From Actinomycetota bacterium (lineage in GTDB: Bacteria > Actinomycetota > Coriobacteriia > Anaerosomatales > JAUXNU01), in the NCBI GenBank assembly GCA_030682655.1, contig JAUXNU010000205.1, forward strand, positions 62,001 to 126,000: a DNA stretch of 64,000 nt, read 5' to 3'. The position numbers were made by a program, and so were the translations under genes. How positions within the stretch are numbered: position 1 is the stretch's first letter; every line of letters starts with the position of its first letter. The notes under the pieces are model-generated. The model saw nothing but the letters and a program-made list of their open reading frames with translations, was not told where the DNA came from and ran no database searches. This document shows positions 1 through 64,000 of the stretch, piece by piece.

Positions 1-1303
1 CGCTTTCCTTGGTCAGGGCGGCTTCTTCGATCTGCATCTGCCGCAGCCTGCGATCGAGCACGTCGATCTCGGTCGGCATCGAGTCGATCTCGATCCGGAG
101 GCGCGACGCGGCCTCGTCGATGAGGTCGATCGCCTTGTCGGGCAGAAAGCGATCGGCGATGTAGCGGTCCGAGAGCGAGGCCGCAGACACGATCGCGCCA
201 TCGGTGATGCGCACGCCGTGGTGGACCTCGTACTTCTCTTTCAACCCGCGCAGGATCGCGATCGTGTCTTCCACGCTCGGCTCGCCCACATAGACCGGCT
301 GGAATCGGCGCTCCAAAGCGGCGTCCTTCTCCACGTGCTGGCGGTACTCGTCGAGCGTGGTCGCGCCTATCGCATGCAGCTCGCCGCGTGCGAGCGCGGG
401 CTTGAGCATGTTACTCGCATCCATCGAGCCCTCGGCGGCTCCGGCACCCACGATCGTGTGCATCTCGTCGATGAAGAGCACGAGCCGACCCTCGGCCTGC
501 TCCACCTCGCGCAACACGGCCTTGAGCCGGTCCTCGAACTCGCCGCGGTACTTCGCTCCGGCCACCATCGCGCCGAGATCGAGCGCGACAACGTCCTTGT
601 CTCGCAAGCTGCTCGGTACATCACCGTCGACGATGCGCTGCGCGAGCCCCTCGACGATCGCGGTCTTGCCCGTACCCGGCTCGCCGATCAGCACCGGGTT
701 GTTCTTCGTGCGCCGTGATAGCACCTGGATCACGCGGCGGATCTCGTCGTTGCGCCCGATGACCGGATCGAGCTTGCCGTCGCGCGCAGCAGCCGTGAGA
801 TTGCGGCTGAACCGCTCGAGCGCCTGGAACTGCGACTCGGGGTTCTGGTCGGTGACGCGACTCCCCGCCCGCAACTCCTCGAGCGCTTCGAGCACCCGGG
901 CCGACGTCACCCCGGCACCCTTCATGAGCCGACCGGCCTCACCGGAGTCCTCGGCGATGGCCACCAGCAGGTGCTCGGTCGAGACGTAGGCGTCCTTCAG
1001 CTTCTCGGCCTGCTTGAACGCCTCGGCCAACACCGTGCTCAGCCGAGGACCCACGCCTGCCTGGCCAATGCCCGCACCGCTGACCTTCGGCATGGCTTCA
1101 ATCGCCGAGGAGACCTCGGCCTCAAGCGCATCCGGGCTCGCACCGACCTTCTGTACGATCGGCCGCACGATTCCCTCGGCCTGGTCCAGAAGCGCCTTGA
1201 GCAGATGCTCCGGCTCGATGACCTGCTGGGACGCGCCATCGGCGATACCCTGCGCGGCCCCCAGTACCTCCTGCGCCTTGATTGTGAGCTTGTCGAGTCT
1301 CAT
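1..1303 (-). CDS. clpB: ClpB disaggregase, N-terminal part (cut by window start)
   Basis: ATP-dependent chaperone that pulls proteins out of aggregates together with DnaK/DnaJ/GrpE. The visible 434 residues start [13 protein letters not shown] and cover the Clp N domain (about 1-145), the first AAA+ module with Walker A GEPGTGKT (about 203-210) and Walker [10 protein letters not shown], and the start of the coiled-coil M domain. The second AAA+ module lies beyond the window. The start ATG is preceded by GGAGG. It is the last gene visible of dnaK-grpE-dnaJ-hspR-clpB, 82 bases after hspR. Placement beside hspR fits control by HspR, which is known to repress clpB and dnaK in actinobacteria. Confidence 0.96.
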
Positions 1304-1385
1304 CTCGTGCCTCCATACGTGCCGCCCAGTCGAGAGCGGCTTCCCGCAAGCGCCCGACCGGGCTTCGTCTCTCCACCGTGGGATC

Positions 1386-1793
1386 CTAGTCTCTCCGCGC
1401 AAGCCCTCCGCGCCTGACCATCACGATCTCGGCACGATACTCCCGGCGCACCTGTTCGGTCTCGCGCTGCGCTCTGCGCCTGACGTCCTCCGTGCGTGCG
1501 TGCATGCGATCGATCTCTCCTCGGAGACGCTCGACTTCGCTCTCCAGCGCCATGATGCGCTCCACGCCCGCGAGGTTGATGCCCTCCTCCTGCGTGAGCT
1601 GCTGGATGAGACGCAACCGCTCGATGTCGGCCTCGGAGTACAGGCGTGTATTGCCGGCCGATCGCTGCGGCTTGATGAGCTCGCGGCGCTCGTAGATCCG
1701 CAGTGTCTGGGGATGCATGCCGGAGAGCCCGGCCGCCACGCTGATCATGTACAGCGGCCGTTCCCGTCCGATCCCTGATCGCTTGTTCACCAT
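1386..1793 (-). CDS. hspR: HspR, MerR-family heat-shock repressor
   Basis: 135-residue MerR-type transcription factor. Residues about 14-82 form the winged helix-turn-helix: [19 protein letters not shown], then a wing containing [11 protein letters not shown] coiled-coil segment (about 85-130, rich in E and R) follows, as in dimeric MerR proteins. HspR binds HAIR operators together with DnaK as co-repressor; that is family knowledge. Its position in the middle of the dnaK operon, directly after dnaJ, is the classic actinobacterial arrangement. Start ATG is preceded by GGGAGG. Confidence 0.95.
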
Positions 1794-1829
1794 CTGTACA
1801 CCTCCCGGGAGTGAGCGCCTGCCTGGCCC

Positions 1830-2942
1830 CTACCCGATGTGAGCCCTAAGGTCCTCGCTATGCGACGCGCCAAACTCCTCGAGCAACTCCTTGCCTTGCG
1901 CCGTGAGCTTGGTCGGGATAACGATGTGGGACTTGACCTTCAAGTCCCCCCAACCTTTGCCCTTGAGCTTCGGGGCTCCCTTTCCGGCGAGCCGGAAGAC
2001 CTTGCCCTCCTGCGTGCCGGGAGCGATCTTGAGCTTGACCCTCTGGCCGGAAGGCGTCGGTATCGTGACCTCCGTGCCAAGAGCAGCCTCTGTGACCGAC
2101 AGCGGCAGCTCCATGTGCACGTTCGCACCGTCACGCGTGTAGTAGGGATGCGGGCGCATCCGCGTCACAACGTACAGGTCGCCGGCCGGACCGCCCGACT
2201 CACCGGGCTCGCCCTTGCCCTTGAACCTGAGCTTGCCTCCGTCCGTCACACCCGGAGGTACGTTCACCGTGACCGGCTTGACCTTGACCACACGCCCCTT
2301 CCCCCGGCAGGTCGTGCACGGCGTCTCCACTATCGTCCCGGTGCCATTGCAGCGCGGACATGTGCGCGAGATAGCGAACATTCCTTGCCCCTCGCTCGTG
2401 TGCCCGGTCCCGCCGCACGTCGAGCATTTCGTGCGCGAAGTCCCGGGCTTGGCGCCGGTGCCTTTGCAGACAGAACAGGCCTCCGCCCGCTGGATATCCA
2501 CCCGCGAAGAGACCCCTTCCAGGGCCTCTTCGAAAGAGAGGTCCAGGTCATATGTGAGATCGCGTCCTCGGCGTGCCGAGGAGCGTGAGCGTGAACCAGC
2601 CCCGCCTCCGAACATGCTTCCGAACAGGTCTCCCATGTCTCCAAGGTCGACGTTCTGGTAGGAGAACCCACCTCCACCCGCACCGGGCCATCCTGGGCCG
2701 GGACCGCCGGCGCCGGGCGGGGCATTACCGCCGAAGTACTGCCCGTATTGGTCGTACTGGGAGCGCTTGTCGTCGTCGGACAGGACTTCGTACGCCTCGT
2801 TGATCTCCTTGAATCTCTCCTCGGATCCACCGGCGTCAGGATGATGCTTGCGCGCCAGCTTGCGGAAGGCCTTCTTGACCTCCTCGGTCGAGGCGTCCTT
2901 CTTGACGCCGAGTATGTCGTAGTAGTCCTTCCTGCCGGCCAT
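1830..2942 (-). CDS. dnaJ: DnaJ co-chaperone
   Basis: 370-residue type I J-protein that stimulates DnaK ATPase and delivers substrates. Visible order: J domain with the HPD tripeptide (KHHPDAG, about residue 34), Gly/Phe-rich linker (about 72-125), zinc-binding domain with four CxxCxGxG repeats ([32 protein letters not shown]), and the C-terminal substrate-binding domains. Full family length. It starts 3 bases after grpE stops, so the two are translationally coupled. Confidence 0.97.
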
Positions 2943-2945
2943 GGC

Positions 2946-3548
2946 CTACTCCTCAGGTGCGGACGGCCCCCCGGTGGCGACGACGACCATCGCCGACCGG
3001 ATCACCCGGCCGTGCATCTCGTAGCCCTTCTGGTAGACCTCGATGACGGTGCCCTCCGCGACATCGGCGTCTTCCTTGCTGCCGACCGCATGGTGCCTGA
3101 GCGCATCGAACTGTATGCCAAGGGGGTCGACCGGAGTCGCGCCTTCCTTGGCCAGGACATCTAGCAACTGACCGAGTACCATCTCGACACCCGTTAGCAG
3201 GTCGCTGTCTCCTCCGGCCGTCGCGTGATCGATGGCTCGCTCTAGATTGTCGATTGCAGGCAACAGGTTCTCAACGAGGCGCTGCCCCGCACGCAGGGTC
3301 GCGTCGTGCTGCTCGCGCACCATGCGTTTGCGGAAGTTCTCGAATTCGGCCTGGACGCGCTGGGCCACCTCAAGGTTCTTCGTCGCCTCTTCGCGAGCGG
3401 CTTCGAGATCCTCGGCGAGGCGGTCCCCGCGAAGCTCGAACTCGGCACCAAGGTCTTCTTCCAGCTCGGGGTCGAACTCAGGTTCGGGGACCCGCTCGGG
3501 GCCCCGAACCTCGCGTGCGTCCTCGTCGTGCCGGCCCATGCTACTCAT
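2946..3548 (-). CDS. grpE: GrpE nucleotide exchange factor
   Basis: 200-residue GrpE. An acidic N-terminal tail is followed by a long coiled coil (about 60-110, with [15 protein letters not shown]) and the C-terminal beta domain ending in the family signature around [17 protein letters not shown]. It exchanges ADP for ATP on DnaK. The first ATG overlaps the dnaK stop by 8 bases; a second ATG three codons later (3539) is equally possible because neither has a strong ribosome-binding site. Lies between dnaK and dnaJ. Confidence 0.95.
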
Positions 3549-5430
3549 CTTCGTCGACTACCTCATAGTCGGCCTCGACGACCTCTTCCTCATCGCCGGC
3601 CGGCGCATCGCCGTCACCTTCGTCCGCCGGGGTGTCCTGATAGACGATCTCGGCAAGCTTGTACGAGACCTCCTGCAGCTTCTCGGTGAGGGACTTGAGC
3701 TCGTCGGCGTCATCGCCCTCGAGGGCCTTCTTGACATCCTCGGCAGCAGACTCGCACGCGGTACGCGTTTCCTCGGGCACCTTGTCGCCCAGGTCCTTCA
3801 GCGTCTTCTCCGTGGAGTACACGAGCGTGTCAGCCATGTTGCGGATCTCGGCATCATCCCTCTTCTTGCGATCTTCCTCTGCGTGGGCCTCGGCATCCGT
3901 GACCATACGGTCGACCTCTTCATCGGACAGCGCCGTGGAGCCGGAGATTGTGATCTTCTGCTCCTGACCGGTCCCCCTGTCCTTGGCCGACACATTCACG
4001 ATTCCGTTGGCGTCGATGTCGAATGTGACTTCAACCTGCGGAATACCGCGTGGTGCCGACGGGATGTTCATCAGGTGGAACTTGCCGAGGGTCTTGTTGT
4101 CGGAAGCCATGTTGCGCTCACCCTGGAGCACGTGGATCTCCACGCTTGTCTGGCCGTCTGCGGCGGTCGTGTAGATCTCGGACTTGCGCGTCGGGATCGT
4201 GGTGTTGCGATCGATCATCTTGGTCATGACTCCGCCAAGCGTCTCGACGCCCAGAGAAAGCGGGGTCACGTCGAGTAGCAGGATGTCCTTGACGTCGCCT
4301 GCAAGTACTCCGGCCTGAATGGCGGCACCTACGGCTACCACTTCGTCGGGGTTGACGCCCTTGTGCGGGTCCTTGCCCGTGATCCCCTTGACCATCTCGA
4401 CGACGGCAGGCATGCGAGTTGAACCGCCCACGAGAATGACGTGGTCAATATCCGAGGACTTCACGCCCGAGTCCTTGATCGCGGTCTCGACGGGCTTCTT
4501 GCAGCGTTCGAGCAAGTCGCTTGTCACCTTCTGGAATTCGGCGCGCGACAGGCTGTAGTCGAGGTGCTTCGGTCCCGCAGCGTCCGCCGTCACAAACGGT
4601 AGGTTGATCTGCGTGGTCTGCGTCGTGGAAAGCTCCATCTTCGCCTTCTCCGCGGCCTCCTTGAGGCGCTGCAGGGCCATCTTGTCCGCACGCAGGTCGA
4701 TACCCTGGTCGGCCTTGAACTTCTCCGCCAGCCAGTCGATGACGCGCTGGTCCCAGTCGTCGCCGCCGAGGTGATTGTCCCCGCTCGTCGACTTGACCTC
4801 GAACACGCCCTCGCCGATCTCCATGACCGACACGTCGAAGGTGCCGCCGCCGAGGTCGAACACAAGGATCGTGTGGTCCTCGTGCCCCTTGTCGAGTCCG
4901 TACGCCAGAGCTGCGGCCGTCGGCTCGTTGATGATGCGCTTGACCTCCAGGCCGGCGATCTTGCCCGCGTCCTTCGTGGCCTGGCGCTGCATGTCGTTGA
5001 AGTACGCCGGCACGGTGATGACCGCTTCGGTCACCGACTCGCCGAGATACGCCTCCGCGTCTGCCTTCAGCTTCTGCAGAACCATCGCCGAGATCTCCTC
5101 GGGCGTGTAGTTCTTTCCGTCGATGTCGACGTTGCAGCGTCCATCCTTGCCCTTGAGCACGTTGTACGCGATCGTTCCGCGTTCGGACTTCGTCTCTTCG
5201 TACTTGCGGCCGATGAAGCGCTTGATTGAGCTGATCGTGTTCTCAGGGTTGGTGATGGCCTGGTTCTTGGCCGCCTTGCCCACGACGCGCTCGCCGTCCT
5301 TGCGGAACGCGACGACCGACGGTGTCGTGCGGTCGCCTTCCGAGTTGATGATGATCGTCGGCTCGCCGCCCTCAAGAACCGCCACAGCCGAGTTCGTCGT
5401 GCCAAGGTCGATCCCCAGTACCTTGCCCAT
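3541..5430 (-). CDS. dnaK: DnaK (Hsp70) chaperone
   Basis: 629-residue Hsp70. The ATPase domain starts [18 protein letters not shown] and contains the phosphate-2 loop [10 protein letters not shown] and the adenosine motif [13 protein letters not shown]. The linker is followed by the peptide-binding beta sandwich ([13 protein letters not shown]) and helical lid, ending in the acidic tail EVVDEDE typical of bacterial DnaK. First gene of the chaperone operon. Start ATG follows GGAAGGAGAGA. Regulation is probably by HspR, which is encoded in the same operon. Confidence 0.98.
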
Positions 5431-5496
5431 AACAGATCTCTCCTTCCTGCTCGCCCTCCTCGGGCGCTTGACCTCCAGGCTCCGGGCTGAGCCCGG

Positions 5497-5532
5497 GTGT
5501 CTGATGCTAAAATCTTAGTCCTATGTTGTCAA
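5497..5532 (-). promoter_or_regulatory. Promoter of the dnaK operon, with a partial HspR-site match
   Basis: On the minus strand TTGACA (5532-5527), a 17-base spacer and TAGCAT (5509-5504) form a good vegetative promoter; the predicted start is near 5497, giving a leader of about 67 bases. The -35 is embedded in CTTGACAacatagGACTAAGA, which matches only the left half of the HspR HAIR consensus CTTGAGT-N7-ACTCAAG. A short dyad CCGGGCTGAGCCCGG (5482-5496) lies at the predicted transcript start. The promoter is read directly; HspR binding here is inference. Confidence 0.6.
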
Positions 5533-5610
5533 GTTTCATTACAACGTAGTTGTATGCCCTGTCCGGCGTAGGCCGAACTGCTTCCGTGAGGTCTTTCGCG
5601 AACGAGTGTC

Positions 5611-5639
5611 TTTACATCGGTGCTGCCGATTTGTAGAGT
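5611..5639 (+). promoter_or_regulatory. Promoter of the ferredoxin gene
   Basis: TTTACA (5611-5616), a 17-base spacer and TAGAGT (5634-5639) form a sigma-70-like promoter. The predicted start near 5646 leaves a leader of about 35 bases before the ferredoxin ATG. It diverges from the dnaK promoter about 80 bases away. Confidence 0.55.
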
Positions 5640-5680
5640 ACGGGCGAATGCTCAGGCACGTGCGACACAAGGGAGGCCCG

Positions 5681-5869
5681 ATGCCGCGACCGATCATCAG
5701 TGAGGACGAGTGCTCTGCCTGCGGTATTTGCGTTGACGCGTGCTCCGAGGGCGTGCTTGAGCTCGTCGGGGACACGGCAGAGGCTGTCAACGACGACGAC
5801 TGCACGGCGTGTGGGGCCTGCATGGAAGAGTGTCCGATGGGGGCTATCGAGGAAATCGAAGAGGACTAG
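5681..5869 (+). CDS. Small 2[4Fe-4S] ferredoxin
   Basis: 62-residue clostridial-type ferredoxin. Two complete cluster motifs are visible: CSACGICVDAC (about residues 11-21) and CTACGACMEECP (about 40-51), each CxxCxxCxxxC, with the usual proline after the second. It is acidic throughout, as expected of a soluble electron carrier. The start ATG at 5681 is chosen because GGGAGG lies 4 bases before it; an in-frame upstream extension lacks ferredoxin similarity. It stands alone between the chaperone operon and the sortase operon. A natural partner would be the pyruvate:ferredoxin oxidoreductase encoded at 54649-57691. Confidence 0.93.
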   Translation: MPRPIISEDECSACGICVDACSEGVLELVGDTAEAVNDDDCTACGACMEECPMGAIEEIEED

Positions 5870-5892
5870 CGTCCCGGGCGGCTTGCGGGAAT

Positions 5893-5919
5893 CGAAGCGG
5901 GCCTAGGACCGCCGCTTCG
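5893..5919. terminator. Hairpin between convergent genes
   Basis: CGAAGCGG and CCGCTTCG form an 8-bp stem around 11 bases. It lies just after the ferredoxin stop and overlaps the stop codon of the convergent gene. No clear T-run follows, so it is at best a weak bidirectional terminator. Confidence 0.35.
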
Positions 5920-6463
5920 TACTCGAGTCCAGCGCGTGACGGGGGTCGAGTTCCTTCATCTGTCTCCAAACGCGCCGCTTTCGCGAATCATCCACGAGCG
6001 ACGCCTCCAGCCCGTCGACCGCGAGCGCTACGCGACCGTGCAATTCGATCGGTCGCCCGAACGCGAGATCCACTCCAAACGCCCTCCCCAGGTCATCACG
6101 CGCCTCGTCGTCAGTAGCGATGATGGTGACGGGGTCCACGGCCTCGAGAACCTGGCGCAACCGGCTCGCCACATCATTGTCCGTCGCGTCGGAGGTCGGG
6201 CGACAAAAAACAGCGAATGTCGAACCCGGGTCGAACCCAAGCCGCTCGATCGCCTTGGCGGCGGCCTCTCCGTCAGGCCCGGACATGACCGGCGCTCCCG
6301 AAAGCTCAGCCGGACCCGGTATCCCCTTGACGAATGCGACGCACGGGAATCGCTCACCGGCGATAGCGTTGTCGCTCGCCCCCCGAACCAGGGAGTTGGC
6401 ACGGGCAAGTTCCGCTTCGACCTTGCGCTGAAACAGCTCAGGCAGCATTCCGGTATCGCTCAC
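5903..6463 (-). CDS. Conserved-looking protein of unknown function, 186 aa
   Basis: I do not recognise this with certainty. The 186 residues show a central segment FVKGIPGPAELSGAPVMSG followed by a helix (AAKAIERLGFDPG), a strand, another helix with RLRQVLEAVDP, and TIIATDDEARDDLGRAF. The alternating pattern, and a KGxPGPAE...G segment followed by a DP/D-rich helix, loosely suggest an alpha/beta fold of the uracil-DNA-glycosylase-like kind, but I see no catalytic motif I would trust. GTG at 6463 is chosen because the open frame further upstream runs into the epimerase gene; this start is 61 bases past the epimerase stop. Third gene of the sortase-epimerase transcription unit. Confidence 0.6.
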   Translation of the reverse strand: MSDTGMLPELFQRKVEAELARANSLVRGASDNAIAGERFPCVAFVKGIPGPAELSGAPVMSGPDGEAAAKAIERLGFDPGSTFAVFCRPTSDATDNDVASRLRQVLEAVDPVTIIATDDEARDDLGRAFGVDLAFGRPIELHGRVALAVDGLEASLVDDSRKRRVWRQMKELDPRHALDSSTKRRS

Positions 6464-6524
6464 ACCGTTCCCGCTTCCGCCATCCGAGGCCAAGCCAGCC
6501 CGAAGGCACCGCGCCCAGACGGCA

Positions 6525-7460
6525 CTAGGATCTCTCGAACCACCGATATGTCTCTGCCAGCCCGGTCGCCAAAGGCTTGCGCGCGTCCCAGGCGAAAACG
6601 CTCCGCGCCTTCGAGGGATCAAGCGCGCTCCGCGCAACATCTCCCACGCGCTCAGCAGCATGTGGGAAGCGAGCTTCCACCCCGGCCGCTTCAGCCATCA
6701 TGCGCGCCAGATCGTTCACGCTCGTTTCCATGCCGGTGGAGATGTTGAAAGCAGGCCCGCCGTCGCATGAAGCGCTCAGGCGCACATCCACGAACAGGGC
6801 CGCGAGAATCGCTCCGACCACATCGTGTACGTAGATGAAGTCGCGTGTCTGCTCCCCTGTGCCGTAGATGGTCGCTGCGGTTCCGGCAGCCAGATGCGCA
6901 GAGAAGATCGCGACGACCCCACCTTCCCCCTGCCAGTCTTGCCGGGGTCCGTAGACATTCGAGAAGCGGAAACTCGCGAAGTCCACACCGGACCCGACCA
7001 GTTCAGACGCGAGCATCTCCTCGGCAGCGAGTTTGGACTGGCCGTAGGGGTTGCTCGGGGATTTCTGCGATGTCTCCAGCAGAGGAACCGACGTCGGCTC
7101 GCCATAGACCGCCGCCGATGAGGCAGCGATCATCCGGATAGCCTGGCAACGTGCGGCGGCCCCCGCCACGCGGCGAGTACCCTCGGCGTTCACCTGCCAG
7201 TCCCTCTCCGGATCCACGATCGAAGCGGCCACACTCGCCTGGGCAGCCAGGTGCACGATTGCGTTCGGTCGGAACTCGCCGATAGCTGCAGGCATCTCGA
7301 GATTGGTGATATCGAGCTGCCTGAACCACACGCCCTTCGGAACGTTGTCGAGGCTGCCCGTCGAGAGATCATCGATAACGCCGACGGTGTAGTCTGGAAC
7401 GAGCGCCTCCACGACATGAGAACCGATGAATCCTGCACCACCTGTGACGAGGACCCGCAT
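6525..7460 (-). CDS. NAD-dependent nucleotide-sugar epimerase/dehydratase
   Basis: 311-residue short-chain (extended SDR) protein. The N-terminal Rossmann motif is GGAGFIGSH (7-15), the catalytic triad is Ser in ASSAAVYG with the YGQSK motif (Tyr-x3-Lys), and NVYGPRQ follows, as in UDP-glucose 4-epimerase-type enzymes. It acts on NDP-sugars in the cytoplasm, giving precursors for surface polysaccharide or protein glycosylation; the exact substrate cannot be read. Its start is 8 bases after the sortase stop, so the two are probably co-transcribed, which points to cell-envelope work. Confidence 0.88.
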   Translation of the reverse strand: MRVLVTGGAGFIGSHVVEALVPDYTVGVIDDLSTGSLDNVPKGVWFRQLDITNLEMPAAIGEFRPNAIVHLAAQASVAASIVDPERDWQVNAEGTRRVAGAAARCQAIRMIAASSAAVYGEPTSVPLLETSQKSPSNPYGQSKLAAEEMLASELVGSGVDFASFRFSNVYGPRQDWQGEGGVVAIFSAHLAAGTAATIYGTGEQTRDFIYVHDVVGAILAALFVDVRLSASCDGGPAFNISTGMETSVNDLARMMAEAAGVEARFPHAAERVGDVARSALDPSKARSVFAWDARKPLATGLAETYRWFERS

Positions 7461-7468
7461 ACCGCCTC

Positions 7469-8203
7469 CTACTCCTGCTTCGCAGGGATATCGGTCTCGA
7501 TCTTCCGCACCTCAACTAGTTCGGACTGGACGATCAGACGGTACCTGGCGCTATACGGTGGATGACATGCGGTGAGTGTGAGCGTAGGCACGTCTGTAGT
7601 GTCCAAGACCTCCACTCTGTTCGGCGTGACCTGAAACGTCTTGAACACAACGTACCGATAGCGCCGATACGGCGAGTACAGGTAGATGGTATCACCGGTG
7701 GCGAGCGCGTCGAGCTTGCGGAACGGAGCGCCGTAGGTCGTGCGATGCCCCGACACGCCGCTGTTTCCCGTGGGTCCGGGCAGGTCGGTGTAGTCGACCC
7801 ATGCCGGCCCCCGCTTCAGGTTCTCGCGGGAGTGACCTTTCACGACAAGCGCATCGAGGCCCATGTCGGCGCTCACGAGGCGTCCGAACACGCCGCCGTC
7901 CTTGAGCGACTCCCAATACGCGACATCCTCGGCCTCGTATCCGTTCCAGTCGAACTGCACGGTTCCATCGTCAAGCAGCCTGTCTGGCGCTGGGGACGTG
8001 AGGACCGCCAAGGAAGAGACCTCCGACTCGAGGTCGGCCTGGCGCCACCCTGCGGCAAGGTCCGTGAGGCCGTAATAGGACAGGAGACCGACCGCTATTC
8101 CAAGGAAAACGTTCCCCATGCCGTGCGCGATGAGGCGAAGCGGGCGACCGCTCCCGCCTGAGGATGCGGGCATGAGGCGAGCTGCTGCTCTTGTCGACTC
8201 CAT
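7469..8203 (-). CDS. Class E sortase
   Basis: 244-residue membrane transpeptidase. Layout: short cytoplasmic N terminus, one membrane segment (about 25-50), then the sortase barrel. Catalytic residues are visible: His153 in SGHRTTYGAPF, Cys213 in LTLTACHPPYS, and Arg in SARYR (220/222). SGHRTTYGAPF and TLTxC are hallmarks of actinobacterial class E sortases, which often recognise LAxTG or related signals. The obvious local substrate is the LPFTGG protein at 9361-14838. Start ATG is preceded by GAGGCGG. A pentanucleotide repeat lies 38 bases upstream. Confidence 0.9.
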   Translation of the reverse strand: MESTRAAARLMPASSGGSGRPLRLIAHGMGNVFLGIAVGLLSYYGLTDLAAGWRQADLESEVSSLAVLTSPAPDRLLDDGTVQFDWNGYEAEDVAYWESLKDGGVFGRLVSADMGLDALVVKGHSRENLKRGPAWVDYTDLPGPTGNSGVSGHRTTYGAPFRKLDALATGDTIYLYSPYRRYRYVVFKTFQVTPNRVEVLDTTDVPTLTLTACHPPYSARYRLIVQSELVEVRKIETDIPAKQE

Positions 8204-8241
8204 GAACCGCCTCGATCCGGTGGTCAGAACACCCGCAGGCT

Positions 8242-8263
8242 ACTGCACTGCACTGCACTGCAC
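8242..8263. repeat. Pentanucleotide tandem repeat (ACTGC)4.4
   Basis: Four exact tandem copies of ACTGC plus two more bases, 38 bases upstream of the sortase start codon (minus strand: GCAGT repeats). It is the clearest microsatellite I noticed in the window. Its place in the sortase promoter/leader makes copy-number-dependent expression conceivable; that is inference. Confidence 0.85.
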
Positions 8264-8390
8264 GCACAAAGTGTGACCTGCGCCTCACGAACTCTGTGAC
8301 GGAAACCACAACTTCCCTCTAAGGACTGTGTCCTCGCGTGCCGATATCACGAGTGTAAGACATTGAAAGCCGCATATCGCCAGTGCTCCC

Positions 8391-8482
8391 CGATAAAGGC
8401 ACGGCTCGCCGAAAGACGAGCTTCGCAAAGTCACGGGTCTAACGGAAGGTTCGCCTTCCCACGACAGCCGGACCGCCGGGTA
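8391..8482 (+). promoter_or_regulatory. c-di-GMP-I (GEMM-I) riboswitch aptamer
   Basis: The RNA shows the whole GEMM-I architecture in order: GGCACGG closing strand (8398), P2 hairpin GCTCG..CGAGC capped by GAAA (8404-8421), the invariant CGCAAAG (8424-8430), CACGGGTCTAA (8432-8442), a perfect 6-bp hairpin GGAAGG-TTCG-CCTTCC (8444-8459), then ACGACAGCCGG and the closing CCGCC (8461-8477). The base equivalent to Vc2 G20 appears to be G, which favours c-di-GMP over cGAMP; that alignment is by eye. Downstream, GGTACG (8479-8484) can pair with CGTACC (8556-8561), directly before the ribosome-binding site AAGGGG (8563-8568). This suggests control of translation. No terminator U-run is visible. It serves the secreted protein at 8578. 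Confidence 0.87.
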
Positions 8483-8577
8483 CGACACCGAAGCCATTCA
8501 GGCCCGGTTCCGCCCAGCGCCATAGGGAGGAGTCGGGTCGATGTGCATCAGGGGCCGTACCGAAGGGGTGCACCACA

Positions 8578-9153
8578 ATGAAGACCGCAATTCGAACGAA
8601 TGCGACTCGCATCGGCGTCACGATGCTTGTCGCCCTTCTGATTGCCACTGCGGCGCCCGCCGTGGCCACCGCCATCAGCCCTACTCCTGCTGCAGGCGGA
8701 CTTCGTGTGACCCAGCTTGCCCCTGACGCCCCGCTTGCACCCAAGGTCCAGGTCGCGCAGTCCGGCATCTCAGCTCTGTCCAAGGTGATGTACCTCAAGG
8801 AAGCCCCCCTGCCCGTGATTGTCAAGACCACCTCACGGGGCAGTACGACCATCCAGAGCGTGGCCACGAAGTCCTTGGCGAGGAACACAAAGAGCTCCGG
8901 CGGCGATCTCGCACAGGCACAGTCGATCCTCTCGGGGCTGATCGCGAAGTACCCGATACTCGCCGGCGCCACCGTGACCATCGGCGACGCTCGCGGATAC
9001 CAGGCGATCGCGTACTACCAGTCAGGAAGAATCGTCATCAGCAAGAGCCGCAGCGCAAGCCTGTCCACCATCCTGAACCACGAGGTCTGGCACATCATCG
9101 ACTGGAGAGACAACGGCAAGATCGACTGGGGCGAGAACGTGCCTCCCAAGTAG
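8578..9153 (+). CDS. Secreted HExxH metalloprotease-like protein under riboswitch control
   Basis: 191 residues. A Sec signal peptide (hydrophobic 13-31, likely cleavage after AVATA near 32) gives an exported protein of about 160 residues. Near the C terminus lies HEVWH (168-172), a zinc-protease HExxH motif, followed by DWRDN (175-179), which could give a third ligand, and IDWGE (182-186). The protein ends NVPPK. The small size and terminal HExxH recall secreted single-domain metalloproteases; I cannot assign a named family. Start ATG follows AAGGGG with 9-base spacing. The c-di-GMP riboswitch in its leader and the giant surface protein convergent to it suggest it processes the surface layer. 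Protease activity is inferred from the motif alone. Confidence 0.8.
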   Translation: MKTAIRTNATRIGVTMLVALLIATAAPAVATAISPTPAAGGLRVTQLAPDAPLAPKVQVAQSGISALSKVMYLKEAPLPVIVKTTSRGSTTIQSVATKSLARNTKSSGGDLAQAQSILSGLIAKYPILAGATVTIGDARGYQAIAYYQSGRIVISKSRSASLSTILNHEVWHIIDWRDNGKIDWGENVPPK

Positions 9154-9223
9154 CAGACCCGCGCCACGATCGTTCAGCCACTCATGGCAATCGCCCGGCA
9201 GCCCGTCTCTCCCACGTACCGGC

Positions 9224-9257
9224 GCAAGGCCCCGACTCACCTGAGCCGGGGCCTTGC
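9224..9257 (+). terminator. Hairpin terminator after the HExxH gene
   Basis: GCAAGGCCCCG and CGGGGCCTTGC form a perfect 11-bp stem with a 12-base loop, about 70 bases past the stop codon. The bases after it (GTCACC) are not T-rich, so it may be a Rho-assisted or mRNA 3'-end structure. Confidence 0.55.
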
Positions 9258-9279
9258 GTCACCAATGCCTGTGCCAAGA

Positions 9280-9308
9280 GGAATGGGCCGCGCTCGGCGG
9301 CCCATTCC
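9280..9308. terminator. Bidirectional hairpin between convergent genes
   Basis: GGAATGGGCCGC and GCGGCCCATTCC form a perfect 12-bp stem with a 5-base loop, about 50 bases past the 3' end of the giant surface-protein gene on the minus strand and downstream of the HExxH gene on the plus strand. No long T-run on either side. Confidence 0.55.
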
Positions 9309-9360
9309 GTTGTCATCGCCAGACCCTCAGCACTCGAGCGGCCCATGTGCGTTCATTGCA

Positions 9361-12300
9361 TCATGCACCAATGCGACCGGCGCGCCGTAGCACGAAGCCG
9401 GTCACTATCGCGGCCATTGCGAACATGAGAAGCATGAGAACGCTACCACCGGTGAACGGCAGGAACGGCTCGCCGACCACTACTCGCCACGTGTCGCGAT
9501 CGTTGTCCGGGTTCCGATCGTTCGGGTCCTTGATCACAACAACGTTGTCGACGTTCGTCTTGCCATCGGGCATTGTCTCGTCGATCTTCACGACGTACGT
9601 GACCTTGCCGGACTCGCCGGCGGCGAGATAGCTCTTGTTCCACGTGATCTTCCCGCCTGCGACGGTTCCCCCGCCTGCGTCAACGACCGTTGCGTAACGT
9701 TCGTCGTAGTCATCGACGATCTTGAATCCCTGCGACGGGCCGTCGCCCACGTTCTTGAACGTGAGGGTGTATGTGACCTTGTCGCCCGGCTTCGCCTTCG
9801 TCTTGTCGGCGGACTTCTCGATCGTAAGATCGGGAGGCGTGAACGGTGTCGTCGGATTACTCAGCAGAACGGTTGCCTCGGCGGTGTTGTTGTTCTCGTC
9901 CCAATCGTCCGGGTGCGAGATCACCACATCATTGTCGAGAGGCGTGATCACGTCGGCCGGAATCAACTCGGGGTCCTTGACCTGGGCCACATACGTGATC
10001 GAACCGGTGGCTCCAGCCGCCAGTTCGGTACCGACGGTCCAAACAAGCGTGTCGCCGTTGTCGACCGCACCAGCAGCGTCCACGACATCCACGAGCGTCT
10101 CATCGTAGTCGTCCGTGACGGTGAAGTCCTTGGCCGGGACCGAGCTTTCGTTCTTGTAGGTGACGGTATAGGTGATGAAGCCCAAAGCAGTCGCTGTTGG
10201 CACATCCGAGGCCTTGGCGATGGAGAGGTCCATCTCCGGGACGTCGACGTTCCAGTCGTGCGTGTCCACGAGCTCCTTCTCGAACTCGGGAACCAGGTCA
10301 TCAACCAGGTCTAGCTCCAGATACGGGAAGTCTTCGTAGAAGTAGGCGATGTTGTAGATGTCGTTCTCAAGTGACGGCATGGGCTTGGTGGTCTGAATCG
10401 TGACGTGCAGTTCGTGGGTAACTCCGTCAGGCGCCACGTCGCCGACGTCCCAGGTGATCTCGTCACCCGAAACCAGGCCGCCTCCATCCACGTCAAGAAT
10501 CGAGTAGAGAGCGGCATCCGCATCGGCGAAGTCGTCGACGATGAGCACGCCGAGAGCCGGGCCCTGGCCGTCGTTGCGATAGCTGATGGTGTATTCCACC
10601 TCGTCGCCCGAAGCCGCAACTGTCTTGTCGCCGGTCTTCATGTAGGTCATCTCGGCGTAGGCCGCGACATAGACATCCCAGTAGTCCTGGATGCTTTCCT
10701 GCATGTGGTGGAGAGTCGCCACGTTGTGAACGACGTTGAAGTTGTCGGGCATCGTATCGCGGAGCTTCACCGTGTAGGTCACGGAGTCACCGCTCTGAGC
10801 TGCAACGGTGCCGATATCCCATGTGATCGTGCCCGGAACGCTCGTGTCGCCGCCGCCGGCGTCCACAACGGACTGGACGTAGGTGGTGTCGTAGACATCG
10901 TCGAGCGTCACGTTCTCTGCGGCAGTGTTGCCGTCGTTGAACCAGCTGACTGTGTAGGTGACTTGATCACCGGGGTCGGCGTTCGACTTGTCTGCTTCCT
11001 TCAGGATCGACAGAATCGGCGCCGCATCGACGTCAACATCCCAGTCATCGGGATACTCGTCGCCGTCGTGGAGCAGTGTCGCGTCGTTGTGGACTACGTT
11101 GTACGTCGAAGGAACGATGCTGTGAACTCGAGCCGTGTAGGTAACGCTACCCGAACCTCCTGCGGGCAACGTGCCCATATCCCAGGTGATCGTGTCGCCG
11201 TCGTCCGTTCCGCCACCGGTGGACTCGATATCGACGAGAGCCTCGTCATAGTTGTCGACGATCTCCACGTCCTTCGCTGCGGTGTCACCGGCATTGGCCC
11301 ACGACAGCGTGTAGGTCACGAGTTCGCCTGGCTGTGCGGCGGTCTTGTCCGCCGTCTTCTCGAAGCTCAGGTCCGACGAAGCGTCGACGTCTACCGTCCA
11401 GTCATCGGACTCGACGAAGTTCTCGTAGAACTCGTAGATGCTCGCCTCGTTGAAGATGTCATTGATGACGTCAGGCATGACGTCGGCTACCCGAATCGTG
11501 ACAACCAGCGTGCCGCTGGCACCGGCCGCAAGATCGCCGAGGAGCCACTCGATGCTGTCGTCGCCGTCTTGCGTACCACCGTCGGCGTCAGTGATGGCGA
11601 AGAGACCCGCGTCGGCGTTTGAGAAGTCATCGACTATGCGCACGTTCTTCGCCTCGGTAGTCCCTGTGTTCCTGTAGTCGATCGAGTAGGTAACCGTGCC
11701 GCCTGTGACAGACTCAATGGCGTCAGCGCTCTTGCTGATATGCAGCTCCGCCGCCGCATCTACTGAGACGTCCCACACGGCCTGGTCGGCCAGTGCGTCG
11801 CCCTGATAGAGCGATACGGTGTTGTGGACGGTGTTTGTCACCTCAGGCATGACGTCCTTGACCTTCACCTGATAGGTGAAGCTACCGGTCGCGTCAGGAG
11901 CCACGTCGCCGAGATACCAGTAGATCGTGTCGCCATCGTCGGCCCCGCCGTCGGTCGAGACGACCTCGGCCAGGCTCTGGTCGTAGTCGTCGGAGATCCA
12001 CACGCCGTGTGCCGACGTCGAGCCACCGGTGTTGGACCAATTCACCGTGTAGGTGACGGTCTCGCCCGGTGAGGCGATGATCTTGTCCGCGGTCTTGTCG
12101 ACGTCGAGCGCGGTCTCGGCCGGCACGCGAACGAGGGCCTCGGCTTCGGCCACAATCTGACGATTCACAAGCAGGTCAGCGTAGTTGATTACGTAGTTGG
12201 AGATCTCCGGCATGTAGTCGAAGGCGGTCACGGTGTAGCTCACCGAGCGGGTGACCCCGTCGGCGGGCACGGTGCCGAGAGCGAAGAGGATCGTGTCGCC

Positions 12301-14838
12301 GTTGTCGATGCCGCCATTGGCGTCGAAGACGCTCACGAGCATCTGGTCATAGTCGTCTTCTATCGAGACGTTCTCTGCATCGAGCGAGCCGGAGTTCGTG
12401 TAGTAGAGCGTGTAGGTGATCGCTCCGCCCGGAACCGTCTCGGACGGCACTGCGACCTTGTCGAAGGACCAGTCGGGAGCCGCGTCGACCGAAACCATCT
12501 CGGTGTCTTCGTCGACCCATTCACCGTCTTCGAAGATCGCGGCCGTGTTGAAGATCTCGTTGTAGGCAGCCGGCATGACGTCCTTGAGCTTCACCGTGTA
12601 GGTCACAGATCCGCCGGACTTCGCTGCAACAGTGCCCACGTCCCACGTGATCGTGCCGGGAACGCTGTCGTCGCCTCCGTCGGCGTCGACCACGGAGTCC
12701 ACGTAGTCGGTGTCGTACGTGTCCTCGACCGTCACATCGGTGGCTGCGGTCGTCCCGTTGTTGTACCACTCCACCAGGTAGGTGACTTCGTCACCAGGCT
12801 CATCGGGTGATACCAGCACGCTCTTCTCGATGGAGAGTTCGCTCGAAGCATAGATGTCGACATGCTCCGAAGCCTGGTCGACAACCTGCTGGTTCATGGA
12901 GATGCTGGCTGTGTTGTCGATGTCGTTCGAGAACCCGGGAAGGATGTCGGCAACCCGTATGACGACCTCGAGCGAGTGATGCACGCCATCTGCCGCGACA
13001 GGGCCGATCGGCCAAAGCAGTACGCCTCCCGGTCCCGGAATGCCGCCTCCACCGTTCAGCACGGAGTAGAGCAGCGCGTCGTCAGGGGCGAAGACGTCCA
13101 TGACCGCGACGTCCAGCGCTGCCGTGCTCCCATCGTTCCAGTACTCGATCATGTAGGAGACGGCCTGACCCGGGACGGCGACGTCGACTGACGCGACCTT
13201 GGTGATGTGCAGTCTGGGCGCCGCAATGACGCGAACGTCTTCCACGGCGAAGTCCTTCGACACGCCGTCCAGGCGGATGTCCGCCCGGTTGTGGACGGTC
13301 TCGTTTGCTGTCGGCAGAACCCCGATCACAGTCGCCGAGTAGGTGATCACATGCCACGATGTGCCCGCAGGGAGGTCCCCAATGTCCCACGTCAGCTCGT
13401 CGCCGTCATCCGTTGCGGGCGCATAGCCTGTGGGCGTGACAAGCGTCTCGTCGTAGTCGTCGACGATCGACACGTCTCGAGCGGTCGTATTCCCGGTGTT
13501 GCGATACCGGAGGGTGTAGTTGATCACTTCACCTGGAGCCACCTCATCGCGGTCGGCCGTCTTCTCGATCTCGAGCTCGACACGCGGGATGAAGTTCAGT
13601 GCCGAGAACTGCACGGTCGTCGTGCGCGGTATCGTGATCGTCTTGGGCGTGACCAGGTTGGTCGAAACCCAGTCCCCGTTGACTACCTCGGAGAGCTCGT
13701 AGTCTCCGGGAGGGAGCTTCGAGAACGTCGCCACCCCGTCGGCGGTGGTTGCAGTCAGCGTGAACGGGTACGCCGGATCGAGGTACTTCAACTTGAAGGT
13801 GAAGGCGGGAGAGGTCAGCTTGGGATCCGGATCGCTCGTGTCCCCGTCGCCATCGAGGTCGTTGTACTTCGTGACCTCAAGATAGCTGTCGGGAATCGCC
13901 GCAGCGCCGACCGGGAACGGAACGGCCTTCTGGCCGATATTGTCGCCAGAGTGCCAAGCCCACAGGCGCGCCTGCGCGCTCGCACCATTGAAGAAGCTCG
14001 CCCCCTTGTAGGGAGTGGCCTTGGTCTGCCAGTACTCGGTTATGGCGAGATGCGCTTCGAAATAGACCGCTCCCACAGAGTGCGGAGGGATGAGGAACTC
14101 GGCGATCTCCGGAAGCTTGGTGACAAGACCCTTGTCGCCGTCCACTGGCACGTCCTGAAACTCCGGTGTCACCGAATGCAGCCCGGACGATGGGAATCCG
14201 TCCCCAGACGGAAGCGAAGACGCAACGTACCAGCTCCAGCCAAAGGTGTCGTCGATTGCGATGGCGCTATTGGCTGCAAGCGCCTCCTTGTAGTCCATCC
14301 AGTACTCTGCCGCCGGAACGGCCTGAGTCGTGTTTGAGGAGTTCTCTATCTTGAGCCGGAACGTTATCCACTCACCCTCGACGTAGCCCTCTTTGAGGTT
14401 CGAGTGGACCCAGGACCCGAAGTGGCGGCTGTAGCCCTCCATGGTCACGCTGCTGGGAGGGACGTAGTCCCAAGCGATCGACGAAGCAGCGAGCGGTACA
14501 CTCGGAAGGGCAGGTGGGGTCGAACGGTCCGTCACAGTGGCAACTGCCGAGGAGACTGTCGCTGCAGGCTCGCTGTCTGCGACCGGCGCGACTGGCGCCT
14601 CCTCCGACTCAGCGCCCTCGGATTCCTCCGCCTCAGGTGCCGGCGCCTCAACAACGGGATCAGCCAGCTCCTCGACAGGCGGTGGTGATGTGGTCGCCTC
14701 CTGTGAAGCTGAGGTGTTCCCATCGGCTACCGCAGGAATCGCGGAGCCGATGCCTGTGAACGATACCACCACTGCAAGCAGCAGCAGTGTCGTCAACAAG
14801 CGCGCAAACGGGCCTTTACGGCGAATGCTTCGGGCCAT
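9361..14838 (-). CDS. Giant LPFTGG-anchored DUF11-repeat surface protein
   Basis: 1825 residues. Order: signal peptide (1-38); acidic Pro/Glu/Ala-rich stretch (about 41-125) with SPPP, STPPA and YVPPSS; a unique N-terminal domain (about 125-315); one SdrD_B/prealbumin-like domain (about 318-418, with NDLDGDGDTSDPD and PPGDYELSEV); eleven DUF11 repeats of about 110-130 residues (from 421), each with a lead such as EKTADK..PGxxVTYT, then NxGxTxAxxVxIxDDYD and ITWDIGTLPAG; and a sorting signal LPFTGG (1793-1798), a membrane segment and RRAGR. DUF11 repeats form extended Ig-like stalks, so this is probably a fibrillar adhesin or S-layer-like protein linked to the wall by the sortase at 7469. A proline-rich linker TPFTPP lies before the last repeat (1664-1669). 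Start ATG follows AGGAGGGTGGGAG. Confidence 0.9.
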   Translation of the reverse strand: MARSIRRKGPFARLLTTLLLLAVVVSFTGIGSAIPAVADGNTSASQEATTSPPPVEELADPVVEAPAPEAEESEGAESEEAPVAPVADSEPAATVSSAVATVTDRSTPPALPSVPLAASSIAWDYVPPSSVTMEGYSRHFGSWVHSNLKEGYVEGEWITFRLKIENSSNTTQAVPAAEYWMDYKEALAANSAIAIDDTFGWSWYVASSLPSGDGFPSSGLHSVTPEFQDVPVDGDKGLVTKLPEIAEFLIPPHSVGAVYFEAHLAITEYWQTKATPYKGASFFNGASAQARLWAWHSGDNIGQKAVPFPVGAAAIPDSYLEVTKYNDLDGDGDTSDPDPKLTSPAFTFKLKYLDPAYPFTLTATTADGVATFSKLPPGDYELSEVVNGDWVSTNLVTPKTITIPRTTTVQFSALNFIPRVELEIEKTADRDEVAPGEVINYTLRYRNTGNTTARDVSIVDDYDETLVTPTGYAPATDDGDELTWDIGDLPAGTSWHVITYSATVIGVLPTANETVHNRADIRLDGVSKDFAVEDVRVIAAPRLHITKVASVDVAVPGQAVSYMIEYWNDGSTAALDVAVMDVFAPDDALLYSVLNGGGGIPGPGGVLLWPIGPVAADGVHHSLEVVIRVADILPGFSNDIDNTASISMNQQVVDQASEHVDIYASSELSIEKSVLVSPDEPGDEVTYLVEWYNNGTTAATDVTVEDTYDTDYVDSVVDADGGDDSVPGTITWDVGTVAAKSGGSVTYTVKLKDVMPAAYNEIFNTAAIFEDGEWVDEDTEMVSVDAAPDWSFDKVAVPSETVPGGAITYTLYYTNSGSLDAENVSIEDDYDQMLVSVFDANGGIDNGDTILFALGTVPADGVTRSVSYTVTAFDYMPEISNYVINYADLLVNRQIVAEAEALVRVPAETALDVDKTADKIIASPGETVTYTVNWSNTGGSTSAHGVWISDDYDQSLAEVVSTDGGADDGDTIYWYLGDVAPDATGSFTYQVKVKDVMPEVTNTVHNTVSLYQGDALADQAVWDVSVDAAAELHISKSADAIESVTGGTVTYSIDYRNTGTTEAKNVRIVDDFSNADAGLFAITDADGGTQDGDDSIEWLLGDLAAGASGTLVVTIRVADVMPDVINDIFNEASIYEFYENFVESDDWTVDVDASSDLSFEKTADKTAAQPGELVTYTLSWANAGDTAAKDVEIVDNYDEALVDIESTGGGTDDGDTITWDMGTLPAGGSGSVTYTARVHSIVPSTYNVVHNDATLLHDGDEYPDDWDVDVDAAPILSILKEADKSNADPGDQVTYTVSWFNDGNTAAENVTLDDVYDTTYVQSVVDAGGGDTSVPGTITWDIGTVAAQSGDSVTYTVKLRDTMPDNFNVVHNVATLHHMQESIQDYWDVYVAAYAEMTYMKTGDKTVAASGDEVEYTISYRNDGQGPALGVLIVDDFADADAALYSILDVDGGGLVSGDEITWDVGDVAPDGVTHELHVTIQTTKPMPSLENDIYNIAYFYEDFPYLELDLVDDLVPEFEKELVDTHDWNVDVPEMDLSIAKASDVPTATALGFITYTVTYKNESSVPAKDFTVTDDYDETLVDVVDAAGAVDNGDTLVWTVGTELAAGATGSITYVAQVKDPELIPADVITPLDNDVVISHPDDWDENNNTAEATVLLSNPTTPFTPPDLTIEKSADKTKAKPGDKVTYTLTFKNVGDGPSQGFKIVDDYDERYATVVDAGGGTVAGGKITWNKSYLAAGESGKVTYVVKIDETMPDGKTNVDNVVVIKDPNDRNPDNDRDTWRVVVGEPFLPFTGGSVLMLLMFAMAAIVTGFVLRRAGRIGA

Positions 14839-14888
14839 GGTACTCCCACCCTCCTGAACGTGCGTTGCTGACGAATACGGCCGTCTCG

Positions 14889-15115
14889 GAAAAGAAAAAG
14901 GGACCTGCCCATCAGCAAACGGACCGGTCTCACCATTGACTCCGCGCCGGCTCCTGTGGTGACCGTCACGCTCCGGCGCCTCGATGTCTCCCGCTGTCCC
15001 AAAGTCCGAGGACGACTATGCTGTTTGCCGACTTTCGGCCTTCTACCTCCCGCCTTTATACCCCGAGGACGGGTCAGGCAGGGGGCCGAAACCCATCCTC
15101 CAAAGGGATGAAACC
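14889..15115 (-). promoter_or_regulatory. Structured leader of the giant surface-protein gene (unassigned RNA element)
   Basis: The 510 bases between lon and the giant gene hold no convincing gene. Read as minus-strand RNA: a hairpin CAUCC..GGAUG (near 15111-15095); a large element with outer stem UUUCGGCC/GGCCGAAA (15091-15084 with 15040-15033), an inner stem CCUGCC/GGCGGG, an asymmetric UGA/UAUAAA internal loop and a CCCG-UCCU-CGGG hairpin; then a GCGCCGG/CCGGCGC domain (around 14980-14943); and finally a GGGAC/GUCCC pairing (15000-14996 with 14904-14900) running into UUUUUCUUUU about 50 bases before the start codon. Together these look like an aptamer followed by a terminator-type expression platform. 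I cannot match it to a known class. Confidence 0.5.
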
Positions 15116-15165
15116 TTGGTCTGCGATGGTATGACCTGCACCACCCCCGGTTGGCGGCAAACGAA

Positions 15166-15193
15166 GAGAGGGCCGCATTCTCGCGGCCCTCTC
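15166..15193 (-). terminator. Strong hairpin downstream of lon
   Basis: GAGAGGGCCGC and GCGGCCCTCTC form a perfect 11-bp stem with a 6-base loop. On the minus strand it is followed by TTCGTTT. It lies 156 bases past the lon stop and upstream of the structured leader of the surface-protein gene. It probably ends lon transcription, but if the surface-protein transcript begins upstream of it, it could act as an attenuator. Confidence 0.65.
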
Positions 15194-15348
15194 GGGACTG
15201 ACCCGCTCGGCGCTCCGCCTGAGCGAACCACCGCTCTTTCGCTGTTGTCACCTCCTGTATACCCGAACTTTGTCTTGTCTAAGCCCATGCCTTCGTTGGT
15301 ACTAAGTCTAGAACGCTACTGCGCCCCCTCCTGATTCGCCGCGCGGAC

Positions 15349-17721
15349 CTAGGTGGAGAGCGGCTTGCGCTTCTTGGGTGGCGGCCCGCAGCCATCGACT
15401 AGCGCACGCGCAAAGACCTCGTCCATGGAGTCGACCGGTATGATCTCCAAGTCATCGCGCACGTGTGGTGGCAGGAGATCCAGGTCCCGCACGTTCTCCT
15501 TGGGTATGAGGGCGGTGGTGATTCCCGCCCGGTGTGCGGCCAGCAGCTTCTCCTTGAGTCCGCCTATCGGCAGAACCCTGCCGCGGAGTGTGATCTCACC
15601 CGTCATGGCCAGATCGCGCCGCACCGGGCACTCGATAAGGCACGACGCAAGAGCGATGGCCATCGTGATTCCCGCCGAAGGACCGTCCTTCGGTATGGCG
15701 GCAGCCGGTACATGGATGTGCATGTCGTACTTCCTGTTGAAGTCCTCGTCAATGCCGAGGCTAGCGGCGCGAGTGCGGATATATGAGACCGCAGCCTGGG
15801 CAGATTCCCGCATGACGTCTCCGAGCTGTCCGGTGAGCGTGAGCTTGCCATCGCCCGGCATCTTGGTTGCCTCGATGAAGATGATGTCGCCTCCAACCTC
15901 GGTCCAGACCAGGCCGGTCGCGACTCCGATCTCATCCCGCTCCTCGGCCAACCCGTAGGAGAACTTGGGCGGGCCAAGGTAGGTGTGGATGTTGCGTTTG
16001 GTGACCCGGGTCTTGCCTTTCTTGCCTTCGACCACCTTCCGCGCCACCTGCCGGCAGATCATCGCAATCGTCCGCTCGAGATTGCGCACGCCTGCCTCTC
16101 GCGTGTAGCGCCGCACGATCTCCCTCACCACTTCGTCGACGATCTCGAGCTTGCCCGGCGTGAGCCCGTGTTCCGCAACCTGCTTGGGGATGAGGTACTG
16201 CCGCGCGATGTGCGACTTCTCGTCCTCTGTGTAGCCCGGGAAGTGGATGACCTCCATGCGATCCCGCAGCGCGGGCGGCACCGGGTCAAGGAGGTTCGCC
16301 GTCGTGATGAACATGACATTCGAAAGATCGAAGGGCGCCTCGAGATAGTGGTCCTGGAACGCGTTGTTCTGTTCCGGGTCGAGCACCTCCAGCAGGGCAC
16401 TGGTGGGGTCGCCCCGGAAGTCCATGCCCACCTTGTCGATCTCGTCCATCATGAATACGGAGTTGTTCGTGCCTGCTTGACTGATGGACTGGATGATTCG
16501 ACCCGGCAAGGCACCCACGTAGGTCCTGCGGTGTCCGCGGATCTCGGCCTCGTCGCGCACTCCGCCAAGGGATATGCGGATGAACTCCCGTCCGAGCGAG
16601 CGGGCGATCGACTTGCCGATGGATGTCTTGCCGACGCCGGGAGGTCCCACGAAGCAAAGAATGGGGCCCCTCATGCGATCCGTGAGCTTGTGAACCGCAA
16701 GGTACTCAAGCACGCGCTCCTTGACCTTCTCGAGACCGTAGTGGTCCTCGTCGAGGATCTGCTGAGCGGCGACGAGGTCGAGTTTCTCCTCGGATTCGAC
16801 GTTCCAGGGAAGCCCGGTGAGCCAGTCGAGATAGGTGCGGATGACCGAGGTCTCGGCAGCTGCTGACGGCATCTTCTCCAGGCGACCGAGCTCCTTGAGC
16901 GCCTTCTCCGCCACCGGCTCGGGCATGCCTGCCTCGGCGATCTTGTTCTTGTACTCGTCGATCTCCGCCTGGATCTCATCGTATTGACCGAGTTCCTGTT
17001 GGATCGCCTTGAGCTGTTCGCGAAGGAAGTACTCTCGCTGCGTCTTGGTCATCTGCTCTTTGACGCGATTCTGGATCTTGGAGCCGATCTCCAGAATCTC
17101 CAGTTCCTTGCGCAAGAAGCCCGTCGCACGCTCGAGCCGTTCCCTGGGCTTGATGGCCTCGAGGATCTTCTGCTTCTCCTCGACCTTCAGGTTCAGGTGA
17201 AACGTGACGAAATCCGCGAGCCTTCCAGGTTCCTGGATGGTCGAAGCGGCCATCAAGACCTCTTGCGGAATCGGCTTGCCAAGGTCGGATGCTCTCTCGA
17301 AATCGTTGATGAGGGCCCGCATCAACGCCTCGGTCTCGACGTCGACCTCGACCGACTCCTCGATAGGTTCCACACGGGCAGCAAGGTACGGCTCGGTCTG
17401 CACCCACTCCACGATCCGGATGCGCTGTGCACCCTCAACGAGAGCCTTGGCTGTGCCGTCCGGCAACTTGAGCTCCTGCATGATGGTCGAGACGCACCCG
17501 ATCTCGTAGACGTCGTCCGGACCGGGGTCCTGGACCTCCGCCTGCTTCTGAGTGACCAGGGCGACCATATGGCCCTCCCTCATCGCCTCTTCGAGGGCGT
17601 TGATCGACCGCTCGCGCCCCACGAACAGCGGGACCACGAGATTCGGGAAGAGAATCAGGTCCCGCAGCGGAATGAGCGGGAGCACGTCGGGGATCGTATG
17701 CGGTCCGCTGAGTTCAGACAT
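15349..17721 (-). CDS. lon: Lon protease (LonA)
   Basis: 790-residue ATP-dependent cytoplasmic protease. Order: N-terminal LON substrate domain ([13 protein letters not shown] near 15-27), coiled coil, AAA+ module with Walker [10 protein letters not shown], and a C-terminal protease domain with the Ser-Lys dyad in [11 protein letters not shown] and [12 protein letters not shown]. The start at 17721 (MSELSGPHT) is chosen over longer in-frame starts because AAAGGAA lies upstream and the LON domain begins at once. It degrades misfolded and regulatory proteins. Monocistronic, divergent from the gene at 17846. I see no HspR-type inverted repeat in its upstream region. Confidence 0.96.
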
Positions 17722-17845
17722 GCGGGGAGATTCCTTTCGTCGGGTCATGCGATAATCATTCTGCCCGATTCTTCGACACCGTACACGCCACGTCCTGTGC
17801 ACGATACCAGCTCAGGAACTGTGAGCTGACTTGGAGTCCGTTTTG

Positions 17846-19828
17846 ATGCACGCCTCGACTGCGCGACGCCGGGCAATCGTCCCCGCCTTTGCGCTCATGC
17901 TGCTGGCATCGCTGACTCTGGCCACGATCGCCGGCAGCGCCCCGGCAACGCCGCCTTCGGGGCGAGAGGATTCGGGCGTACTCCCGGTAACCCTGGACAC
18001 AGGAGAACTCGCCGTGCCTGCGGACGGCGAGTTCAGCTTCCGAGTAGGCGTCGAGGTTGATCGGCCGACCTCCTATCTCGAGGTACGTCTCCAAATCCGG
18101 CGCTCAACAGGTCGGCTGCTGTACCAGAAGACCGAGATTCGCCACGAAGTCGCCACCGGCACCGTCGATATCACCTTCTCGCGCGGACTTGCCGACCTCG
18201 ATCTTGAAGCCGATGCCTATCCGATCGAGGTCCGCGTGAGATCCGACAGCGGAGAGGTCCGCGAGTGGACGATCGAAGACCGGCTCCTCGTGTTCGACAG
18301 GAACCGCACAGCCACACCCGTGGTTCTCGTGGCAGCACTCGACTCGCCCCCGATCTTCGACCCCCAAGGGCGGGCGGCGACCGACCCGTCAACGTCGGAC
18401 GCCGCCCGTAGACAGACCGATGAGCTGTGCAGACTCATCCTCGGTAAGCCCGAGATTCGAGTCACACTCGCCGCTCCACCTCTGGTGTTCGAAGAGTGGG
18501 CACGGATCTCCCTCGGATACGATCTCGCAGCTCCTGAGGGTGTCGTCACCGTTCCCGCCGAGGATCCGACGCCCAAGCGTTACTCGGCGACGCTTGACGT
18601 GCTCCGGACGGCGATCGGTACCGGACGTCTCGAGCTTCTGAGTGTGCCGTATGCGCAGCCCGACACGGAGGGCCTGCAGGCAATCGACAGGATGCTCGAC
18701 CTAACTCAGCACTACGAAAGGGGCCTATCGTCCTCCTTGGCGGCTCTCGAGACCACCCCGAGCCCGGGAACGATGCTTGCTGCCGGAGCCCTGCCCTCGG
18801 AGGCTCTCGCTGCGATCGGCGGTCGCGGGCTGACCTATGCGGTGACCACCACGGCGTCTGTGGAACCTCAGGGCGAGCTGGTCCCGGGACTGCATGTGAT
18901 CGAACGCTCGAATCTGCGGGTGTTGCTGGTCGACCGAAGAGCCTCGGCAGGCCTTGCGAGCGGCGATCCACGCGGACTCGCGGACTCGGTCTTCGACCGG
19001 TACCGCTCGGAGACCCCCGGCCAGCCGGTCGTGGCCCTTGTGCAACTCGGTCGTAGAGGCGGGTCCGCGTCCGGCGATCTCGCTCGCTGCGCCACATCGC
19101 TCAGCTCGGCGAGCTGGGTGAGACTGGTAAGCGGGACCCAGGCGGCGGCGGGCGACGCCGGCGCGGACATACGCGTCACCGCAGCGCCGGACACCGGAAC
19201 AGATGCCCCGGGAGGCTACTGGTCCGAAGTGAGCACCGCTCGGGCCTACGCGCAGGCACTCGTAGCCGCGGTCGGCGAGCAGGACAGCGGCGCCAACTCG
19301 ACTGTCGCCGCCTCTCTGATTGCGGAGAGCCGATCTTGGGCCGGCTCTGATGGAAGCTGGAGCCTCGCAGACCGAGGCCGTGCTTACGCCGCAGCGGCCC
19401 GCAGAGCTAGCGAAGCGATCCTGGACGGGGTTTCTATCATCGCCAAGGACGTCACTCTGTCGAGCGCCCGGGGCGATATCCCCGTCGTCATCGCCAACGG
19501 CACTGAACGGGAGCTCGCAGTCACACTGCGGGCCGAACCATCAGGACTCGGACTCATCGGCGAATCCTCCAAGAGCTTGGTTCTGAGACCATCGGACAAC
19601 TTCATTACCGTGCCCGTTGACCTGAAGTCGGCGCTGTCTGGCCGCCTCAAGCTCGGAGTGTGGGCCGGTGATGTCCGCCTGGACGAGACCACCGTGACAG
19701 TGAGAGCATCTTACCTGGACAGGCTGGTGACAGTGTCAGGCCTGGCTGTCATCCTGATAGGGTTGTTGCTCTTCATCCGACACCGCGTCAAGAGCGTCTC
19801 TCGGCGCGAGACTACACCCCCGGAATGA
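17846..19828 (+). CDS. DUF6049-like membrane-anchored envelope protein
   Basis: 660 residues: signal sequence (about 9-32), a large extracytoplasmic part, and a C-terminal membrane helix (about 621-643, LAVILIGLLLFI) followed by a basic cytoplasmic tail. No catalytic motif is recognisable. Size, topology and place upstream of trxBA resemble the DUF6049 family that sits beside murJ and trxBA near actinobacterial origins; the assignment rests on this context and general look, not on a search. ATG at 17846 is preferred to an upstream TTG because GGAG lies 9 bases before it. The next gene starts 27 bases later. Confidence 0.6.
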   Translation: MHASTARRRAIVPAFALMLLASLTLATIAGSAPATPPSGREDSGVLPVTLDTGELAVPADGEFSFRVGVEVDRPTSYLEVRLQIRRSTGRLLYQKTEIRHEVATGTVDITFSRGLADLDLEADAYPIEVRVRSDSGEVREWTIEDRLLVFDRNRTATPVVLVAALDSPPIFDPQGRAATDPSTSDAARRQTDELCRLILGKPEIRVTLAAPPLVFEEWARISLGYDLAAPEGVVTVPAEDPTPKRYSATLDVLRTAIGTGRLELLSVPYAQPDTEGLQAIDRMLDLTQHYERGLSSSLAALETTPSPGTMLAAGALPSEALAAIGGRGLTYAVTTTASVEPQGELVPGLHVIERSNLRVLLVDRRASAGLASGDPRGLADSVFDRYRSETPGQPVVALVQLGRRGGSASGDLARCATSLSSASWVRLVSGTQAAAGDAGADIRVTAAPDTGTDAPGGYWSEVSTARAYAQALVAAVGEQDSGANSTVAASLIAESRSWAGSDGSWSLADRGRAYAAAARRASEAILDGVSIIAKDVTLSSARGDIPVVIANGTERELAVTLRAEPSGLGLIGESSKSLVLRPSDNFITVPVDLKSALSGRLKLGVWAGDVRLDETTVTVRASYLDRLVTVSGLAVILIGLLLFIRHRVKSVSRRETTPPE

Positions 19829-19855
19829 CAAGATGACATCGATGGAGGCAGCTCG

Positions 19856-20212
19856 ATGAAGAAATGGCTCGGTGTCGCCCTCGCTATCGCGGTCTTCGCG
19901 GTCATCGCGAATGACGCAGGACGGTATGCGACCACCGTCTACGAACTGTCGAACATCACCCGCAGCACTGCATCAGCGGCAGGCCGGACGAAGGGCTCGC
20001 GCGAAACCGTCGGATTGGCTGCTGCGGAGTACGCCGCGACGCGCGGCGTGACCGTCTACGCAGTCGATATTCGTGGCGAGCGCGTCTATGTCTGGACCGA
20101 GATGCCCTTGACTCGAACTTGGGCACTCGCACGCATCATGGGCGTCGTCGAGGGTCTTCCGGCCGGAAGCGCATTCAAAGTGAGATCGGAAGCCAATGCG
20201 CTTCGCAACTGA
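19856..20212 (+). CDS. Small membrane-anchored protein of unknown function
   Basis: 118 residues. An N-terminal hydrophobic helix (about 4-20) is followed by a soluble alpha/beta domain with AAEYAATRGVTVYAVD and RVYVWTEMPL. The helix has a KK before it and no clear cleavage site, so a signal anchor is likely. The strand/helix pattern and length resemble small export-linked proteins, but I do not recognise a family. Start ATG is preceded by GGAGG with good spacing. Lies between the DUF6049-like gene and the PIN-TPR gene and is probably co-transcribed with the former. Confidence 0.6.
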   Translation: MKKWLGVALAIAVFAVIANDAGRYATTVYELSNITRSTASAAGRTKGSRETVGLAAAEYAATRGVTVYAVDIRGERVYVWTEMPLTRTWALARIMGVVEGLPAGSAFKVRSEANALRN

Positions 20213-20243
20213 CCAGGTCGAGATGAGAAACCCCTGACTGGGG

Positions 20244-20257
20244 TAGACTGACTCCCA
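20244..20257 (+). promoter_or_regulatory. Leaderless-type -10 element before the PIN-TPR gene
   Basis: TAGACT (20244-20249) ends 7 bases before the ATG at 20257, so transcription would start at or next to the start codon. No Shine-Dalgarno is visible. The same TAGACTGAyTCC arrangement stands before the EamA gene at 28593. Confidence 0.45.
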
Positions 20258-21366
20258 TGCGCACACTAGTCATCGACACCAACGTGCTTCTCGCCGACCC
20301 GGGCGTCCTGCTGTCATTTCCCGATGCGGAGATCATCATCCCCGAGACGGTCCTTGGCGAACTGGACAAGCTCAAGACGTCACGGGTCGATCCCGACCTC
20401 CGTTTCCGGGGAAGAGAGGTCAGTCGGATCCTGTTCGAGCTGTCCGAGCAAGGCAGCCTGATCGGCGGGGTGGACCTACCCGACGGGGGCAAGCTGCGCG
20501 TGGTGCCGCTCGATAGCGACTCAGAGCTACCCGAGAACCTCTCGACGCGCAACGCGGACGACAGGATACTCGCCGTCGCATTCCAGGTCTGCCGCGAGGA
20601 CTGCGACTCGCTCACAATGCTCACGAACGACCTCAATATGCTTCTCAAGGCCCAGTCGCTGGGGCTCGCGGTAGAGCGCCACGGCGACGGTGTCGAGGGA
20701 AGCTTCGCGCGGCGCTACATCATTCGCCCGTTTCAGCGATACAGGATACCTCTGGCGATTCTCGCCATCGCACTTGCCGTGTTTGCGGCAATCGTCGTCG
20801 TCACGATCTATGGCGCCCGCAGCGCGCGCACGATCACCTCTGTGCCGACCGAGTTCCGGGAGCAGCTGTCGCCCAGCGAGCTCAAGATCCTCGACTACCT
20901 CCAGACACTGAGCCAGAACGAGAACGATCTCGACACCCGGCTGACACTCGCCAATCTCTACTACGAACTGCGAATCCAGACGGGAGACGTCCGATACTCG
21001 ACGCTCGCAATCCGGCACTACGAGAAATACCGCGAGGCGAAGCCCGACGCCAACGACGTCCGAACCGACCTGGCCGCGTCCTACTTCTATGCCGGCCAGA
21101 CCGACCGGGCTCTGCAGGAGGCAGTCAAGGTTCTCGAGAAGGAACCGGATCACATTCAGGCCAACTTCAACCTGGGAATCTTCTACTGGAAGGGACGGAC
21201 CGACTACCCTGCGGCCGCCAGCCAATTCCAGAAGGTCATCGAACTCACCCAGGGCGGAGATGAGCGGGCGAAGAGCATCCGCGAAGAGGCCCAGACAGCG
21301 CTCGACCAGGTGAAGAAGGAAGCCGAGGCTGCGGGACAGCCACTACCGAGCGGGGGGACTCTCTAG
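20257..21366 (+). CDS. PIN-domain/transmembrane/TPR fusion protein
   Basis: 369 residues with an unusual order. Residues 1-145 are a PIN nuclease domain of the type found at the N terminus of PhoH2/YlaK: DTNVLLADP (7-15), acidic residues at E30 and E35, RNADDRIL (98-105) and TNDLNMLLKA (123-132), which supply the metal-binding carboxylates. A basic stretch (RRYIIRPFQRYR) precedes one membrane helix (about 163-185), which places PIN in the cytoplasm. Residues about 205-345 hold TPR-like helices (DTRLTLANLYYELRI; DLAASYFYAGQTDRALQE; QANFNLGIFYWKGR) outside. The PhoH ATPase is absent. It precedes trxB by 4 bases. Function is not predictable beyond RNase activity tied to the membrane. Confidence 0.85.
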   Translation: MRTLVIDTNVLLADPGVLLSFPDAEIIIPETVLGELDKLKTSRVDPDLRFRGREVSRILFELSEQGSLIGGVDLPDGGKLRVVPLDSDSELPENLSTRNADDRILAVAFQVCREDCDSLTMLTNDLNMLLKAQSLGLAVERHGDGVEGSFARRYIIRPFQRYRIPLAILAIALAVFAAIVVVTIYGARSARTITSVPTEFREQLSPSELKILDYLQTLSQNENDLDTRLTLANLYYELRIQTGDVRYSTLAIRHYEKYREAKPDANDVRTDLAASYFYAGQTDRALQEAVKVLEKEPDHIQANFNLGIFYWKGRTDYPAAASQFQKVIELTQGGDERAKSIREEAQTALDQVKKEAEAAGQPLPSGGTL

Positions 21367-21370
21367 AGTC

Positions 21371-22309
21371 ATGGAGAACGTCGATATCGCAATCGTCGGT
21401 GGAGGACCTGCAGGGCTCACAGCCGCGCTCTATGCCTCGCGCGCACGCGCCCGAACCATCGTTTTCGAGCAAGGTATCCCTGGCGGCCAGATCGTCACGA
21501 CCGACTGGGTCGAGAACTACCCGGGTTTCCCCAGGGGGCTCTCCGGCCAAGAACTCGGCGGCCTGATGCTTGAGCAGGCCGAGGAGTTCGGCGCCGAGAT
21601 CAAGTCATTCACGGCCGTCGAGCGCATCGAGCCGTCAGACCTTGACTTCATCGTTACCACAGCCGACGACGAGCGCTACCTGGCCCGAGCTGTGATTCTC
21701 GCAACCGGGGCGGTGCCGAAGAAGCTCGGCGTGCCCGGTGAGGCCGAGTTCACCGGACGTGGCGTGTCCTGGTGTGCGACATGCGATGGCGCCCTGTTCA
21801 AGGACAAGATCGTCGCTGTCGTCGGCGGCGGCGACGCGGCCATCGAGGAAACGCTGTTCCTCACCAAGTTCGCCAAACGCGTGCACGTCATTCACCGTCG
21901 CGACGAACTGCGTGCTACCAAGTGCATCCAGGAGCGCTGCTTCGCCAACGACAAGATCGAGGTGCAGTGGAGCCGTGTTGTCACCGAGATCGTCGGCCAG
22001 GACGGCAAAGTGAGTGCGCTGCGACTGGCGTCGACAAAGGGGGAGCCGGAGTTGCTCCTGCCCCTCGACGGCGTGTTCATATTCGTGGGAGTGGACCCTG
22101 TGAACGCGCTCGCGCATGACCTGGCTGACATGAACGAGAGCGGCTACATCACGGCCGACCACGACGGACGCACGTCGTGGCCGGGCATATACGCGGCAGG
22201 AGACGTAACCGACTCCGAACTCAAGCAGGTGATCACGGCCGCCGCGAAAGGTGCGTCTGCGGCGTTCGAGGCACTCAAGTACATAGACGAGAAGGTCTGC
22301 TCTATCTGA
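21371..22309 (+). CDS. trxB: Thioredoxin reductase
   Basis: 312-residue FAD/NADPH flavoprotein that reduces thioredoxin. FAD motif IVGGGPAGLTAALYASRA (about 8-25), redox-active WCATCDG (CxxC at about 136-139), NADPH motif VVGGGDAAIEE, and the C-terminal FAD motif GIYAAGDV. Full length for low-Mr TrxR. Starts 4 bases after the PIN-TPR gene and is followed 24 bases on by trxA, giving a complete NADPH-Trx system. Confidence 0.95.
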   Translation: MENVDIAIVGGGPAGLTAALYASRARARTIVFEQGIPGGQIVTTDWVENYPGFPRGLSGQELGGLMLEQAEEFGAEIKSFTAVERIEPSDLDFIVTTADDERYLARAVILATGAVPKKLGVPGEAEFTGRGVSWCATCDGALFKDKIVAVVGGGDAAIEETLFLTKFAKRVHVIHRRDELRATKCIQERCFANDKIEVQWSRVVTEIVGQDGKVSALRLASTKGEPELLLPLDGVFIFVGVDPVNALAHDLADMNESGYITADHDGRTSWPGIYAAGDVTDSELKQVITAAAKGASAAFEALKYIDEKVCSI

Positions 22310-22333
22310 CCGCAAGGAAGGGAGATCAGGGGT

Positions 22334-22660
22334 ATGAGCGACATGATGCAGGTCACCGACGCTGGCTTCGAGACCGAGGTCCTTGGCAGCGACAAGCCCG
22401 TTGTGCTGGACTTCTGGGCGCCGTGGTGCGGCCCGTGCCGCATGATGGAGCCAGTTCTCAAGGAGATCGCCGAGGAGCACGCGGACAAGATCGTCGTCGG
22501 GAAGCTCAACGTTGACGAGAATCCGGCCGTCGCGCAGCGTTTCGACATCCTGTCGATCCCCACGCTTCTGGTATTCGCTGACGGCGAGGTCGCAAAGAAG
22601 CTCGTCGGCGCCATGCCCAAGAAGCGTCTTCTCGACGAACTGGCCCCCTGGATCGGCTAG
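22334..22660 (+). CDS. trxA: Thioredoxin
   Basis: 108-residue classical thioredoxin: [11 protein letters not shown] carries the CGPC active site (about residues 33-36) and the cis-proline lies in [11 protein letters not shown]. Cytoplasmic disulfide reductant supplied by the TrxB encoded just upstream. Start ATG follows GGGAGATCAGGGG. Confidence 0.96.
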
Positions 22661-22678
22661 ACAGAAGGAGGAACCAAC

Positions 22679-22927
22679 ATGTGTGAACACGGCATCAATG
22701 CCGAGCAACTCAAGCTCGCCATCGCACAGTCGGACGACGCCCTCGCCATGGTGCAACAGTGGCTCGAGCAGCTCCACCACCTGGCGGATCACGGGCAACG
22801 CACCGATTCCAGCATTGCCATCGCGCAGGCGAGCGTTCTCCTTGGCGAGGCTCGCGCCAAGCTTGAGGCGGGCGTGAACGGACTCGATTCCGATGCTTCG
22901 GACGGGGTCAATGTGGAGCTGGTCTGA
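22679..22927 (+). CDS. Small helical protein of unknown function
   Basis: 82 residues, all helical by pattern, starting MCEHGINAEQL. It has a strong AGAAGGAGGAACC ribosome-binding site and lies 18 bases after trxA, so it is probably the last gene of the trxBA unit. A CxH at residues 2-4 is the only potential metal or redox feature. I do not recognise a family. Confidence 0.65.
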   Translation: MCEHGINAEQLKLAIAQSDDALAMVQQWLEQLHHLADHGQRTDSSIAIAQASVLLGEARAKLEAGVNGLDSDASDGVNVELV

Positions 22928-22952
22928 AAGCGGTCCAGGTGCGCGACCAAGA

Positions 22953-22986
22953 CGCCCGGCGGCCAGGCCCGCGCCGGGCGTTTGTG
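22953..22986 (+). terminator. Intrinsic terminator of the trxBA unit
   Basis: CGCCCGGCG and CGCCGGGCG (22953-22961, 22972-22980) form a perfect 9-bp stem followed by TTTGTG. It lies 25 bases past the stop of the small helical protein gene. Confidence 0.65.
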
Positions 22987-23048
22987 CGTCCACCGGCCCG
23001 AAGCGCTCCTCAGTGCGCAACTCGTATCACGCTGTTACAATCGTGCTC

Positions 23049-23702
23049 GTGAATCAGAAGCGGAAGGCCAAGAACAGCGTCATCCAGCACAGTCAGATCG
23101 GCACGACGCCGATCTTCTTCGAGTGTCCCCACTGCGGCTTCCTTTCCAGTGAAGAGAGGTTCGGTGCCGGCGAGACCCTGTGCCCCATCTGCAAGTCCCC
23201 GGCCGACGGACGCCGCACCTTTCCGCCGGAGCGCCTCCGCCGCCTCGACGCCCGCATCCGCCACTACCATTCCGAGGGCGAGTCGGAGATCGTCGTGATC
23301 CTAGTCGCCGCGTTCCTCGAGGCGATCCTCGAAGACATCATCGACCGAATACTGAGCGCCCGCGGCGCCGACCTGAAGGTACGCGAGGTCGTTCTAGACG
23401 GCCAGCGAGCTATCGGAGCTAGAGTCGGCCGTCTCTTCCCACACCTGACGGGTGAGCAGTTCGAGGAGGCCGCCGAGGAGCTTGGCTACCGGGAGTTCCC
23501 CAAACGGTGGCGCGACGTCCGCGCGGCGCGCAACGCGTTCATCCACGACTCGCCCTTCCGCGGCCCGCAGGAGACGCTTGACGCGGCGATGGCATGCGAG
23601 TCGATGGACCTCCTCGACCAGGCGTACAAGCTCTTCGTGCTCATGAACAACCGTTTCGTGGCGGAGTCCACGCCTTCGCTCCCGTTCAGCAGCCGCTCAT
23701 AG
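23049..23702 (+). CDS. Zinc-ribbon protein with HEPN-type RNxxxH motif
   Basis: 217 residues. An N-terminal zinc ribbon (CPHCGF...CPICKSP, about 26-50) is followed by a helical domain. Near the C terminus of the helical part, RAARNAFIHD contains RNAFIH, the R-N-x3-H signature of HEPN domains, many of which are ribonucleases. No partner nucleotidyltransferase gene (MNT) is adjacent, which argues against a standard HEPN/MNT toxin pair. GTG at 23049 is chosen because TACAAT (23036-23041) ends 7 bases before it, giving a leaderless transcript; no Shine-Dalgarno is seen. Lies 10 bases before hypF. Activity is inferred from the motif only. Confidence 0.65.
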   Translation: MNQKRKAKNSVIQHSQIGTTPIFFECPHCGFLSSEERFGAGETLCPICKSPADGRRTFPPERLRRLDARIRHYHSEGESEIVVILVAAFLEAILEDIIDRILSARGADLKVREVVLDGQRAIGARVGRLFPHLTGEQFEEAAEELGYREFPKRWRDVRAARNAFIHDSPFRGPQETLDAAMACESMDLLDQAYKLFVLMNNRFVAESTPSLPFSSRS

Positions 23703-23712
23703 GGACGGGCCA

Positions 23713-26094
23713 TTGAAGGCGCTCTCGTTCCATATCACCGGTATCGTCCAAGGCGTCGGCTTCCGGCCGTTCGTCTACAACCTCGCCGTCGGCCTCGACC
23801 TTGCCGGCTGGGTGCTGAACTCCTCGGAAGGCGTGTTCTGCGTGGTCGAGGGCACTGAGCAGGCCGTCGGGACGTTCGCTGAGCAGCTCCGCTCACAGGC
23901 CCCGCCCATGTCAGTGATCGAGTCGATCGTGGCCGAGGAGGTGGAGGCCGAAGGGTTCGCGGGTTTCGAGATCCGCGAGTCACAGGCGGTCGAGGGGGCC
24001 ATGACGCTCATCTCCCCCGACATCGCCACCTGCGACGCATGCGTCGCCGAACTCCTTGGAGCACACGACCGACGCGCCCGCTACCCCTTCATCAACTGCA
24101 CGAACTGCGGACCCCGGTTCACCATCATCGAAGACATCCCGTACGACCGGCCGCAGACCACGATGCGGGACTTCCCCATGTGCGGCGAGTGCGCCGGGGA
24201 GTACGGCGACCCCTCCGACCGGCGCTTCCACGCGCAGCCCGACGCATGCTTCGTCTGCGGTCCGCGCCTCTACCTCAACGTCGCGCCAGGCGCGGGCGGC
24301 GAGCGCGATCTCCCTGCCGACGCAGCCTGGACCCCCGAAACCGAGGCTGTCCCCCGCCCTCACCGGGAGCTCTCCGCCGAGCGCGAGCGGTCTGACGCGA
24401 TCATCGGCGAAGTCGCCCGCCTCCTTGGCGAGGGAAGAATCGTCGCGATCAAGGGTCTCGGGGGATTTCATCTGGCCTGCGACGCAACGAGCGAGGCGGC
24501 CGTGCAGCTGCTCCGGGAGCGCAAACACCGCCGGGGGAGGCCGCTGGCTATCATGGTCGCTGATCTCGCAGCCGCGCGAGCCATCTGCGAGGTCGGTCCC
24601 GAGGAAGAGGGCCTGCTCACAGGCACCATTCGTCCGGTCGTCCTGCTGCGAAGGCGCGACCCGGCCGGCGGCGCAGCCGACACGCCCATCGCACCCGCGG
24701 TCGCCGGTGATCTCCGCGAGATGGGGGTGATGCTTCCGTACACGCCTCTACACCACCTCCTCCTGCGCGAGGTCGGCCGTCCGCTCGTGATGACGTCGGG
24801 CAACCTGTCCGAGGAGCCCATCGCGACCGGCAACTCCGAAGCCCTGGAGCGACTCGGCGCCATCGCTGATGCGTTCCTGCTCCACGACCGGGGAATCTAC
24901 TCGCGCTACGACGACTCCGTCGTGCGTGTCGTGGAAGGTCTCGTGGAACCGGTCAGGCGAGCGAGAGGCTACGCCCCCTTCCCCGTGCCTCTACCGTTTC
25001 AGACCGACATCGACATCCTGGCTTGCGGCCCCGAGCAGAAGAACACCTTCACGCTGCTCACGCGCGAGCACGCATTCGTGTCGCAGCACATCGGCGACAT
25101 GGAGAATGCTGAAACGCTTGCGGCCTACGAGGAGACGATCGCCCTGTACAAGCGGCTCTTCCGCATCGAGCCGCGTCTGGTCGCACACGACCTGCACCCG
25201 GAGTACCTCTCAACGAAGTTCGCACGCACGCTCGATCTGCCCAAGATCGGCGTCCAACACCATCACGCGCATATCGTGAGCGTCACCGCGGAGCACGGCA
25301 TCGGCAGCCCGGTCATCGGCGTGTCGTTCGATGGCACCGGGTACGGCTCCGACGGCCGCATTTGGGGCGGAGAGGTTCTCATCGGCGATTGGGCGACGTT
25401 CGAGCGGTTCGCGCATCTTTCCTACGTCCCCATGCCGGGCGGAGCAGGCGCGATCCGTCGTCCGGCGCGCATGGCAGTTGGCACGCTTGTCGCTCACGAC
25501 CTGCTCGACCACCCCGGTGCCGCCCCGCTGCGCTCGCGCCTCGCGGACGGCGAGGAGACACTGCTCTTGCAGATGATCGACAAGAGCGTCAACTGCCCGC
25601 TCACGTCTTCGATGGGGCGTCTGTTCGATGCGGTCGCGGCCATCGCGGGTGTACGCGACGACGTCTCCTACGAGGGTCAGGCCGCCATCGAGTTCGAGGC
25701 CGTCGCCGACCCCGGCGAAGAAGGTGCGTACCTCTTCGAGCACGTCGAGCAGGGTGAAGGCGAGCCCTGGCTCATCGACCCGCTGCCCGTGCTCGTGGGC
25801 GTGCTGGAGGATGTCGCGAACGGCGCACCCCCTGGGATCGTGTCGCGCCGCTTCCATCGTGCGGTGGTCCACTGTATAGTCGACGTGTGTCAAGAGGCTT
25901 CATCGCGCAACGGTATCAGCGATGTAGCCTTGGCGGGGGGCGTATTCATGAATCGCCTTGTCCTCGGCGGAGCTGTGAGAGGGCTCGCCGACGCCGGACT
26001 TTCGCCACTCACCCACATCAGGCTGCCGATGAACGACGGTGCTGTGTCGTTCGGCCAGGCGGTCGTAGCGTGGGCGAACAGACATGAGGTATAA
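23713..26094 (+). CDS. hypF: HypF carbamoyltransferase for [NiFe]-hydrogenase maturation
   Basis: 793 residues. Order: acylphosphatase domain (GIVQGVGFRPFVYNLA, 10-25), two zinc fingers (CDACVAELL..CTNCGPR and CGECAGEYG..CFVCGPR), a YrdC-like domain, and a Kae1-like carbamoyltransferase domain (HHHAHIVSV; GVSFDGTGYG; LAGGVFMNRL). It makes the cyanide precursor by activating carbamoyl phosphate and passing it to HypE. A TTG start at 23713 is used, with GGGACGGG upstream. First of hypF-hypC-hypD-hypE; no hydrogenase subunit, hypA or hypB gene lies in the window. Confidence 0.95.
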   Translation: MKALSFHITGIVQGVGFRPFVYNLAVGLDLAGWVLNSSEGVFCVVEGTEQAVGTFAEQLRSQAPPMSVIESIVAEEVEAEGFAGFEIRESQAVEGAMTLISPDIATCDACVAELLGAHDRRARYPFINCTNCGPRFTIIEDIPYDRPQTTMRDFPMCGECAGEYGDPSDRRFHAQPDACFVCGPRLYLNVAPGAGGERDLPADAAWTPETEAVPRPHRELSAERERSDAIIGEVARLLGEGRIVAIKGLGGFHLACDATSEAAVQLLRERKHRRGRPLAIMVADLAAARAICEVGPEEEGLLTGTIRPVVLLRRRDPAGGAADTPIAPAVAGDLREMGVMLPYTPLHHLLLREVGRPLVMTSGNLSEEPIATGNSEALERLGAIADAFLLHDRGIYSRYDDSVVRVVEGLVEPVRRARGYAPFPVPLPFQTDIDILACGPEQKNTFTLLTREHAFVSQHIGDMENAETLAAYEETIALYKRLFRIEPRLVAHDLHPEYLSTKFARTLDLPKIGVQHHHAHIVSVTAEHGIGSPVIGVSFDGTGYGSDGRIWGGEVLIGDWATFERFAHLSYVPMPGGAGAIRRPARMAVGTLVAHDLLDHPGAAPLRSRLADGEETLLLQMIDKSVNCPLTSSMGRLFDAVAAIAGVRDDVSYEGQAAIEFEAVADPGEEGAYLFEHVEQGEGEPWLIDPLPVLVGVLEDVANGAPPGIVSRRFHRAVVHCIVDVCQEASSRNGISDVALAGGVFMNRLVLGGAVRGLADAGLSPLTHIRLPMNDGAVSFGQAVVAWANRHEV

Positions 26095-26139
26095 GGTGGC
26101 ATAGGAGCCGTCTCCTCGAAAAGGGAGGTACGAAACAGT

Positions 26140-26382
26140 ATGTGTCTTGCGATTCCAGCAAAGGTCACGTCCATCGGTGAGAACCGGATGGCAGAGGTGG
26201 ACATCCTGGGTGTCTCGCGCCATGTCAGCCTCGACCTGGTGCCAGATGCGGTTGTCGAGGACTACGTTCTCGTCCACGCAGGCTTCGCGATCCAGATCGT
26301 CGACGAGCAGTTCGCCGAGGAGACCCTGGACCTGTACCGCTCTCTGAACATCCTCGAGGACGAAATGGCCGAGGGAGCATAG
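26140..26382 (+). CDS. hypC: HypC hydrogenase maturation chaperone
   Basis: 80-residue HypC/HupF family protein. The N terminus MCLAIPAKV carries the essential Cys2 that binds iron. Works with HypD in assembling the Fe(CN)2CO unit. Start ATG has a strong GGGAGG. The stop codon is followed immediately by the hypD start. Confidence 0.95.
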   Translation: MCLAIPAKVTSIGENRMAEVDILGVSRHVSLDLVPDAVVEDYVLVHAGFAIQIVDEQFAEETLDLYRSLNILEDEMAEGA

Positions 26383-27483
26383 GTGTTCGACCTTAGCGGG
26401 TTCCGGGACCCGACCATCGCCCGGACGCTGATTGACGCTATCCATAAGACCGCATCGACCCCCGTCAAGCTCATGGAGGTCTGCGGCACGCACACGGTCG
26501 CCATCGCCAAGAACGGCCTTCGCGACGTGATGCCCGAAACCATCACGCTGCTTTCTGGACCCGGTTGCCCCGTCTGCGTCACGAGCAACGCCGACATAGA
26601 CGCTGCCATCGAGTTCTCCAAGCAGCCCGGGGTCATCGTCACGACCTTCGGCGACATGATGAAAGTCCCGGGATCGTATTCGTCCCTCTCGGCCGAGAAG
26701 GGCGACGGCCGCGACATCCGTGTCGTCTACTCGCCTCTTGACGCCATCGACCTCGCCGAGCGCAATCCCGACAAGCAGGTCGTGTTCATCGGCGTCGGCT
26801 TCGAGACGACCGTGCCGGTGATCGCCTCGGCGATCCAGCAGGCCGCAGCACGCGGCGTTGAGAACTTCTCTGTCTTCTCCGCACACAAGACGGTCCCGCT
26901 GGCGCTTCGCGCACTCGTCGACGATCCCGACGTCGCGGTCGGTGGGTTCATCCTGCCGGGCCACGTCTCCGTGATCATCGGCCTTGAGCCCTACCGCTTC
27001 CTCGCCGAGGAGTACAACGTCCCAAGCGTCATCACCGGTTTCGAGCCGGTCGACATCCTCCAGGGCGTTCACATGCTCGCGAAGCAGGTCGCCGAGGGTC
27101 GCGCCGAGGTCGAGGTGGCCTATACGCGAGCGGTACCGCCCGAAGGCAATCCGGCAGCGGTAGCCAAGATCGAACAGGTCTTCGAGCCCTGCGACGCGGA
27201 GTGGCGCGGCATCGGGGTCATCCCCGGCACCGGGCTTGCCATCCGCGAGGAATACTCCGAGTACGACGCCCTCAAACGAGTCCCCATCTCGCCACCCGAG
27301 CCCAAGGAAATCAAGGGTTGCCAGTGCGGCGAGGTGCTTCGCGGGGTCACGCTACCCTTCGATTGCAGACTCTTCGGTCGCGCATGCACACCGGAGCATC
27401 CGGTCGGCCCGTGTATGGTCTCCTCGGAAGGCTCCTGCGCGGCGTACTACCGCTACACGGACTACGGCAAGTCGGAGAGTTAG
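26383..27483 (+). CDS. hypD: HypD hydrogenase maturation protein
   Basis: 366 residues. Conserved motifs in order: MEVCGTHT, LSGPGCPVCVT, TFGDMMKVPGS, GFETTVP, and the C-terminal [4Fe-4S] cysteines in CQCGEVLRG..FGRACTPEHPVGPCMVSSEGSC. HypD is the scaffold on which HypC-bound iron receives CN and CO. GTG start directly after the hypC stop, with GAGGGAG inside the end of hypC. Confidence 0.95.
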   Translation: MFDLSGFRDPTIARTLIDAIHKTASTPVKLMEVCGTHTVAIAKNGLRDVMPETITLLSGPGCPVCVTSNADIDAAIEFSKQPGVIVTTFGDMMKVPGSYSSLSAEKGDGRDIRVVYSPLDAIDLAERNPDKQVVFIGVGFETTVPVIASAIQQAAARGVENFSVFSAHKTVPLALRALVDDPDVAVGGFILPGHVSVIIGLEPYRFLAEEYNVPSVITGFEPVDILQGVHMLAKQVAEGRAEVEVAYTRAVPPEGNPAAVAKIEQVFEPCDAEWRGIGVIPGTGLAIREEYSEYDALKRVPISPPEPKEIKGCQCGEVLRGVTLPFDCRLFGRACTPEHPVGPCMVSSEGSCAAYYRYTDYGKSES

Positions 27484-27519
27484 CCCCACGAACTGCCCGT
27501 TCCCTACCAAGGAGAACCC

Positions 27520-28530
27520 ATGCACCAGGACCGTATCCTTCTCGCCCACGGCAGCGGCGGCACGATGATGCGCGAGCTGATCGAGGACGTGTTCTTCCGC
27601 GACTTCGCGGACGACATTCTCCTGCGTGGAGACGACGCCGCGACGGTAGCTGTCAGCACGGGCCGGGTGGCCATGTCGACCGACACATACGTCGTGAGCC
27701 CGGTGTTCTTCCCCGGTGGCGACATCGGACGGCTCGCAGTGTGTGGCACCGTCAACGACATCGCGACGGCCGGCGCCACACCTCTGTACCTGTCGGTCGG
27801 GTTCATCCTGGAAGAGGGCTTCCCGATCGAAGACCTGCACCGCATCCTCGCCTCGATGCGTGACGCAGCTGCCGAGGCGGGCGTTCGTATCGTCACCGGT
27901 GATACGAAGGTGGTGGAGAAAGGTCACGGGGACGGCGTCTTCATCAACACCGCCGGCATCGGATCCCTGCCTGACGGTGTCGACCTGTCCGGCTCCAACT
28001 GCAAACCGGGCGACAAGGTCTTGCTCTCCGGCACCCTCGGAGACCATGGGATCGCAGTCATCTCGGTCCGCGAGGGCCTTTCGTTCTCGACCGACATCAA
28101 GTCGGACGCGGCTCCTCTGAACCACCTCGTGGCAGCCGTTCTGGGGGCCGCTCCCGGCACCCGGTGCTTCCGCGATCCCACCCGCGGAGGTCTCGCATCC
28201 ACTCTCAACGAGCTGGCAAGCGCCTCGAAAGTGTCCATCACCGTCGTCGAAGCTTCGGTCCCCGTCCGCGAACAGGTCCAAGGCGCGAGCGAGATGCTCG
28301 GCTACGATGTCTTCCAGGTCGCCAACGAGGGCAAGATGGTCGCTGTGGTCCCGGCCGACCAGGCCGAGGACGCTCTTGAAGCGATGCGCTCTGCGCCCTA
28401 CGGCGAGGACGCCGTGATCGTGGGCGAGGTCGCCGAGTCCCCCGCTGGCAAGGTCTATGTGCAGACCGGCTTTGGCGCCACACGCATCATGGACATGCTC
28501 GTTGGAGAGCAGTTGCCCCGCATCTGCTGA
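27520..28530 (+). CDS. hypE: HypE hydrogenase maturation protein
   Basis: 336 residues of the PurM/AIR-synthase fold: HGSGG near the start, DDAAT, and the diagnostic C-terminal tetrapeptide PRIC whose cysteine is carbamoylated by HypF and dehydrated to thiocyanate. Starts after AAGGAG, 36 bases past hypD. Last gene of the hyp cluster. Confidence 0.95.
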   Translation: MHQDRILLAHGSGGTMMRELIEDVFFRDFADDILLRGDDAATVAVSTGRVAMSTDTYVVSPVFFPGGDIGRLAVCGTVNDIATAGATPLYLSVGFILEEGFPIEDLHRILASMRDAAAEAGVRIVTGDTKVVEKGHGDGVFINTAGIGSLPDGVDLSGSNCKPGDKVLLSGTLGDHGIAVISVREGLSFSTDIKSDAAPLNHLVAAVLGAAPGTRCFRDPTRGGLASTLNELASASKVSITVVEASVPVREQVQGASEMLGYDVFQVANEGKMVAVVPADQAEDALEAMRSAPYGEDAVIVGEVAESPAGKVYVQTGFGATRIMDMLVGEQLPRIC

Positions 28531-28580
28531 CGCCACCCAACAGCCCGGAAACGCAAACGCACGCGGCATCTCGGGAACGA

Positions 28581-28593
28581 TAGACTGATTCCA
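28581..28593 (+). promoter_or_regulatory. Leaderless-type -10 element before the EamA gene
   Basis: TAGACT (28581-28586) ends 6 bases before the ATG at 28593, in the context TAGACTGATTCCATG, nearly identical to the element before the PIN-TPR gene. No ribosome-binding site lies between. Confidence 0.45.
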
Positions 28594-29588
28594 TGACCTC
28601 TGTGCGTCGCAAAGAGACCCCCGCAGGCCTCGCCCGAGTCGCCATCGCCGCCACCATCTGGGGCTCGATCCCGGTCTTGGTGCGCGCGGTCGATACGAGT
28701 TCGGTTGTCATCGTCTTCTGGCGAGTAGCGTTCGCCGGAGCGACCCTCCTGTTGTACCTCACCTTCAAGAAGCGGCTCGGCGAGATCGTCCGTCTGCCGA
28801 CCCGACGCAAGCTCGCGCTCATGGGCATGGGAGCCCTGCTCACCGTGAACTGGCTGCTCTTCTTCACGGCACTGCAGCTCACGGGAGTCGCTGTCGCGGT
28901 TCTCCTTGGCTATCTCGGGCCGGTCTTCGTGGCCGCATTCACCCCGCTCGTGGCCCGGGAACCGTTCGACCGCCGCGTCGTCCTTCCGCTCGCACTGGCG
29001 CTGGGAGGCACGCTGGTCATAGTGGCCCCGGGCGAGGCGAGCAGCCTGGGCAGTCCCGCGAGCATGCTCGGGGCCACGCTCGCGTTCACTTCTGCGATCA
29101 CGTACGCGATCCTCGTCCTCAATGCCAGGCGGCTCGTCCAGGGCATCTCCGCGAGCGTCTACATGGTCGTGGAGTACAGCACCGCCGCCGTCCTCCTGCT
29201 CCCCGCCGCTGTGCTGCTTCCGGGACCACAGGCCGCAAGCGAATGGGGATCTCTCGCAGCGCTCGGCGTGGTCAATACCGCGCTGACAGGCTTCCTGTTC
29301 CTCTCGGCTCTTCGTAACGTTCGCGCCGACCACGCGGCGATCATCACCTACGCCGAGCCCGTGAGCGCGGTCCTGTTCGCCGCCGTCTTCCTCGGCGAAC
29401 CGCTGACGCTTGCCACGCTACTCGGTGGGGCGGCTGTGATCGCCGGAGGGATCGCCGTGACACGTCTGCGCCCGATGGTGGCCGTTGAGGGTCCGCCTGT
29501 CATCCCCGAGCTGGCCGAGGAGGGTCTGGACGGGTCGATGGGGAACACTGGTATAGACTCTGAAGACACGCCCGCGGGATTCTCATAG
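28593..29588 (+). CDS. EamA-type (DMT) transporter
   Basis: 331 residues with ten predicted membrane helices in two EamA repeats; the second repeat begins near LGATLAFTSAITYAILVLNARRL and contains ALRNVRADHAAIITYAEPVSAVLF, typical of the family. Such proteins export or import amino acids, nucleotides or other small metabolites; the substrate cannot be told. The last 40 residues are hydrophilic. A leaderless start is likely. Confidence 0.85.
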   Translation: MTSVRRKETPAGLARVAIAATIWGSIPVLVRAVDTSSVVIVFWRVAFAGATLLLYLTFKKRLGEIVRLPTRRKLALMGMGALLTVNWLLFFTALQLTGVAVAVLLGYLGPVFVAAFTPLVAREPFDRRVVLPLALALGGTLVIVAPGEASSLGSPASMLGATLAFTSAITYAILVLNARRLVQGISASVYMVVEYSTAAVLLLPAAVLLPGPQAASEWGSLAALGVVNTALTGFLFLSALRNVRADHAAIITYAEPVSAVLFAAVFLGEPLTLATLLGGAAVIAGGIAVTRLRPMVAVEGPPVIPELAEEGLDGSMGNTGIDSEDTPAGFS

Positions 29589-29607
29589 CAGTTCGAAGAG
29601 GTGGCAC

Positions 29608-31248
29608 ATGGATGCGCTGCAACGTCTGATCGACGCCGATGCGGTGGTTCGGCTCAAGAACCGCGATCCGCTACTATTCTCCGACGATGTCGATGCGCGG
29701 CAGCCGATCATTCAGCGCCTGGGATGGACCGACCTGGCGTCCGCGGCCATCGGGCGGATCCCGCTCGTCGAGAACCTCGCGCGTGCTCTGGTGGCCGAGG
29801 GTGCGACCGACATCGTTCTCCTCGGAATGGGTGGGTCGTCGCTCGCCCCCCTCGTCATTTCACGCGTGATCGGTCCCTCGGAGGGCATGCCGCGGTTGCA
29901 CGTACTCGATACGACGTCCCCTGTGGTCGTCCGTAAGCTGCTCGACGAGCTCGACCCCGCAAGCACGTTCTTCCTCGTGTCGAGCAAGTCGGGAACCACC
30001 ATCGAGCCCCTCTCCCTCTACGCGGTCTTCCGCGAATGGATGGACGCCAACTTCGAGCGCCCCGCTGCCGGTCAGCACTTCATCGCGGTCACGGATCCGG
30101 GAACCCCGCTCGAGAAGATGCGCCAGAAACAGGTCATGCGTGTCGCGCTGTCGGCGCCCGCTACCGTCGGCGGTAGGTTCTCCGCCCTGAGCATGTTCGG
30201 GCTTGCCCCTGCAGGACTGATCGGCGTGGACCTGAAGCAGTTGATCGACACGGCCCGAACCATGCAGGACGCATGCCACGCCCCTGCCGAGGAGAACCCG
30301 GGGGCGCAGCTTGCCGCATGGATGGTCGACGGCTACGAGTCGGGGCATGACAAGCTCACGGTCATCGCCTCCCCCGAGTACCGGTCGTTCGGACTGTGGA
30401 TCGAGCAGCTGGTCGCTGAGTCCACAGGCAAGAACGGCGAGGGCATCGTACCTGTCTTGGAGCATTCTATGGATCCGCGGCGAGTCTTCGGCGACGACAG
30501 GGCATTCGTTGTCATCCGACGACCCGACGATGCACACCTGATCAACTTCGTTCTTGAGCGCAGGGACACATGCCGACTGATGGAATACGAAGTCGGAGCG
30601 CCGCTGGACATCGGGGCCGAATTCGTGCGCTGGGAGTACGCTGTCGCCCTGGTCGGTCACCTCATGGGCATCAACCCGTTCGACGAACCCAACGTCGGCC
30701 AGGCGAAGGAGGCCACCGCGCGCGTACTCGCGGGGACCGCAGCCGCCCCCAGAGCAATCGCAGATGTCGACGGCGTGTGGGTGACGTATGCAGGCCCGCT
30801 CGAAGACGCAGTCGCGCCGACCAATCTCCACGAGGCGCTCCATCCGCTCGCTTCCGCGATGCGGCCAGACGACTACCTCGCGCTCCTCGCATACCTGCCC
30901 GACGACGAAGCCCTGTTCGCGCCACTGCGTGCGGCAGCCACCACACTCTCCTCGGCAAGGCAAACCGCAGTGTGCGTCGAGATGGGGCCACGCTACCTGC
31001 ATTCGACCGGTCAGCTGCACAAGGGCGGCCGGGACAACGGCCTCTTCCTGGTGATCACCGCCCGTGACCGTGTTGATGTCCACATCCCGGGAGCGGACAT
31101 GACCCTCGGCCAGCTCTTCCGCGCGCAGGCCGAGGGAGACCTCGTGACACTGGCAGCGCACGGACGCCGGGTGATGCGTTTCGACCTTCCGGACAGCACT
31201 CCCGAATCCGTGGCAAGGCTTGCGGCCGCGATTCAGTCACTTGCCTAG
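29608..31248 (+). CDS. pgi: Glucose-6-phosphate isomerase
   Basis: 546-residue SIS-domain isomerase interconverting glucose-6-P and fructose-6-P. Visible: the first SIS motif VLLGMGGSSLAP, SSKSGTTIEP (phosphate-binding loop), and a second SIS domain with YLHSTGQLHKGG near the C terminus. It matches the clade of Pgi proteins found alone or as the isomerase half of transaldolase/Pgi fusions; no transaldolase part is present here. Start ATG is preceded by AAGAGG. Confidence 0.88.
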   Translation: MDALQRLIDADAVVRLKNRDPLLFSDDVDARQPIIQRLGWTDLASAAIGRIPLVENLARALVAEGATDIVLLGMGGSSLAPLVISRVIGPSEGMPRLHVLDTTSPVVVRKLLDELDPASTFFLVSSKSGTTIEPLSLYAVFREWMDANFERPAAGQHFIAVTDPGTPLEKMRQKQVMRVALSAPATVGGRFSALSMFGLAPAGLIGVDLKQLIDTARTMQDACHAPAEENPGAQLAAWMVDGYESGHDKLTVIASPEYRSFGLWIEQLVAESTGKNGEGIVPVLEHSMDPRRVFGDDRAFVVIRRPDDAHLINFVLERRDTCRLMEYEVGAPLDIGAEFVRWEYAVALVGHLMGINPFDEPNVGQAKEATARVLAGTAAAPRAIADVDGVWVTYAGPLEDAVAPTNLHEALHPLASAMRPDDYLALLAYLPDDEALFAPLRAAATTLSSARQTAVCVEMGPRYLHSTGQLHKGGRDNGLFLVITARDRVDVHIPGADMTLGQLFRAQAEGDLVTLAAHGRRVMRFDLPDSTPESVARLAAAIQSLA

Positions 31249-31288
31249 GCGGCGCACGATTGAGAGTGTGTTGCGACTCATGAATGGG

Positions 31289-31356
31289 CCTGGCCCCGCT
31301 TCTGGGACGAAGAAACGGGGCCAGGTAGTCCTGCAAGTCCCTGGGGGTTGGGACTT
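31289..31356. terminator. Two hairpins between convergent pgi and symporter genes
   Basis: CCTGGCCCCG/CGGGGCCAGG (31289-31298 with 31316-31325, perfect 10 bp) and CAAGTCCC/GGGACTTG (31334-31341 with 31349-31356, perfect 8 bp) lie in the 129-base convergent gap. Neither is followed by a long T-run. They probably serve both genes. Confidence 0.55.
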
Positions 31357-31377
31357 GAAGGTTATGTAAGCGGTCGA

Positions 31378-33225
31378 TCAGCTCTTGCTCTGGAAGAGAC
31401 CTCCGACCTTGTCGAGACCGTGCTGCTTCTCGTGACGCTCGTGAGCTGTTCCGTGGATCCGCATCCAGATGTCGTCTACGTTGGCCGGCAGCTGGCCGTC
31501 GATCTTGCTCACGATGATGATCGTGAGCAGAGCCAGCGGGAAGGTGAACAGCACGGGGAACGTCAAGGCGCCAAAGAACCCGAGTATGCCCTCCTTGCCG
31601 ACCACCTTGAGCTGCTGGAGCATGTTCAGGGTGATGATGCCGATGGCGCTCGAAAGACCGACGACGATACCCGCCGTGGCCCCGCGCTCGGTCGTGCCCT
31701 TCCACCAGATGCCGGTAAGCAGCATCGGGACGAAAGCACTCGCGCCGACCGAGAAGGCCCACGTCACCATCATGGCGATAAGTGCCGGGTACGCTTTGTC
31801 CAGGCCGATGGCCGGAATCCCGAGACCGATGCCAAGAGCCATAAGGGCTATGACGACGACGGAGGTCTTGCCAACGAACACGCGCTTGGCCTCGGAAGCG
31901 TTCGGGTTGATGTACTTCTCGTAGACATCGTGGCCGATGGCCGAAGCCGACGCTATCAACAGGCCGCCGATCGTGGAGAACATGGCCGCGAACGCGCCTG
32001 CGGCCACAACGCCCATGAGCCACTCTCCGCCGAGAATCTGGGCGAGCGTCGGCATGAGAGCGTCGGACTTGACGAGCAGACCATCCACATAGGAGGCCGT
32101 GGCCGGCGCGGTGCCGTTCTGGAAGGCCTCCATGATGAACTGGCGACCCGCGAGACCTGCGATCGGGGCCATGATGTAGAACACGCCGATGAAGATAAGG
32201 ACCCAGAAGGTCGAGCGGCGAGCCGCAGCCCCGGAGGGGTTCGTGTAGTACCGGTTCAGGATGTGCGGCAGACCGGCCGTGCCGAGCACGAGAGCCAGCA
32301 CCATCGAGAACTGGTCGAACGTGTTGTAGCGGTGACCCGGCTCGTTGAAGAGCATGTCGCGCAGTGTGTGCAACTTGTTCTTCTGCGGAAGAACGATGTC
32401 GACCTTGGCCGTAGTGTCGCCCGCGTTCACAACCTCTTCCACTGCCGCGAAAGACGCGGGAGTCATGGCGGTCTTGGCCGCGTCCATCGGGGTCTTGCCC
32501 GATGTCGGATCAGCGGTCGTTGCCTCAGCGACGCTCATTGTCTTGACGTTGGTGAGCTTGGCGGCCGAGGCGTCCGCCAGGGCCTGCGGATAGCTGAAGC
32601 CCTTGCTGAAAGCGAAGATCACAACCATGCTCATCGCGAAGGCGAGCCACCAGAACTGGAAGATCTGGTTCAGAGTGGTCCCCTTCATGCCGCCCATGGC
32701 CACGTAGAACATCATGATCGCGGCTACGACGACGACGCCAGACGTGTAGGGTTCCATTCCCAGGAAACCGGTTCCCACGAGTACCTTCCAGGTGGTGCCG
32801 GCACCATACATCTGAGGTGCGATATAGAACAAGCTCGTCAGGAGAACAGCGAGCACGGTGATCAGACGGATGCGGCTAGAGCCGAAACGCCCGAAGGCGA
32901 AGTCGGCCACCGTGTACTCACCGAACCGGCGCAAGGCCGATGCAATGAAGAGAACGACGACCATGAAGCCGCCGGCGAAACCGGCTGCGTACCACACGCC
33001 GTCCAGCCCGGAGGCGTAAACCGCGCCCGCAACACCCAGGAAGGACGCCGCCGACAGGTAGTCGCCGGAGATGGCCGAGGCGTTTGAGAAAGAACCTACC
33101 TTGCGACCGGCAAGATAGAAGTCCGCAGTCGTGCGCGTGAAGCGGCGCGAGAAGATCGACAGACTGATTGTGAAGACGATGAGAATAACGACCAGAACGA
33201 TAGCCAGAACGTTCAGATTGCCCAT
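31378..33225 (-). CDS. Sodium:solute symporter, acetate-permease (ActP) type
   Basis: 615 residues with about 13 membrane helices of the SSS family. Features include LAGRKVGSFSNASAISGDYLSAASFLG near the N terminus and the Na+-site region LGTAGLPHILNRYYT. A hydrophilic insert of about 75 residues follows the sixth helix. The DUF485 gene directly upstream is the usual partner of acetate/monocarboxylate permeases. Start at 33225 is preceded by AAGGAGG. Likely imports acetate or another short-chain carboxylate. Confidence 0.88.
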   Translation of the reverse strand: MGNLNVLAIVLVVILIVFTISLSIFSRRFTRTTADFYLAGRKVGSFSNASAISGDYLSAASFLGVAGAVYASGLDGVWYAAGFAGGFMVVVLFIASALRRFGEYTVADFAFGRFGSSRIRLITVLAVLLTSLFYIAPQMYGAGTTWKVLVGTGFLGMEPYTSGVVVVAAIMMFYVAMGGMKGTTLNQIFQFWWLAFAMSMVVIFAFSKGFSYPQALADASAAKLTNVKTMSVAEATTADPTSGKTPMDAAKTAMTPASFAAVEEVVNAGDTTAKVDIVLPQKNKLHTLRDMLFNEPGHRYNTFDQFSMVLALVLGTAGLPHILNRYYTNPSGAAARRSTFWVLIFIGVFYIMAPIAGLAGRQFIMEAFQNGTAPATASYVDGLLVKSDALMPTLAQILGGEWLMGVVAAGAFAAMFSTIGGLLIASASAIGHDVYEKYINPNASEAKRVFVGKTSVVVIALMALGIGLGIPAIGLDKAYPALIAMMVTWAFSVGASAFVPMLLTGIWWKGTTERGATAGIVVGLSSAIGIITLNMLQQLKVVGKEGILGFFGALTFPVLFTFPLALLTIIIVSKIDGQLPANVDDIWMRIHGTAHERHEKQHGLDKVGGLFQSKS

Positions 33226-33241
33226 GGTGCCACCTCCTTCC

Positions 33242-33592
33242 TTAGCTGTTGGCTGCGATCTTGTCGGCCATGTCGGCAAGCGTGTCATCCAGCTTGTCGG
33301 CCTTCTGCGAATAGGTCCATGCCATGACCCACAGGAACACGTAGTACAGAAGCGAGATGAACAGGTAGTTCCATGTGAAGCCGCCCCAGATGGTCTTGGT
33401 GTACCAACCCTCGACCCATACGGAGAGCGCCGGAACAGCCAGTGTCACCGCGAAGAAGATCGCGCCGTACGTGAAGCTGAGCTTGCGCTGCGCCCGAAAC
33501 ACATAATCGACGCTTTCGATCGTATCGACGTGGTCGCCGTGCGTTGCCCGTGTGCCGGAAACGGCTGCGGCGTCTGCGCCTGAACTCGTCAT
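33242..33592 (-). CDS. DUF485 membrane protein, symporter partner
   Basis: 116 residues with two membrane helices (about 42-62 and 74-95) and the DUF485 look: FRAQRKLSFTYGAIFF and the second helix LFISLLYYVFLWVMAWTYSQKA. This family (YjcH-like) is nearly always encoded with ActP-type symporters, as here, with 16 bases between the two genes. Start ATG follows GAGGAGG. Confidence 0.88.
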   Translation of the reverse strand: MTSSGADAAAVSGTRATHGDHVDTIESVDYVFRAQRKLSFTYGAIFFAVTLAVPALSVWVEGWYTKTIWGGFTWNYLFISLLYYVFLWVMAWTYSQKADKLDDTLADMADKIAANS

Positions 33593-33654
33593 ATCGCCTA
33601 CACCTCCTCATACAGGATCGATCGGCCGCCCATGCGGCCGTGTCTACGTAGCTG

Positions 33655-34149
33655 CTAGTCGGCCTTCACGACGAAGACCGGTCGGTCGGAACCCTTGACG
33701 ACCGTCTCCGCGATCGAGCCGAGCGCGATGCGCTTGATGCCCGTGCGACCCGTGTCGCCGATCACGATCACGTCGGCGTCGAACTCCTCGGCCGCGGCGA
33801 TGATCCGCTTGGCCACACCGCCCTTGACTACCTCGGCTTCGCACTCCACGTCGTTGCGCTCGCACATCGTCTTGGCGATGGCAAGCCCGCGGATGGAACT
33901 GTGCACGCCTTCGAACACGTCCTCGGCCTCGATCTCCTCCGGGAGCTCGAGAGCCTCGATGCCGGTGTCGACATAGATCGCCTTCACCTTGGCGCCGAAC
34001 GTCTTGGCCATGACGACCGCCATCTGGGTCGCCGCGACCGCCGGTGCGGAACCGTCGACTGGAAGCAGGATGCGATCGACGTCGATACACACCTCGTCGA
34101 TATCGCCCAACTTGATGTCCTCGGCAGCGCCTTTGATGCAGACCTTCAT
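33655..34149 (-). CDS. Universal stress protein (UspA domain)
   Basis: 164 residues. A single UspA fold beginning DRILLPVDGSAPA and ending VIGDTGRTGIKRIALGSIAETVVKGSDRPVFVV, which carries the G-x2-G-x9-GS ATP-binding pattern. The 25 residues before it are an extra N-terminal segment. Start at 34149 is preferred because AGGAGG lies in front. Lies 62 bases upstream of the DUF485 and symporter genes and may be co-transcribed; an inverted repeat shared with the por promoter region lies about 140-205 bases upstream. Confidence 0.85.
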   Translation of the reverse strand: MKVCIKGAAEDIKLGDIDEVCIDVDRILLPVDGSAPAVAATQMAVVMAKTFGAKVKAIYVDTGIEALELPEEIEAEDVFEGVHSSIRGLAIAKTMCERNDVECEAEVVKGGVAKRIIAAAEEFDADVIVIGDTGRTGIKRIALGSIAETVVKGSDRPVFVVKAD

Positions 34150-34260
34150 GCGTCTCACCTCCTTGGCAGACCCGGGGTGCCCGGGCCCATTTGTCTAACC
34201 TAACCCTAGCCGCGACGCGAGACCCGGGCGAGTCGAACGGCGTGCGCGGTGGAGAGACCT

Positions 34261-34354
34261 CGGTGAGCGGGACTTGAGGGTATGTGTACGGCGGTGAGTG
34301 GCCCGGTGCATGTTTGCCCGCGGCCGTTCACCAGACGCAACCGCCCACTCACCG
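34261..34354. repeat. Repeated CGGTGAGYGG boxes with an inverted repeat, upstream of the stress-protein gene
   Basis: The 389-base gap 34150-34538 holds no gene. It contains CGGTGAGCGG (34261-34270), CGGTGAGTGG (34292-34301) and its perfect reverse complement CCACTCACCG (34345-34354). The same 10-mer occurs twice upstream of porC. A telomere-like TAGGGTTAGGTTAG lies nearer the stress-protein gene on the minus strand. Confidence 0.6.
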
Positions 34355-34538
34355 ACGCTATGCCCCCGTTTCCCCTGCTGGAACGCGGTATCGGTGTGCG
34401 CCTTCGTGATTGCGGCATGCGACCGTGAGCTTGTGGACAGGCCCTGGAAAGCACTGCAGGCGTCGCGACAGTCGGAATGCTGTCGCACCGGACGATCTGC
34501 GGCACAAAGCAGAATGAGCCGCCGGCGGAACCGCCGGT

Positions 34539-35003
34539 CTATAGCACGATGATCTCGGCCTCCGGTCGTTCGCCTACGCGGCAAACGACCGCGACCGTTC
34601 CGCGCCGATCGGGCGTCCGGTTGCGCGAGGTCGAGCCGGGATTCACGAGAAGCGCCGCCTGTAGGGACGTAATAGCAGGTAGATGGGTATGTCCCGCAAC
34701 CACAACATCGATTCCGGGTTCCGGACGGTCATGCCTGGGACTGAAAGCATGGACGACGAAGAAGCTCATTCCGCCACACGTGGTTCGTGCCACCTGGGGC
34801 AGCGCCCATGACGGGAAGACCGGGTCGGTGTTGCCACGAACGGCAATGACGGGGGCGATCGTCTGGAGCTCGAAGAGGACGCTCTCACGCCCTACGTCCT
34901 CCGCGTGCAGAATCAGGGACACGCCTTCCAGTGCCTCTAGCGCGGCGGCGGGAAGAGTCCCATGGGTGTCCGCCAGGACGCCGATGCGTACATCGCCGCC
35001 CAC
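34539..35003 (-). CDS. YfcE/MJ0936-type metallophosphoesterase
   Basis: 154 residues of the small calcineurin-like phosphodiesterase family. Metal-binding motifs: LADTHG (DxH), HAED (usual form HAGD; here Gly is replaced by Glu but the Asp is kept), VRGNTD, VVHAFS and VAGHTH. Family members hydrolyse phosphodiesters such as cyclic nucleotides in vitro; the natural substrate is unknown. It starts 10 bases after the LytTR regulator, so probably in the same unit. Confidence 0.85.
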   Translation of the reverse strand: MGGDVRIGVLADTHGTLPAAALEALEGVSLILHAEDVGRESVLFELQTIAPVIAVRGNTDPVFPSWALPQVARTTCGGMSFFVVHAFSPRHDRPEPGIDVVVAGHTHLPAITSLQAALLVNPGSTSRNRTPDRRGTVAVVCRVGERPEAEIIVL

Positions 35004-35013
35004 TGCCGCAACC

Positions 35014-35721
35014 TCACAGACCGAGCACGCGCTTGAGGGATGGAACGCGACGGCGAGACACCGGCACCTGCGTCCCGTCCGTGTCGCCCAGGGTCAGCAG
35101 CAGGGTTCCCCCGTACATCGGGACGACCTCTTTGACCCGGCTCAGGTTGACAAGGTATCGCCGATGAACCCGGAAGAACCCTGTGGCCTCAAGCTTGTTC
35201 TCAAGATTGGCCAAAGAGATCGTGGAGAGATATCGCTCACCGTCGGTATGAAGGTAGGAGTAGTCGTCCTTGGCCATGATGTAGTAGATCTCCTCGACCT
35301 GAAGCAGCAGCTTCTTGCCGGCCTTCTCGACAGGGACGCGCTCGATGCGCGCCTGCTGATGACGCGTCGGCTCGAGGCGCTCGATCGCCTGCCTGAGGCG
35401 GGCGGCCTCGACCGGCTTGACCAGGTAGTCGGTCGCCGACACCTCGAACGCTTTCACCGCATGCTCGCTGTGGGCCGTCACGAAGACGATCGCGGGCTGC
35501 TTCTCGATCTCGCTCAGCGACTCGGCGAGCTCGACCCCTGACAAGCCGGGCATGTCGATGTCGAGAAACACGACATCGTACGGGATCGCCTTGATCAGCT
35601 GCAGCGCCTCGGCCGTGTTCGATGCCTCGCCCACGACTTCGACTCCACCGACTTCTTCAAGCAGAAACCTCAGCTCGGAGCGAGCCGGTGCCTCGTCATC
35701 AACAACCAGTGCCTTCAGCAT
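35014..35721 (-). CDS. LytTR-family response regulator
   Basis: 235 residues. Receiver domain 1-120: acidic pocket DDE (9-11), phospho-acceptor in VFLDIDMPGLSG, and TAHSEHAVKAFEV, KPV. A LytTR DNA-binding domain follows (from about 130: LLLQVEEIYYIMAKDDYSYLH; FFRVHRRYLVNLSRVKEV). Such regulators often control surface, autolysin or carbon-uptake genes. Its start overlaps the end of the histidine kinase gene by 23 bases, giving a translationally coupled pair. Confidence 0.93.
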   Translation of the reverse strand: MLKALVVDDEAPARSELRFLLEEVGGVEVVGEASNTAEALQLIKAIPYDVVFLDIDMPGLSGVELAESLSEIEKQPAIVFVTAHSEHAVKAFEVSATDYLVKPVEAARLRQAIERLEPTRHQQARIERVPVEKAGKKLLLQVEEIYYIMAKDDYSYLHTDGERYLSTISLANLENKLEATGFFRVHRRYLVNLSRVKEVVPMYGGTLLLTLGDTDGTQVPVSRRRVPSLKRVLGL

Positions 35722-37030
35722 TGCGGCCTCCAGAGAGGGCGGGTGTTTCCTCGAGTGGAATCGTGAGTGTGACGACCGTGCCCTCGCCTAGCCCGCTTTC
35801 CACGCGTAGTCCAGCGTCTCCGCCGAAGTGACCCTTGAGTCTATCGTCCACGTTCTTGAGCGCGATTCCAAGACCCTTGCCGAAACCGGCCTCCAGAACG
35901 TACGGGAGGTCCTCCTCGGCGATACCGACGCCGTCATCTGTGACGCGCACGCACAAACGTCCGTTGTCGATACGCGCATCGAGGCGGATGTGCAGAACAC
36001 CCTCTGCGCGCATGCCGTGCTTCACGGAGTTCTCGATCAGTGGCTGAATGATGAACGCGGGCACCTCCACCCTTCCGGCTTCCGGCACTGCATCCTCGAC
36101 GACGGCGATACGGTCGCCGAACCGCGCGCGTTCGAACCGCAGGTACGAGTTCACGTACTCCAACTCACGCTCAAGCGTGATGAGCGCGTCGCTTGCCTCC
36201 AGGGTCCGCCGATAGAAGGAGGCGAACTCGCGCAGGAGATCCCGCGCCTGGTTGGGGTCGGTCCGAATCAGCATCGCGATGGTGTTGATGGTGTTGAAGA
36301 GGAAGTGCGGGTTGATCTGCGCCTGAAGCGCCTTGAGTTCCATGCGCGTGGCGAGCTGGGTCTGCCTGTCGAGCTCGGAAAGCGCGAGCTGGGTGGAGAG
36401 CAGCTTGGCCAGACCTTCGGCGTTGGTGACCTGGGTCTCATTGAGCAGCCGTGGCGTCGTGTAGTAGAACTTCAGAGTCCCAACGGGCCGCCCGCGCATC
36501 TCGAGAGGCACCACGATGGCCGCACGCAACAGACAATCGCGGCGTGGACATCCGATCTCCTCCTTCGTTCCCACTATCCGGTGCTCGTTGTGGTCGATCG
36601 CTTCACGCGTGGCACGTGTCAGGATGGGCCCACCGACTTCATGATGGCCCTCGCCGAGCCCCGCGAATCCTAGCACTCGTTCGGTGTCGGTAATCGCGAC
36701 GGCGGCAGCCTCGGTCTGCTCGAGCGCGATGCGGCACACGGCGTCGGCCGTCTCGACATTGAGTCCTTTGCGCAGGTAGCTCAGACTCTCATTGGCAATC
36801 TCAAGAACCTGATGGGACTGCATCGCCCTCAGATGGTCCGGGCGGTTGATGAAACGGGCCACAACGCTCCCCATCGCCACCAGCGTCAGTCCCGTGAGAG
36901 TCGACGTCAGCATCCAGCGCGGAGCATCTACAACGACAAGCACGTACCCGGTCACCACGGCGAGAACTGTGACACCGAACAGCATCAGGCTGTCGATGAT
37001 GATCGTTCGGCGAGGAGTCATCAGCGCCAC
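35699..37030 (-). CDS. LytS-type sensor histidine kinase with GAF domain
   Basis: 443 residues. Two membrane helices (about 10-55), a GAF domain (about 85-215, with a CPRRDCLLRAAIVVPL stretch) and a His_kinase/HATPase pair. The phosphorylated His lies in LQAQINPHFLFNTIN, typical of the LytS/YehU class. GTG at 37030 is chosen because AAGGGTGA lies upstream and it starts 2 bases after the acetyltransferase stop. Cognate regulator is the LytTR protein at 35014. The GAF domain has several Cys, so a redox or small-ligand input is possible. Confidence 0.9.
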   Translation of the reverse strand: MALMTPRRTIIIDSLMLFGVTVLAVVTGYVLVVVDAPRWMLTSTLTGLTLVAMGSVVARFINRPDHLRAMQSHQVLEIANESLSYLRKGLNVETADAVCRIALEQTEAAAVAITDTERVLGFAGLGEGHHEVGGPILTRATREAIDHNEHRIVGTKEEIGCPRRDCLLRAAIVVPLEMRGRPVGTLKFYYTTPRLLNETQVTNAEGLAKLLSTQLALSELDRQTQLATRMELKALQAQINPHFLFNTINTIAMLIRTDPNQARDLLREFASFYRRTLEASDALITLERELEYVNSYLRFERARFGDRIAVVEDAVPEAGRVEVPAFIIQPLIENSVKHGMRAEGVLHIRLDARIDNGRLCVRVTDDGVGIAEEDLPYVLEAGFGKGLGIALKNVDDRLKGHFGGDAGLRVESGLGEGTVVTLTIPLEETPALSGGRNAEGTGC

Positions 37031-37032
37031 GC

Positions 37033-37875
37033 TCAGTCACCCTTCGGCGCGGTTGGGCCGACCGCGCGAATCAGAAACACAAGTCGCCCAAGGAGTTCCC
37101 GCATCCCTGCCGCACGGTACAACGCCCGTGACGCGGCGTTCTCTTCCTGGGTACACAGGCTCAGATACCGTGCCCCCGCGCGGCGAGCGTAGAGCATGGC
37201 GTCCGACAGAAGCTCGGATCCGATGCCCGCGCGCCGGTGTGCGGGCAAGACCGCCAATCTGCCCAGAGTGGCCGCGCCGCGCTCAACCGTGCAAAGAGTA
37301 TATCCGATGACCTGGGCGTTCACCTCCGCGAGCACTATCCGGTCTCGGGAGAGGTACTCAGCTATCTGCTCCGGCCCGTACTGCCAGAACTCATCGAACG
37401 ACGCGTGGTCGACATCGAGGATCGCCGACAGGTCGGCAGCCGTGCACGGTCGAACCCGGCAGCGCGCGGGCACGCTGTCCCCAACCGGTGATCTGTTCAG
37501 GTCACACCGCATGGCAACGATGCTTTGCGCGAGCTGCATGCCGGCACGTGTGTAGTCAGGCGCAGCCTCCTTCGGCACGAGCGGGCTCAAGATGCGGCCG
37601 AGACCCTGCTCACGCGCCACCCGCGCGACCTCGTCAACCGCGCCGGGAATCTCGTGTCGCGAGCACCACAGGCCCCGAATCGCCAGGATGTCGAGATGGC
37701 GCCGCCAACGCTCGACTACAGCTCCCGTTCCGCCCGGGCCAACGAGAACCCGCCAAGGGCCACCCATCCGAAACGCCTCCAGCGCCTCCGGGTCATCGAA
37801 GAGATGCGCCGCCTTCAGCGCAGGCCACAAGCGGTCGACCTCGTCATCTTTGGCGACGTGAAGGCGCGGCGCCAC
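37033..37875 (-). CDS. GNAT-family N-acetyltransferase
   Basis: 280 residues. The C-terminal half (about 140-270) is a GNAT domain with motif A LAVLPAHRRAGIGSELLSDAM (R/Q-x2-G-x-G/A) and the NAASRALYRAAGM end motif. The N-terminal half may be a degenerate second domain. GTG at 37875 begins 4 bases after the TauE-like gene and has GGATGG upstream; an ATG at 37899 overlapping that gene is the alternative. Acceptor substrate unknown. Confidence 0.8.
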   Translation of the reverse strand: MAPRLHVAKDDEVDRLWPALKAAHLFDDPEALEAFRMGGPWRVLVGPGGTGAVVERWRRHLDILAIRGLWCSRHEIPGAVDEVARVAREQGLGRILSPLVPKEAAPDYTRAGMQLAQSIVAMRCDLNRSPVGDSVPARCRVRPCTAADLSAILDVDHASFDEFWQYGPEQIAEYLSRDRIVLAEVNAQVIGYTLCTVERGAATLGRLAVLPAHRRAGIGSELLSDAMLYARRAGARYLSLCTQEENAASRALYRAAGMRELLGRLVFLIRAVGPTAPKGD

Positions 37876-37879
37876 GGTA

Positions 37880-38659
37880 CTACATCCATCCGAACTCATT
37901 GGCGGCCAGTATCGCTCCGGTGGCGCCCAGAAGGACCGCGAAGGCGATTCGGACGTGACGCTCGTTCGCGGCTGCGGTCAGCCTCGCGCCAACGAGGACG
38001 CCGGGGACTACGCCAAGCGCAAGCCATGCCGCGAGCGCGACGTTGACGTGTCCGAGGACCCAATGAGTCGCGGCTCCCGGTACGGCGAGCACGGCGATCG
38101 CCACGAGGCTCGTACCGATCGCCCGTTTGATCGGGAAGCCAAAGACCCGCGATAGCATGGGAACGAGCACGAACCCGCCACCGAGCCCCAGAAACCCGGA
38201 GTAGAGCCCGGTGATCCCTCCGAGAAACGCAAGCTTGACTGAGGTCACATCCGTCGATTCCGCCACAGGCGGGCAGGAGGGCCCGTCAACGGGAAGGTCC
38301 GCCGCATGGCGGAGCATGTCGACGGCCATGTAGCCGATGAGCAGGGCCGTCACGATCATGACGACCGAACCTCCGGCGCGAGCACTTCCCCACGCCCCGA
38401 CGATCGTGCCGACGATCCCCCACGCCCCGATGAGCAGCCCCACGCGTGAATCGGCCATACCGCGCCGTGCGTACGACCATGCTCCGGTGATCGCAGTCGG
38501 GATGATGACCACAAGCGGCGTTCCCACTGCGACGAGCGCCGGCTCGGCCAGCAGCAAGCGTATCGCCGGTGTCGTGACAACGCCACCGCCCACGCCGAAG
38601 GCCCCGGACAGCAGCCCTGCCAACAGGCCGACACCGACCGTCAGAGCGTGTGCGGCCAC
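37880..38659 (-). CDS. TauE/SafE-family anion exporter
   Basis: 259 residues with about eight membrane helices in two repeats: GLLAGLLSGAFGVGGGVV and GITGLYSGFLGLGGGFVLVPML, the two copies of the family's SGxxGxGGG motif. Members move sulfite, sulfonates or organosulfur anions. GTG at 38659 starts 5 bases after the glycosyltransferase stop; a much longer open frame upstream overlaps that gene and is not used. Confidence 0.88.
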   Translation of the reverse strand: MAAHALTVGVGLLAGLLSGAFGVGGGVVTTPAIRLLLAEPALVAVGTPLVVIIPTAITGAWSYARRGMADSRVGLLIGAWGIVGTIVGAWGSARAGGSVVMIVTALLIGYMAVDMLRHAADLPVDGPSCPPVAESTDVTSVKLAFLGGITGLYSGFLGLGGGFVLVPMLSRVFGFPIKRAIGTSLVAIAVLAVPGAATHWVLGHVNVALAAWLALGVVPGVLVGARLTAAANERHVRIAFAVLLGATGAILAANEFGWM

Positions 38660-38664
38660 GGCAC

Positions 38665-39912
38665 CTAGCCGTCGTCGCGAACGACCGGGAAGCGACCTGT
38701 GATCGCCGAGCGGTCTACCCGACGCTCGCCGGTGAACAGCGACTTCAGGGCGATCTCGTCCCAGATGCGGTCCATAAGAATCGGCCACCGCCTCTGGAAG
38801 TCGAAGTAGTTCTGGCAGTTCTCGCGGGCATAGTCCGAGGCGTGACGGGTGGCCACCCGGGCGATGCGGAAGTACCGGCCGCCTTCCGGGCGAGACAGAC
38901 CCCTGAGCAGGGAGGTCATCACCGCTCTCCAAGTCACCGAGGAGCCGATGAACGAGCCGGGATACGGATCCATCGCCTCTGGTGTGATCTGGCGCAGGTC
39001 GACCTGGGACTTGGCGAACTCGAGTTTGCGGTGCTCGTAGATGAACCGGTAGACATCTTGCCTGAACTGCAGCGCTTCGCTCGGGAGTTTGGGCGGCTTG
39101 TGTACGACCGACCACTCGCCGTCGAGGAAGACGTCTCCTCCATGCATGCGCGCATTGATGACGTAGTCGATGTCTTCGCCACGAACAACCCAGGGGTCGA
39201 AGGACACGTTGCAGAACATGTCTTTGTGGAGCGCGAAGCACCCTCCGAACGCCATCGTGGCGGTCCTGATTCTTGGAGGCGCGTCCACGATGCCAAGCGC
39301 ATGGTTGTACGCATCGTTCTGCCGCCAGAACATGTCCGACCAGTGCGGATCCACGTAACGCTGGTACTGGCCGTCCTCGTCGGTGTAGTAGCCCGTCTTC
39401 GCCAGTACGACCTTCCCGTCGTCAAGCGTCGTGCCTATGCCCTCGAGCGCACGCGCAAGGAACCCACGGTCCGTGATGATCTGGTCGTCGTCCACAAAGA
39501 CCACTGTGTCGCATCCAAGAACAGCAGCAGCCATGAGGCCGACATTGCGCACGGCGCCGTAGCCCACGAGCGTCACCCCACCTATCATGTCGGCGAACTC
39601 AAGCTGCTCGAGACGACGGTGCAACGAGCCAAGCTCCGCCGGTCCGAAGACCAGCGCGTCGATGGCGGGAAAGTCCTCGAGAATCGCACGCACGCGGTCC
39701 TCGGCGGCATGCTCGATGGAAGGATCTGTAGCCGCCACGATCACAACGACCCTGCCAAGACCTTCGACACCCTCGAGTGAGCGCAGGCACGCTGCGAGAG
39801 TGCCCTCCTCGTCGATAGGCGTGGGGTGATCGTAGACGGTAAGCAGGTCCTCTGAGACGCGACCGCGCTTGCGCGTCCAGAACGTCGGGATGACGACACA
39901 CGGAGTAGACAC
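38665..39912 (-). CDS. Glycosyltransferase family 2-like protein
   Basis: 415 residues, GT-A fold. N-terminal VVIPTF strand, an acidic motif VFVDDDQ (DxD type), and further FGGCFALHKDM and VRGEDIDYVI (the ED dyad expected before the acceptor site). No membrane segments, so cytoplasmic or peripheral. GTG at 39912 is chosen because AAGAGG precedes it; ATG at 39966 is possible but lacks a ribosome-binding site. Sugar donor unknown. The TauE and later genes follow with almost no gaps. Confidence 0.8.
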   Translation of the reverse strand: MSTPCVVIPTFWTRKRGRVSEDLLTVYDHPTPIDEEGTLAACLRSLEGVEGLGRVVVIVAATDPSIEHAAEDRVRAILEDFPAIDALVFGPAELGSLHRRLEQLEFADMIGGVTLVGYGAVRNVGLMAAAVLGCDTVVFVDDDQIITDRGFLARALEGIGTTLDDGKVVLAKTGYYTDEDGQYQRYVDPHWSDMFWRQNDAYNHALGIVDAPPRIRTATMAFGGCFALHKDMFCNVSFDPWVVRGEDIDYVINARMHGGDVFLDGEWSVVHKPPKLPSEALQFRQDVYRFIYEHRKLEFAKSQVDLRQITPEAMDPYPGSFIGSSVTWRAVMTSLLRGLSRPEGGRYFRIARVATRHASDYARENCQNYFDFQRRWPILMDRIWDEIALKSLFTGERRVDRSAITGRFPVVRDDG

Positions 39913-40033
39913 CTGTGTGGATACCTCTTTCGTCGTATGACTCCTTGGCGCCCTCTGACGCCTCATGAATCATACATCTTCCAGGGTCGACTTGGCCTTG
40001 GGTTCCATGTGCGAGAACGACAGGCTATCGGCC

Positions 40034-40720
40034 TCAGGCAGGGGCACTATCCTCGGCTTGCTGTTCGACATTGTCCGGAGTGACCATGCATCTCTCGAGC
40101 GCATCCGCGAGGACGCGATAGGGACGGGAACCCACCAGCAGTTCGTTGCAGATCAGCGCCGCGGGTGTCGAATCGAGTCCGAGATTCATCGCCACATGTC
40201 GGTACTGGTGAAGACGCTCGTCGTAGGCACCCGTGTCCCACGCAGTGTCCACGTCGGCGAGCAAGAATCCGAAACCGCCCGCGATCTCGTGCAAGACCTC
40301 CGGATCCCCGATGTCTCTGCCTTCGGCGAAGTACGCCGCGAAGATCGCCGCGTGAGTCCGTCTGTGCCCGTCTTCGCCCAGGTCGCGCGCCATCTCGCCG
40401 AGAACAAGCGCCTTGTGGGTCTTTGGCAGAAAGGGAGGATCCAGCATGGGGAATCCATCCGTGCGGGCAATGCGCTGGAGGTGCTCTTCGACTCGATCGC
40501 CGAATCCGCTGGCCTCGAGTTCACTCACCTGGTAGCCCTCCTCGGGCATGTCTGGACGGAGCTCGAACGGAACGAGGAACCACTGCACCCCTGGATACTC
40601 GTCGCGCAAGCGGTCGAGCCGATGCTGGTCCACGTAGCAGAATGGGCACGCGTAGTCGAAGAAGATCAGAACGCGTGGAGCCTGGTGCCTCGGGTCGTCG
40701 TGCTCGTGGGCTTGCGCCAC
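40034..40720 (-). CDS. DsbA-family (FrnE-like) thiol oxidoreductase
   Basis: 228 residues. Thioredoxin fold with CPFC active site in FFDYACPFCYVD, a helical insertion (about 75-150), and a cis-Pro region LGLDSTPAALIC. No signal peptide, so cytoplasmic like FrnE rather than periplasmic DsbA. GTG at 40720 has GGGGAGG just upstream and starts 10 bases after the radical SAM gene. Likely handles disulfides or glutathione-type adducts; no substrate can be named. Confidence 0.8.
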   Translation of the reverse strand: MAQAHEHDDPRHQAPRVLIFFDYACPFCYVDQHRLDRLRDEYPGVQWFLVPFELRPDMPEEGYQVSELEASGFGDRVEEHLQRIARTDGFPMLDPPFLPKTHKALVLGEMARDLGEDGHRRTHAAIFAAYFAEGRDIGDPEVLHEIAGGFGFLLADVDTAWDTGAYDERLHQYRHVAMNLGLDSTPAALICNELLVGSRPYRVLADALERCMVTPDNVEQQAEDSAPA

Positions 40721-40730
40721 CGGGCCTCCC

Positions 40731-41750
40731 CTACTCGACGATGTTGAGATCACGCCCGCACTTGGCGCAAGAGCCGCCGCGGGTTCTCCTGTCGAGTATG
40801 GTGTACCCGGAACGCCGCACGGCTACCGAGCGGCACGACGGACAGATAGTGTCTTCACCCTGAGGGTCCTCGACATTTCCGACGTAGACATGGTGCAGCC
40901 CGGCCTCCTGCCCTATCGCACGGGCCATGCGCAAGGTCTCGATCGGAGTCGCCGGAAGATCGGCGAACTCGAGGTACGGGAAGAACCGCGTAACGTGCCA
41001 AGGAGTATCGGCACCCAACGCCTCGGCGATCCACACTGCCATCGTGCGAAGCTCCTCGGCGGAATCGTTGATGGTCGGGATGACGTTGGTCACGACCTCC
41101 ACGTGCATCTCCCACTGCGTCTTGGCGCGCACGGCCGCCTTCATGATCGGTTCGACCGAGGACACCTTGCAGAGGCGGCGGTACGTCTCGTCGGTCGCCC
41201 CCTTCAGGTCCACACGCCACACATCGAGATGTGGGCCAAGGAGATCGAGCCCCTCGCTGGTGATGTAGCCGTTCGTCACCATTACTGTGAACAGGCCGGA
41301 CTCGCGACACAGTCTCGCTACATCTCGCACGTACTCGGCCCAGATGACCGGCTCGTTGTATGTGAATGCGACCCCCGGGCACCGGTACTTGCGCGCCATG
41401 TCGACGACGGCCTCGGGGGAGAGCGTATGCAGCTCGACCTCATCGGCGGCCTCGCCCGGACGCGCGCGGCTGATTCGCCAGTTCTGGCAGTGGCCGCACT
41501 TCATCGAACAGCCGATGCTTCCGATGGACAGAACTGCCGTGCCCGGGAAGTAGTGATACACCGGCTTCTTCTCGATGGGGTCAGCCGCGATCGAGGAGAT
41601 CGTGCCGTAGGTGAGAGCGATCAGCGTCCCGTCCACGTTCTTGCGGACCCCGCAAACACCGGTCGCACCCGCAGAGATCAGGCAGCGATGCGGGCACAAT
41701 CCGCAGCGGATCCGGTCGCCCTCTTGTTCCCAAAGAAGCGCGGTATACAC
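40731..41750 (-). CDS. AmmeMemoRadiSam-type radical SAM enzyme
   Basis: 339 residues related to pyruvate-formate-lyase activating enzyme. An N-terminal zinc-like segment CGLCPHRC, the radical SAM cluster motif CSMKCGHCQNW (CxxxCxxC), and a C-terminal rubredoxin-like CPSC...CAKCG. This layout is that of the AmrS protein of the AmmeMemoRadiSam system, but the usual AMMECR1 and Memo partners are not in the window. GTG start with AAGGG upstream, 11 bases after the hydrogenase-like/GGDEF gene. Confidence 0.85.
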   Translation of the reverse strand: MYTALLWEQEGDRIRCGLCPHRCLISAGATGVCGVRKNVDGTLIALTYGTISSIAADPIEKKPVYHYFPGTAVLSIGSIGCSMKCGHCQNWRISRARPGEAADEVELHTLSPEAVVDMARKYRCPGVAFTYNEPVIWAEYVRDVARLCRESGLFTVMVTNGYITSEGLDLLGPHLDVWRVDLKGATDETYRRLCKVSSVEPIMKAAVRAKTQWEMHVEVVTNVIPTINDSAEELRTMAVWIAEALGADTPWHVTRFFPYLEFADLPATPIETLRMARAIGQEAGLHHVYVGNVEDPQGEDTICPSCRSVAVRRSGYTILDRRTRGGSCAKCGRDLNIVE

Positions 41751-41761
41751 GTAGTCTGCCC

Positions 41762-43582
41762 TTATCCCGCCGCCAACCGGACCTGGTTTCGGCCCGAGCG
41801 CTTCGCTGTGTACATCGCGCTATCGGCTGCCTCGAGGAGCGTGAGAGGCTTGGTCACGTGCCCGCTCGCTGCCGCCACCCCGATCGAGACGGTGACTTTC
41901 ACCGTGTCGCCGACGAACGACAGCTTCGACACCGCCTCGCAGAGCTTCTCGCCAACGACGTAGGCCTCCGTCTTGCCGATCCCCGGGAGGATGATCGCGA
42001 ACTCATCGCCACCGTAGCGGATCGGTATGTCTGTCTCGCGGACCAGTTCTGTGATCAGTCTTCCGACGCCGCACAGCACCTCGTCACCCACCGTGTGACC
42101 GCTGCCATCATTGACCGCTTTGAATGCATCTATGTCGAGCACGAGTAGTGACACCGGAGTGCCGTATCGCTCGGTGCGCGCAACTTCCTCGGCAAGCCGC
42201 TTGTCGAACACACGCCTGTTCCACAGACCAGTGAGGGGGTCAACGGTCGCGGACTCCTCGAGTTCCTCGACGTTCTGTCGCATGCGTTCCTTCTGCAGCG
42301 GAAAGCACATTTCCCACGTGGACCGATCCGAGATGATGGCGATCGCGTGATCGGCGCACGTGTCGTAGCCGCACGCCCCGCAGTCGAGAGGTTCGTCGTG
42401 TGAGATGAACCCGGTCTGCTGAAGCTCCGCATCGATCTCCTCGGCGGAAGGGCGCTCTTGCTTGACGGGCGCGGGCTTGAACGTGCGCAGAACGTCGATC
42501 TGGGGCAGGTACGAAAGCAAAGCCCTGCTGCTTATGCCTGACGAACGCCCGGAGGAACGCTCGGCGGACATCACATTGCGTTTCGCGAAGACGGACATGC
42601 CGGGCTTGACCGCGGGACCGTCGATGCAGCCCTCGCAGTTGAGAGCGTCGATGACGGAGGGGGCCGCCTCGCCGCGCTCGATCGCCGCAAGCAGCCGATC
42701 GAGCTGACGCAGGCCGCGCACGGTCTGAACCCCGGCGTCGGTCACGAGATGGCTTTCCAGGGTGCGCCGCGGGAAACCGTCGATGAGAGAGATCTCCTTG
42801 AGCGGCTGCGGTCGCCTCGTGCCAGCATGCGTCGCCATGGAGAGCGGGGGACGCGGCTTCAGCTCCGCCAATAGCTTCTGGAGCTCGAGGAAGTCGATTG
42901 CAACGTCGACGGCGCCCGCGAATCCAGATTCGTAGATCTCGTCTTTGCGGGCGTAGCACGGCGACACGTACACGACGGCGGTGTCGGCGGGGTAGACCGC
43001 CCTCACGAGACGGGCCTGTGCGACATATGGAGGGACGATCGGCGTCAGCGTCGAGCTCAGAGACGGATGGTACCGCCGAACCCAGTCGGCTACGACGGGG
43101 CACGTGGAGCGCAGCGTGAGCGAGGGGCACGGCCGGGCATGCGACCGTTCGTACTCAAGGGCAACGAGCTCCTCGCCAAGGAGTGTGGTCTCGACCGCGT
43201 GGAACCCGACGGACTCGAGTGTCCTTTCGACTTCCATGGGGGAGAGAGGGTGCATCGCAGCGACGAACTCGGTCGCAAGTATCGCAACGACGGGGCGTCC
43301 GGTCGCAAGCAGGCGCACTACCCTGCCGGTGTCGTCGCGAACGCGAAACGCATCGCTGCTGCACTCGGACACGCAGGCTCCGCACTTCACGCAACGCTCT
43401 TCGATGACCTCGCAATGCCCGGCAACCACGCGAATCGCCTTTGCCGGGCAATCGCGAACGCAGCTCCAGCACTCGCGACAGGAGGTCTCGGTGCTCCGGA
43501 TGAGCGGCTCAGCCGGCGCGACGAGACCCGGCGCGACCCGAGGCGCCTGGCTCTCCTGATGTGTCGTGCGGCCCCCGAACAT
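41762..43582 (-). CDS. [FeFe]-hydrogenase-like / Fe-S / diguanylate cyclase fusion
   Basis: 606 residues. Order: two [4Fe-4S] motifs (Cys35-38-41-45, Cys64-67-70-74); a domain like the [FeFe]-hydrogenase large subunit (about 95-360) that keeps versions of the three H-cluster motifs, RSTCPVV, SPCYARKDE and NCEGCIDGP; a further Fe-S domain CGACGYDTCADHA with a distal Cys; and a GGDEF domain with YGGDEF (523-528) and an intact RxxD inhibitory site (RETD) five residues before. GGDEF makes c-di-GMP from two GTP. The third motif is shorter than the catalytic form, so this is probably a redox or H2 sensor rather than an active hydrogenase. Start ATG follows GGAGGG, 22 bases after the QueT-like gene. 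Confidence 0.88.
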   Translation of the reverse strand: MFGGRTTHQESQAPRVAPGLVAPAEPLIRSTETSCRECWSCVRDCPAKAIRVVAGHCEVIEERCVKCGACVSECSSDAFRVRDDTGRVVRLLATGRPVVAILATEFVAAMHPLSPMEVERTLESVGFHAVETTLLGEELVALEYERSHARPCPSLTLRSTCPVVADWVRRYHPSLSSTLTPIVPPYVAQARLVRAVYPADTAVVYVSPCYARKDEIYESGFAGAVDVAIDFLELQKLLAELKPRPPLSMATHAGTRRPQPLKEISLIDGFPRRTLESHLVTDAGVQTVRGLRQLDRLLAAIERGEAAPSVIDALNCEGCIDGPAVKPGMSVFAKRNVMSAERSSGRSSGISSRALLSYLPQIDVLRTFKPAPVKQERPSAEEIDAELQQTGFISHDEPLDCGACGYDTCADHAIAIISDRSTWEMCFPLQKERMRQNVEELEESATVDPLTGLWNRRVFDKRLAEEVARTERYGTPVSLLVLDIDAFKAVNDGSGHTVGDEVLCGVGRLITELVRETDIPIRYGGDEFAIILPGIGKTEAYVVGEKLCEAVSKLSFVGDTVKVTVSIGVAAASGHVTKPLTLLEAADSAMYTAKRSGRNQVRLAAG

Positions 43583-43604
43583 ACCGGTTCACCCTCCGTG
43601 TGGG

Positions 43605-44171
43605 TCACTGATCCTCTTCGGCCAGCCGTTTCGCAAGTCCCGCCGCCTTGAGAACGGCGAGAAGCGGCCACCCGAGGGCGTACACGATGATGCCCTCACA
43701 GACACCGATGGTGACGACGCCATAGGCGTACATCACCAACCATGCACCCTCCAAGTCTACTCCCAACAGCGGAACACGGTAGAGTCCGAGTCCGGCAAGC
43801 AGGAACGGAAGGTAGGCAGGCACGATCAGGGCGTTGAAGATCACCGGACCGGCAAGCGCCAACGCAGTCCGTGCGCGGAATCGCCAGGTCCAGAGTGCAC
43901 CGGCGAGAGTCGCGATCGAGCCGAACACAACGTCGAGCAAGGCGATGGGGCCGACGGTCGCCAGGTTGAATGCGTTCGCCACCAACGTGCCGAGGAACAA
44001 CCCGGGGATCGCGGCAGGGGTGAGTACCGCGAGCACGGTAACGGCCTCGCTCGGTCTGAACTGGATAAGGCCCCACCCCAGGTATGCGGGGAACTGCAGC
44101 ACCACGATGGTCATCGCCGCGTAGACGGCGGCAATGAGACCAGAGCGCGCAATAAGCCGTGTGTGCTTCAT
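43605..44171 (-). CDS. QueT-like ECF transporter S component
   Basis: 188 residues with about five to six membrane helices. The N terminus IARSGLIAAVYAAMTIVV and QFRPSEAVTVLAVLTPAAIPGLFLG match QueT-type substrate-capture subunits for queuosine precursors. No energising EcfA/T genes are nearby, as is common for group II ECF systems. ATG at 44171 follows GGAAGG. A TAGAAT -10-like box at 44212-44207 would give a leader of about 30 bases; I see no preQ1 riboswitch in it. Confidence 0.75.
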   Translation of the reverse strand: MKHTRLIARSGLIAAVYAAMTIVVLQFPAYLGWGLIQFRPSEAVTVLAVLTPAAIPGLFLGTLVANAFNLATVGPIALLDVVFGSIATLAGALWTWRFRARTALALAGPVIFNALIVPAYLPFLLAGLGLYRVPLLGVDLEGAWLVMYAYGVVTIGVCEGIIVYALGWPLLAVLKAAGLAKRLAEEDQ

Positions 44172-44240
44172 CGGGACCTTCCACCACAGAACGGTTGCGT
44201 GCGGGGATTCTAGCACGGACCTGCGGGACTCACATGAGCG

Positions 44241-46367
44241 CTAGGCGGGAAGCTGATCCTCAGGGGCCGGTCTCTGGACGAACAGGCCCGTGGAGGCGGC
44301 AAGGGCCTTCCGGTCGAGGGCGTCCACCAGTGCCTCCACGATCTCCGGATCGAACTGCGTTCCCGCGCCCGCACGAAGCTCCGTGCGCGCCTCGGCGAAG
44401 GTGCGTCGCGGCCGATACGGCCACTCGGAGGTGATCGCGTCGAAAGCGTCGGACACCGCAAGTATCCGCGCCAGAAGCGGAATCTCCTCACCGGCTAGCT
44501 CGGCAGGGTATCCGGCGCCGTCCCAACGCTCGTGGTGGTGCAAGACCACCGGCTTGACCGCATCGAGGAAGTCGATCTGCTCGAGAATCCCCACACCGAT
44601 CTCCGGGTGCCTGCGCATCTCCGCCATCTCGTCGTCATTGAGCTTGGTCGGCTTGAGCAGTATCTCCTCGGACAGTCCGGTCTTCCCGATATCGTGCAGA
44701 AGCCCGGCGAACCGAAGCACCTCGATGTCTTCGATCGCCAGACCGATCTCCTGGCCGACAAGCATCGCGAGTTCCATGACGCGCCCCGCGTGGCCAGGAG
44801 CAGCGTGCTCGGAGAGATCCAAGGTCGCCGAGAGCGCCGCGACCGTCTTCGCATAGTCGTCACGCACCCGGGCGAAGACGGCGACCCGCTCGAATGTCTT
44901 TGATGCGTGCTCGGCCATTCCAAGCAGAAGGCGATGATCGAACGACTGGAAGGATCGTCCGTTCCCTGCCGCCACGAATACATAGCCCATCACATGCTCG
45001 TGCACCATGATCTCGACCGACAGCACCGACCAGGTCCCGTCGTCGGGCGCGTCCGGAGCGAGCCTCCCGAGTGATGTGATGTGCCTGACCGAGGAGAACG
45101 GCTCGACGGCAACATCTCGTCCGGTGGCCTCCCCGAGAATCCTCTCGACCGACGCCTCCGTGAGATCGGTCCCGAACGCGACTGTCGCATCGTCGAGACC
45201 CCACCCTGTGATGACGCAGCCCGCCAGATCGAAGTCGAATGTCTTGCTCAGCACGCTCAGCGTCGCCGTCGCGACCTCCGCCAAGTCCGTGCAGTCAGCC
45301 AGCCACTTCGAGAACTCGCCGAGGTGCATGAGCTCGTGCATGGTCCGATAGGCGTCATCCCTCCCGTGGGCCGTCTCGATCACGCTCGCGGCCATCTCGG
45401 CAAATCGCTCGAGGAGCCTCATCTCGTCTCCCCGGAGCTTCCTGTCTTTGCGGCACAAAGCGATGTTGAGCACGCCCTGCACCGAGTCAGCCCGCACGAG
45501 AGGAACGGACACGGCGGTCGTGATGCCACGACCGGGCTTGAGGCTTCGATTCGCTTGACCGTCGCGATCGCCGTTCACCAGAACGCTCCGGCCCGTCGCG
45601 GCAACGCGACCCGCGATACCGTCTCCGACATGGATGATAGCCCCGAGAGCATCCCTGCTGGCGTCGCCGCGGGCGGCCACCACCTCAAGCATGTCGGTCC
45701 CGGGGCGGAGGAGCATCAGTGAGCCGCTGTCGGCAGCAACGATTGCCATGGCGCGAGCGACGATGACGTCGAGGACTTCGTCCAGACGGTACTCGATCTC
45801 GTTGAGCTCCTTGCCGACTTCGACGAAGACCTCGAGTTCGCGTGTTCGCTCTGCCCAGCTCTTGTTCTCAAGCGCCCGTGCGACGGCACCTTGGGCCATC
45901 GCGCGGGTCATGACCACGAGGGACTCCACCTCGCGCTTGGTTCGAACAGGTATCTCTCTCACGGCCTTGCGCGCCCCGAACTCCGAAACACCGCGGGCCA
46001 GCAACCTCTCGAAAAGACGTTTGCGGTCGCGTGTAGAAGACACGAATCCGCCAACAATGACCACGCAGGTCCGTCGATCATCGATCTCCACGGGGGCGAC
46101 GTAGGCCGGGAGTCCGGCGCGACAGGTGATCCGGGAGATCTCTGAGGACTTGATCTCAGGGGCTTCCCCGAAGCACGTCGCGTGTGCGTCCCTCGCACCC
46201 GTCGCGAGCTCGCAATACTCGCAACGGCCACGCGAACAGACCAGCGTGCGCGCATCGGAATCGAGGACGTCGACAATGAGACCGGTGGCCTCAAGGAGAG
46301 CATCGATCGCATCACGCCACGCGCGTCCGCCGAAAGCGCTGTTGAGTACATCTCTTCCGGGTGCCAC
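44241..46367 (-). CDS. PocR-GAF-GAF-HD-GYP c-di-GMP phosphodiesterase
   Basis: 708 residues, soluble. Order: PocR-like sensor (about 20-125; Cys-rich RCEYCELATG..CFGEA and TCRAGLPAYVAPV), a short coiled coil, a GAF domain (about 190-330), a second GAF-like domain (about 345-495) and HD-GYP (about 505-690) with LLHDIGKTG and HHHERWDGAGYP, the complete metal-binding and GYP motifs. HD-GYP enzymes degrade c-di-GMP to GMP. PocR domains bind small hydrocarbon derivatives or redox ligands; the cysteines suggest metal or redox sensing. GTG start with GGGGGGA close by. It lies 69 bases upstream of the QueT and hydrogenase-like/GGDEF genes on the same strand. Confidence 0.9.
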   Translation of the reverse strand: MAPGRDVLNSAFGGRAWRDAIDALLEATGLIVDVLDSDARTLVCSRGRCEYCELATGARDAHATCFGEAPEIKSSEISRITCRAGLPAYVAPVEIDDRRTCVVIVGGFVSSTRDRKRLFERLLARGVSEFGARKAVREIPVRTKREVESLVVMTRAMAQGAVARALENKSWAERTRELEVFVEVGKELNEIEYRLDEVLDVIVARAMAIVAADSGSLMLLRPGTDMLEVVAARGDASRDALGAIIHVGDGIAGRVAATGRSVLVNGDRDGQANRSLKPGRGITTAVSVPLVRADSVQGVLNIALCRKDRKLRGDEMRLLERFAEMAASVIETAHGRDDAYRTMHELMHLGEFSKWLADCTDLAEVATATLSVLSKTFDFDLAGCVITGWGLDDATVAFGTDLTEASVERILGEATGRDVAVEPFSSVRHITSLGRLAPDAPDDGTWSVLSVEIMVHEHVMGYVFVAAGNGRSFQSFDHRLLLGMAEHASKTFERVAVFARVRDDYAKTVAALSATLDLSEHAAPGHAGRVMELAMLVGQEIGLAIEDIEVLRFAGLLHDIGKTGLSEEILLKPTKLNDDEMAEMRRHPEIGVGILEQIDFLDAVKPVVLHHHERWDGAGYPAELAGEEIPLLARILAVSDAFDAITSEWPYRPRRTFAEARTELRAGAGTQFDPEIVEALVDALDRKALAASTGLFVQRPAPEDQLPA

Positions 46368-46458
46368 AAATCCCCCGATACAAAGAAGCTCGGCCCTGGT
46401 CGGGTTATCGGCATCGACCCAAGCGCGCTTGAGGCATCACGACTGACCTCGCGGCCCC

Positions 46459-47958
46459 CTACAGCCGCCCTCGTGGAAGTCTGACCGTGAATGTTGAGCC
46501 AGCCCGCCCGACACTCTTCACCTCGATCGTACCGCCGATCGCGTCCACGACGCTCTTGGCAATCGGCAACCCAAGCCCAAACCCACCCGTCTCCTTGGAT
46601 CTTGAAGCATCACTGCGGTAGAAGCGGTCGAATATGTTGGGGATGTCCCGCTCGGGAATCCCGATGCCCGTATCTGAGATCTCTATGAGCACAACCTCAC
46701 GCCTCCGCCTCACGGACACCCCGACGGACCCGCCGAGAGGTGTGTACTTGGCCGCATTGTCCACGAGAATCGAAACCACATCTTCAATGCGGTCGGGATC
46801 TCCGACCATCATGAGCTGACCTTCGTCCGGCCCAACGAACTCAAGGCCTTTGTCGATGTATCGTGTCGCGGCGGCGGCAAGAACCTGTCTGCAACGCGAA
46901 CTCACGTCGAAACGGACGTTCTTGAACTGTATCGCCCGCTCGCTGCGGACCAGCGCGAGAAGGTCGCTGCACAGGCGAGCCATCCGCCTCGATTCTCGAT
47001 CGATCGCGCTGATCGCCTCCTCGCGCACCTCAGGGTCTTCCCCTCCCCACGCACGCAGGATGTTCGTGTAGCCCCGGATACCGGCCACAGGTGTCGCGAG
47101 TTCGTGCGAGGCGTCCGCCACGAACCTGGTCTGCGCCTCTGCACGAAGCCGAAGGCGCTCGATCAGACCGTTTATCGACCGCGCGAGATCACCGATCTCG
47201 TGCTCTCCTTGGTCAGGTAGCCGAAGATCGAGGTTCCCCGCGTCGATAGCGTCTGCTGCTCTCCGCAGGTCGTCAACGAGCTTGAGCACCCAGCCCATGC
47301 TGGTCTGCATCATCAAGACCATTACCAGCATCGCAGAAACCGCAAGCACGGACATCGGTAGACGAATGGCATCGATGACTGCCTCTTCCCGCACGGGGAA
47401 GTACGCCAGGTCAAGGACTCCGCGCGTGTCTGCCGGCAAGTCCACGGGCACGTGCAGCACGAACACGCCGAGTCGCACCGGCCCCACGAGCCCCCTGATG
47501 ACACTGCCCTCATCGAGGGTGACCTCTATCGTCTGCCGTTGCGACAGCGCGTCATCGCGCTGGGCCCCGGCTGCCGCAGGCAAGGGAATGTCGCTCGAGG
47601 ACCACGTGGCCTCCAGCTCACCCGTGGCCGGGTCCAGTACGTACAGGACCGCCTCGCCGTCCTGCAACACGCCCCGCGTCAGAATGCGCGGCATACTTGC
47701 CATTACCAGGCGGAGCGCCTCCCGTTCACGCGCGGGCCCCTCAAGTCCTTCGGCGGCAGCGGCAAGCTTCCCGGCGGTGATCTCGCTCTTCAGCGCCTCG
47801 GTCGCCGCATGACCCATACTGGCGGTTGCGCCCCTCGCCACCATAGCCATGCCATCGGAAACGACGACATACGTAGTCAAGGCCACGCCGCCGATGACGA
47901 GAGCCGCAAACAGGATCGAGACAATCAGAAGCCAGGACCGCAGCGATGAACGCCGCAT
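46459..47958 (-). CDS. Sensor histidine kinase (OmpR-pair)
   Basis: 499 residues. Two membrane helices (about 9-31 and 195-220) flank an extracytoplasmic sensor of about 165 residues; then HAMP, HisKA with VADASHELATPVAG (phospho-His) and HATPase with N box VDNAAKYTP, G1 ISDTGIGIPE and G2 GGFGLGLPIAK. Start at 47958 follows GAGGGG and sits at the stop of the response regulator gene, so the two are co-translated. Signal unknown. Confidence 0.93.
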   Translation of the reverse strand: MRRSSLRSWLLIVSILFAALVIGGVALTTYVVVSDGMAMVARGATASMGHAATEALKSEITAGKLAAAAEGLEGPAREREALRLVMASMPRILTRGVLQDGEAVLYVLDPATGELEATWSSSDIPLPAAAGAQRDDALSQRQTIEVTLDEGSVIRGLVGPVRLGVFVLHVPVDLPADTRGVLDLAYFPVREEAVIDAIRLPMSVLAVSAMLVMVLMMQTSMGWVLKLVDDLRRAADAIDAGNLDLRLPDQGEHEIGDLARSINGLIERLRLRAEAQTRFVADASHELATPVAGIRGYTNILRAWGGEDPEVREEAISAIDRESRRMARLCSDLLALVRSERAIQFKNVRFDVSSRCRQVLAAAATRYIDKGLEFVGPDEGQLMMVGDPDRIEDVVSILVDNAAKYTPLGGSVGVSVRRRREVVLIEISDTGIGIPERDIPNIFDRFYRSDASRSKETGGFGLGLPIAKSVVDAIGGTIEVKSVGRAGSTFTVRLPRGRL

Positions 47959-47960
47959 GG

Positions 47961-48641
47961 TCAGCCCCTCGCGAAGAAGTACCCGACACCCCGAATTGTC
48001 TGGATGGTCGTGTTGTCGCGATCGCCTATCTTGTTGCGAAGGTGGCAGACGAAGACCTCGATGACATTGCTGTCCGTCGCATGCTGGCCACCCCATACAG
48101 CCTCGAGAATCTCGTCCCGCGAGATGACCCTCCCCGCGTTGCCGACGAGATACGCGAGGAGATCGAACTCCTTGGCGGTCAGGTCGACTGTCTCACTGTT
48201 GACAGTGGCGCGACGGGAGTCCGGGTTGATCTCGACTCCACTTGCCTTGACGATGCCCTGCGGGCGCTCGAGCTCAGTGCGACGGAGCAGAGCGCGCACG
48301 CGAGAGAGCAGCTCGGGGATCTCGAATGGCTTGCGGAGGTAGTCATCGGCGCCTGAGTCGAACCCGGCGACGACATCCTGTGTCTCGGCACGGGCCGTGA
48401 GCATGAGAATCGGGAACGCCTTGCCTTGCTCCCGGAGCTGGCGAGACACCTCGATCCCGTCGAGGCCCGGCAGCATGAGATCGAGAATCAGCAGGTCGGG
48501 GTCTTCGTCAGCGACGGCGGCCAGAGCCGCGGTGCCATCGGCCACCTTGCGCACCGAGAAGCCCGCGTGTGAAAGCTCCAGCTCAACGAATCGGGCGATT
48601 GTCACATCGTCCTCAACGACTAGCACAGTCGGCTGACTCAT
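47961..48641 (-). CDS. OmpR-family response regulator
   Basis: 226 residues. Receiver domain (1-118: VVEDD, LLILDLMLPGLDG with phospho-Asp, LTARAE, KPFE) and a winged-helix OmpR/PhoB domain (about 130-225: LTAKEFDLLAYLVGN; SRDEILEAVWG; NVIEVFVCHLRNKI; IQTIRGVGYFF). Partner kinase gene follows directly. Start ATG at 48641 follows GGAG; the longer upstream frame is not used. Confidence 0.93.
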   Translation of the reverse strand: MSQPTVLVVEDDVTIARFVELELSHAGFSVRKVADGTAALAAVADEDPDLLILDLMLPGLDGIEVSRQLREQGKAFPILMLTARAETQDVVAGFDSGADDYLRKPFEIPELLSRVRALLRRTELERPQGIVKASGVEINPDSRRATVNSETVDLTAKEFDLLAYLVGNAGRVISRDEILEAVWGGQHATDSNVIEVFVCHLRNKIGDRDNTTIQTIRGVGYFFARG

Positions 48642-48677
48642 GCTGCTCCGTTCTTCCACACTCAACCACCCCACAAC

Positions 48678-48706
48678 AGAATACAGCACACAGCCCTCGC
48701 GGTCAG
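48678..48706 (-). promoter_or_regulatory. Candidate promoter of the OmpR/histidine kinase pair
   Basis: Minus-strand CTGACC (48706-48701), a 17-base spacer and TATTCT (48683-48678). The -35 overlaps the end of asd. Predicted leader about 30 bases. Confidence 0.4.
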
Positions 48707-49725
48707 CCCAGTAGCAGACCCGCGATCTGCACGGCGTTCAACGCCGCTCCCTTGCGCAGTTGATCGGCGACGACCCACATGGACAAGCCATGCTCGACGG
48801 TCGTGTCCACCCTGAGTCTGCCGATGAACGTATCGTCGGTCCCCTCGAGCTCGGCCGGCATCGGATACGTGCTGTCCTTAGGATCATCCACAAGCTGCAC
48901 CCCGGCCGCGGCCTGAAGCGCGGCTCTGGCCGCACCCAGCGTGACCTCGCGCTCGAATTCGATGGTGATCGCCTCGGAATGGCAGCGCAGCACCGGGACC
49001 CGCACGCACGTCGCATGTACCGCAAGCTCGGGTGCGTGCATGATCTTCTTGGTCTCGACGACCATCTTCCATTCCTCTTTGGTCGACCCGTCTTCCATGA
49101 ACGCATCGATCTGCGGGATGCAGTTGAATGCGATCCTGTGGGCGAACTGCTCGACGTGAAGCTCACGGCCTTCGAGGAAGTCCCTGCTCTGGTCGTAGAG
49201 TTCGTCCATTGCGGCCTGTCCGGCACCGGAGGCGGCCTGGTAGGTCGATACGATGACGCGCCGGATCGGGGCGAGACGTGCCAGGGGCGCGAGAGCCACG
49301 ACCATCTGGATCGTCGAGCAGTTCGGGTTGGCGATGACGCCGGAGTGCCACCGAACGTCCTCGGGATTCACCTCGGGCACCACGAGCGGCACGTCCTCAT
49401 CCATGCGGAATGCCGAGGAGTTGTCGATCATCACACACCCGGCGTCCTCTACCGCTGCGCGCATCTGCCTGGAGATGCCCGCGCCTGCAGAGAACAGCGC
49501 GATGTCGACTCCCTCGAAGGACGACTCAACCATCTCCTGGACCACGAGTGCAGCCTCGCCGAAAGGGAGCGACTTGCCGGCTGAACGGGACGAAGCCAAA
49601 GCGATAACCCGATCGGCTGGGAAGCCAGTCTGCTCGAGCACCTTGAGCATCTCGATGCCCACGGCGCCGGTAGCGCCGGCGACCGCGACGACCGGCCGCG
49701 AGGGCATTGTCCTATCCCACGACAT
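48703..49725 (-). CDS. asd: Aspartate-semialdehyde dehydrogenase
   Basis: 340-residue NADP-dependent enzyme converting aspartyl phosphate to aspartate semialdehyde for lysine, threonine, methionine and diaminopimelate. Nucleotide motif GATGAVG near residue 18, active-site Cys in NPNCSTIQMV, and a His/Arg region RVPVLRCHSEAI. Start ATG follows GGAGGAG. It starts 2 bases after lysC ends. Confidence 0.96.
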   Translation of the reverse strand: MSWDRTMPSRPVVAVAGATGAVGIEMLKVLEQTGFPADRVIALASSRSAGKSLPFGEAALVVQEMVESSFEGVDIALFSAGAGISRQMRAAVEDAGCVMIDNSSAFRMDEDVPLVVPEVNPEDVRWHSGVIANPNCSTIQMVVALAPLARLAPIRRVIVSTYQAASGAGQAAMDELYDQSRDFLEGRELHVEQFAHRIAFNCIPQIDAFMEDGSTKEEWKMVVETKKIMHAPELAVHATCVRVPVLRCHSEAITIEFEREVTLGAARAALQAAAGVQLVDDPKDSTYPMPAELEGTDDTFIGRLRVDTTVEHGLSMWVVADQLRKGAALNAVQIAGLLLG

Positions 49726-49727
49726 GG

Positions 49728-50987
49728 CTAGTCTCCTCCGCCGCAGCCCGGGGCGACTTCCGCCACTACTTCAGCGTCGGACAAGCCGAAGCTTCCGTGC
49801 AGCGCGCGCACGGCGACGTCAGCTTGATCGCGAGATATCACGCACGATATCCGAATCGATGATGTGGAGATCATGTCCAGGTTGACTCCCGCGTCAGCGA
49901 GCGCACTGAACATCTGCGCGGCCACGCCGGGGTGAGTCTTCATGCCAGCGCCTACAAGCGATATCTTCGCAATCGACTCGTCGAGCAGCCAGTTTCGGGC
50001 CCCAAGATCAACGGCGACAGCCTCGGTGGTATTCCTGGCACGGATGAGGCCCTCTTTCGGCACGGTGAACGAGATGTCGGTCGACCCGGCCTCCGAGACG
50101 TTCTGAATGATCATGTCGACATTCACGTTGTCCTCGGCGAGTCTGTTGAAGACGATCGCGGCGACGCCCGGCCGGTCAGGAACACCGCGGATCGTGACCT
50201 TCGCCTCGGACGTGTCGTGGGTGACCCCGGAGATGATGGCCTGTTCCATCGTGTCGTCGACCTCCTTGACGATGGTGCCTGGCATGTCGTTGAAACTCGA
50301 ACGGCAGTGAAGCGTCACGCCGTGGTTGCGCGCGAACTCGACTGCCCGGAGTTGAAGCACCTTGGCGCCCGTAGCGGCCATCTCGAGCATCTCCTCGTAA
50401 GAGATCACGTCGATCTTGCGCGCGTCCTTGACGATGCGCGGGTCAGCCGTGTACACGCCATCGACATCGGTGTAGATCTCGCAAAGGTCGGCCCCGATGC
50501 CGGCCGCTATGGCGACGGCCGTGGTGTCGGATCCTCCTCGGCCAAGCGTGGTGATCTGGCCGTCAGGAGTCATCCCCTGAAAGCCGGCCACGATGACGAT
50601 CTTGCCCTCTTCGAGTGCACTCCTGACCCGATCGCCTCTCACCTCTTGGATCTTCGCCTTCGTGTGGCCGGCATCTGTCACTATGCCGACCTGTGCGCCG
50701 GTGAAGGAGATCGCCTCGTGCCCCAGCGAGTGTATGGCCATCGCCAGGAGTGCGATCGTGACCTGCTCGCCGGTCGCAAGAAGCATGTCCATCTCGCGCA
50801 CCGGAGGCTCTACGGTGATCGCCTCCGCCAGCGAGACGAGCTCGTCTGTCACGTCCCCCATCGCCGAGACGACGGCGACGACGCTGTCGCCCGACTCGCT
50901 ACGCGCGACCAGTCGACGCGCGACGTCCAGGATGCGTTCAGTGGTGCCGACGGATGTCCCGCCGAACTTTGTCACGACAAGTGCCAT
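49728..50987 (-). CDS. lysC: Aspartokinase
   Basis: 419 residues. Kinase domain begins MALVVTKFGGTSVG (KFGGTS) with GRGGSDTTAVAIA; two ACT domains follow (from about 265) and would give feedback inhibition by lysine and/or threonine. First enzyme of the aspartate pathway. The start at 50987 is chosen because KFGGTS must lie at the N terminus; a longer open frame is discounted. Operon with asd. Confidence 0.96.
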   Translation of the reverse strand: MALVVTKFGGTSVGTTERILDVARRLVARSESGDSVVAVVSAMGDVTDELVSLAEAITVEPPVREMDMLLATGEQVTIALLAMAIHSLGHEAISFTGAQVGIVTDAGHTKAKIQEVRGDRVRSALEEGKIVIVAGFQGMTPDGQITTLGRGGSDTTAVAIAAGIGADLCEIYTDVDGVYTADPRIVKDARKIDVISYEEMLEMAATGAKVLQLRAVEFARNHGVTLHCRSSFNDMPGTIVKEVDDTMEQAIISGVTHDTSEAKVTIRGVPDRPGVAAIVFNRLAEDNVNVDMIIQNVSEAGSTDISFTVPKEGLIRARNTTEAVAVDLGARNWLLDESIAKISLVGAGMKTHPGVAAQMFSALADAGVNLDMISTSSIRISCVISRDQADVAVRALHGSFGLSDAEVVAEVAPGCGGGD

Positions 50988-51018
50988 CGGAAATCCCCCG
51001 GAGGTCCTGTCCTGCTCC

Positions 51019-51056
51019 GGCGGCGTACGCCGCCCGAAGGTTGCGCCATAGTGTAG
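51019..51056 (-). promoter_or_regulatory. lysC upstream region with a 16-bp perfect palindrome
   Basis: GGCGGCGTACGCCGCC (51019-51034) is a perfect palindrome, 32 bases before the lysC start. A TACACT -10-like box lies at 51055-51050 on the minus strand. The palindrome would be in the leader as a hairpin or act as an operator. No lysine riboswitch consensus is visible. Confidence 0.35.
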
Positions 51057-51091
51057 CATCGCCCGGACCCGGCACGACGCGAGTTGACAGC

Positions 51092-53680
51092 CTACGCTGT
51101 GTAGAAGCCGAGTGCTGCAGAAAGGCGGCGCATTCGCTCGGACAGCATCGCCAACGAATCCGCGTGGAAGTGGTCGACAAGGGTGTGCCCTGACGTACGG
51201 GTGACGGCCTTGTCGACGATGCGCAGAGCGTTGCGCATCGTCTCGATCTCCGCGTCCAACAACTCGCACCCGTCAAAGCGAACACCGACGTGCCCGGAAC
51301 TCACGGAGATCGGGTAGCCATCACTGGCAAAGGCGGCATTGATCTCGCGCTCGACATTTGAGGTCAGACGAGGTCCGGCGAGCTTCCTGAAGCTCTGCAA
51401 CATGCCTTCAGCGAGCGCGACGAAGATGGCACGAGCCTCCTCCGGCTGAACCTCAGCCACATCGAAGAGTTCGTCAGCGACGATCTCGTGATGATTACCG
51501 AACCGCATGATCTCGACAAACGTGGCAACGATTCGGGGGTCGAACTGAGTACCCGAACAGCGCTCGAGCTCGGCGATCCCCTCTTCGATCGTCCGTCCGC
51601 GACGGTAGGGCCGATCCGAGATCATGGCCTCGAACGCATCGGCGACCGTGAGAATCCGGGCAAGGAGTGGCGTCTCCTCGGCCTTGAGACCGGCTGGATA
51701 GCCCGCCCCGTCCCATCGCTCGTGATGGTGTCTGACAACCGGCGTGATCGGCCAAGGAAAGCCGACGGGCTTGAGGATGTTCGCACCTATGAGGGGATGG
51801 TGGCGCATCTGGGACATCTCGTCGTCGGTCAAGCTGCCCGGCTTGAGCAAGATGGCTTCCTGGACGCCGATCTTGCCGATATCGTGCAGGTAGGCAGCCA
51901 TCTCAAGCGCCACTCGCTGCTCGTGCGAGAGACCGAGCTCTTCCCCGATCATTCCCGAGTACATCGCTACGCGGTCTGAGTGGCCGCGGGTGTAGGGGTC
52001 CTTGGCGTCAACTGCGGCGGCAAGCGATCTGACAGTGGAAAGGTACGCTTCCTGAAGGCTGGAGAACAGCTCGATATTGCCGATCGCAATGGTCACGTGG
52101 TTCGCGATGGTTGACAGAAGCCGGACATCATCGCTGTTGAATCGGAACTCCGGATCGTCGCTGCCAACGATAATCGCTCCAATCGCGCCCTCCGCGGAGG
52201 TGAGCGGTACGCACAGCGCCGCAAGAGCCCCGGACACGTGATCGACCTGATCGCCCTTGCCCTGATCCCCGGTAGGGTTGAAGATGAGCGGCCGACCCTC
52301 GCGGATGACCCACTCCGACATGGAGCTGCGCAGGGCCTCCTCGTCGGGCTCGAAGGTCGACGGCCCGCGCCAGGCGCGAATCGCGAGCTGCCCCGAGTTC
52401 CTGTCACGGATGGTCACGTAGCCGATGTCGAGGTTGAAGATGCGCAGTGCGGAATCCAGCACTGAGTCCAGCAAGACGTCCATCTCAAGGGTGGCCCCGA
52501 GGGCGCGACTCATTTCGTACAACGTCGCGAGCTCGAGCACCTTCTTGGTCAGTGATTCGCTGCGTTCTCTGAGAGCATCGGTCATCTGGTTGAAACTCTC
52601 CGCGAGCGCAGAGACTTCGTTGGCACCGGAGACGCGTATCTTCGTCGAGAAGTCGCCGTCGGCGATACGTCGCGCGCCTTCGGCAAGATCCGCGAGCGGG
52701 TCGGACACCCGGCGGGCAACCCAGCCACCCAGACCGACGAGCGCGAGGACTGCGAAGACCGACCACATCGTGATGAGATTCGTCGTGGTCTGGCCCGCCC
52801 GGTCGCTGACCTCCTGGCTGACAACGGAGACCAGATAGCCATAGCTGCTCGGGAATGGATCGTCCTGCAACTCGACGCGCTGGGCCCAAACCCGGTAGTT
52901 TCCCTCGTCGGTCTTGAGCCTCGCCGTTCCGGGGCGCCCGGGCTGCGCTGCCTGGAGTGCTGTCGCCAACGCGGGTGCCGGTTCGTCGAGCGCATCCTGG
53001 AGAGCCCGGTACGCCTCTGCACTGGTCGCTCTCGATGGCACGATCGTCCGCGCGACCTCCCGGGTCTCACCGTCATAGAAGGCAACAGCTTCACCAACGC
53101 CGCTGCCGAGCGAGTCCAGGAATGCCTGGTCGACAATCTCCGATACCGCGAGTGTATAGGTCTCCTCGCCGCGCGCTCCTGCCACTATGGGTTGAAGAAC
53201 AGTGAGCGTCAGCCTGCCGCCCAGTAGGAGGAACGTGGGGTGACTCATGGCGATCTCAGCGTATGCTCGTTGTTCTCCAAGCGGCATGTCTCCGGGCATG
53301 ATGCCCGCAAGACCGGAACTGACAACCACCCGACCCGTCGAGTCCAGCAGCATCACGTCATCAAACCCGAGCGCAACGTTGGTCTGCACGACCACTCCGC
53401 GCGCCTCGGTCATATCTCCCCCGGAAAGCGCCTCTTTCAGCCGTTGATTCTCAGACGCGAGCTTGGCGATGCTCTTCATCGTCTGAGCCCTGGCATCGAA
53501 ACCCGTCTCGAGGTTGTGTGTGACGCTCTCGGCCACCTGATCGACCCACTGGTCGGTGAGGCTTGACAGGAAGTAGACAGCGACTACCGTAGCAAGAAGG
53601 CCCACGACAAGTGACGCCAAGACCAGGGGAACAACGATCTGGCTGTAGAGATGCTTCCCGAGGAGGTTGAACCGCATCAT
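51092..53680 (-). CDS. Membrane Cache-HAMP-GAF-HD-GYP c-di-GMP phosphodiesterase
   Basis: 862 residues. Membrane helix (about 14-37), a large extracytoplasmic Cache-type domain (about 40-300), second helix (about 305-327), HAMP, GAF (about 400-545), HD-GYP (about 550-730) with YLHDIGKIG and HHHERWDGAGYP, then about 130 extra C-terminal residues of unknown role. Intact catalytic motifs predict c-di-GMP hydrolysis. The start ATG overlaps the stop of the PstS-like lipoprotein gene by ATGA, so the two are coupled and the lipoprotein probably feeds this sensor. Confidence 0.92.
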   Translation of the reverse strand: MMRFNLLGKHLYSQIVVPLVLASLVVGLLATVVAVYFLSSLTDQWVDQVAESVTHNLETGFDARAQTMKSIAKLASENQRLKEALSGGDMTEARGVVVQTNVALGFDDVMLLDSTGRVVVSSGLAGIMPGDMPLGEQRAYAEIAMSHPTFLLLGGRLTLTVLQPIVAGARGEETYTLAVSEIVDQAFLDSLGSGVGEAVAFYDGETREVARTIVPSRATSAEAYRALQDALDEPAPALATALQAAQPGRPGTARLKTDEGNYRVWAQRVELQDDPFPSSYGYLVSVVSQEVSDRAGQTTTNLITMWSVFAVLALVGLGGWVARRVSDPLADLAEGARRIADGDFSTKIRVSGANEVSALAESFNQMTDALRERSESLTKKVLELATLYEMSRALGATLEMDVLLDSVLDSALRIFNLDIGYVTIRDRNSGQLAIRAWRGPSTFEPDEEALRSSMSEWVIREGRPLIFNPTGDQGKGDQVDHVSGALAALCVPLTSAEGAIGAIIVGSDDPEFRFNSDDVRLLSTIANHVTIAIGNIELFSSLQEAYLSTVRSLAAAVDAKDPYTRGHSDRVAMYSGMIGEELGLSHEQRVALEMAAYLHDIGKIGVQEAILLKPGSLTDDEMSQMRHHPLIGANILKPVGFPWPITPVVRHHHERWDGAGYPAGLKAEETPLLARILTVADAFEAMISDRPYRRGRTIEEGIAELERCSGTQFDPRIVATFVEIMRFGNHHEIVADELFDVAEVQPEEARAIFVALAEGMLQSFRKLAGPRLTSNVEREINAAFASDGYPISVSSGHVGVRFDGCELLDAEIETMRNALRIVDKAVTRTSGHTLVDHFHADSLAMLSERMRRLSAALGFYTA

Positions 53681-54540
53681 TCACCCGCCGGAGATAGGAC
53701 CGGCGCGAAACCCTTTCGCTGCATCAGATCGGCTGCCTCGTCCCCGGTCGCCCATTCGAGGAAGTCCACGATCTGCTGTCTCACCGGGCGCTTCGCTACC
53801 ACCCCTAGCGGGCGAACCATCTCGTAGGTGCCGTTCTCGATGTTGGCGACAGTCGCCTCAACACCGTCCAGCTTGAGGTAGTTGACGGGTATGTCTCGAG
53901 ACAGGCCAAGACCGAGTGAGAAGTAGCCGACCGCCCCGGGTGTCTTCTGCAGTCCGTCGACCATGTCCGGCTCGTAGAACAGGTTCACGGCCTTCGGGGT
54001 GATCTCCACATCGGGACCGAGAACGTACTTGCGCAAGATGATCTTCGCGGACTCGTCCTCGTTGCGATCAAGAATCACCATCGGTAGGTCCGGACCGCCG
54101 AGCTGCGTCCAGTTGTCGTACTTCCCGGAGTAGATCTCGCGCACCTGCTCCGTTGAGATGTCATCGACCACAACCGTCGGATGCACTGCAACGACGAGCC
54201 CATCATCGGACAGCTGGTAATACTCGAGATCGAGATCCTTCTCCTCGTCGGTCAGCTCACGCGACACGGCTCCGAGTTCGAGATCTCCGTTCGCGACCCC
54301 TTTGATGCCCCCGCCACTGTGGAGACCGGGAAGGTACGTGAAGGTCACACCCTTGTGTGTCGCGGAGTACTCGTCGGTGAGTATGCGAAGCAGCGGAAGG
54401 CACGTCCCAGAGCCGGAGACCCTGACTTGCACGCTGGTGACTTCACCCGTGGCGGGCTTGTTCCGGGCGCTCTCGCAACCGGTCACCGCGAGAAGGAGTA
54501 TCAGTACGAGCAGCACGAGAAGCGAGTACCGGCGTTTCAC
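53677..54540 (-). CDS. PstS-like substrate-binding lipoprotein
   Basis: 287 residues. Lipoprotein signal with lipobox LAVTGC (Cys about 22). The mature part is a PBP-like domain of the phosphate-binding type: VSGSGTCLPLL, SGGGIKGVANGDLELGAVSREL, YSGKYDNWTQLGG, TPGAVGYFSLG. The ligand loop GSGT is like that of PstS, yet no pstCAB transport genes are near. Its overlap with the HD-GYP gene suggests a sensory rather than transport role. GTG start after AAAAGGGG. Confidence 0.85.
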   Translation of the reverse strand: MKRRYSLLVLLVLILLLAVTGCESARNKPATGEVTSVQVRVSGSGTCLPLLRILTDEYSATHKGVTFTYLPGLHSGGGIKGVANGDLELGAVSRELTDEEKDLDLEYYQLSDDGLVVAVHPTVVVDDISTEQVREIYSGKYDNWTQLGGPDLPMVILDRNEDESAKIILRKYVLGPDVEITPKAVNLFYEPDMVDGLQKTPGAVGYFSLGLGLSRDIPVNYLKLDGVEATVANIENGTYEMVRPLGVVAKRPVRQQIVDFLEWATGDEAADLMQRKGFAPVLSPAGE

Positions 54541-54595
54541 GTAGACCCCTTTTCAGGTGCGACGAGAAGTATGGGCACCTTCGCCATTCTAACAT

Positions 54596-54630
54596 CGAAG
54601 GAGCCCCCTGATAGTCAGAAGGCTCCTTCG
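54596..54630 (-). terminator. Hairpin after porB
   Basis: CGAAGGAGCC and GGCTCCTTCG form a perfect 10-bp stem with a 15-base loop, 19 bases past the porB stop. The bases after it on the minus strand (ATGTTAG) are only weakly T-rich. It lies just upstream of the PstS-like gene, whose promoter may include the adjacent TAGAAT. Confidence 0.55.
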
Positions 54631-54648
54631 GATCCAGCGTCGGGCGTG

Positions 54649-55593
54649 CTACTCGCCGCAGCGCCCCAGAAGATAGTCCCAGTAGGCGTCGACATCGGCC
54701 TGCACCTCGGCGAGCAGGCCAGCGTTCTCAGGCGCGAAGAGGTGCTTGAAGCGTCCCTGCGGCTTCAGGAACTCCTCGACCGGCTTGCGTCCGGCCTTGA
54801 TGAGCGCCTTGCTGGCGGTGCTCATCGACCAGGTCCCGTTCTCAACCTCGAACATGGGCCAGAAGCCGGTCTGGACTGCGATCTTCGCAATCTCAACGGA
54901 CTTGTCGAACGCCGAGCGCCATCCACGAGGGCATGGCGCGAGCACGTTCAGGAAGGCCGGGCCGTCGACTGTGAAGGCCTTCTCAGCCTTGGTCGTGACG
55001 TCCTTCCAATGGCTGATCGAGGTCTGTGCGACGTAGGGCACACCATGCGCAGCAATAATGGAGGTGAGGTCCTTGCGCTTCTGGATCTTGCCCTGCTGTG
55101 CCGCTCCGACCTCGGCGGTCGTAGCCCAAGCGCCCTTGGGCGTGGCCGAGGAGCGCTGGATGCCGGTGTTCATGTACGCACCGTTGTCGTAGCACACGTA
55201 CACCATGTCGTGACCGCGCTCCATCGCACCGGAAAGCGACTGCAGACCGATGTCGTACGTGCCCCCGTCTCCACCGAAGGCGACGAACTTGACCTTCTTG
55301 TCGGCGGGAATCTTGCCGGCGGCCTTCAGGCCCTTGAACGCGGCTTCGACGCCGGACACGGTCGCAGCGGAGTTCTCGAACGCATTGTGAATGAACGGGA
55401 TCTTCCACGACGAGTACGGGTAGATCGTGGTCGACACCTCGAGGCATCCGGTTGCGCATCCGGACACGACGGCGTCGTCGCCTGCGCCGAGAAGAACCTG
55501 CCGCACGGCAATGGAGGCACCGCAGCCCGCGCAGAGCCGGTGACCGCCTTCGAGGCGGTCCTCACGATGCGTGAGCTCCTTGAGTGTGGGCAT
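54649..55593 (-). CDS. porB: Pyruvate:ferredoxin oxidoreductase beta subunit
   Basis: 314 residues, thiamine-diphosphate-binding subunit. LCAGCGASI near the N terminus holds two [4Fe-4S] cysteines; the ThDP/Mg motif is GGDGGTYDIGLQSL..YDNGAYMNTG (GDG-x-NN variant), and CPRGW and a distal Cys supply the rest. It oxidatively decarboxylates pyruvate (or a related 2-oxoacid) to acetyl-CoA with reduction of ferredoxin. Last gene of porC-porD-porA-porB. Start follows AGGAGG. Confidence 0.93.
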   Translation of the reverse strand: MPTLKELTHREDRLEGGHRLCAGCGASIAVRQVLLGAGDDAVVSGCATGCLEVSTTIYPYSSWKIPFIHNAFENSAATVSGVEAAFKGLKAAGKIPADKKVKFVAFGGDGGTYDIGLQSLSGAMERGHDMVYVCYDNGAYMNTGIQRSSATPKGAWATTAEVGAAQQGKIQKRKDLTSIIAAHGVPYVAQTSISHWKDVTTKAEKAFTVDGPAFLNVLAPCPRGWRSAFDKSVEIAKIAVQTGFWPMFEVENGTWSMSTASKALIKAGRKPVEEFLKPQGRFKHLFAPENAGLLAEVQADVDAYWDYLLGRCGE

Positions 55594-55604
55594 CCCAATA
55601 CCTC

Positions 55605-56792
55605 CTATCGAGCACCCAGGTACGTGAGGCCGCTAGGGGCCATCGCACCGGAGGCAATGTCGGCCAGGTCGGCATAGACCTGTTGGATGAGTTCGAGCTT
55701 CACATCGGCGCCGCCGAGACCGTAGATGTAGTCCACGACGGGGATTCGAGACTCGAGATCGTAAAGCGCGCTCCTGGTCTCGAGGTACAGGGGTCCACCT
55801 TCGGCACCGAAGGACTCGGAGCGGTCGAGGACCGCAACAGCCTTGACGCCCTGGAGCGCCTGCGCAATCTCCACATACGGGAACGGGCGGAAGCAGCGCA
55901 CCTTCACGACGCCGGCCTTGATGCCCTGTGCGCGCAGGTCCTTGGCCACGTGACGGGTGTTCCCCGCCGAGGAGCCGATGACGAGAACGGCAACGTCCGC
56001 GTCTTCCATCATGTCGGTCTCGATGAGACCGAAGGGCCGTCCGGCGATGGAGGCGAACTCGGCTCCGACACGCTCGACCACGGCCTTGGAGCGGTCGATA
56101 GCGAGTCTCTGTGCCTTCTTGAACTCGAAGTACGGACCGCCGAGGCCCGAGAAGTTGCCATGGGACACCGGGTTGTCGGTGTTCAGAAGCGCGTTGATGG
56201 GCTTGTAGTCACCAACGAAAGCGGTCACCGTTTCGTCATCGAGCAGATCCACGCGGTCGATAGAGTGCGTCGTTATGAACCCGTCGAGGCAGGTCATTGC
56301 AGGCAGCAGGACCTCGGGGTCCTCGGCCACCCTGAGCGCGATGAGCGTGTTGTCGTAGGCCTCCTGCGCTGTCTCGGCGAAGAGGATGACCCAGCCCGCG
56401 TCACGGGCGCCCATCACGTCGCTGTGATCGCAGTGGATGTTGATGGGGGCGGACAACGCTCGGTTCGCATTGGCCTGCACTATCGGCAACCGCATGCCCG
56501 CCGCGATGTAGAGCTCCTCCCACATGAGGGCGAGGCCCTGGGAGGCGGTAGCGGTCATGACGCGCGCGCCTGCTGCCGAGGCACCGATGCACGCGCTCAT
56601 CGCGGAGTGCTCGGACTCGGTGGTCACGTACTCGGTGTGCACGCGGCCCTGTGCGACGAACTTCGCAAACTCCTCAACGATGGTCGTCTGGGGCGTGATC
56701 GGATACGCGGCCACGACATCCGGCGCGCACTGCCGGAACGCCTCGGCGACAACACTGTTGCCGGTGGTCGCAACGGTCCTTTGCTCGGCCAT
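55605..56792 (-). CDS. porA: Pyruvate:ferredoxin oxidoreductase alpha subunit
   Basis: 395 residues. Pyrimidine-binding ThDP domain beginning TGNSVVAEAFRQCAPDVVAAYPITPQT, with the conserved YPITPQ motif and a catalytic Glu (VTTESEHSAM), followed by a transketolase C-like domain. Starts directly after porD (TAGATG) with GGAGGTG upstream. Confidence 0.93.
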   Translation of the reverse strand: MAEQRTVATTGNSVVAEAFRQCAPDVVAAYPITPQTTIVEEFAKFVAQGRVHTEYVTTESEHSAMSACIGASAAGARVMTATASQGLALMWEELYIAAGMRLPIVQANANRALSAPINIHCDHSDVMGARDAGWVILFAETAQEAYDNTLIALRVAEDPEVLLPAMTCLDGFITTHSIDRVDLLDDETVTAFVGDYKPINALLNTDNPVSHGNFSGLGGPYFEFKKAQRLAIDRSKAVVERVGAEFASIAGRPFGLIETDMMEDADVAVLVIGSSAGNTRHVAKDLRAQGIKAGVVKVRCFRPFPYVEIAQALQGVKAVAVLDRSESFGAEGGPLYLETRSALYDLESRIPVVDYIYGLGGADVKLELIQQVYADLADIASGAMAPSGLTYLGAR

Positions 56793-57119
56793 CTACTTCA
56801 CCTCCGGCAGTTCGCAGCCCTCTGGAACCATGGTGATGGCGTCGACAGGGCATTCATTGGCACATACGCCGCAACCCTTGCAGTGGTTGAGGTTGAACGA
56901 TTCTTCGGTCAGAAGCTCGTCCTCGACGAGCACTGCGGAGTCCGGGCAACAGATCCAGCAGATCAGGCAGTTGGTGCAAGTCTCAACGTTGCGAACCGGA
57001 CGCTCGCTTCGCCAGCCGCCAGTGCGGTAGTAGCGCGAGTTGCCAGCTTCCGGGATGACGGCGCCAAGCGGGAAGTCATCTGTCTTCCACGTGTCCATGT
57101 TCGAGATGTCCCACTTCAC
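56793..57119 (-). CDS. porD: Pyruvate:ferredoxin oxidoreductase delta subunit
   Basis: 108 residues with two [4Fe-4S] motifs: CTNCLICWICCP and CKGCGVCANECP. Passes electrons from the ThDP site to external ferredoxin. GTG start overlaps the porC stop (GTGA). Confidence 0.93.
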   Translation of the reverse strand: MKWDISNMDTWKTDDFPLGAVIPEAGNSRYYRTGGWRSERPVRNVETCTNCLICWICCPDSAVLVEDELLTEESFNLNHCKGCGVCANECPVDAITMVPEGCELPEVK

Positions 57120-57691
57120 GATACCGACACCTCCTTGTAGGCCCGATCGACCGCATCGAAGTTGGCGTCGATCATCTCCTGGCCGAACTTCTTGCTCAGG
57201 TTCTTGGCAAGCAGCCCCTTAAACACCTCCAGGTCGATGACGTTTGTGACCTTCGCGAACGCGCCGACGATGGGCGTGTTCGGGATGTCCCGCTTGATGG
57301 TGTCCAGCGCGATACCGGTCGCATCCACGCATGCGACCGTGACCGTGTCAGCCACGCCGAGTCGAGCCCTGAGCTGCTCGGGAGGCGTACAGGTGTTGAC
57401 GATGATGGCGCCGTCGGGCCGAAGGCCCTCGGCGACATCGACAACGTCGAGCAGGGTGTCGTCGAGAACGATCACGACGTTGGGGTGCTCGATGTTGCAG
57501 TGGATGTCGATCGGATCCGGGCTGATGCGAGTGAACGCCTTGATCGGCGCGCCCATGCGCTCAGGCCCGTACTCGGGCATGGCTTGCATGTACTGGTTCG
57601 CGGACAGGGCGGTCTCGGCCACGACCTTGGCTGCAGTCACAGCACCTTGGCCGGCACGCGCATGCCAACGGATCTCCGTCAGCTGCTGCAT
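57116..57691 (-). CDS. porC: Pyruvate:ferredoxin oxidoreductase gamma subunit
   Basis: 191 residues, Pfam POR-type domain: RWHARAGQGAVTAAKVVAETAL near the N terminus, then EYGPERMGAPIKAF. First gene of the four-gene operon. ATG at 57691 is chosen because AAGGGGAGAG precedes it. CGGTGAGCGG boxes lie 105-166 bases upstream. Confidence 0.92.
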   Translation of the reverse strand: MQQLTEIRWHARAGQGAVTAAKVVAETALSANQYMQAMPEYGPERMGAPIKAFTRISPDPIDIHCNIEHPNVVIVLDDTLLDVVDVAEGLRPDGAIIVNTCTPPEQLRARLGVADTVTVACVDATGIALDTIKRDIPNTPIVGAFAKVTNVIDLEVFKGLLAKNLSKKFGQEMIDANFDAVDRAYKEVSVS

Positions 57692-57795
57692 GAATCTCTC
57701 CCCTTTCTCGTTCGCCGCAAGAGTCACCTGCACGGGACGCGGCGGCGTGGCGTCCCCAAAGCGGCGGACAGGTCACACTAGGATACAGAGGCGTT

Positions 57796-57857
57796 CGGTG
57801 AGCGGCTCTCCGGCACCTGCAAGCGGCGGCAGACGGTGGTGAGCAGTCGGTGAGCGG
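57796..57857. repeat. Two CGGTGAGCGG boxes upstream of porC
   Basis: Exact copies at 57796-57805 and 57848-57857 with a related GGTGGTGAGCA between (57835-57845). The same 10-mer lies upstream of the stress-protein gene (34261). On the minus strand a TATCCT -10-like box follows 10 bases after the first box. Likely binding sites of an unknown regulator. Confidence 0.5.
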
Positions 57858-57884
57858 TAGGTAGATTCTGGCATACCGGCGAGA

Positions 57885-58481
57885 CTACATCTCGCGGCGC
57901 GCTTCCATTGCACGTCCGAGAGTCACTTCGTCCGCGTACTCGAGGTCTCCCCCCACCGGAAGACCTGATGCAATCCGGGTCACCTTGACCCCCAGAGGCT
58001 TGAGGAGCCGCGCGACGTACAGCGCCGTCGTCTCGCCCTCGACATTGGGGTTGGTGGCGACAACGACCTCGGCCACGCCACCTGCTCCCACACGGTCGAT
58101 GAGCTCACGCACCCTGAGCTGCTCTGGGCCGATACCATCAATCGGTGAGATCGCCCCCTGAAGCACGTGATACAGCCCACGGAACTCCCCCGTGCGCTCG
58201 ATCGCGACGACGTCCCGTGGCTCCTCGACCACACAGATGGCCGAGGAATCGCGCTTCAAGTCGGAGCAAATGCCGCACAGCTCGTCTTCGGCGAAATTGA
58301 AGCACTGCGGGCAGAAGTGAATCGTGCGCTTGACCTCGAGAATCGAATCGGCCAAACGTGCTGCGGCCTCATTGTCGGAGCGAAGGATGTGGTACGCAAT
58401 CCGCTGGGCCGACTTCGGGCCGATTCCCGGCAACCGCTGCAGCTCCTCAAGAAGACGGGCTATCGGCGCTGCGTACAGCAT
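57885..58481 (-). CDS. recR: Recombination protein RecR
   Basis: 198 residues. N-terminal helix-hairpin-helix [13 protein letters not shown], zinc finger [16 protein letters not shown], Toprim domain with [14 protein letters not shown], ending RAMEARREM. Works with RecO/RecF in loading RecA at gaps. Follows ybaB by 4 bases, in the conserved dnaX-ybaB-recR block. Confidence 0.96.
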
Positions 58482-58485
58482 TCGT

Positions 58486-58800
58486 CTACATCAGTCCCGG
58501 GATGTCGAGGCCGCCGGTGATCGCGCCCATTCGCTTGGAAGCGAGTTCCTGGGCCTGGCGGCTCGCCTCGTTGACGGCGGCCGCGACCATGTCCTGAAGC
58601 ATCGCGATGTCATCCGGATCGACGGCTGCCGGGTCGATCGCCACACTGCTTACCCGCATGTCGCCGGTCATCACGACCTTGACCATGCCGCCGCCGGCCG
58701 AAGCCTCCACCTGCTCGTTGGCGAGCTCCTCCTGAACGCGTGCCATATCGGCCTGCATCTTCTGGGCCTGCTTCATCATGTTCTGCAAGTTCGGCTTCAC
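58486..58800 (-). CDS. YbaB/EbfC nucleoid-associated protein
   Basis: 104 residues, start [25 protein letters not shown], then [26 protein letters not shown], both diagnostic of the family. Dimeric DNA-binding protein. GTG start overlaps the dnaX stop (GTGA), so translation is coupled. Confidence 0.94.
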
Positions 58801-60602
58801 TCGTCCGTCCTCTCCACATCGTCGTGTCTGTGCTCGGCAACCATTTCCGCACCGAGCTCGGTCATCATCTGGTCTATGTCCCCGCTCCCCGAATCCTGAC
58901 CCGGTGAGCGAGAACCGGCCTGTGACTCGACGTCGGCCGGCGACACGACATGCGCTCGCGCCTCGCCCCTTTCCGCCGGAATGGTTCGCACTGCACCGCG
59001 CCCAAGCTGGTAGCGGATCGGAGGTGCCACGCCGAGCACCGCGGCCAGCGCCCGCCGGAGCAACTGGCGCGTCTCGGCCTCGCCCGCCTGCTTCATGACG
59101 AACGCGTTGTCTGCCGGAAACTCCACGACGACGGTCGACCCGTCGGGATCCACGTCGATCTCCGTGGCACCGAAGAACGTCGCACGCGCCTTCTTCGTCT
59201 TGCGCATCTCGGCCAAGACCGCGGGCCAAGCGCGTTTCACCTGCGCGCGGTCGAGCGGGCCGGAGAGAACAGCTTCCACGATCACCGGCTCCTCGGCATC
59301 GACCGGCACGGCGGCTGACGCCGGTGACATCGCGTCTTCAGCCTCGGGCTGCTCCGGTGTGGGTGCGACTACGGCGGCTGCCGCGGGAGCGGAGGACGCA
59401 GGCTCCGGCGCAGTCGCGGCGACGGCGGCCGGCGAGACAGCGGCGGCCGTAGCCGGTGCACCAGTCTCGAGGGCCTCGATGCGTTCTGCCAACGCCTCGA
59501 GCGTGAGATCCCCTTGGGGCCTCGCCATCCGGGTGAGCGCCACTTCGAGCGCAAGACGGGAATCGGACGCCCAGCGCATTTCGGCACCCAGCTCGCCGAG
59601 GATATCGAGTATGCGCGACAGCCGCTGCTCGCCGAGTGCCCTCGACTGCGCCGTGAACCGCGCCAGCTGGTCGGGTGTGGTGTCCACGATTCCGGTCGCA
59701 TCACCGACTGCCGCGATGATGAACAGATCGCGCGCGTGACCAGTGAACTCCCGGACGAACTCGGTCATGTCCGCGCCTGTCTCGGCAAGTCCAGCGACGA
59801 AGCGAAAGGCCCCTGCGATGTCGCGAGCGGCAACTATGTCTGCGAGCTCAACCAGTAGTGCGGTGTCCACCTCGCCAAGGAGTCCCTCGACATCCGCAAG
59901 CGATATGTTCTTGCCGGTGAAAGTCGAAAGCTGCTCTAGCGTGGATATCGCATCGCGCATTCCCCCCATCGCATGTTTCGCGACCAGCGCGAGCGCCCCC
60001 TCGGCGACGGATATCCCCTCCTTGTCAGCGATTAGGGCCAGACGATCGGCGATGTCGCCGACACCGATGCGGTGGAAATCGAAGCGCTGACAGCGAGATT
60101 GGATCGTCTCGGGGACCTTGTGCGGGTGAGTGGTGCACAGCACGAAGACCGTGTGCGACGGCGGTTCTTCGATTGACTTGAGCAGGGCGTTGAAGGCACC
60201 CGACGAGAGCATATGCACCTCGTCGATGATGTATATCTTCCAGCGCCCGCGCGTAGGTGCGTAGGCCAGCCTGCCGATGATCTCCTCGCGGACGTTGTCG
60301 ACGCCGGTGCGTGACGCCGCATCGAGCTCGTAGACGTCGGGATGGCGACCTTCGGCGATGTCGACGCACTGCTGGCACGTCACGTCCGGATCCGGCGTGG
60401 GGCCCTTCTCGCATTCGAGTGCCTTCGCAAGGATTCGCGCTGTCGTGGTCTTGCCGGTCCCACGCGGTCCCGTGAACAGGTACGCGTGGGCGACCACGTC
60501 CTCGGCCACGGCGTTGCGCAAGGTACGCGTGATGTGGGACTGACCGACGACGTCGCTGAACGTCTGAGGCCGATATGTGCGGTACAGGGACTGATGTGCC
60601 AT
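58797..60602 (-). CDS. dnaX: DNA polymerase III gamma/tau subunit
   Basis: 601 residues. AAA+ clamp-loader module: Walker A GPRGTGKTTTAR (about 45), zinc-binding Cys with CQQC, DEVHMLSSGAFNALLK (Walker B region) and sensor/SRC ELDAASRTGVDN. Domain III follows, then an Ala/Pro-rich linker (about 385-440) and a C-terminal tau-like region. No obvious poly-A frameshift site. Directly upstream on the same strand is the SRP RNA gene. Confidence 0.95.
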   Translation of the reverse strand: MAHQSLYRTYRPQTFSDVVGQSHITRTLRNAVAEDVVAHAYLFTGPRGTGKTTTARILAKALECEKGPTPDPDVTCQQCVDIAEGRHPDVYELDAASRTGVDNVREEIIGRLAYAPTRGRWKIYIIDEVHMLSSGAFNALLKSIEEPPSHTVFVLCTTHPHKVPETIQSRCQRFDFHRIGVGDIADRLALIADKEGISVAEGALALVAKHAMGGMRDAISTLEQLSTFTGKNISLADVEGLLGEVDTALLVELADIVAARDIAGAFRFVAGLAETGADMTEFVREFTGHARDLFIIAAVGDATGIVDTTPDQLARFTAQSRALGEQRLSRILDILGELGAEMRWASDSRLALEVALTRMARPQGDLTLEALAERIEALETGAPATAAAVSPAAVAATAPEPASSAPAAAAVVAPTPEQPEAEDAMSPASAAVPVDAEEPVIVEAVLSGPLDRAQVKRAWPAVLAEMRKTKKARATFFGATEIDVDPDGSTVVVEFPADNAFVMKQAGEAETRQLLRRALAAVLGVAPPIRYQLGRGAVRTIPAERGEARAHVVSPADVESQAGSRSPGQDSGSGDIDQMMTELGAEMVAEHRHDDVERTDE

Positions 60603-60683
60603 CGGAGACCTTCCGCGGGGCGAACTGCGAAGAAGTATACCGCGTCGCTATGACACGCCCGAGAACACACATCGCCCCCGAGC

Positions 60684-60769
60684 GGGTCCCGGACGCCCGG
60701 CAGAGGCCGCTTATGGCTGCTTCCTTCCGAACCTGACCAGGTTCACGACATACCGCCGTCCGAGACCCG
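60684..60769 (-). ncRNA. ffs: Signal recognition particle RNA (small, 4.5S type)
   Basis: The minus strand reads AACCTGGTCAGGTTCGGAA then GGAAGCAGCC, the universally conserved SRP domain IV with its GGUCAG and GGAAGCAGCC halves. The flanks GGGTC-TCGGACG and CGTCCG-GGACCC pair to close the long hairpin (60769-60758 with 60695-60684). Minus-strand TATACT at 60799-60794 is a likely -10, so the transcript could extend to about 60787. Location upstream of dnaX is common in Gram-positives and actinobacteria. Confidence 0.93.
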
Positions 60770-60955
60770 TTCGAAGGCGACGCGCAAGCACACAGTATAG
60801 CGCGCCCTCTGCCGGCGCGCAGGTGAACCGGGGCGGGGATTGGGCTTCGGCCCCGGGGGAACACATATGAGTACAAGAAAGGCCTCTCGTGCCACCGCGA
60901 TCCACACCCGCCAGTGCGCGAGATCGGCCTCAAGTCGCGTACGAAGGAGACCAGC

Positions 60956-62104
60956 ATGGACGTCTTCGACCGCGAAACCGCGATCATCCTTGCCCGACAT
61001 GCGACCTGGCCCGCCGTCTCGATCTTCATGCCCGCGCACCGCGGCCACACAGAAACCCAGCAGGACCAGATTCGCCTGAAGAACCTGCTCGCCAAAGCCG
61101 AGAACGAGCTCCTTGGCGGAGGAATGCGTGTGCCCGAAGCGACGGCACTCCTTCAGCCCGCACGTGACGTGCTCGCCGACGGTGCCTTCTGGAAGTCCAC
61201 CTCCGAAGGGCTCGCGATCTTCCTGGCAGGGGACATCGCACACGTCTTCTCGACGGACACAAGCCTGACGGAGCAGGTGTGCGTCAGCGACCGGTTCCTG
61301 ATGCGACCGATGGTGCCCGTTCTGGCAGACGGCGAGCGCTACTTCGTGCTGGCACTCAGCAAGAAGCAGGTCCGCTTGCTCGAGGGTGCGCGCGACGAAC
61401 TGACCGAGGTGGGTCTCTCGGGAGCGCCGGCAAGTCTTGCCGATGCACTGAAGTACGATGACTACGAGAACCAGGTCCAGTTCCACTCGCTCGCGACGGC
61501 TGCGGGAGGACAACACCCCGGCGGGCGCTCGATGTTCCACGGCCATGGCGGCACGGCTGACATCGAGAAGACCAATATCGAACGCTACCTGCGCATGGTC
61601 GACAAGGGCGTGCACGAACTCCTCCACGACGACGACGCTCCGCTGCTGCTCGCCGGTGTCGACTACCTGCTTCCCATCTATCGTTCGATCAACAGCTACC
61701 CGCATCTGGTCGCAACGGCACTTCCCGGCAATCCCGACGAGCTGCCCATCGCGCACCTTCGCCAGCAAGCCCTCGCCGCACTCGCGCCCCACTTCCGCAA
61801 GGAATTGGAGGCTGACATGAGGACACTGGAGGAGATGGACGGAACCACATCGGTAACCCGCGACCTGACCGCGATCCTGCCGGCGTCACACGAGGGTCGG
61901 ATACGCGTCCTGTTCGTCGCCGAGGACACCCCCGTGTGGGGCCTGTTCGACCCGTCAGGCGGTGCCGTCGACATCCATCCGCAGCGCCTTCCGAGCGACC
62001 GGGACTTGACCGATGTCGCCGTAGCAGAGACGCTGCTGCACGGGGGAGACGTGCACACGCTGGCCGTGGGGCCAACACTGCCCGCCGCGATTCTCCGCTA
62101 CTAG
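60956..62104 (+). CDS. baeRF3-like protein (release-factor-like, function unknown)
   Basis: 382 residues. The N-terminal third has SIFMPAHRG, QDQIRLKNLL and FWKSTSEGLAIFLA, as in bacterial archaeo-eukaryotic-release-factor-like families (baeRF). A central domain resembles eRF1 domain 2, where a GGQ-like loop would be; here AAGGQHPGG (about 185) contains GGQ. A C-terminal L7Ae-like domain with ILPASHEGRIRVLFV. These families are proposed to act in ribosome rescue or immunity. ATG at 60956 follows AAGGAG. Monocistronic, divergent from ffs. Confidence 0.75.
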   Translation: MDVFDRETAIILARHATWPAVSIFMPAHRGHTETQQDQIRLKNLLAKAENELLGGGMRVPEATALLQPARDVLADGAFWKSTSEGLAIFLAGDIAHVFSTDTSLTEQVCVSDRFLMRPMVPVLADGERYFVLALSKKQVRLLEGARDELTEVGLSGAPASLADALKYDDYENQVQFHSLATAAGGQHPGGRSMFHGHGGTADIEKTNIERYLRMVDKGVHELLHDDDAPLLLAGVDYLLPIYRSINSYPHLVATALPGNPDELPIAHLRQQALAALAPHFRKELEADMRTLEEMDGTTSVTRDLTAILPASHEGRIRVLFVAEDTPVWGLFDPSGGAVDIHPQRLPSDRDLTDVAVAETLLHGGDVHTLAVGPTLPAAILRY

Positions 62105-62137
62105 TACCGTCGCCCGCAGAACGGAGTCTCCCGCCGT

Positions 62138-62917
62138 ATGCTCCGCAGAAGACGGCGCCTCATCGCGCGCATCGCTCTAGCGATCGCTCTTCTTCTGGTC
62201 GCGCTCGTGGCGGTCGGCGCGTGGTGGCTTCTCACCCCGCTTCCGCCCGACGAGCGCGCGCTCTCCGCGCTCGCGAGCGACGACATCGTCGCTGTTGACG
62301 AGTCTCCTGAGCTCATCGAGTTCTCGCCGGTTGGAGAGCACTCCAGGGTCGGCATCGTGTTCTATCCGGGCGCCCGGGTCGATCCCCGGGCGTACGCTCC
62401 GCTCGCGCGGACGATCGCCGAACGCGGCTACCTCGTCGTTGTCGTGCACATGCCCTACAACCTCGCTGTCCTTGGCTCCGATCGCGCGACGGGAGTGATG
62501 AACGCCCACCCTGAGATTGCGTCGTGGGTGATCGGCGGGCACTCCCTGGGTGGAGCGATGGCGGCCCGCTTCGCCGGACAGCACCCTGTACAGATCTCGG
62601 GACTCGCGCTGCTCGCGGCCTACCCTCCCGGCAGCACGGACCTCAGCGACGGCGACATGCCGGTCGTCTCGGTGTACGGGACCTTCGACGGAATCCTCAA
62701 TGCCGATGCCTTCACAGACGCCATGTCTCGCCTGCCCAAAGACACCACCTACGTGTCGGTCGAGGGCGGCAATCACGCGGGGTTCGGTGACTACGGCCAT
62801 CAACCCGGAGACAACGACGCGACCGTTTCCACCGAGGAGCAGCAGGAAGCCACGCTTCGCGCCGTCGGTCTGATCGTGCTTCCGCTGCGCATCAGGACCG
62901 GTGGAACCCAGCCGTAG
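62138..62917 (+). CDS. Membrane-anchored alpha/beta hydrolase
   Basis: 259 residues. Basic N terminus, one membrane helix (about 12-32), then an alpha/beta hydrolase with nucleophile elbow GGHSLGG (Ser about 140), an acid in YGTFDGIL and the catalytic His in GGNHAGFGDYG. An oxyanion segment FYPGARVDPRAY fits the abhydrolase_5-like group. Extracytoplasmic esterase or related; substrate unknown. 33 bases after the baeRF-like gene. Confidence 0.8.
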   Translation: MLRRRRRLIARIALAIALLLVALVAVGAWWLLTPLPPDERALSALASDDIVAVDESPELIEFSPVGEHSRVGIVFYPGARVDPRAYAPLARTIAERGYLVVVVHMPYNLAVLGSDRATGVMNAHPEIASWVIGGHSLGGAMAARFAGQHPVQISGLALLAAYPPGSTDLSDGDMPVVSVYGTFDGILNADAFTDAMSRLPKDTTYVSVEGGNHAGFGDYGHQPGDNDATVSTEEQQEATLRAVGLIVLPLRIRTGGTQP

Positions 62918-62964
62918 GTGAGACATGGCCGTCCGGCGTCCGGCGCCCGCCGGCGGCCCTGGAG

Positions 62965-63720
62965 CTATCCGCCGAGGCCCAGCCGCTCGAGCACCGCGCT
63001 CGACCGCAGCTCCTTGGCAGCTCCGCGCCCCACCCATCTGCGCGCCGGATCGTCCGACGACGCCAGGCGCTCCGCCACCTCAAGCGCCGGCCCGTGCAGC
63101 CGTACTGAGCGCTTGCCGATCTGTCGCAGCGCCCAGTTCACGGCCTTCTTTACGAAGTTGCGCCCGTCGCCCGCCTCCCGTTCGATGATCGGAAGGAAGT
63201 CGAGGAAGAGCTCGTCGGGCGCTCTCTTGTCGTGCACGGCCAGCTGGGTCATGAGCACGAAGCCCGCGCGCTTGACGAACTCCTCCTCTCGCGCGGTCCA
63301 CTCGCGGACCTTCTCCCGCGCCAGCGGCGTCTTGTCGAACAGGTTGCCGCACAGTTGGTCGCAGACGTCCCACGAGTCGAGGTCGCGGACCCAGGCTTCC
63401 GCCTGCTGTTCGGACACCATTGCAGGGACGTCCACGAGAGCAGCCAGGATGCGAGCTTCATGCAGGCCGGACGCCCAAAGCGCCAGCGCGGTCTCATGCC
63501 GCTCGCGCAGACCCTCGTCCTTCCTGCCAAGAAGGCTCTTGGTCTCGCCCGCCTTCGCGCGCAGATACGGCATGGACACGCCGAGCGTGCCGGTCGTACT
63601 GATGCCGTATCGAGCCATGCCTGCGACGTTGTCCGGGTTCGCGTGAACGCGAAGGTCGCTCAGCAGGTCCTCGGCCAGGTTCATGGGCAGACCCTCGGTC
63701 GCGCGGCTCTTCCCGGTCAC
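62965..63720 (-). CDS. DNA-alkylation-repair-like (AlkD/HEAT) protein
   Basis: 251 residues, all helical. Features of the DNA_alkylation_repair family: GVSMPYLRAKAGE, a helix pair with EARILAALVD, WVRDLDSWDVCDQLC, and NFVKKAVNWALRQIGK near the C terminus. These HEAT-repeat proteins excise alkylated bases or act as structural relatives. GTG at 63720 is chosen because GGAG lies 7 bases before it and it starts 4 bases after the thioredoxin-like gene. Convergent with the hydrolase gene. Confidence 0.82.
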   Translation of the reverse strand: MTGKSRATEGLPMNLAEDLLSDLRVHANPDNVAGMARYGISTTGTLGVSMPYLRAKAGETKSLLGRKDEGLRERHETALALWASGLHEARILAALVDVPAMVSEQQAEAWVRDLDSWDVCDQLCGNLFDKTPLAREKVREWTAREEEFVKRAGFVLMTQLAVHDKRAPDELFLDFLPIIEREAGDGRNFVKKAVNWALRQIGKRSVRLHGPALEVAERLASSDDPARRWVGRGAAKELRSSAVLERLGLGG

Positions 63721-63724
63721 GGCG

Positions 63725-64000
63725 CTACTCCAGCAAGCCTTCGATGGCCGTCCGGAACTCGCTTTCGGGGACCGAGCCGATGATGCGCTGCTGCTCGGTT
63801 CCGTCGGCCGAAACGAGCACGGTGGTCGGAATCGCTGCAACGCCCCTTTTCGCAGCGAACTCGCCGGCTTCCCGTTCGGAGTTCACTTCGCGGTACATGT
63901 AGAACTCGACCCGGTCCCCGTACTCGGTGCTCAGCTTGTCTACGACAGGCGCGGCCTCGCGGCACGCGGGTCAACTGGAGGCGCCGAAGTAGTACGGGGC
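63725..64000 (-). CDS. Thioredoxin-like selenoprotein, 3' part (in-frame UGA at active site)
   Basis: The frame ending at TAG 63727-63725 reads without other stops to the window edge: APYYFGASS-(UGA)-PACREAAPVVDKL, then a thioredoxin fold with cis-proline VAAIPTTVLVS and SVPESEFRTAIEGLLE at the end (91 codons visible). The UGA (63973-63971) is exactly where the first cysteine of a CPAC active site should be, so UPAC is predicted. Behind it, GC-C-UGUC/GACA-A-GC forms a hairpin (63950-63934) with one mismatch and apical loop GUA, about 27 bases after the UGA, as expected of a bacterial SECIS. Alternatives are a sequencing error or pseudogene. selA, selB, selC and selD lie outside the window. 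The 5' end is missing. Confidence 0.78.

Follow-up and report, generated by a model that had tools for sequence, protein, structure and literature searches.

Does an actinobacterial locus in which a small secreted protease faces a giant wall-anchored protein, each behind its own c-di-GMP riboswitch, attach and release the cell, and did such a device arise independently of the one in Clostridioides difficile? In C. difficile, a class I OFF switch lets PPEP-1 be produced when c-di-GMP is low; this protease releases CD2831 and CD3246, both of which are under class II ON switches (PMC6366702, PMC6447587). The original prediction, made from the DNA alone, had suggested a parallel but independently evolved attach/release device. 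The source genome is placed in the order Anaerosomatales, class Coriobacteriia. No description of the Anaerosomatales locus was found in the literature searched, and riboswitches, sortase and c-di-GMP all go unmentioned in the paper describing the Anaerosomatales.

The window, that is, the whole stretch of DNA that was analysed (64,000 nt), was scanned with cmscan and the Rfam models, which gave three matches: an SRP RNA, RF01051 and RF03169, the latter two above the gathering score and at full length. The SRP RNA is of the small bacterial type (60677-60772, minus strand, 69.4 bits). A c-di-GMP-I aptamer had been predicted before the protease gene at 8391-8482, and RF01051 indeed matched within a few nucleotides of it (gathering score 35, E 1.9e-7, model positions 1-87). 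The leader of the giant gene had merely been called structured; it proved to carry a class II c-di-GMP riboswitch of the GAG variant (15000-14913, gathering score 40, model positions 1-86), and with that the likeness to C. difficile is closer than had been claimed. The 191-aa HExxH frame and the convergent 1825-aa LPFTGG protein with DUF11 repeats were also recovered. The locus comprises the following features:

7469..8203, minus strand: sortase, class-E-like, 244 aa (PF04203, 99.6 bits)
8388..8480, plus strand: c-di-GMP-I riboswitch aptamer (RF01051; cmscan, 52.7 bits)
8578..9153, plus strand: predicted secreted mini-metalloprotease, 191 aa (ORF, alignment, AlphaFold, Foldseek)
9226..9255, no strand: GC-rich inverted repeat between the convergent genes (AAGGCCCCGACT..CCGGGGCCTT; read directly)
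9361..14838, minus strand: predicted giant wall-anchored DUF11-repeat adhesin, 1825 aa (ORF; Pfam, 11 DUF11 stretches)
14913..15000, minus strand: c-di-GMP-II-GAG riboswitch aptamer (RF03169; cmscan, 52.6 bits)

The gene order is dnaK, SDR, sortase, protease, giant and lon; the protease, led by the class I aptamer, is read to the right, and the sortase, the giant with its class II aptamer and lon are read to the left. The inverted repeat is a probable bidirectional terminator of the protease and giant genes, as judged from its letters. That a class E sortase lies close by held for the sortase itself but formally not for the class: the NCBIfam class E model scored 97.4 bits, under its cut-off of 160, although class E was still the best-scoring class. 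Position and orientation of the sortase were constant in 43 of 44 loci, and the remaining contig (G005) ends before the sortase. The source genome encodes 14 GGDEF domains and has two RF01051 and two RF03169 sites and none more; for this genome alone, the chance of one RF01051/RF03169 pair lying ≤7 kb apart is ~2%. The class I/class II pairing was seen again in >20 other genomes.

The protease consists of a signal peptide, a disordered linker of ~75 residues and a zincin domain of ~75 residues. Conservation of the HExxH residues had been named as a check, and among 43 homologues H168, E169, H172, D175, W184 and E186 were indeed invariant. Two sites are relevant to zinc binding:

9079..9093, plus strand: HEVWH zinc motif (H168, E169, H172), invariant in 43 homologues
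9133..9135, plus strand: E186, candidate third zinc ligand, invariant in 43 homologues; zinc role inferred

AlphaFold gave a confident domain at residues ~107-179 with the order helix, three strands, HExxH helix (pLDDT ~96); E186 falls where confidence in the model is low, and its placement is not reliable. Searches of Pfam, NCBIfam and PDB sequences with the protease gave nothing significant, and by sequence comparison the protein represents a new family that is restricted to the order Anaerosomatales and absent from Pfam. With Foldseek, the best solved matches of the model were the minigluzincins selecase and jannalysin (best E 0.014, probability up to 1.00, TM ~0.5 by target length). The fold is thus predicted to resemble the minigluzincins (selecase, jannalysin, abylysin), with which it shares a small zincin core of helix, strands and HExxH helix; unlike them, the protease is exported and has a long disordered linker, there is no sequence match, and only 73 columns were aligned. 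A relation to PPEP-1 was sought by protein and profile search of PDB sequences without a relevant match, and PPEP-1 was absent among the best 50 Foldseek matches listed. The protease is therefore not detectably related to the PPEPs by sequence and fold comparisons; its cleavage specificity is without assay data.

How would the class I riboswitch act on the protease? We cut 40 class I leaders into blocks and compared the native pairing energy with that of partners swapped between genomes. Block limits were chosen after reading the leaders, so that the windows are post hoc, but the swaps are not. Four helices of the expression platform were supported, each with no swap equalling the native pairing, and all four stayed supported in a set of 29 leaders with <80% identity. 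Their elements in the window are:

8372..8379, plus strand: P0-5' (GCATATCG), partner 8539-8546 (partner-swap z -6.5 to -7.6, 0 of 2000-3000)
8383..8391, plus strand: D-5', the anti-Shine-Dalgarno (anti-SD) strand (GTGCTCCCC) in the aptamer 5' flank, partner 8565-8573 (z -8, 0 of 3000)
8479..8484, plus strand: A-5' (GGTACG), partner 8556-8561 (partner-swap z -8, 0 of 2000-3000)
8501..8539, plus strand: hairpin B of the expression platform (partner-swap z -6.1, 0 of 3000)
8539..8546, plus strand: P0-3' (CGATGTGC; partner-swap test)
8556..8561, plus strand: A-3' (CGTACC; partner-swap test)
8562..8573, plus strand: Shine-Dalgarno (SD) region GAAGGGG with the D-3' strand GGGGTGCAC at 8565-8573 (sequence, partner-swap test)

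Helix P0 pairs GCACAUCG upstream of the aptamer with CGAUGUGC, helix A pairs GGUACGAG downstream of the aptamer with CUCGUACC upstream of the SD, helix B is the central hairpin, and helix D pairs GUGCUCCCC in the aptamer 5' flank with GGGGUGCAC of the SD region. Three further candidates for switch elements found no support in the swap test (z range ~ -0.8 to +1.7 over the three) and were rejected: an SD hairpin C, a true P1 formed by D5 with A5, and CUCCCC pairing with hairpin B. Helix D covers the SD completely, and its 5' strand occupies the site of aptamer helix P1. On the strength of this covariation, the platform is predicted to mask the ribosome-binding site by means of helix D. The state with A and D, in which the SD is masked, was more stable than the P0 state, by 9.3 kcal/mol on average and by 2.0 kcal/mol in the window, so the ligand is not obviously required for masking. 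P0 topologically crosses A and D; hence, the helices either alternate or form one pseudoknot.

The direction of the switch depends on which state the ligand-bound RNA adopts. If the bound form uses P0, the class I switch would be ON. c-di-GMP would then induce both genes, P0 would free the ribosome-binding site, and the protease would be an enzyme of adhesin maturation or trimming, not a releaser. P0 covaries strongly and is incompatible with the masking helices A and D, SD accessibility is 0.53 with P0 but 0.32 with A and D, and class I ON switches are known, e.g., Bc2 of Bacillus thuringiensis (PMC6366702). However, P1 in the P0 state is reduced to 2 to 3 conserved pairs that do not covary, and D takes the P1 5' strand. 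Moreover, in the leaders of four GH26 genes of the same order, a GGUGA ribosome-binding site follows directly after the aptamer and the start codon lies within ~10 nt, which fits masking by P1 and, thus, an OFF switch. Finally, nine class I targets at other loci of the order were inspected, and every one was a secreted hydrolase: GH26, GH5-like and GHL15 enzymes, a protein resembling pectate lyase and, from the source genome, a subtilase. As far as examined, the class I regulon consists wholly of such enzymes. Joint induction by c-di-GMP remains possible but is, in our judgment, unlikely. Occupation of the P1 strand by D and the position of the GH26 SDs favour the equation of ligand-bound, masked and OFF, and the riboswitch of the protease is probably an OFF switch, its direction being ambiguous and unproved. 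Vc2 is a class I translational OFF switch (PMC9262584), and like the leader studied here it has an aptamer whose closing helix is able to mask the ribosome-binding site; unlike Vc2, the Anaerosomatales leader forms three additional helices that covary (A, B and P0) between the aptamer and its SD, and this SD pairs directly with the aptamer 5' flank.

The subtilase riboswitch on contig C100 is the only other c-di-GMP-I site of the source genome (L118:4328-4402, gene at 2619-4214). The aptamers before the GH26-like enzymes (L060, L064, L069 and L070) are class I with a shortened P3.

The class II leader contains one further element:

14890..14929, minus strand: intrinsic terminator of the giant leader (GACCgGTCC..GGGCaGGTC, then CCCTTTTTCTTTT; fold, covariation), with a 5' arm that overlaps the pseudoknot strand of the aptamer

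In most class II leaders the 3' strand of the pseudoknot (GGUGAGACCGGCCC) doubles as the 5' arm of a terminator hairpin, GACCGGCCC..GGGCCGGUC, which is followed by a U-rich run, and the terminator arms covary (z -4.4, 1/3000). In the window, the terminator RNA (GACCgGUCC/GGGCaGGUC, then CCCUUUUUCUUUU) has a folding energy of -15.1 kcal/mol. Since binding needs the pseudoknot and the pseudoknot strand is the terminator 5' arm, c-di-GMP should turn the giant ON; this direction is inferred from the RNA sequence, without binding data. All four class II riboswitches of C. difficile are ON switches (PMC6366702). In two loci (L106:10977-11682 and L109:11035-11742; G018 and G027), two class II aptamers lie ~600 nt apart upstream of the giant.

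Across the order, class II targets were SdrD_B or DUF11 surface proteins, multihaem cytochromes and one glycosyltransferase, and the split between class I and class II targets fits release versus attachment. The cytochrome genes are preceded by a distinct RF03169 subtype (L117:6557-6642 on source contig C123, L033, L036, L044, L045 and L124), which reads GGGC(A/G)CCU..GCAACC, versus GGUCACC..GAGACC in the adhesin type. Among 22 sites examined the split was clean, except for L046, where a cytochrome-type site precedes an unidentified protein. The cytochrome type may be a variant that differs in its ligand or its affinity.

The giant carries an N-terminal export signal, an adhesin-like tip, an LPxTG-type motif, a hydrophobic segment and a basic tail, and its tip model (residues ~116-420) matches UafA, SdrD and Gram-positive pilins. 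By sequence and model it meets the criteria for a sortase-anchored surface adhesin. Its predicted parts are:

9445..9462, minus strand: LPFTGG sortase motif (sequence)
9463..9831, minus strand: wall-proximal DUF11 domain, within the conserved C-terminal module (alignment A3)
9832..9858, minus strand: Pro-rich linker NPTTPFTPP ahead of the last DUF11 domain (candidate cleavage site, inferred)
13849..14493, minus strand: N-terminal tip domain, pilin/MSCRAMM-like (model pLDDT 88)

From genome to genome the stalks of the giants differ in length and are of either DUF11 or SdrD_B type, but the DUF11 domain nearest the wall is conserved together with the linker that precedes it. The linker reads E-F-L-P-F-T-D/E in most giants and NPTTPFTPP in the window, and the C-terminal module aligned as A3 consists of linker, last DUF11 domain, EPFLPFTG and membrane segment. 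The linker is a natural candidate for a release cut, but both cleavage and site are inferred; no cleavage motif was proved in the giant, and an NPP motif was not found at the PP sites of the window giant. The idea is weakened by contig C18 of the source genome, which encodes a second, unlinked LPFTG protein with the same linker and wall-proximal module. The linker may thus be a general anchoring unit, or it may mark a second substrate. No c-di-GMP aptamer was found on this contig. The LPFTG DUF11 frame (L177:2-4234) continues past the anchor into another signal-peptide/DUF11 stretch.

Co-occurrence of the two surface genes elsewhere had been proposed as a further check, and they do occur together across the Anaerosomatales. 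Of 61 Anaerosomatales genomes, 44 had the protease, and in a class-wide draw of 300 genomes all 50 with a protease match belonged to this order. The layout sortase-protease-giant-lon repeats with few exceptions, and nearly all loci whose contig covers the giant start have a class II aptamer; G014 has a complete giant without one. In G004 the giant lies on another contig, and the protease keeps its class I and the giant its class II aptamer. Among the 61 genomes, 38 had both the protease and the C-terminal module of the giant, 6 only the protease, 2 (both incomplete) only the module and 15 neither (Fisher 8e-8, uncorrected for phylogeny). All 38 genomes with the giant had a class I aptamer ahead of the protease, as against one of the five giant-less genomes that could be resolved (Fisher 4e-5); the sixth giant-less genome, G005, is unresolvable because a contig end cuts the locus. 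G026 retained the aptamer; in G006, G016, G019 and G034 it is lost and protease and sortase still lie beside lon. G019 and G034 belong to the same genus, so there were fewer than four independent losses. An RF01051 match in G006 lies on an AT-rich, apparently foreign contig (C35) and was left out of the counts. In G022, aptamer and protease are duplicated in tandem, with one class I riboswitch per copy (L089:5082-6917).

These distributions also bear on whether the two genes merely share their regulation, as members of a c-di-GMP surface island in which the protease acts on some other target. Its persistence in six genomes without the giant does require other uses, and riboswitch-free paralogues exist in four genomes. 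Loss of the protease aptamer in 4 of the 5 resolvable giant-less genomes and in none of the 38 with a giant, however, suggests to us that the riboswitch is retained on account of the giant, and the presence of protease and giant is strongly correlated. Mere coregulation is, therefore, improbable as the whole explanation.

We favour, if only slightly beyond an even chance, a c-di-GMP-run attach/release device, of which three elements are inferred: the OFF direction, the cutting of the giant and the place of the cut. At high c-di-GMP, the class II riboswitch would prevent terminator formation, and the giant would be made and displayed by the sortase with its pilin-like tip, DUF11 stalk and LPFTGG anchor; the class I riboswitch would most likely hide the ribosome-binding site of the protease. 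A drop in c-di-GMP would end adhesin synthesis and allow the protease to be translated and exported. The protease would then release the cell by cutting the giant close to the anchor; the likeliest place is the Pro/aromatic linker that precedes the wall-proximal DUF11 domain. Both aptamers, both platforms, the order-wide linkage and co-occurrence, the zinc-protease signature and the anchor were computed; that c-di-GMP binds, that the two switches respond oppositely and that the protease cuts the giant at that site are inferences.

The two-riboswitch layout of adhesin and protease is otherwise known from C. difficile. In both, a small secreted HExxH protease (PPEP-1, also CD2830/ZmpI, in C. difficile) lies behind a class I riboswitch and adjoins a sortase-anchored adhesin (there CD2831) behind a class II ON switch, and both adhesins have a Pro-rich segment near the anchor. 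The class I platform, however, masks the ribosome-binding site in Anaerosomatales and is a terminator in C. difficile, the class II aptamer is a GAG variant unlike that of C. difficile, an LPFTGG motif and class-E-like sortase stand against PPKTG and SrtB, a DUF11 stalk stands against collagen-binding domains, and the Anaerosomatales device belongs to another phylum and is conserved throughout an order. Acquisition of the C. difficile device by horizontal transfer, suggested only by the identical pairing of riboswitch classes with gene roles (PMC6447587), is very hard to reconcile with these stalk, anchor and aptamer differences, with a protease family limited to one order and without a Pfam or PDB sequence match, with minigluzincins rather than PPEP-1 among the top 50 fold matches listed, and with PP sites in the window giant that include no NPP. 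The absence of a PPEP-1 sequence match and the minigluzincins as best fold matches support the independent origin that had been suggested, and the layout apparently evolved independently here. Whether an attach/release device evolved independently in Anaerosomatales in every one of its parts (class I hydrolase OFF, class II adhesin ON, a mini-protease from an unrelated family, and masking of the ribosome-binding site by a class I platform of several helices) we consider evenly balanced.

The logic of keeping or releasing an adhesin is also that of the LapA/LapG/LapD system of Pseudomonas, in which c-di-GMP sets retention versus proteolytic release of a giant adhesin. There, c-di-GMP acts via a receptor protein that restrains a cysteine protease; here, two riboswitches would take the place of the receptor.

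If the attach/release reading is true, the locus would be a second, unrelated case in which two RNA classes read one messenger at one locus to make and cut an adhesin, and evidence that the circuit design is convergent. It would also give a first function to a protease family missing from Pfam. For the Anaerosomatales, an actinobacterial order that is widespread in the subsurface and includes cultured members, it provides a testable account of surface attachment and suggests that class I and class II c-di-GMP riboswitches divide the regulon of the order into releasing enzymes and attaching structures.
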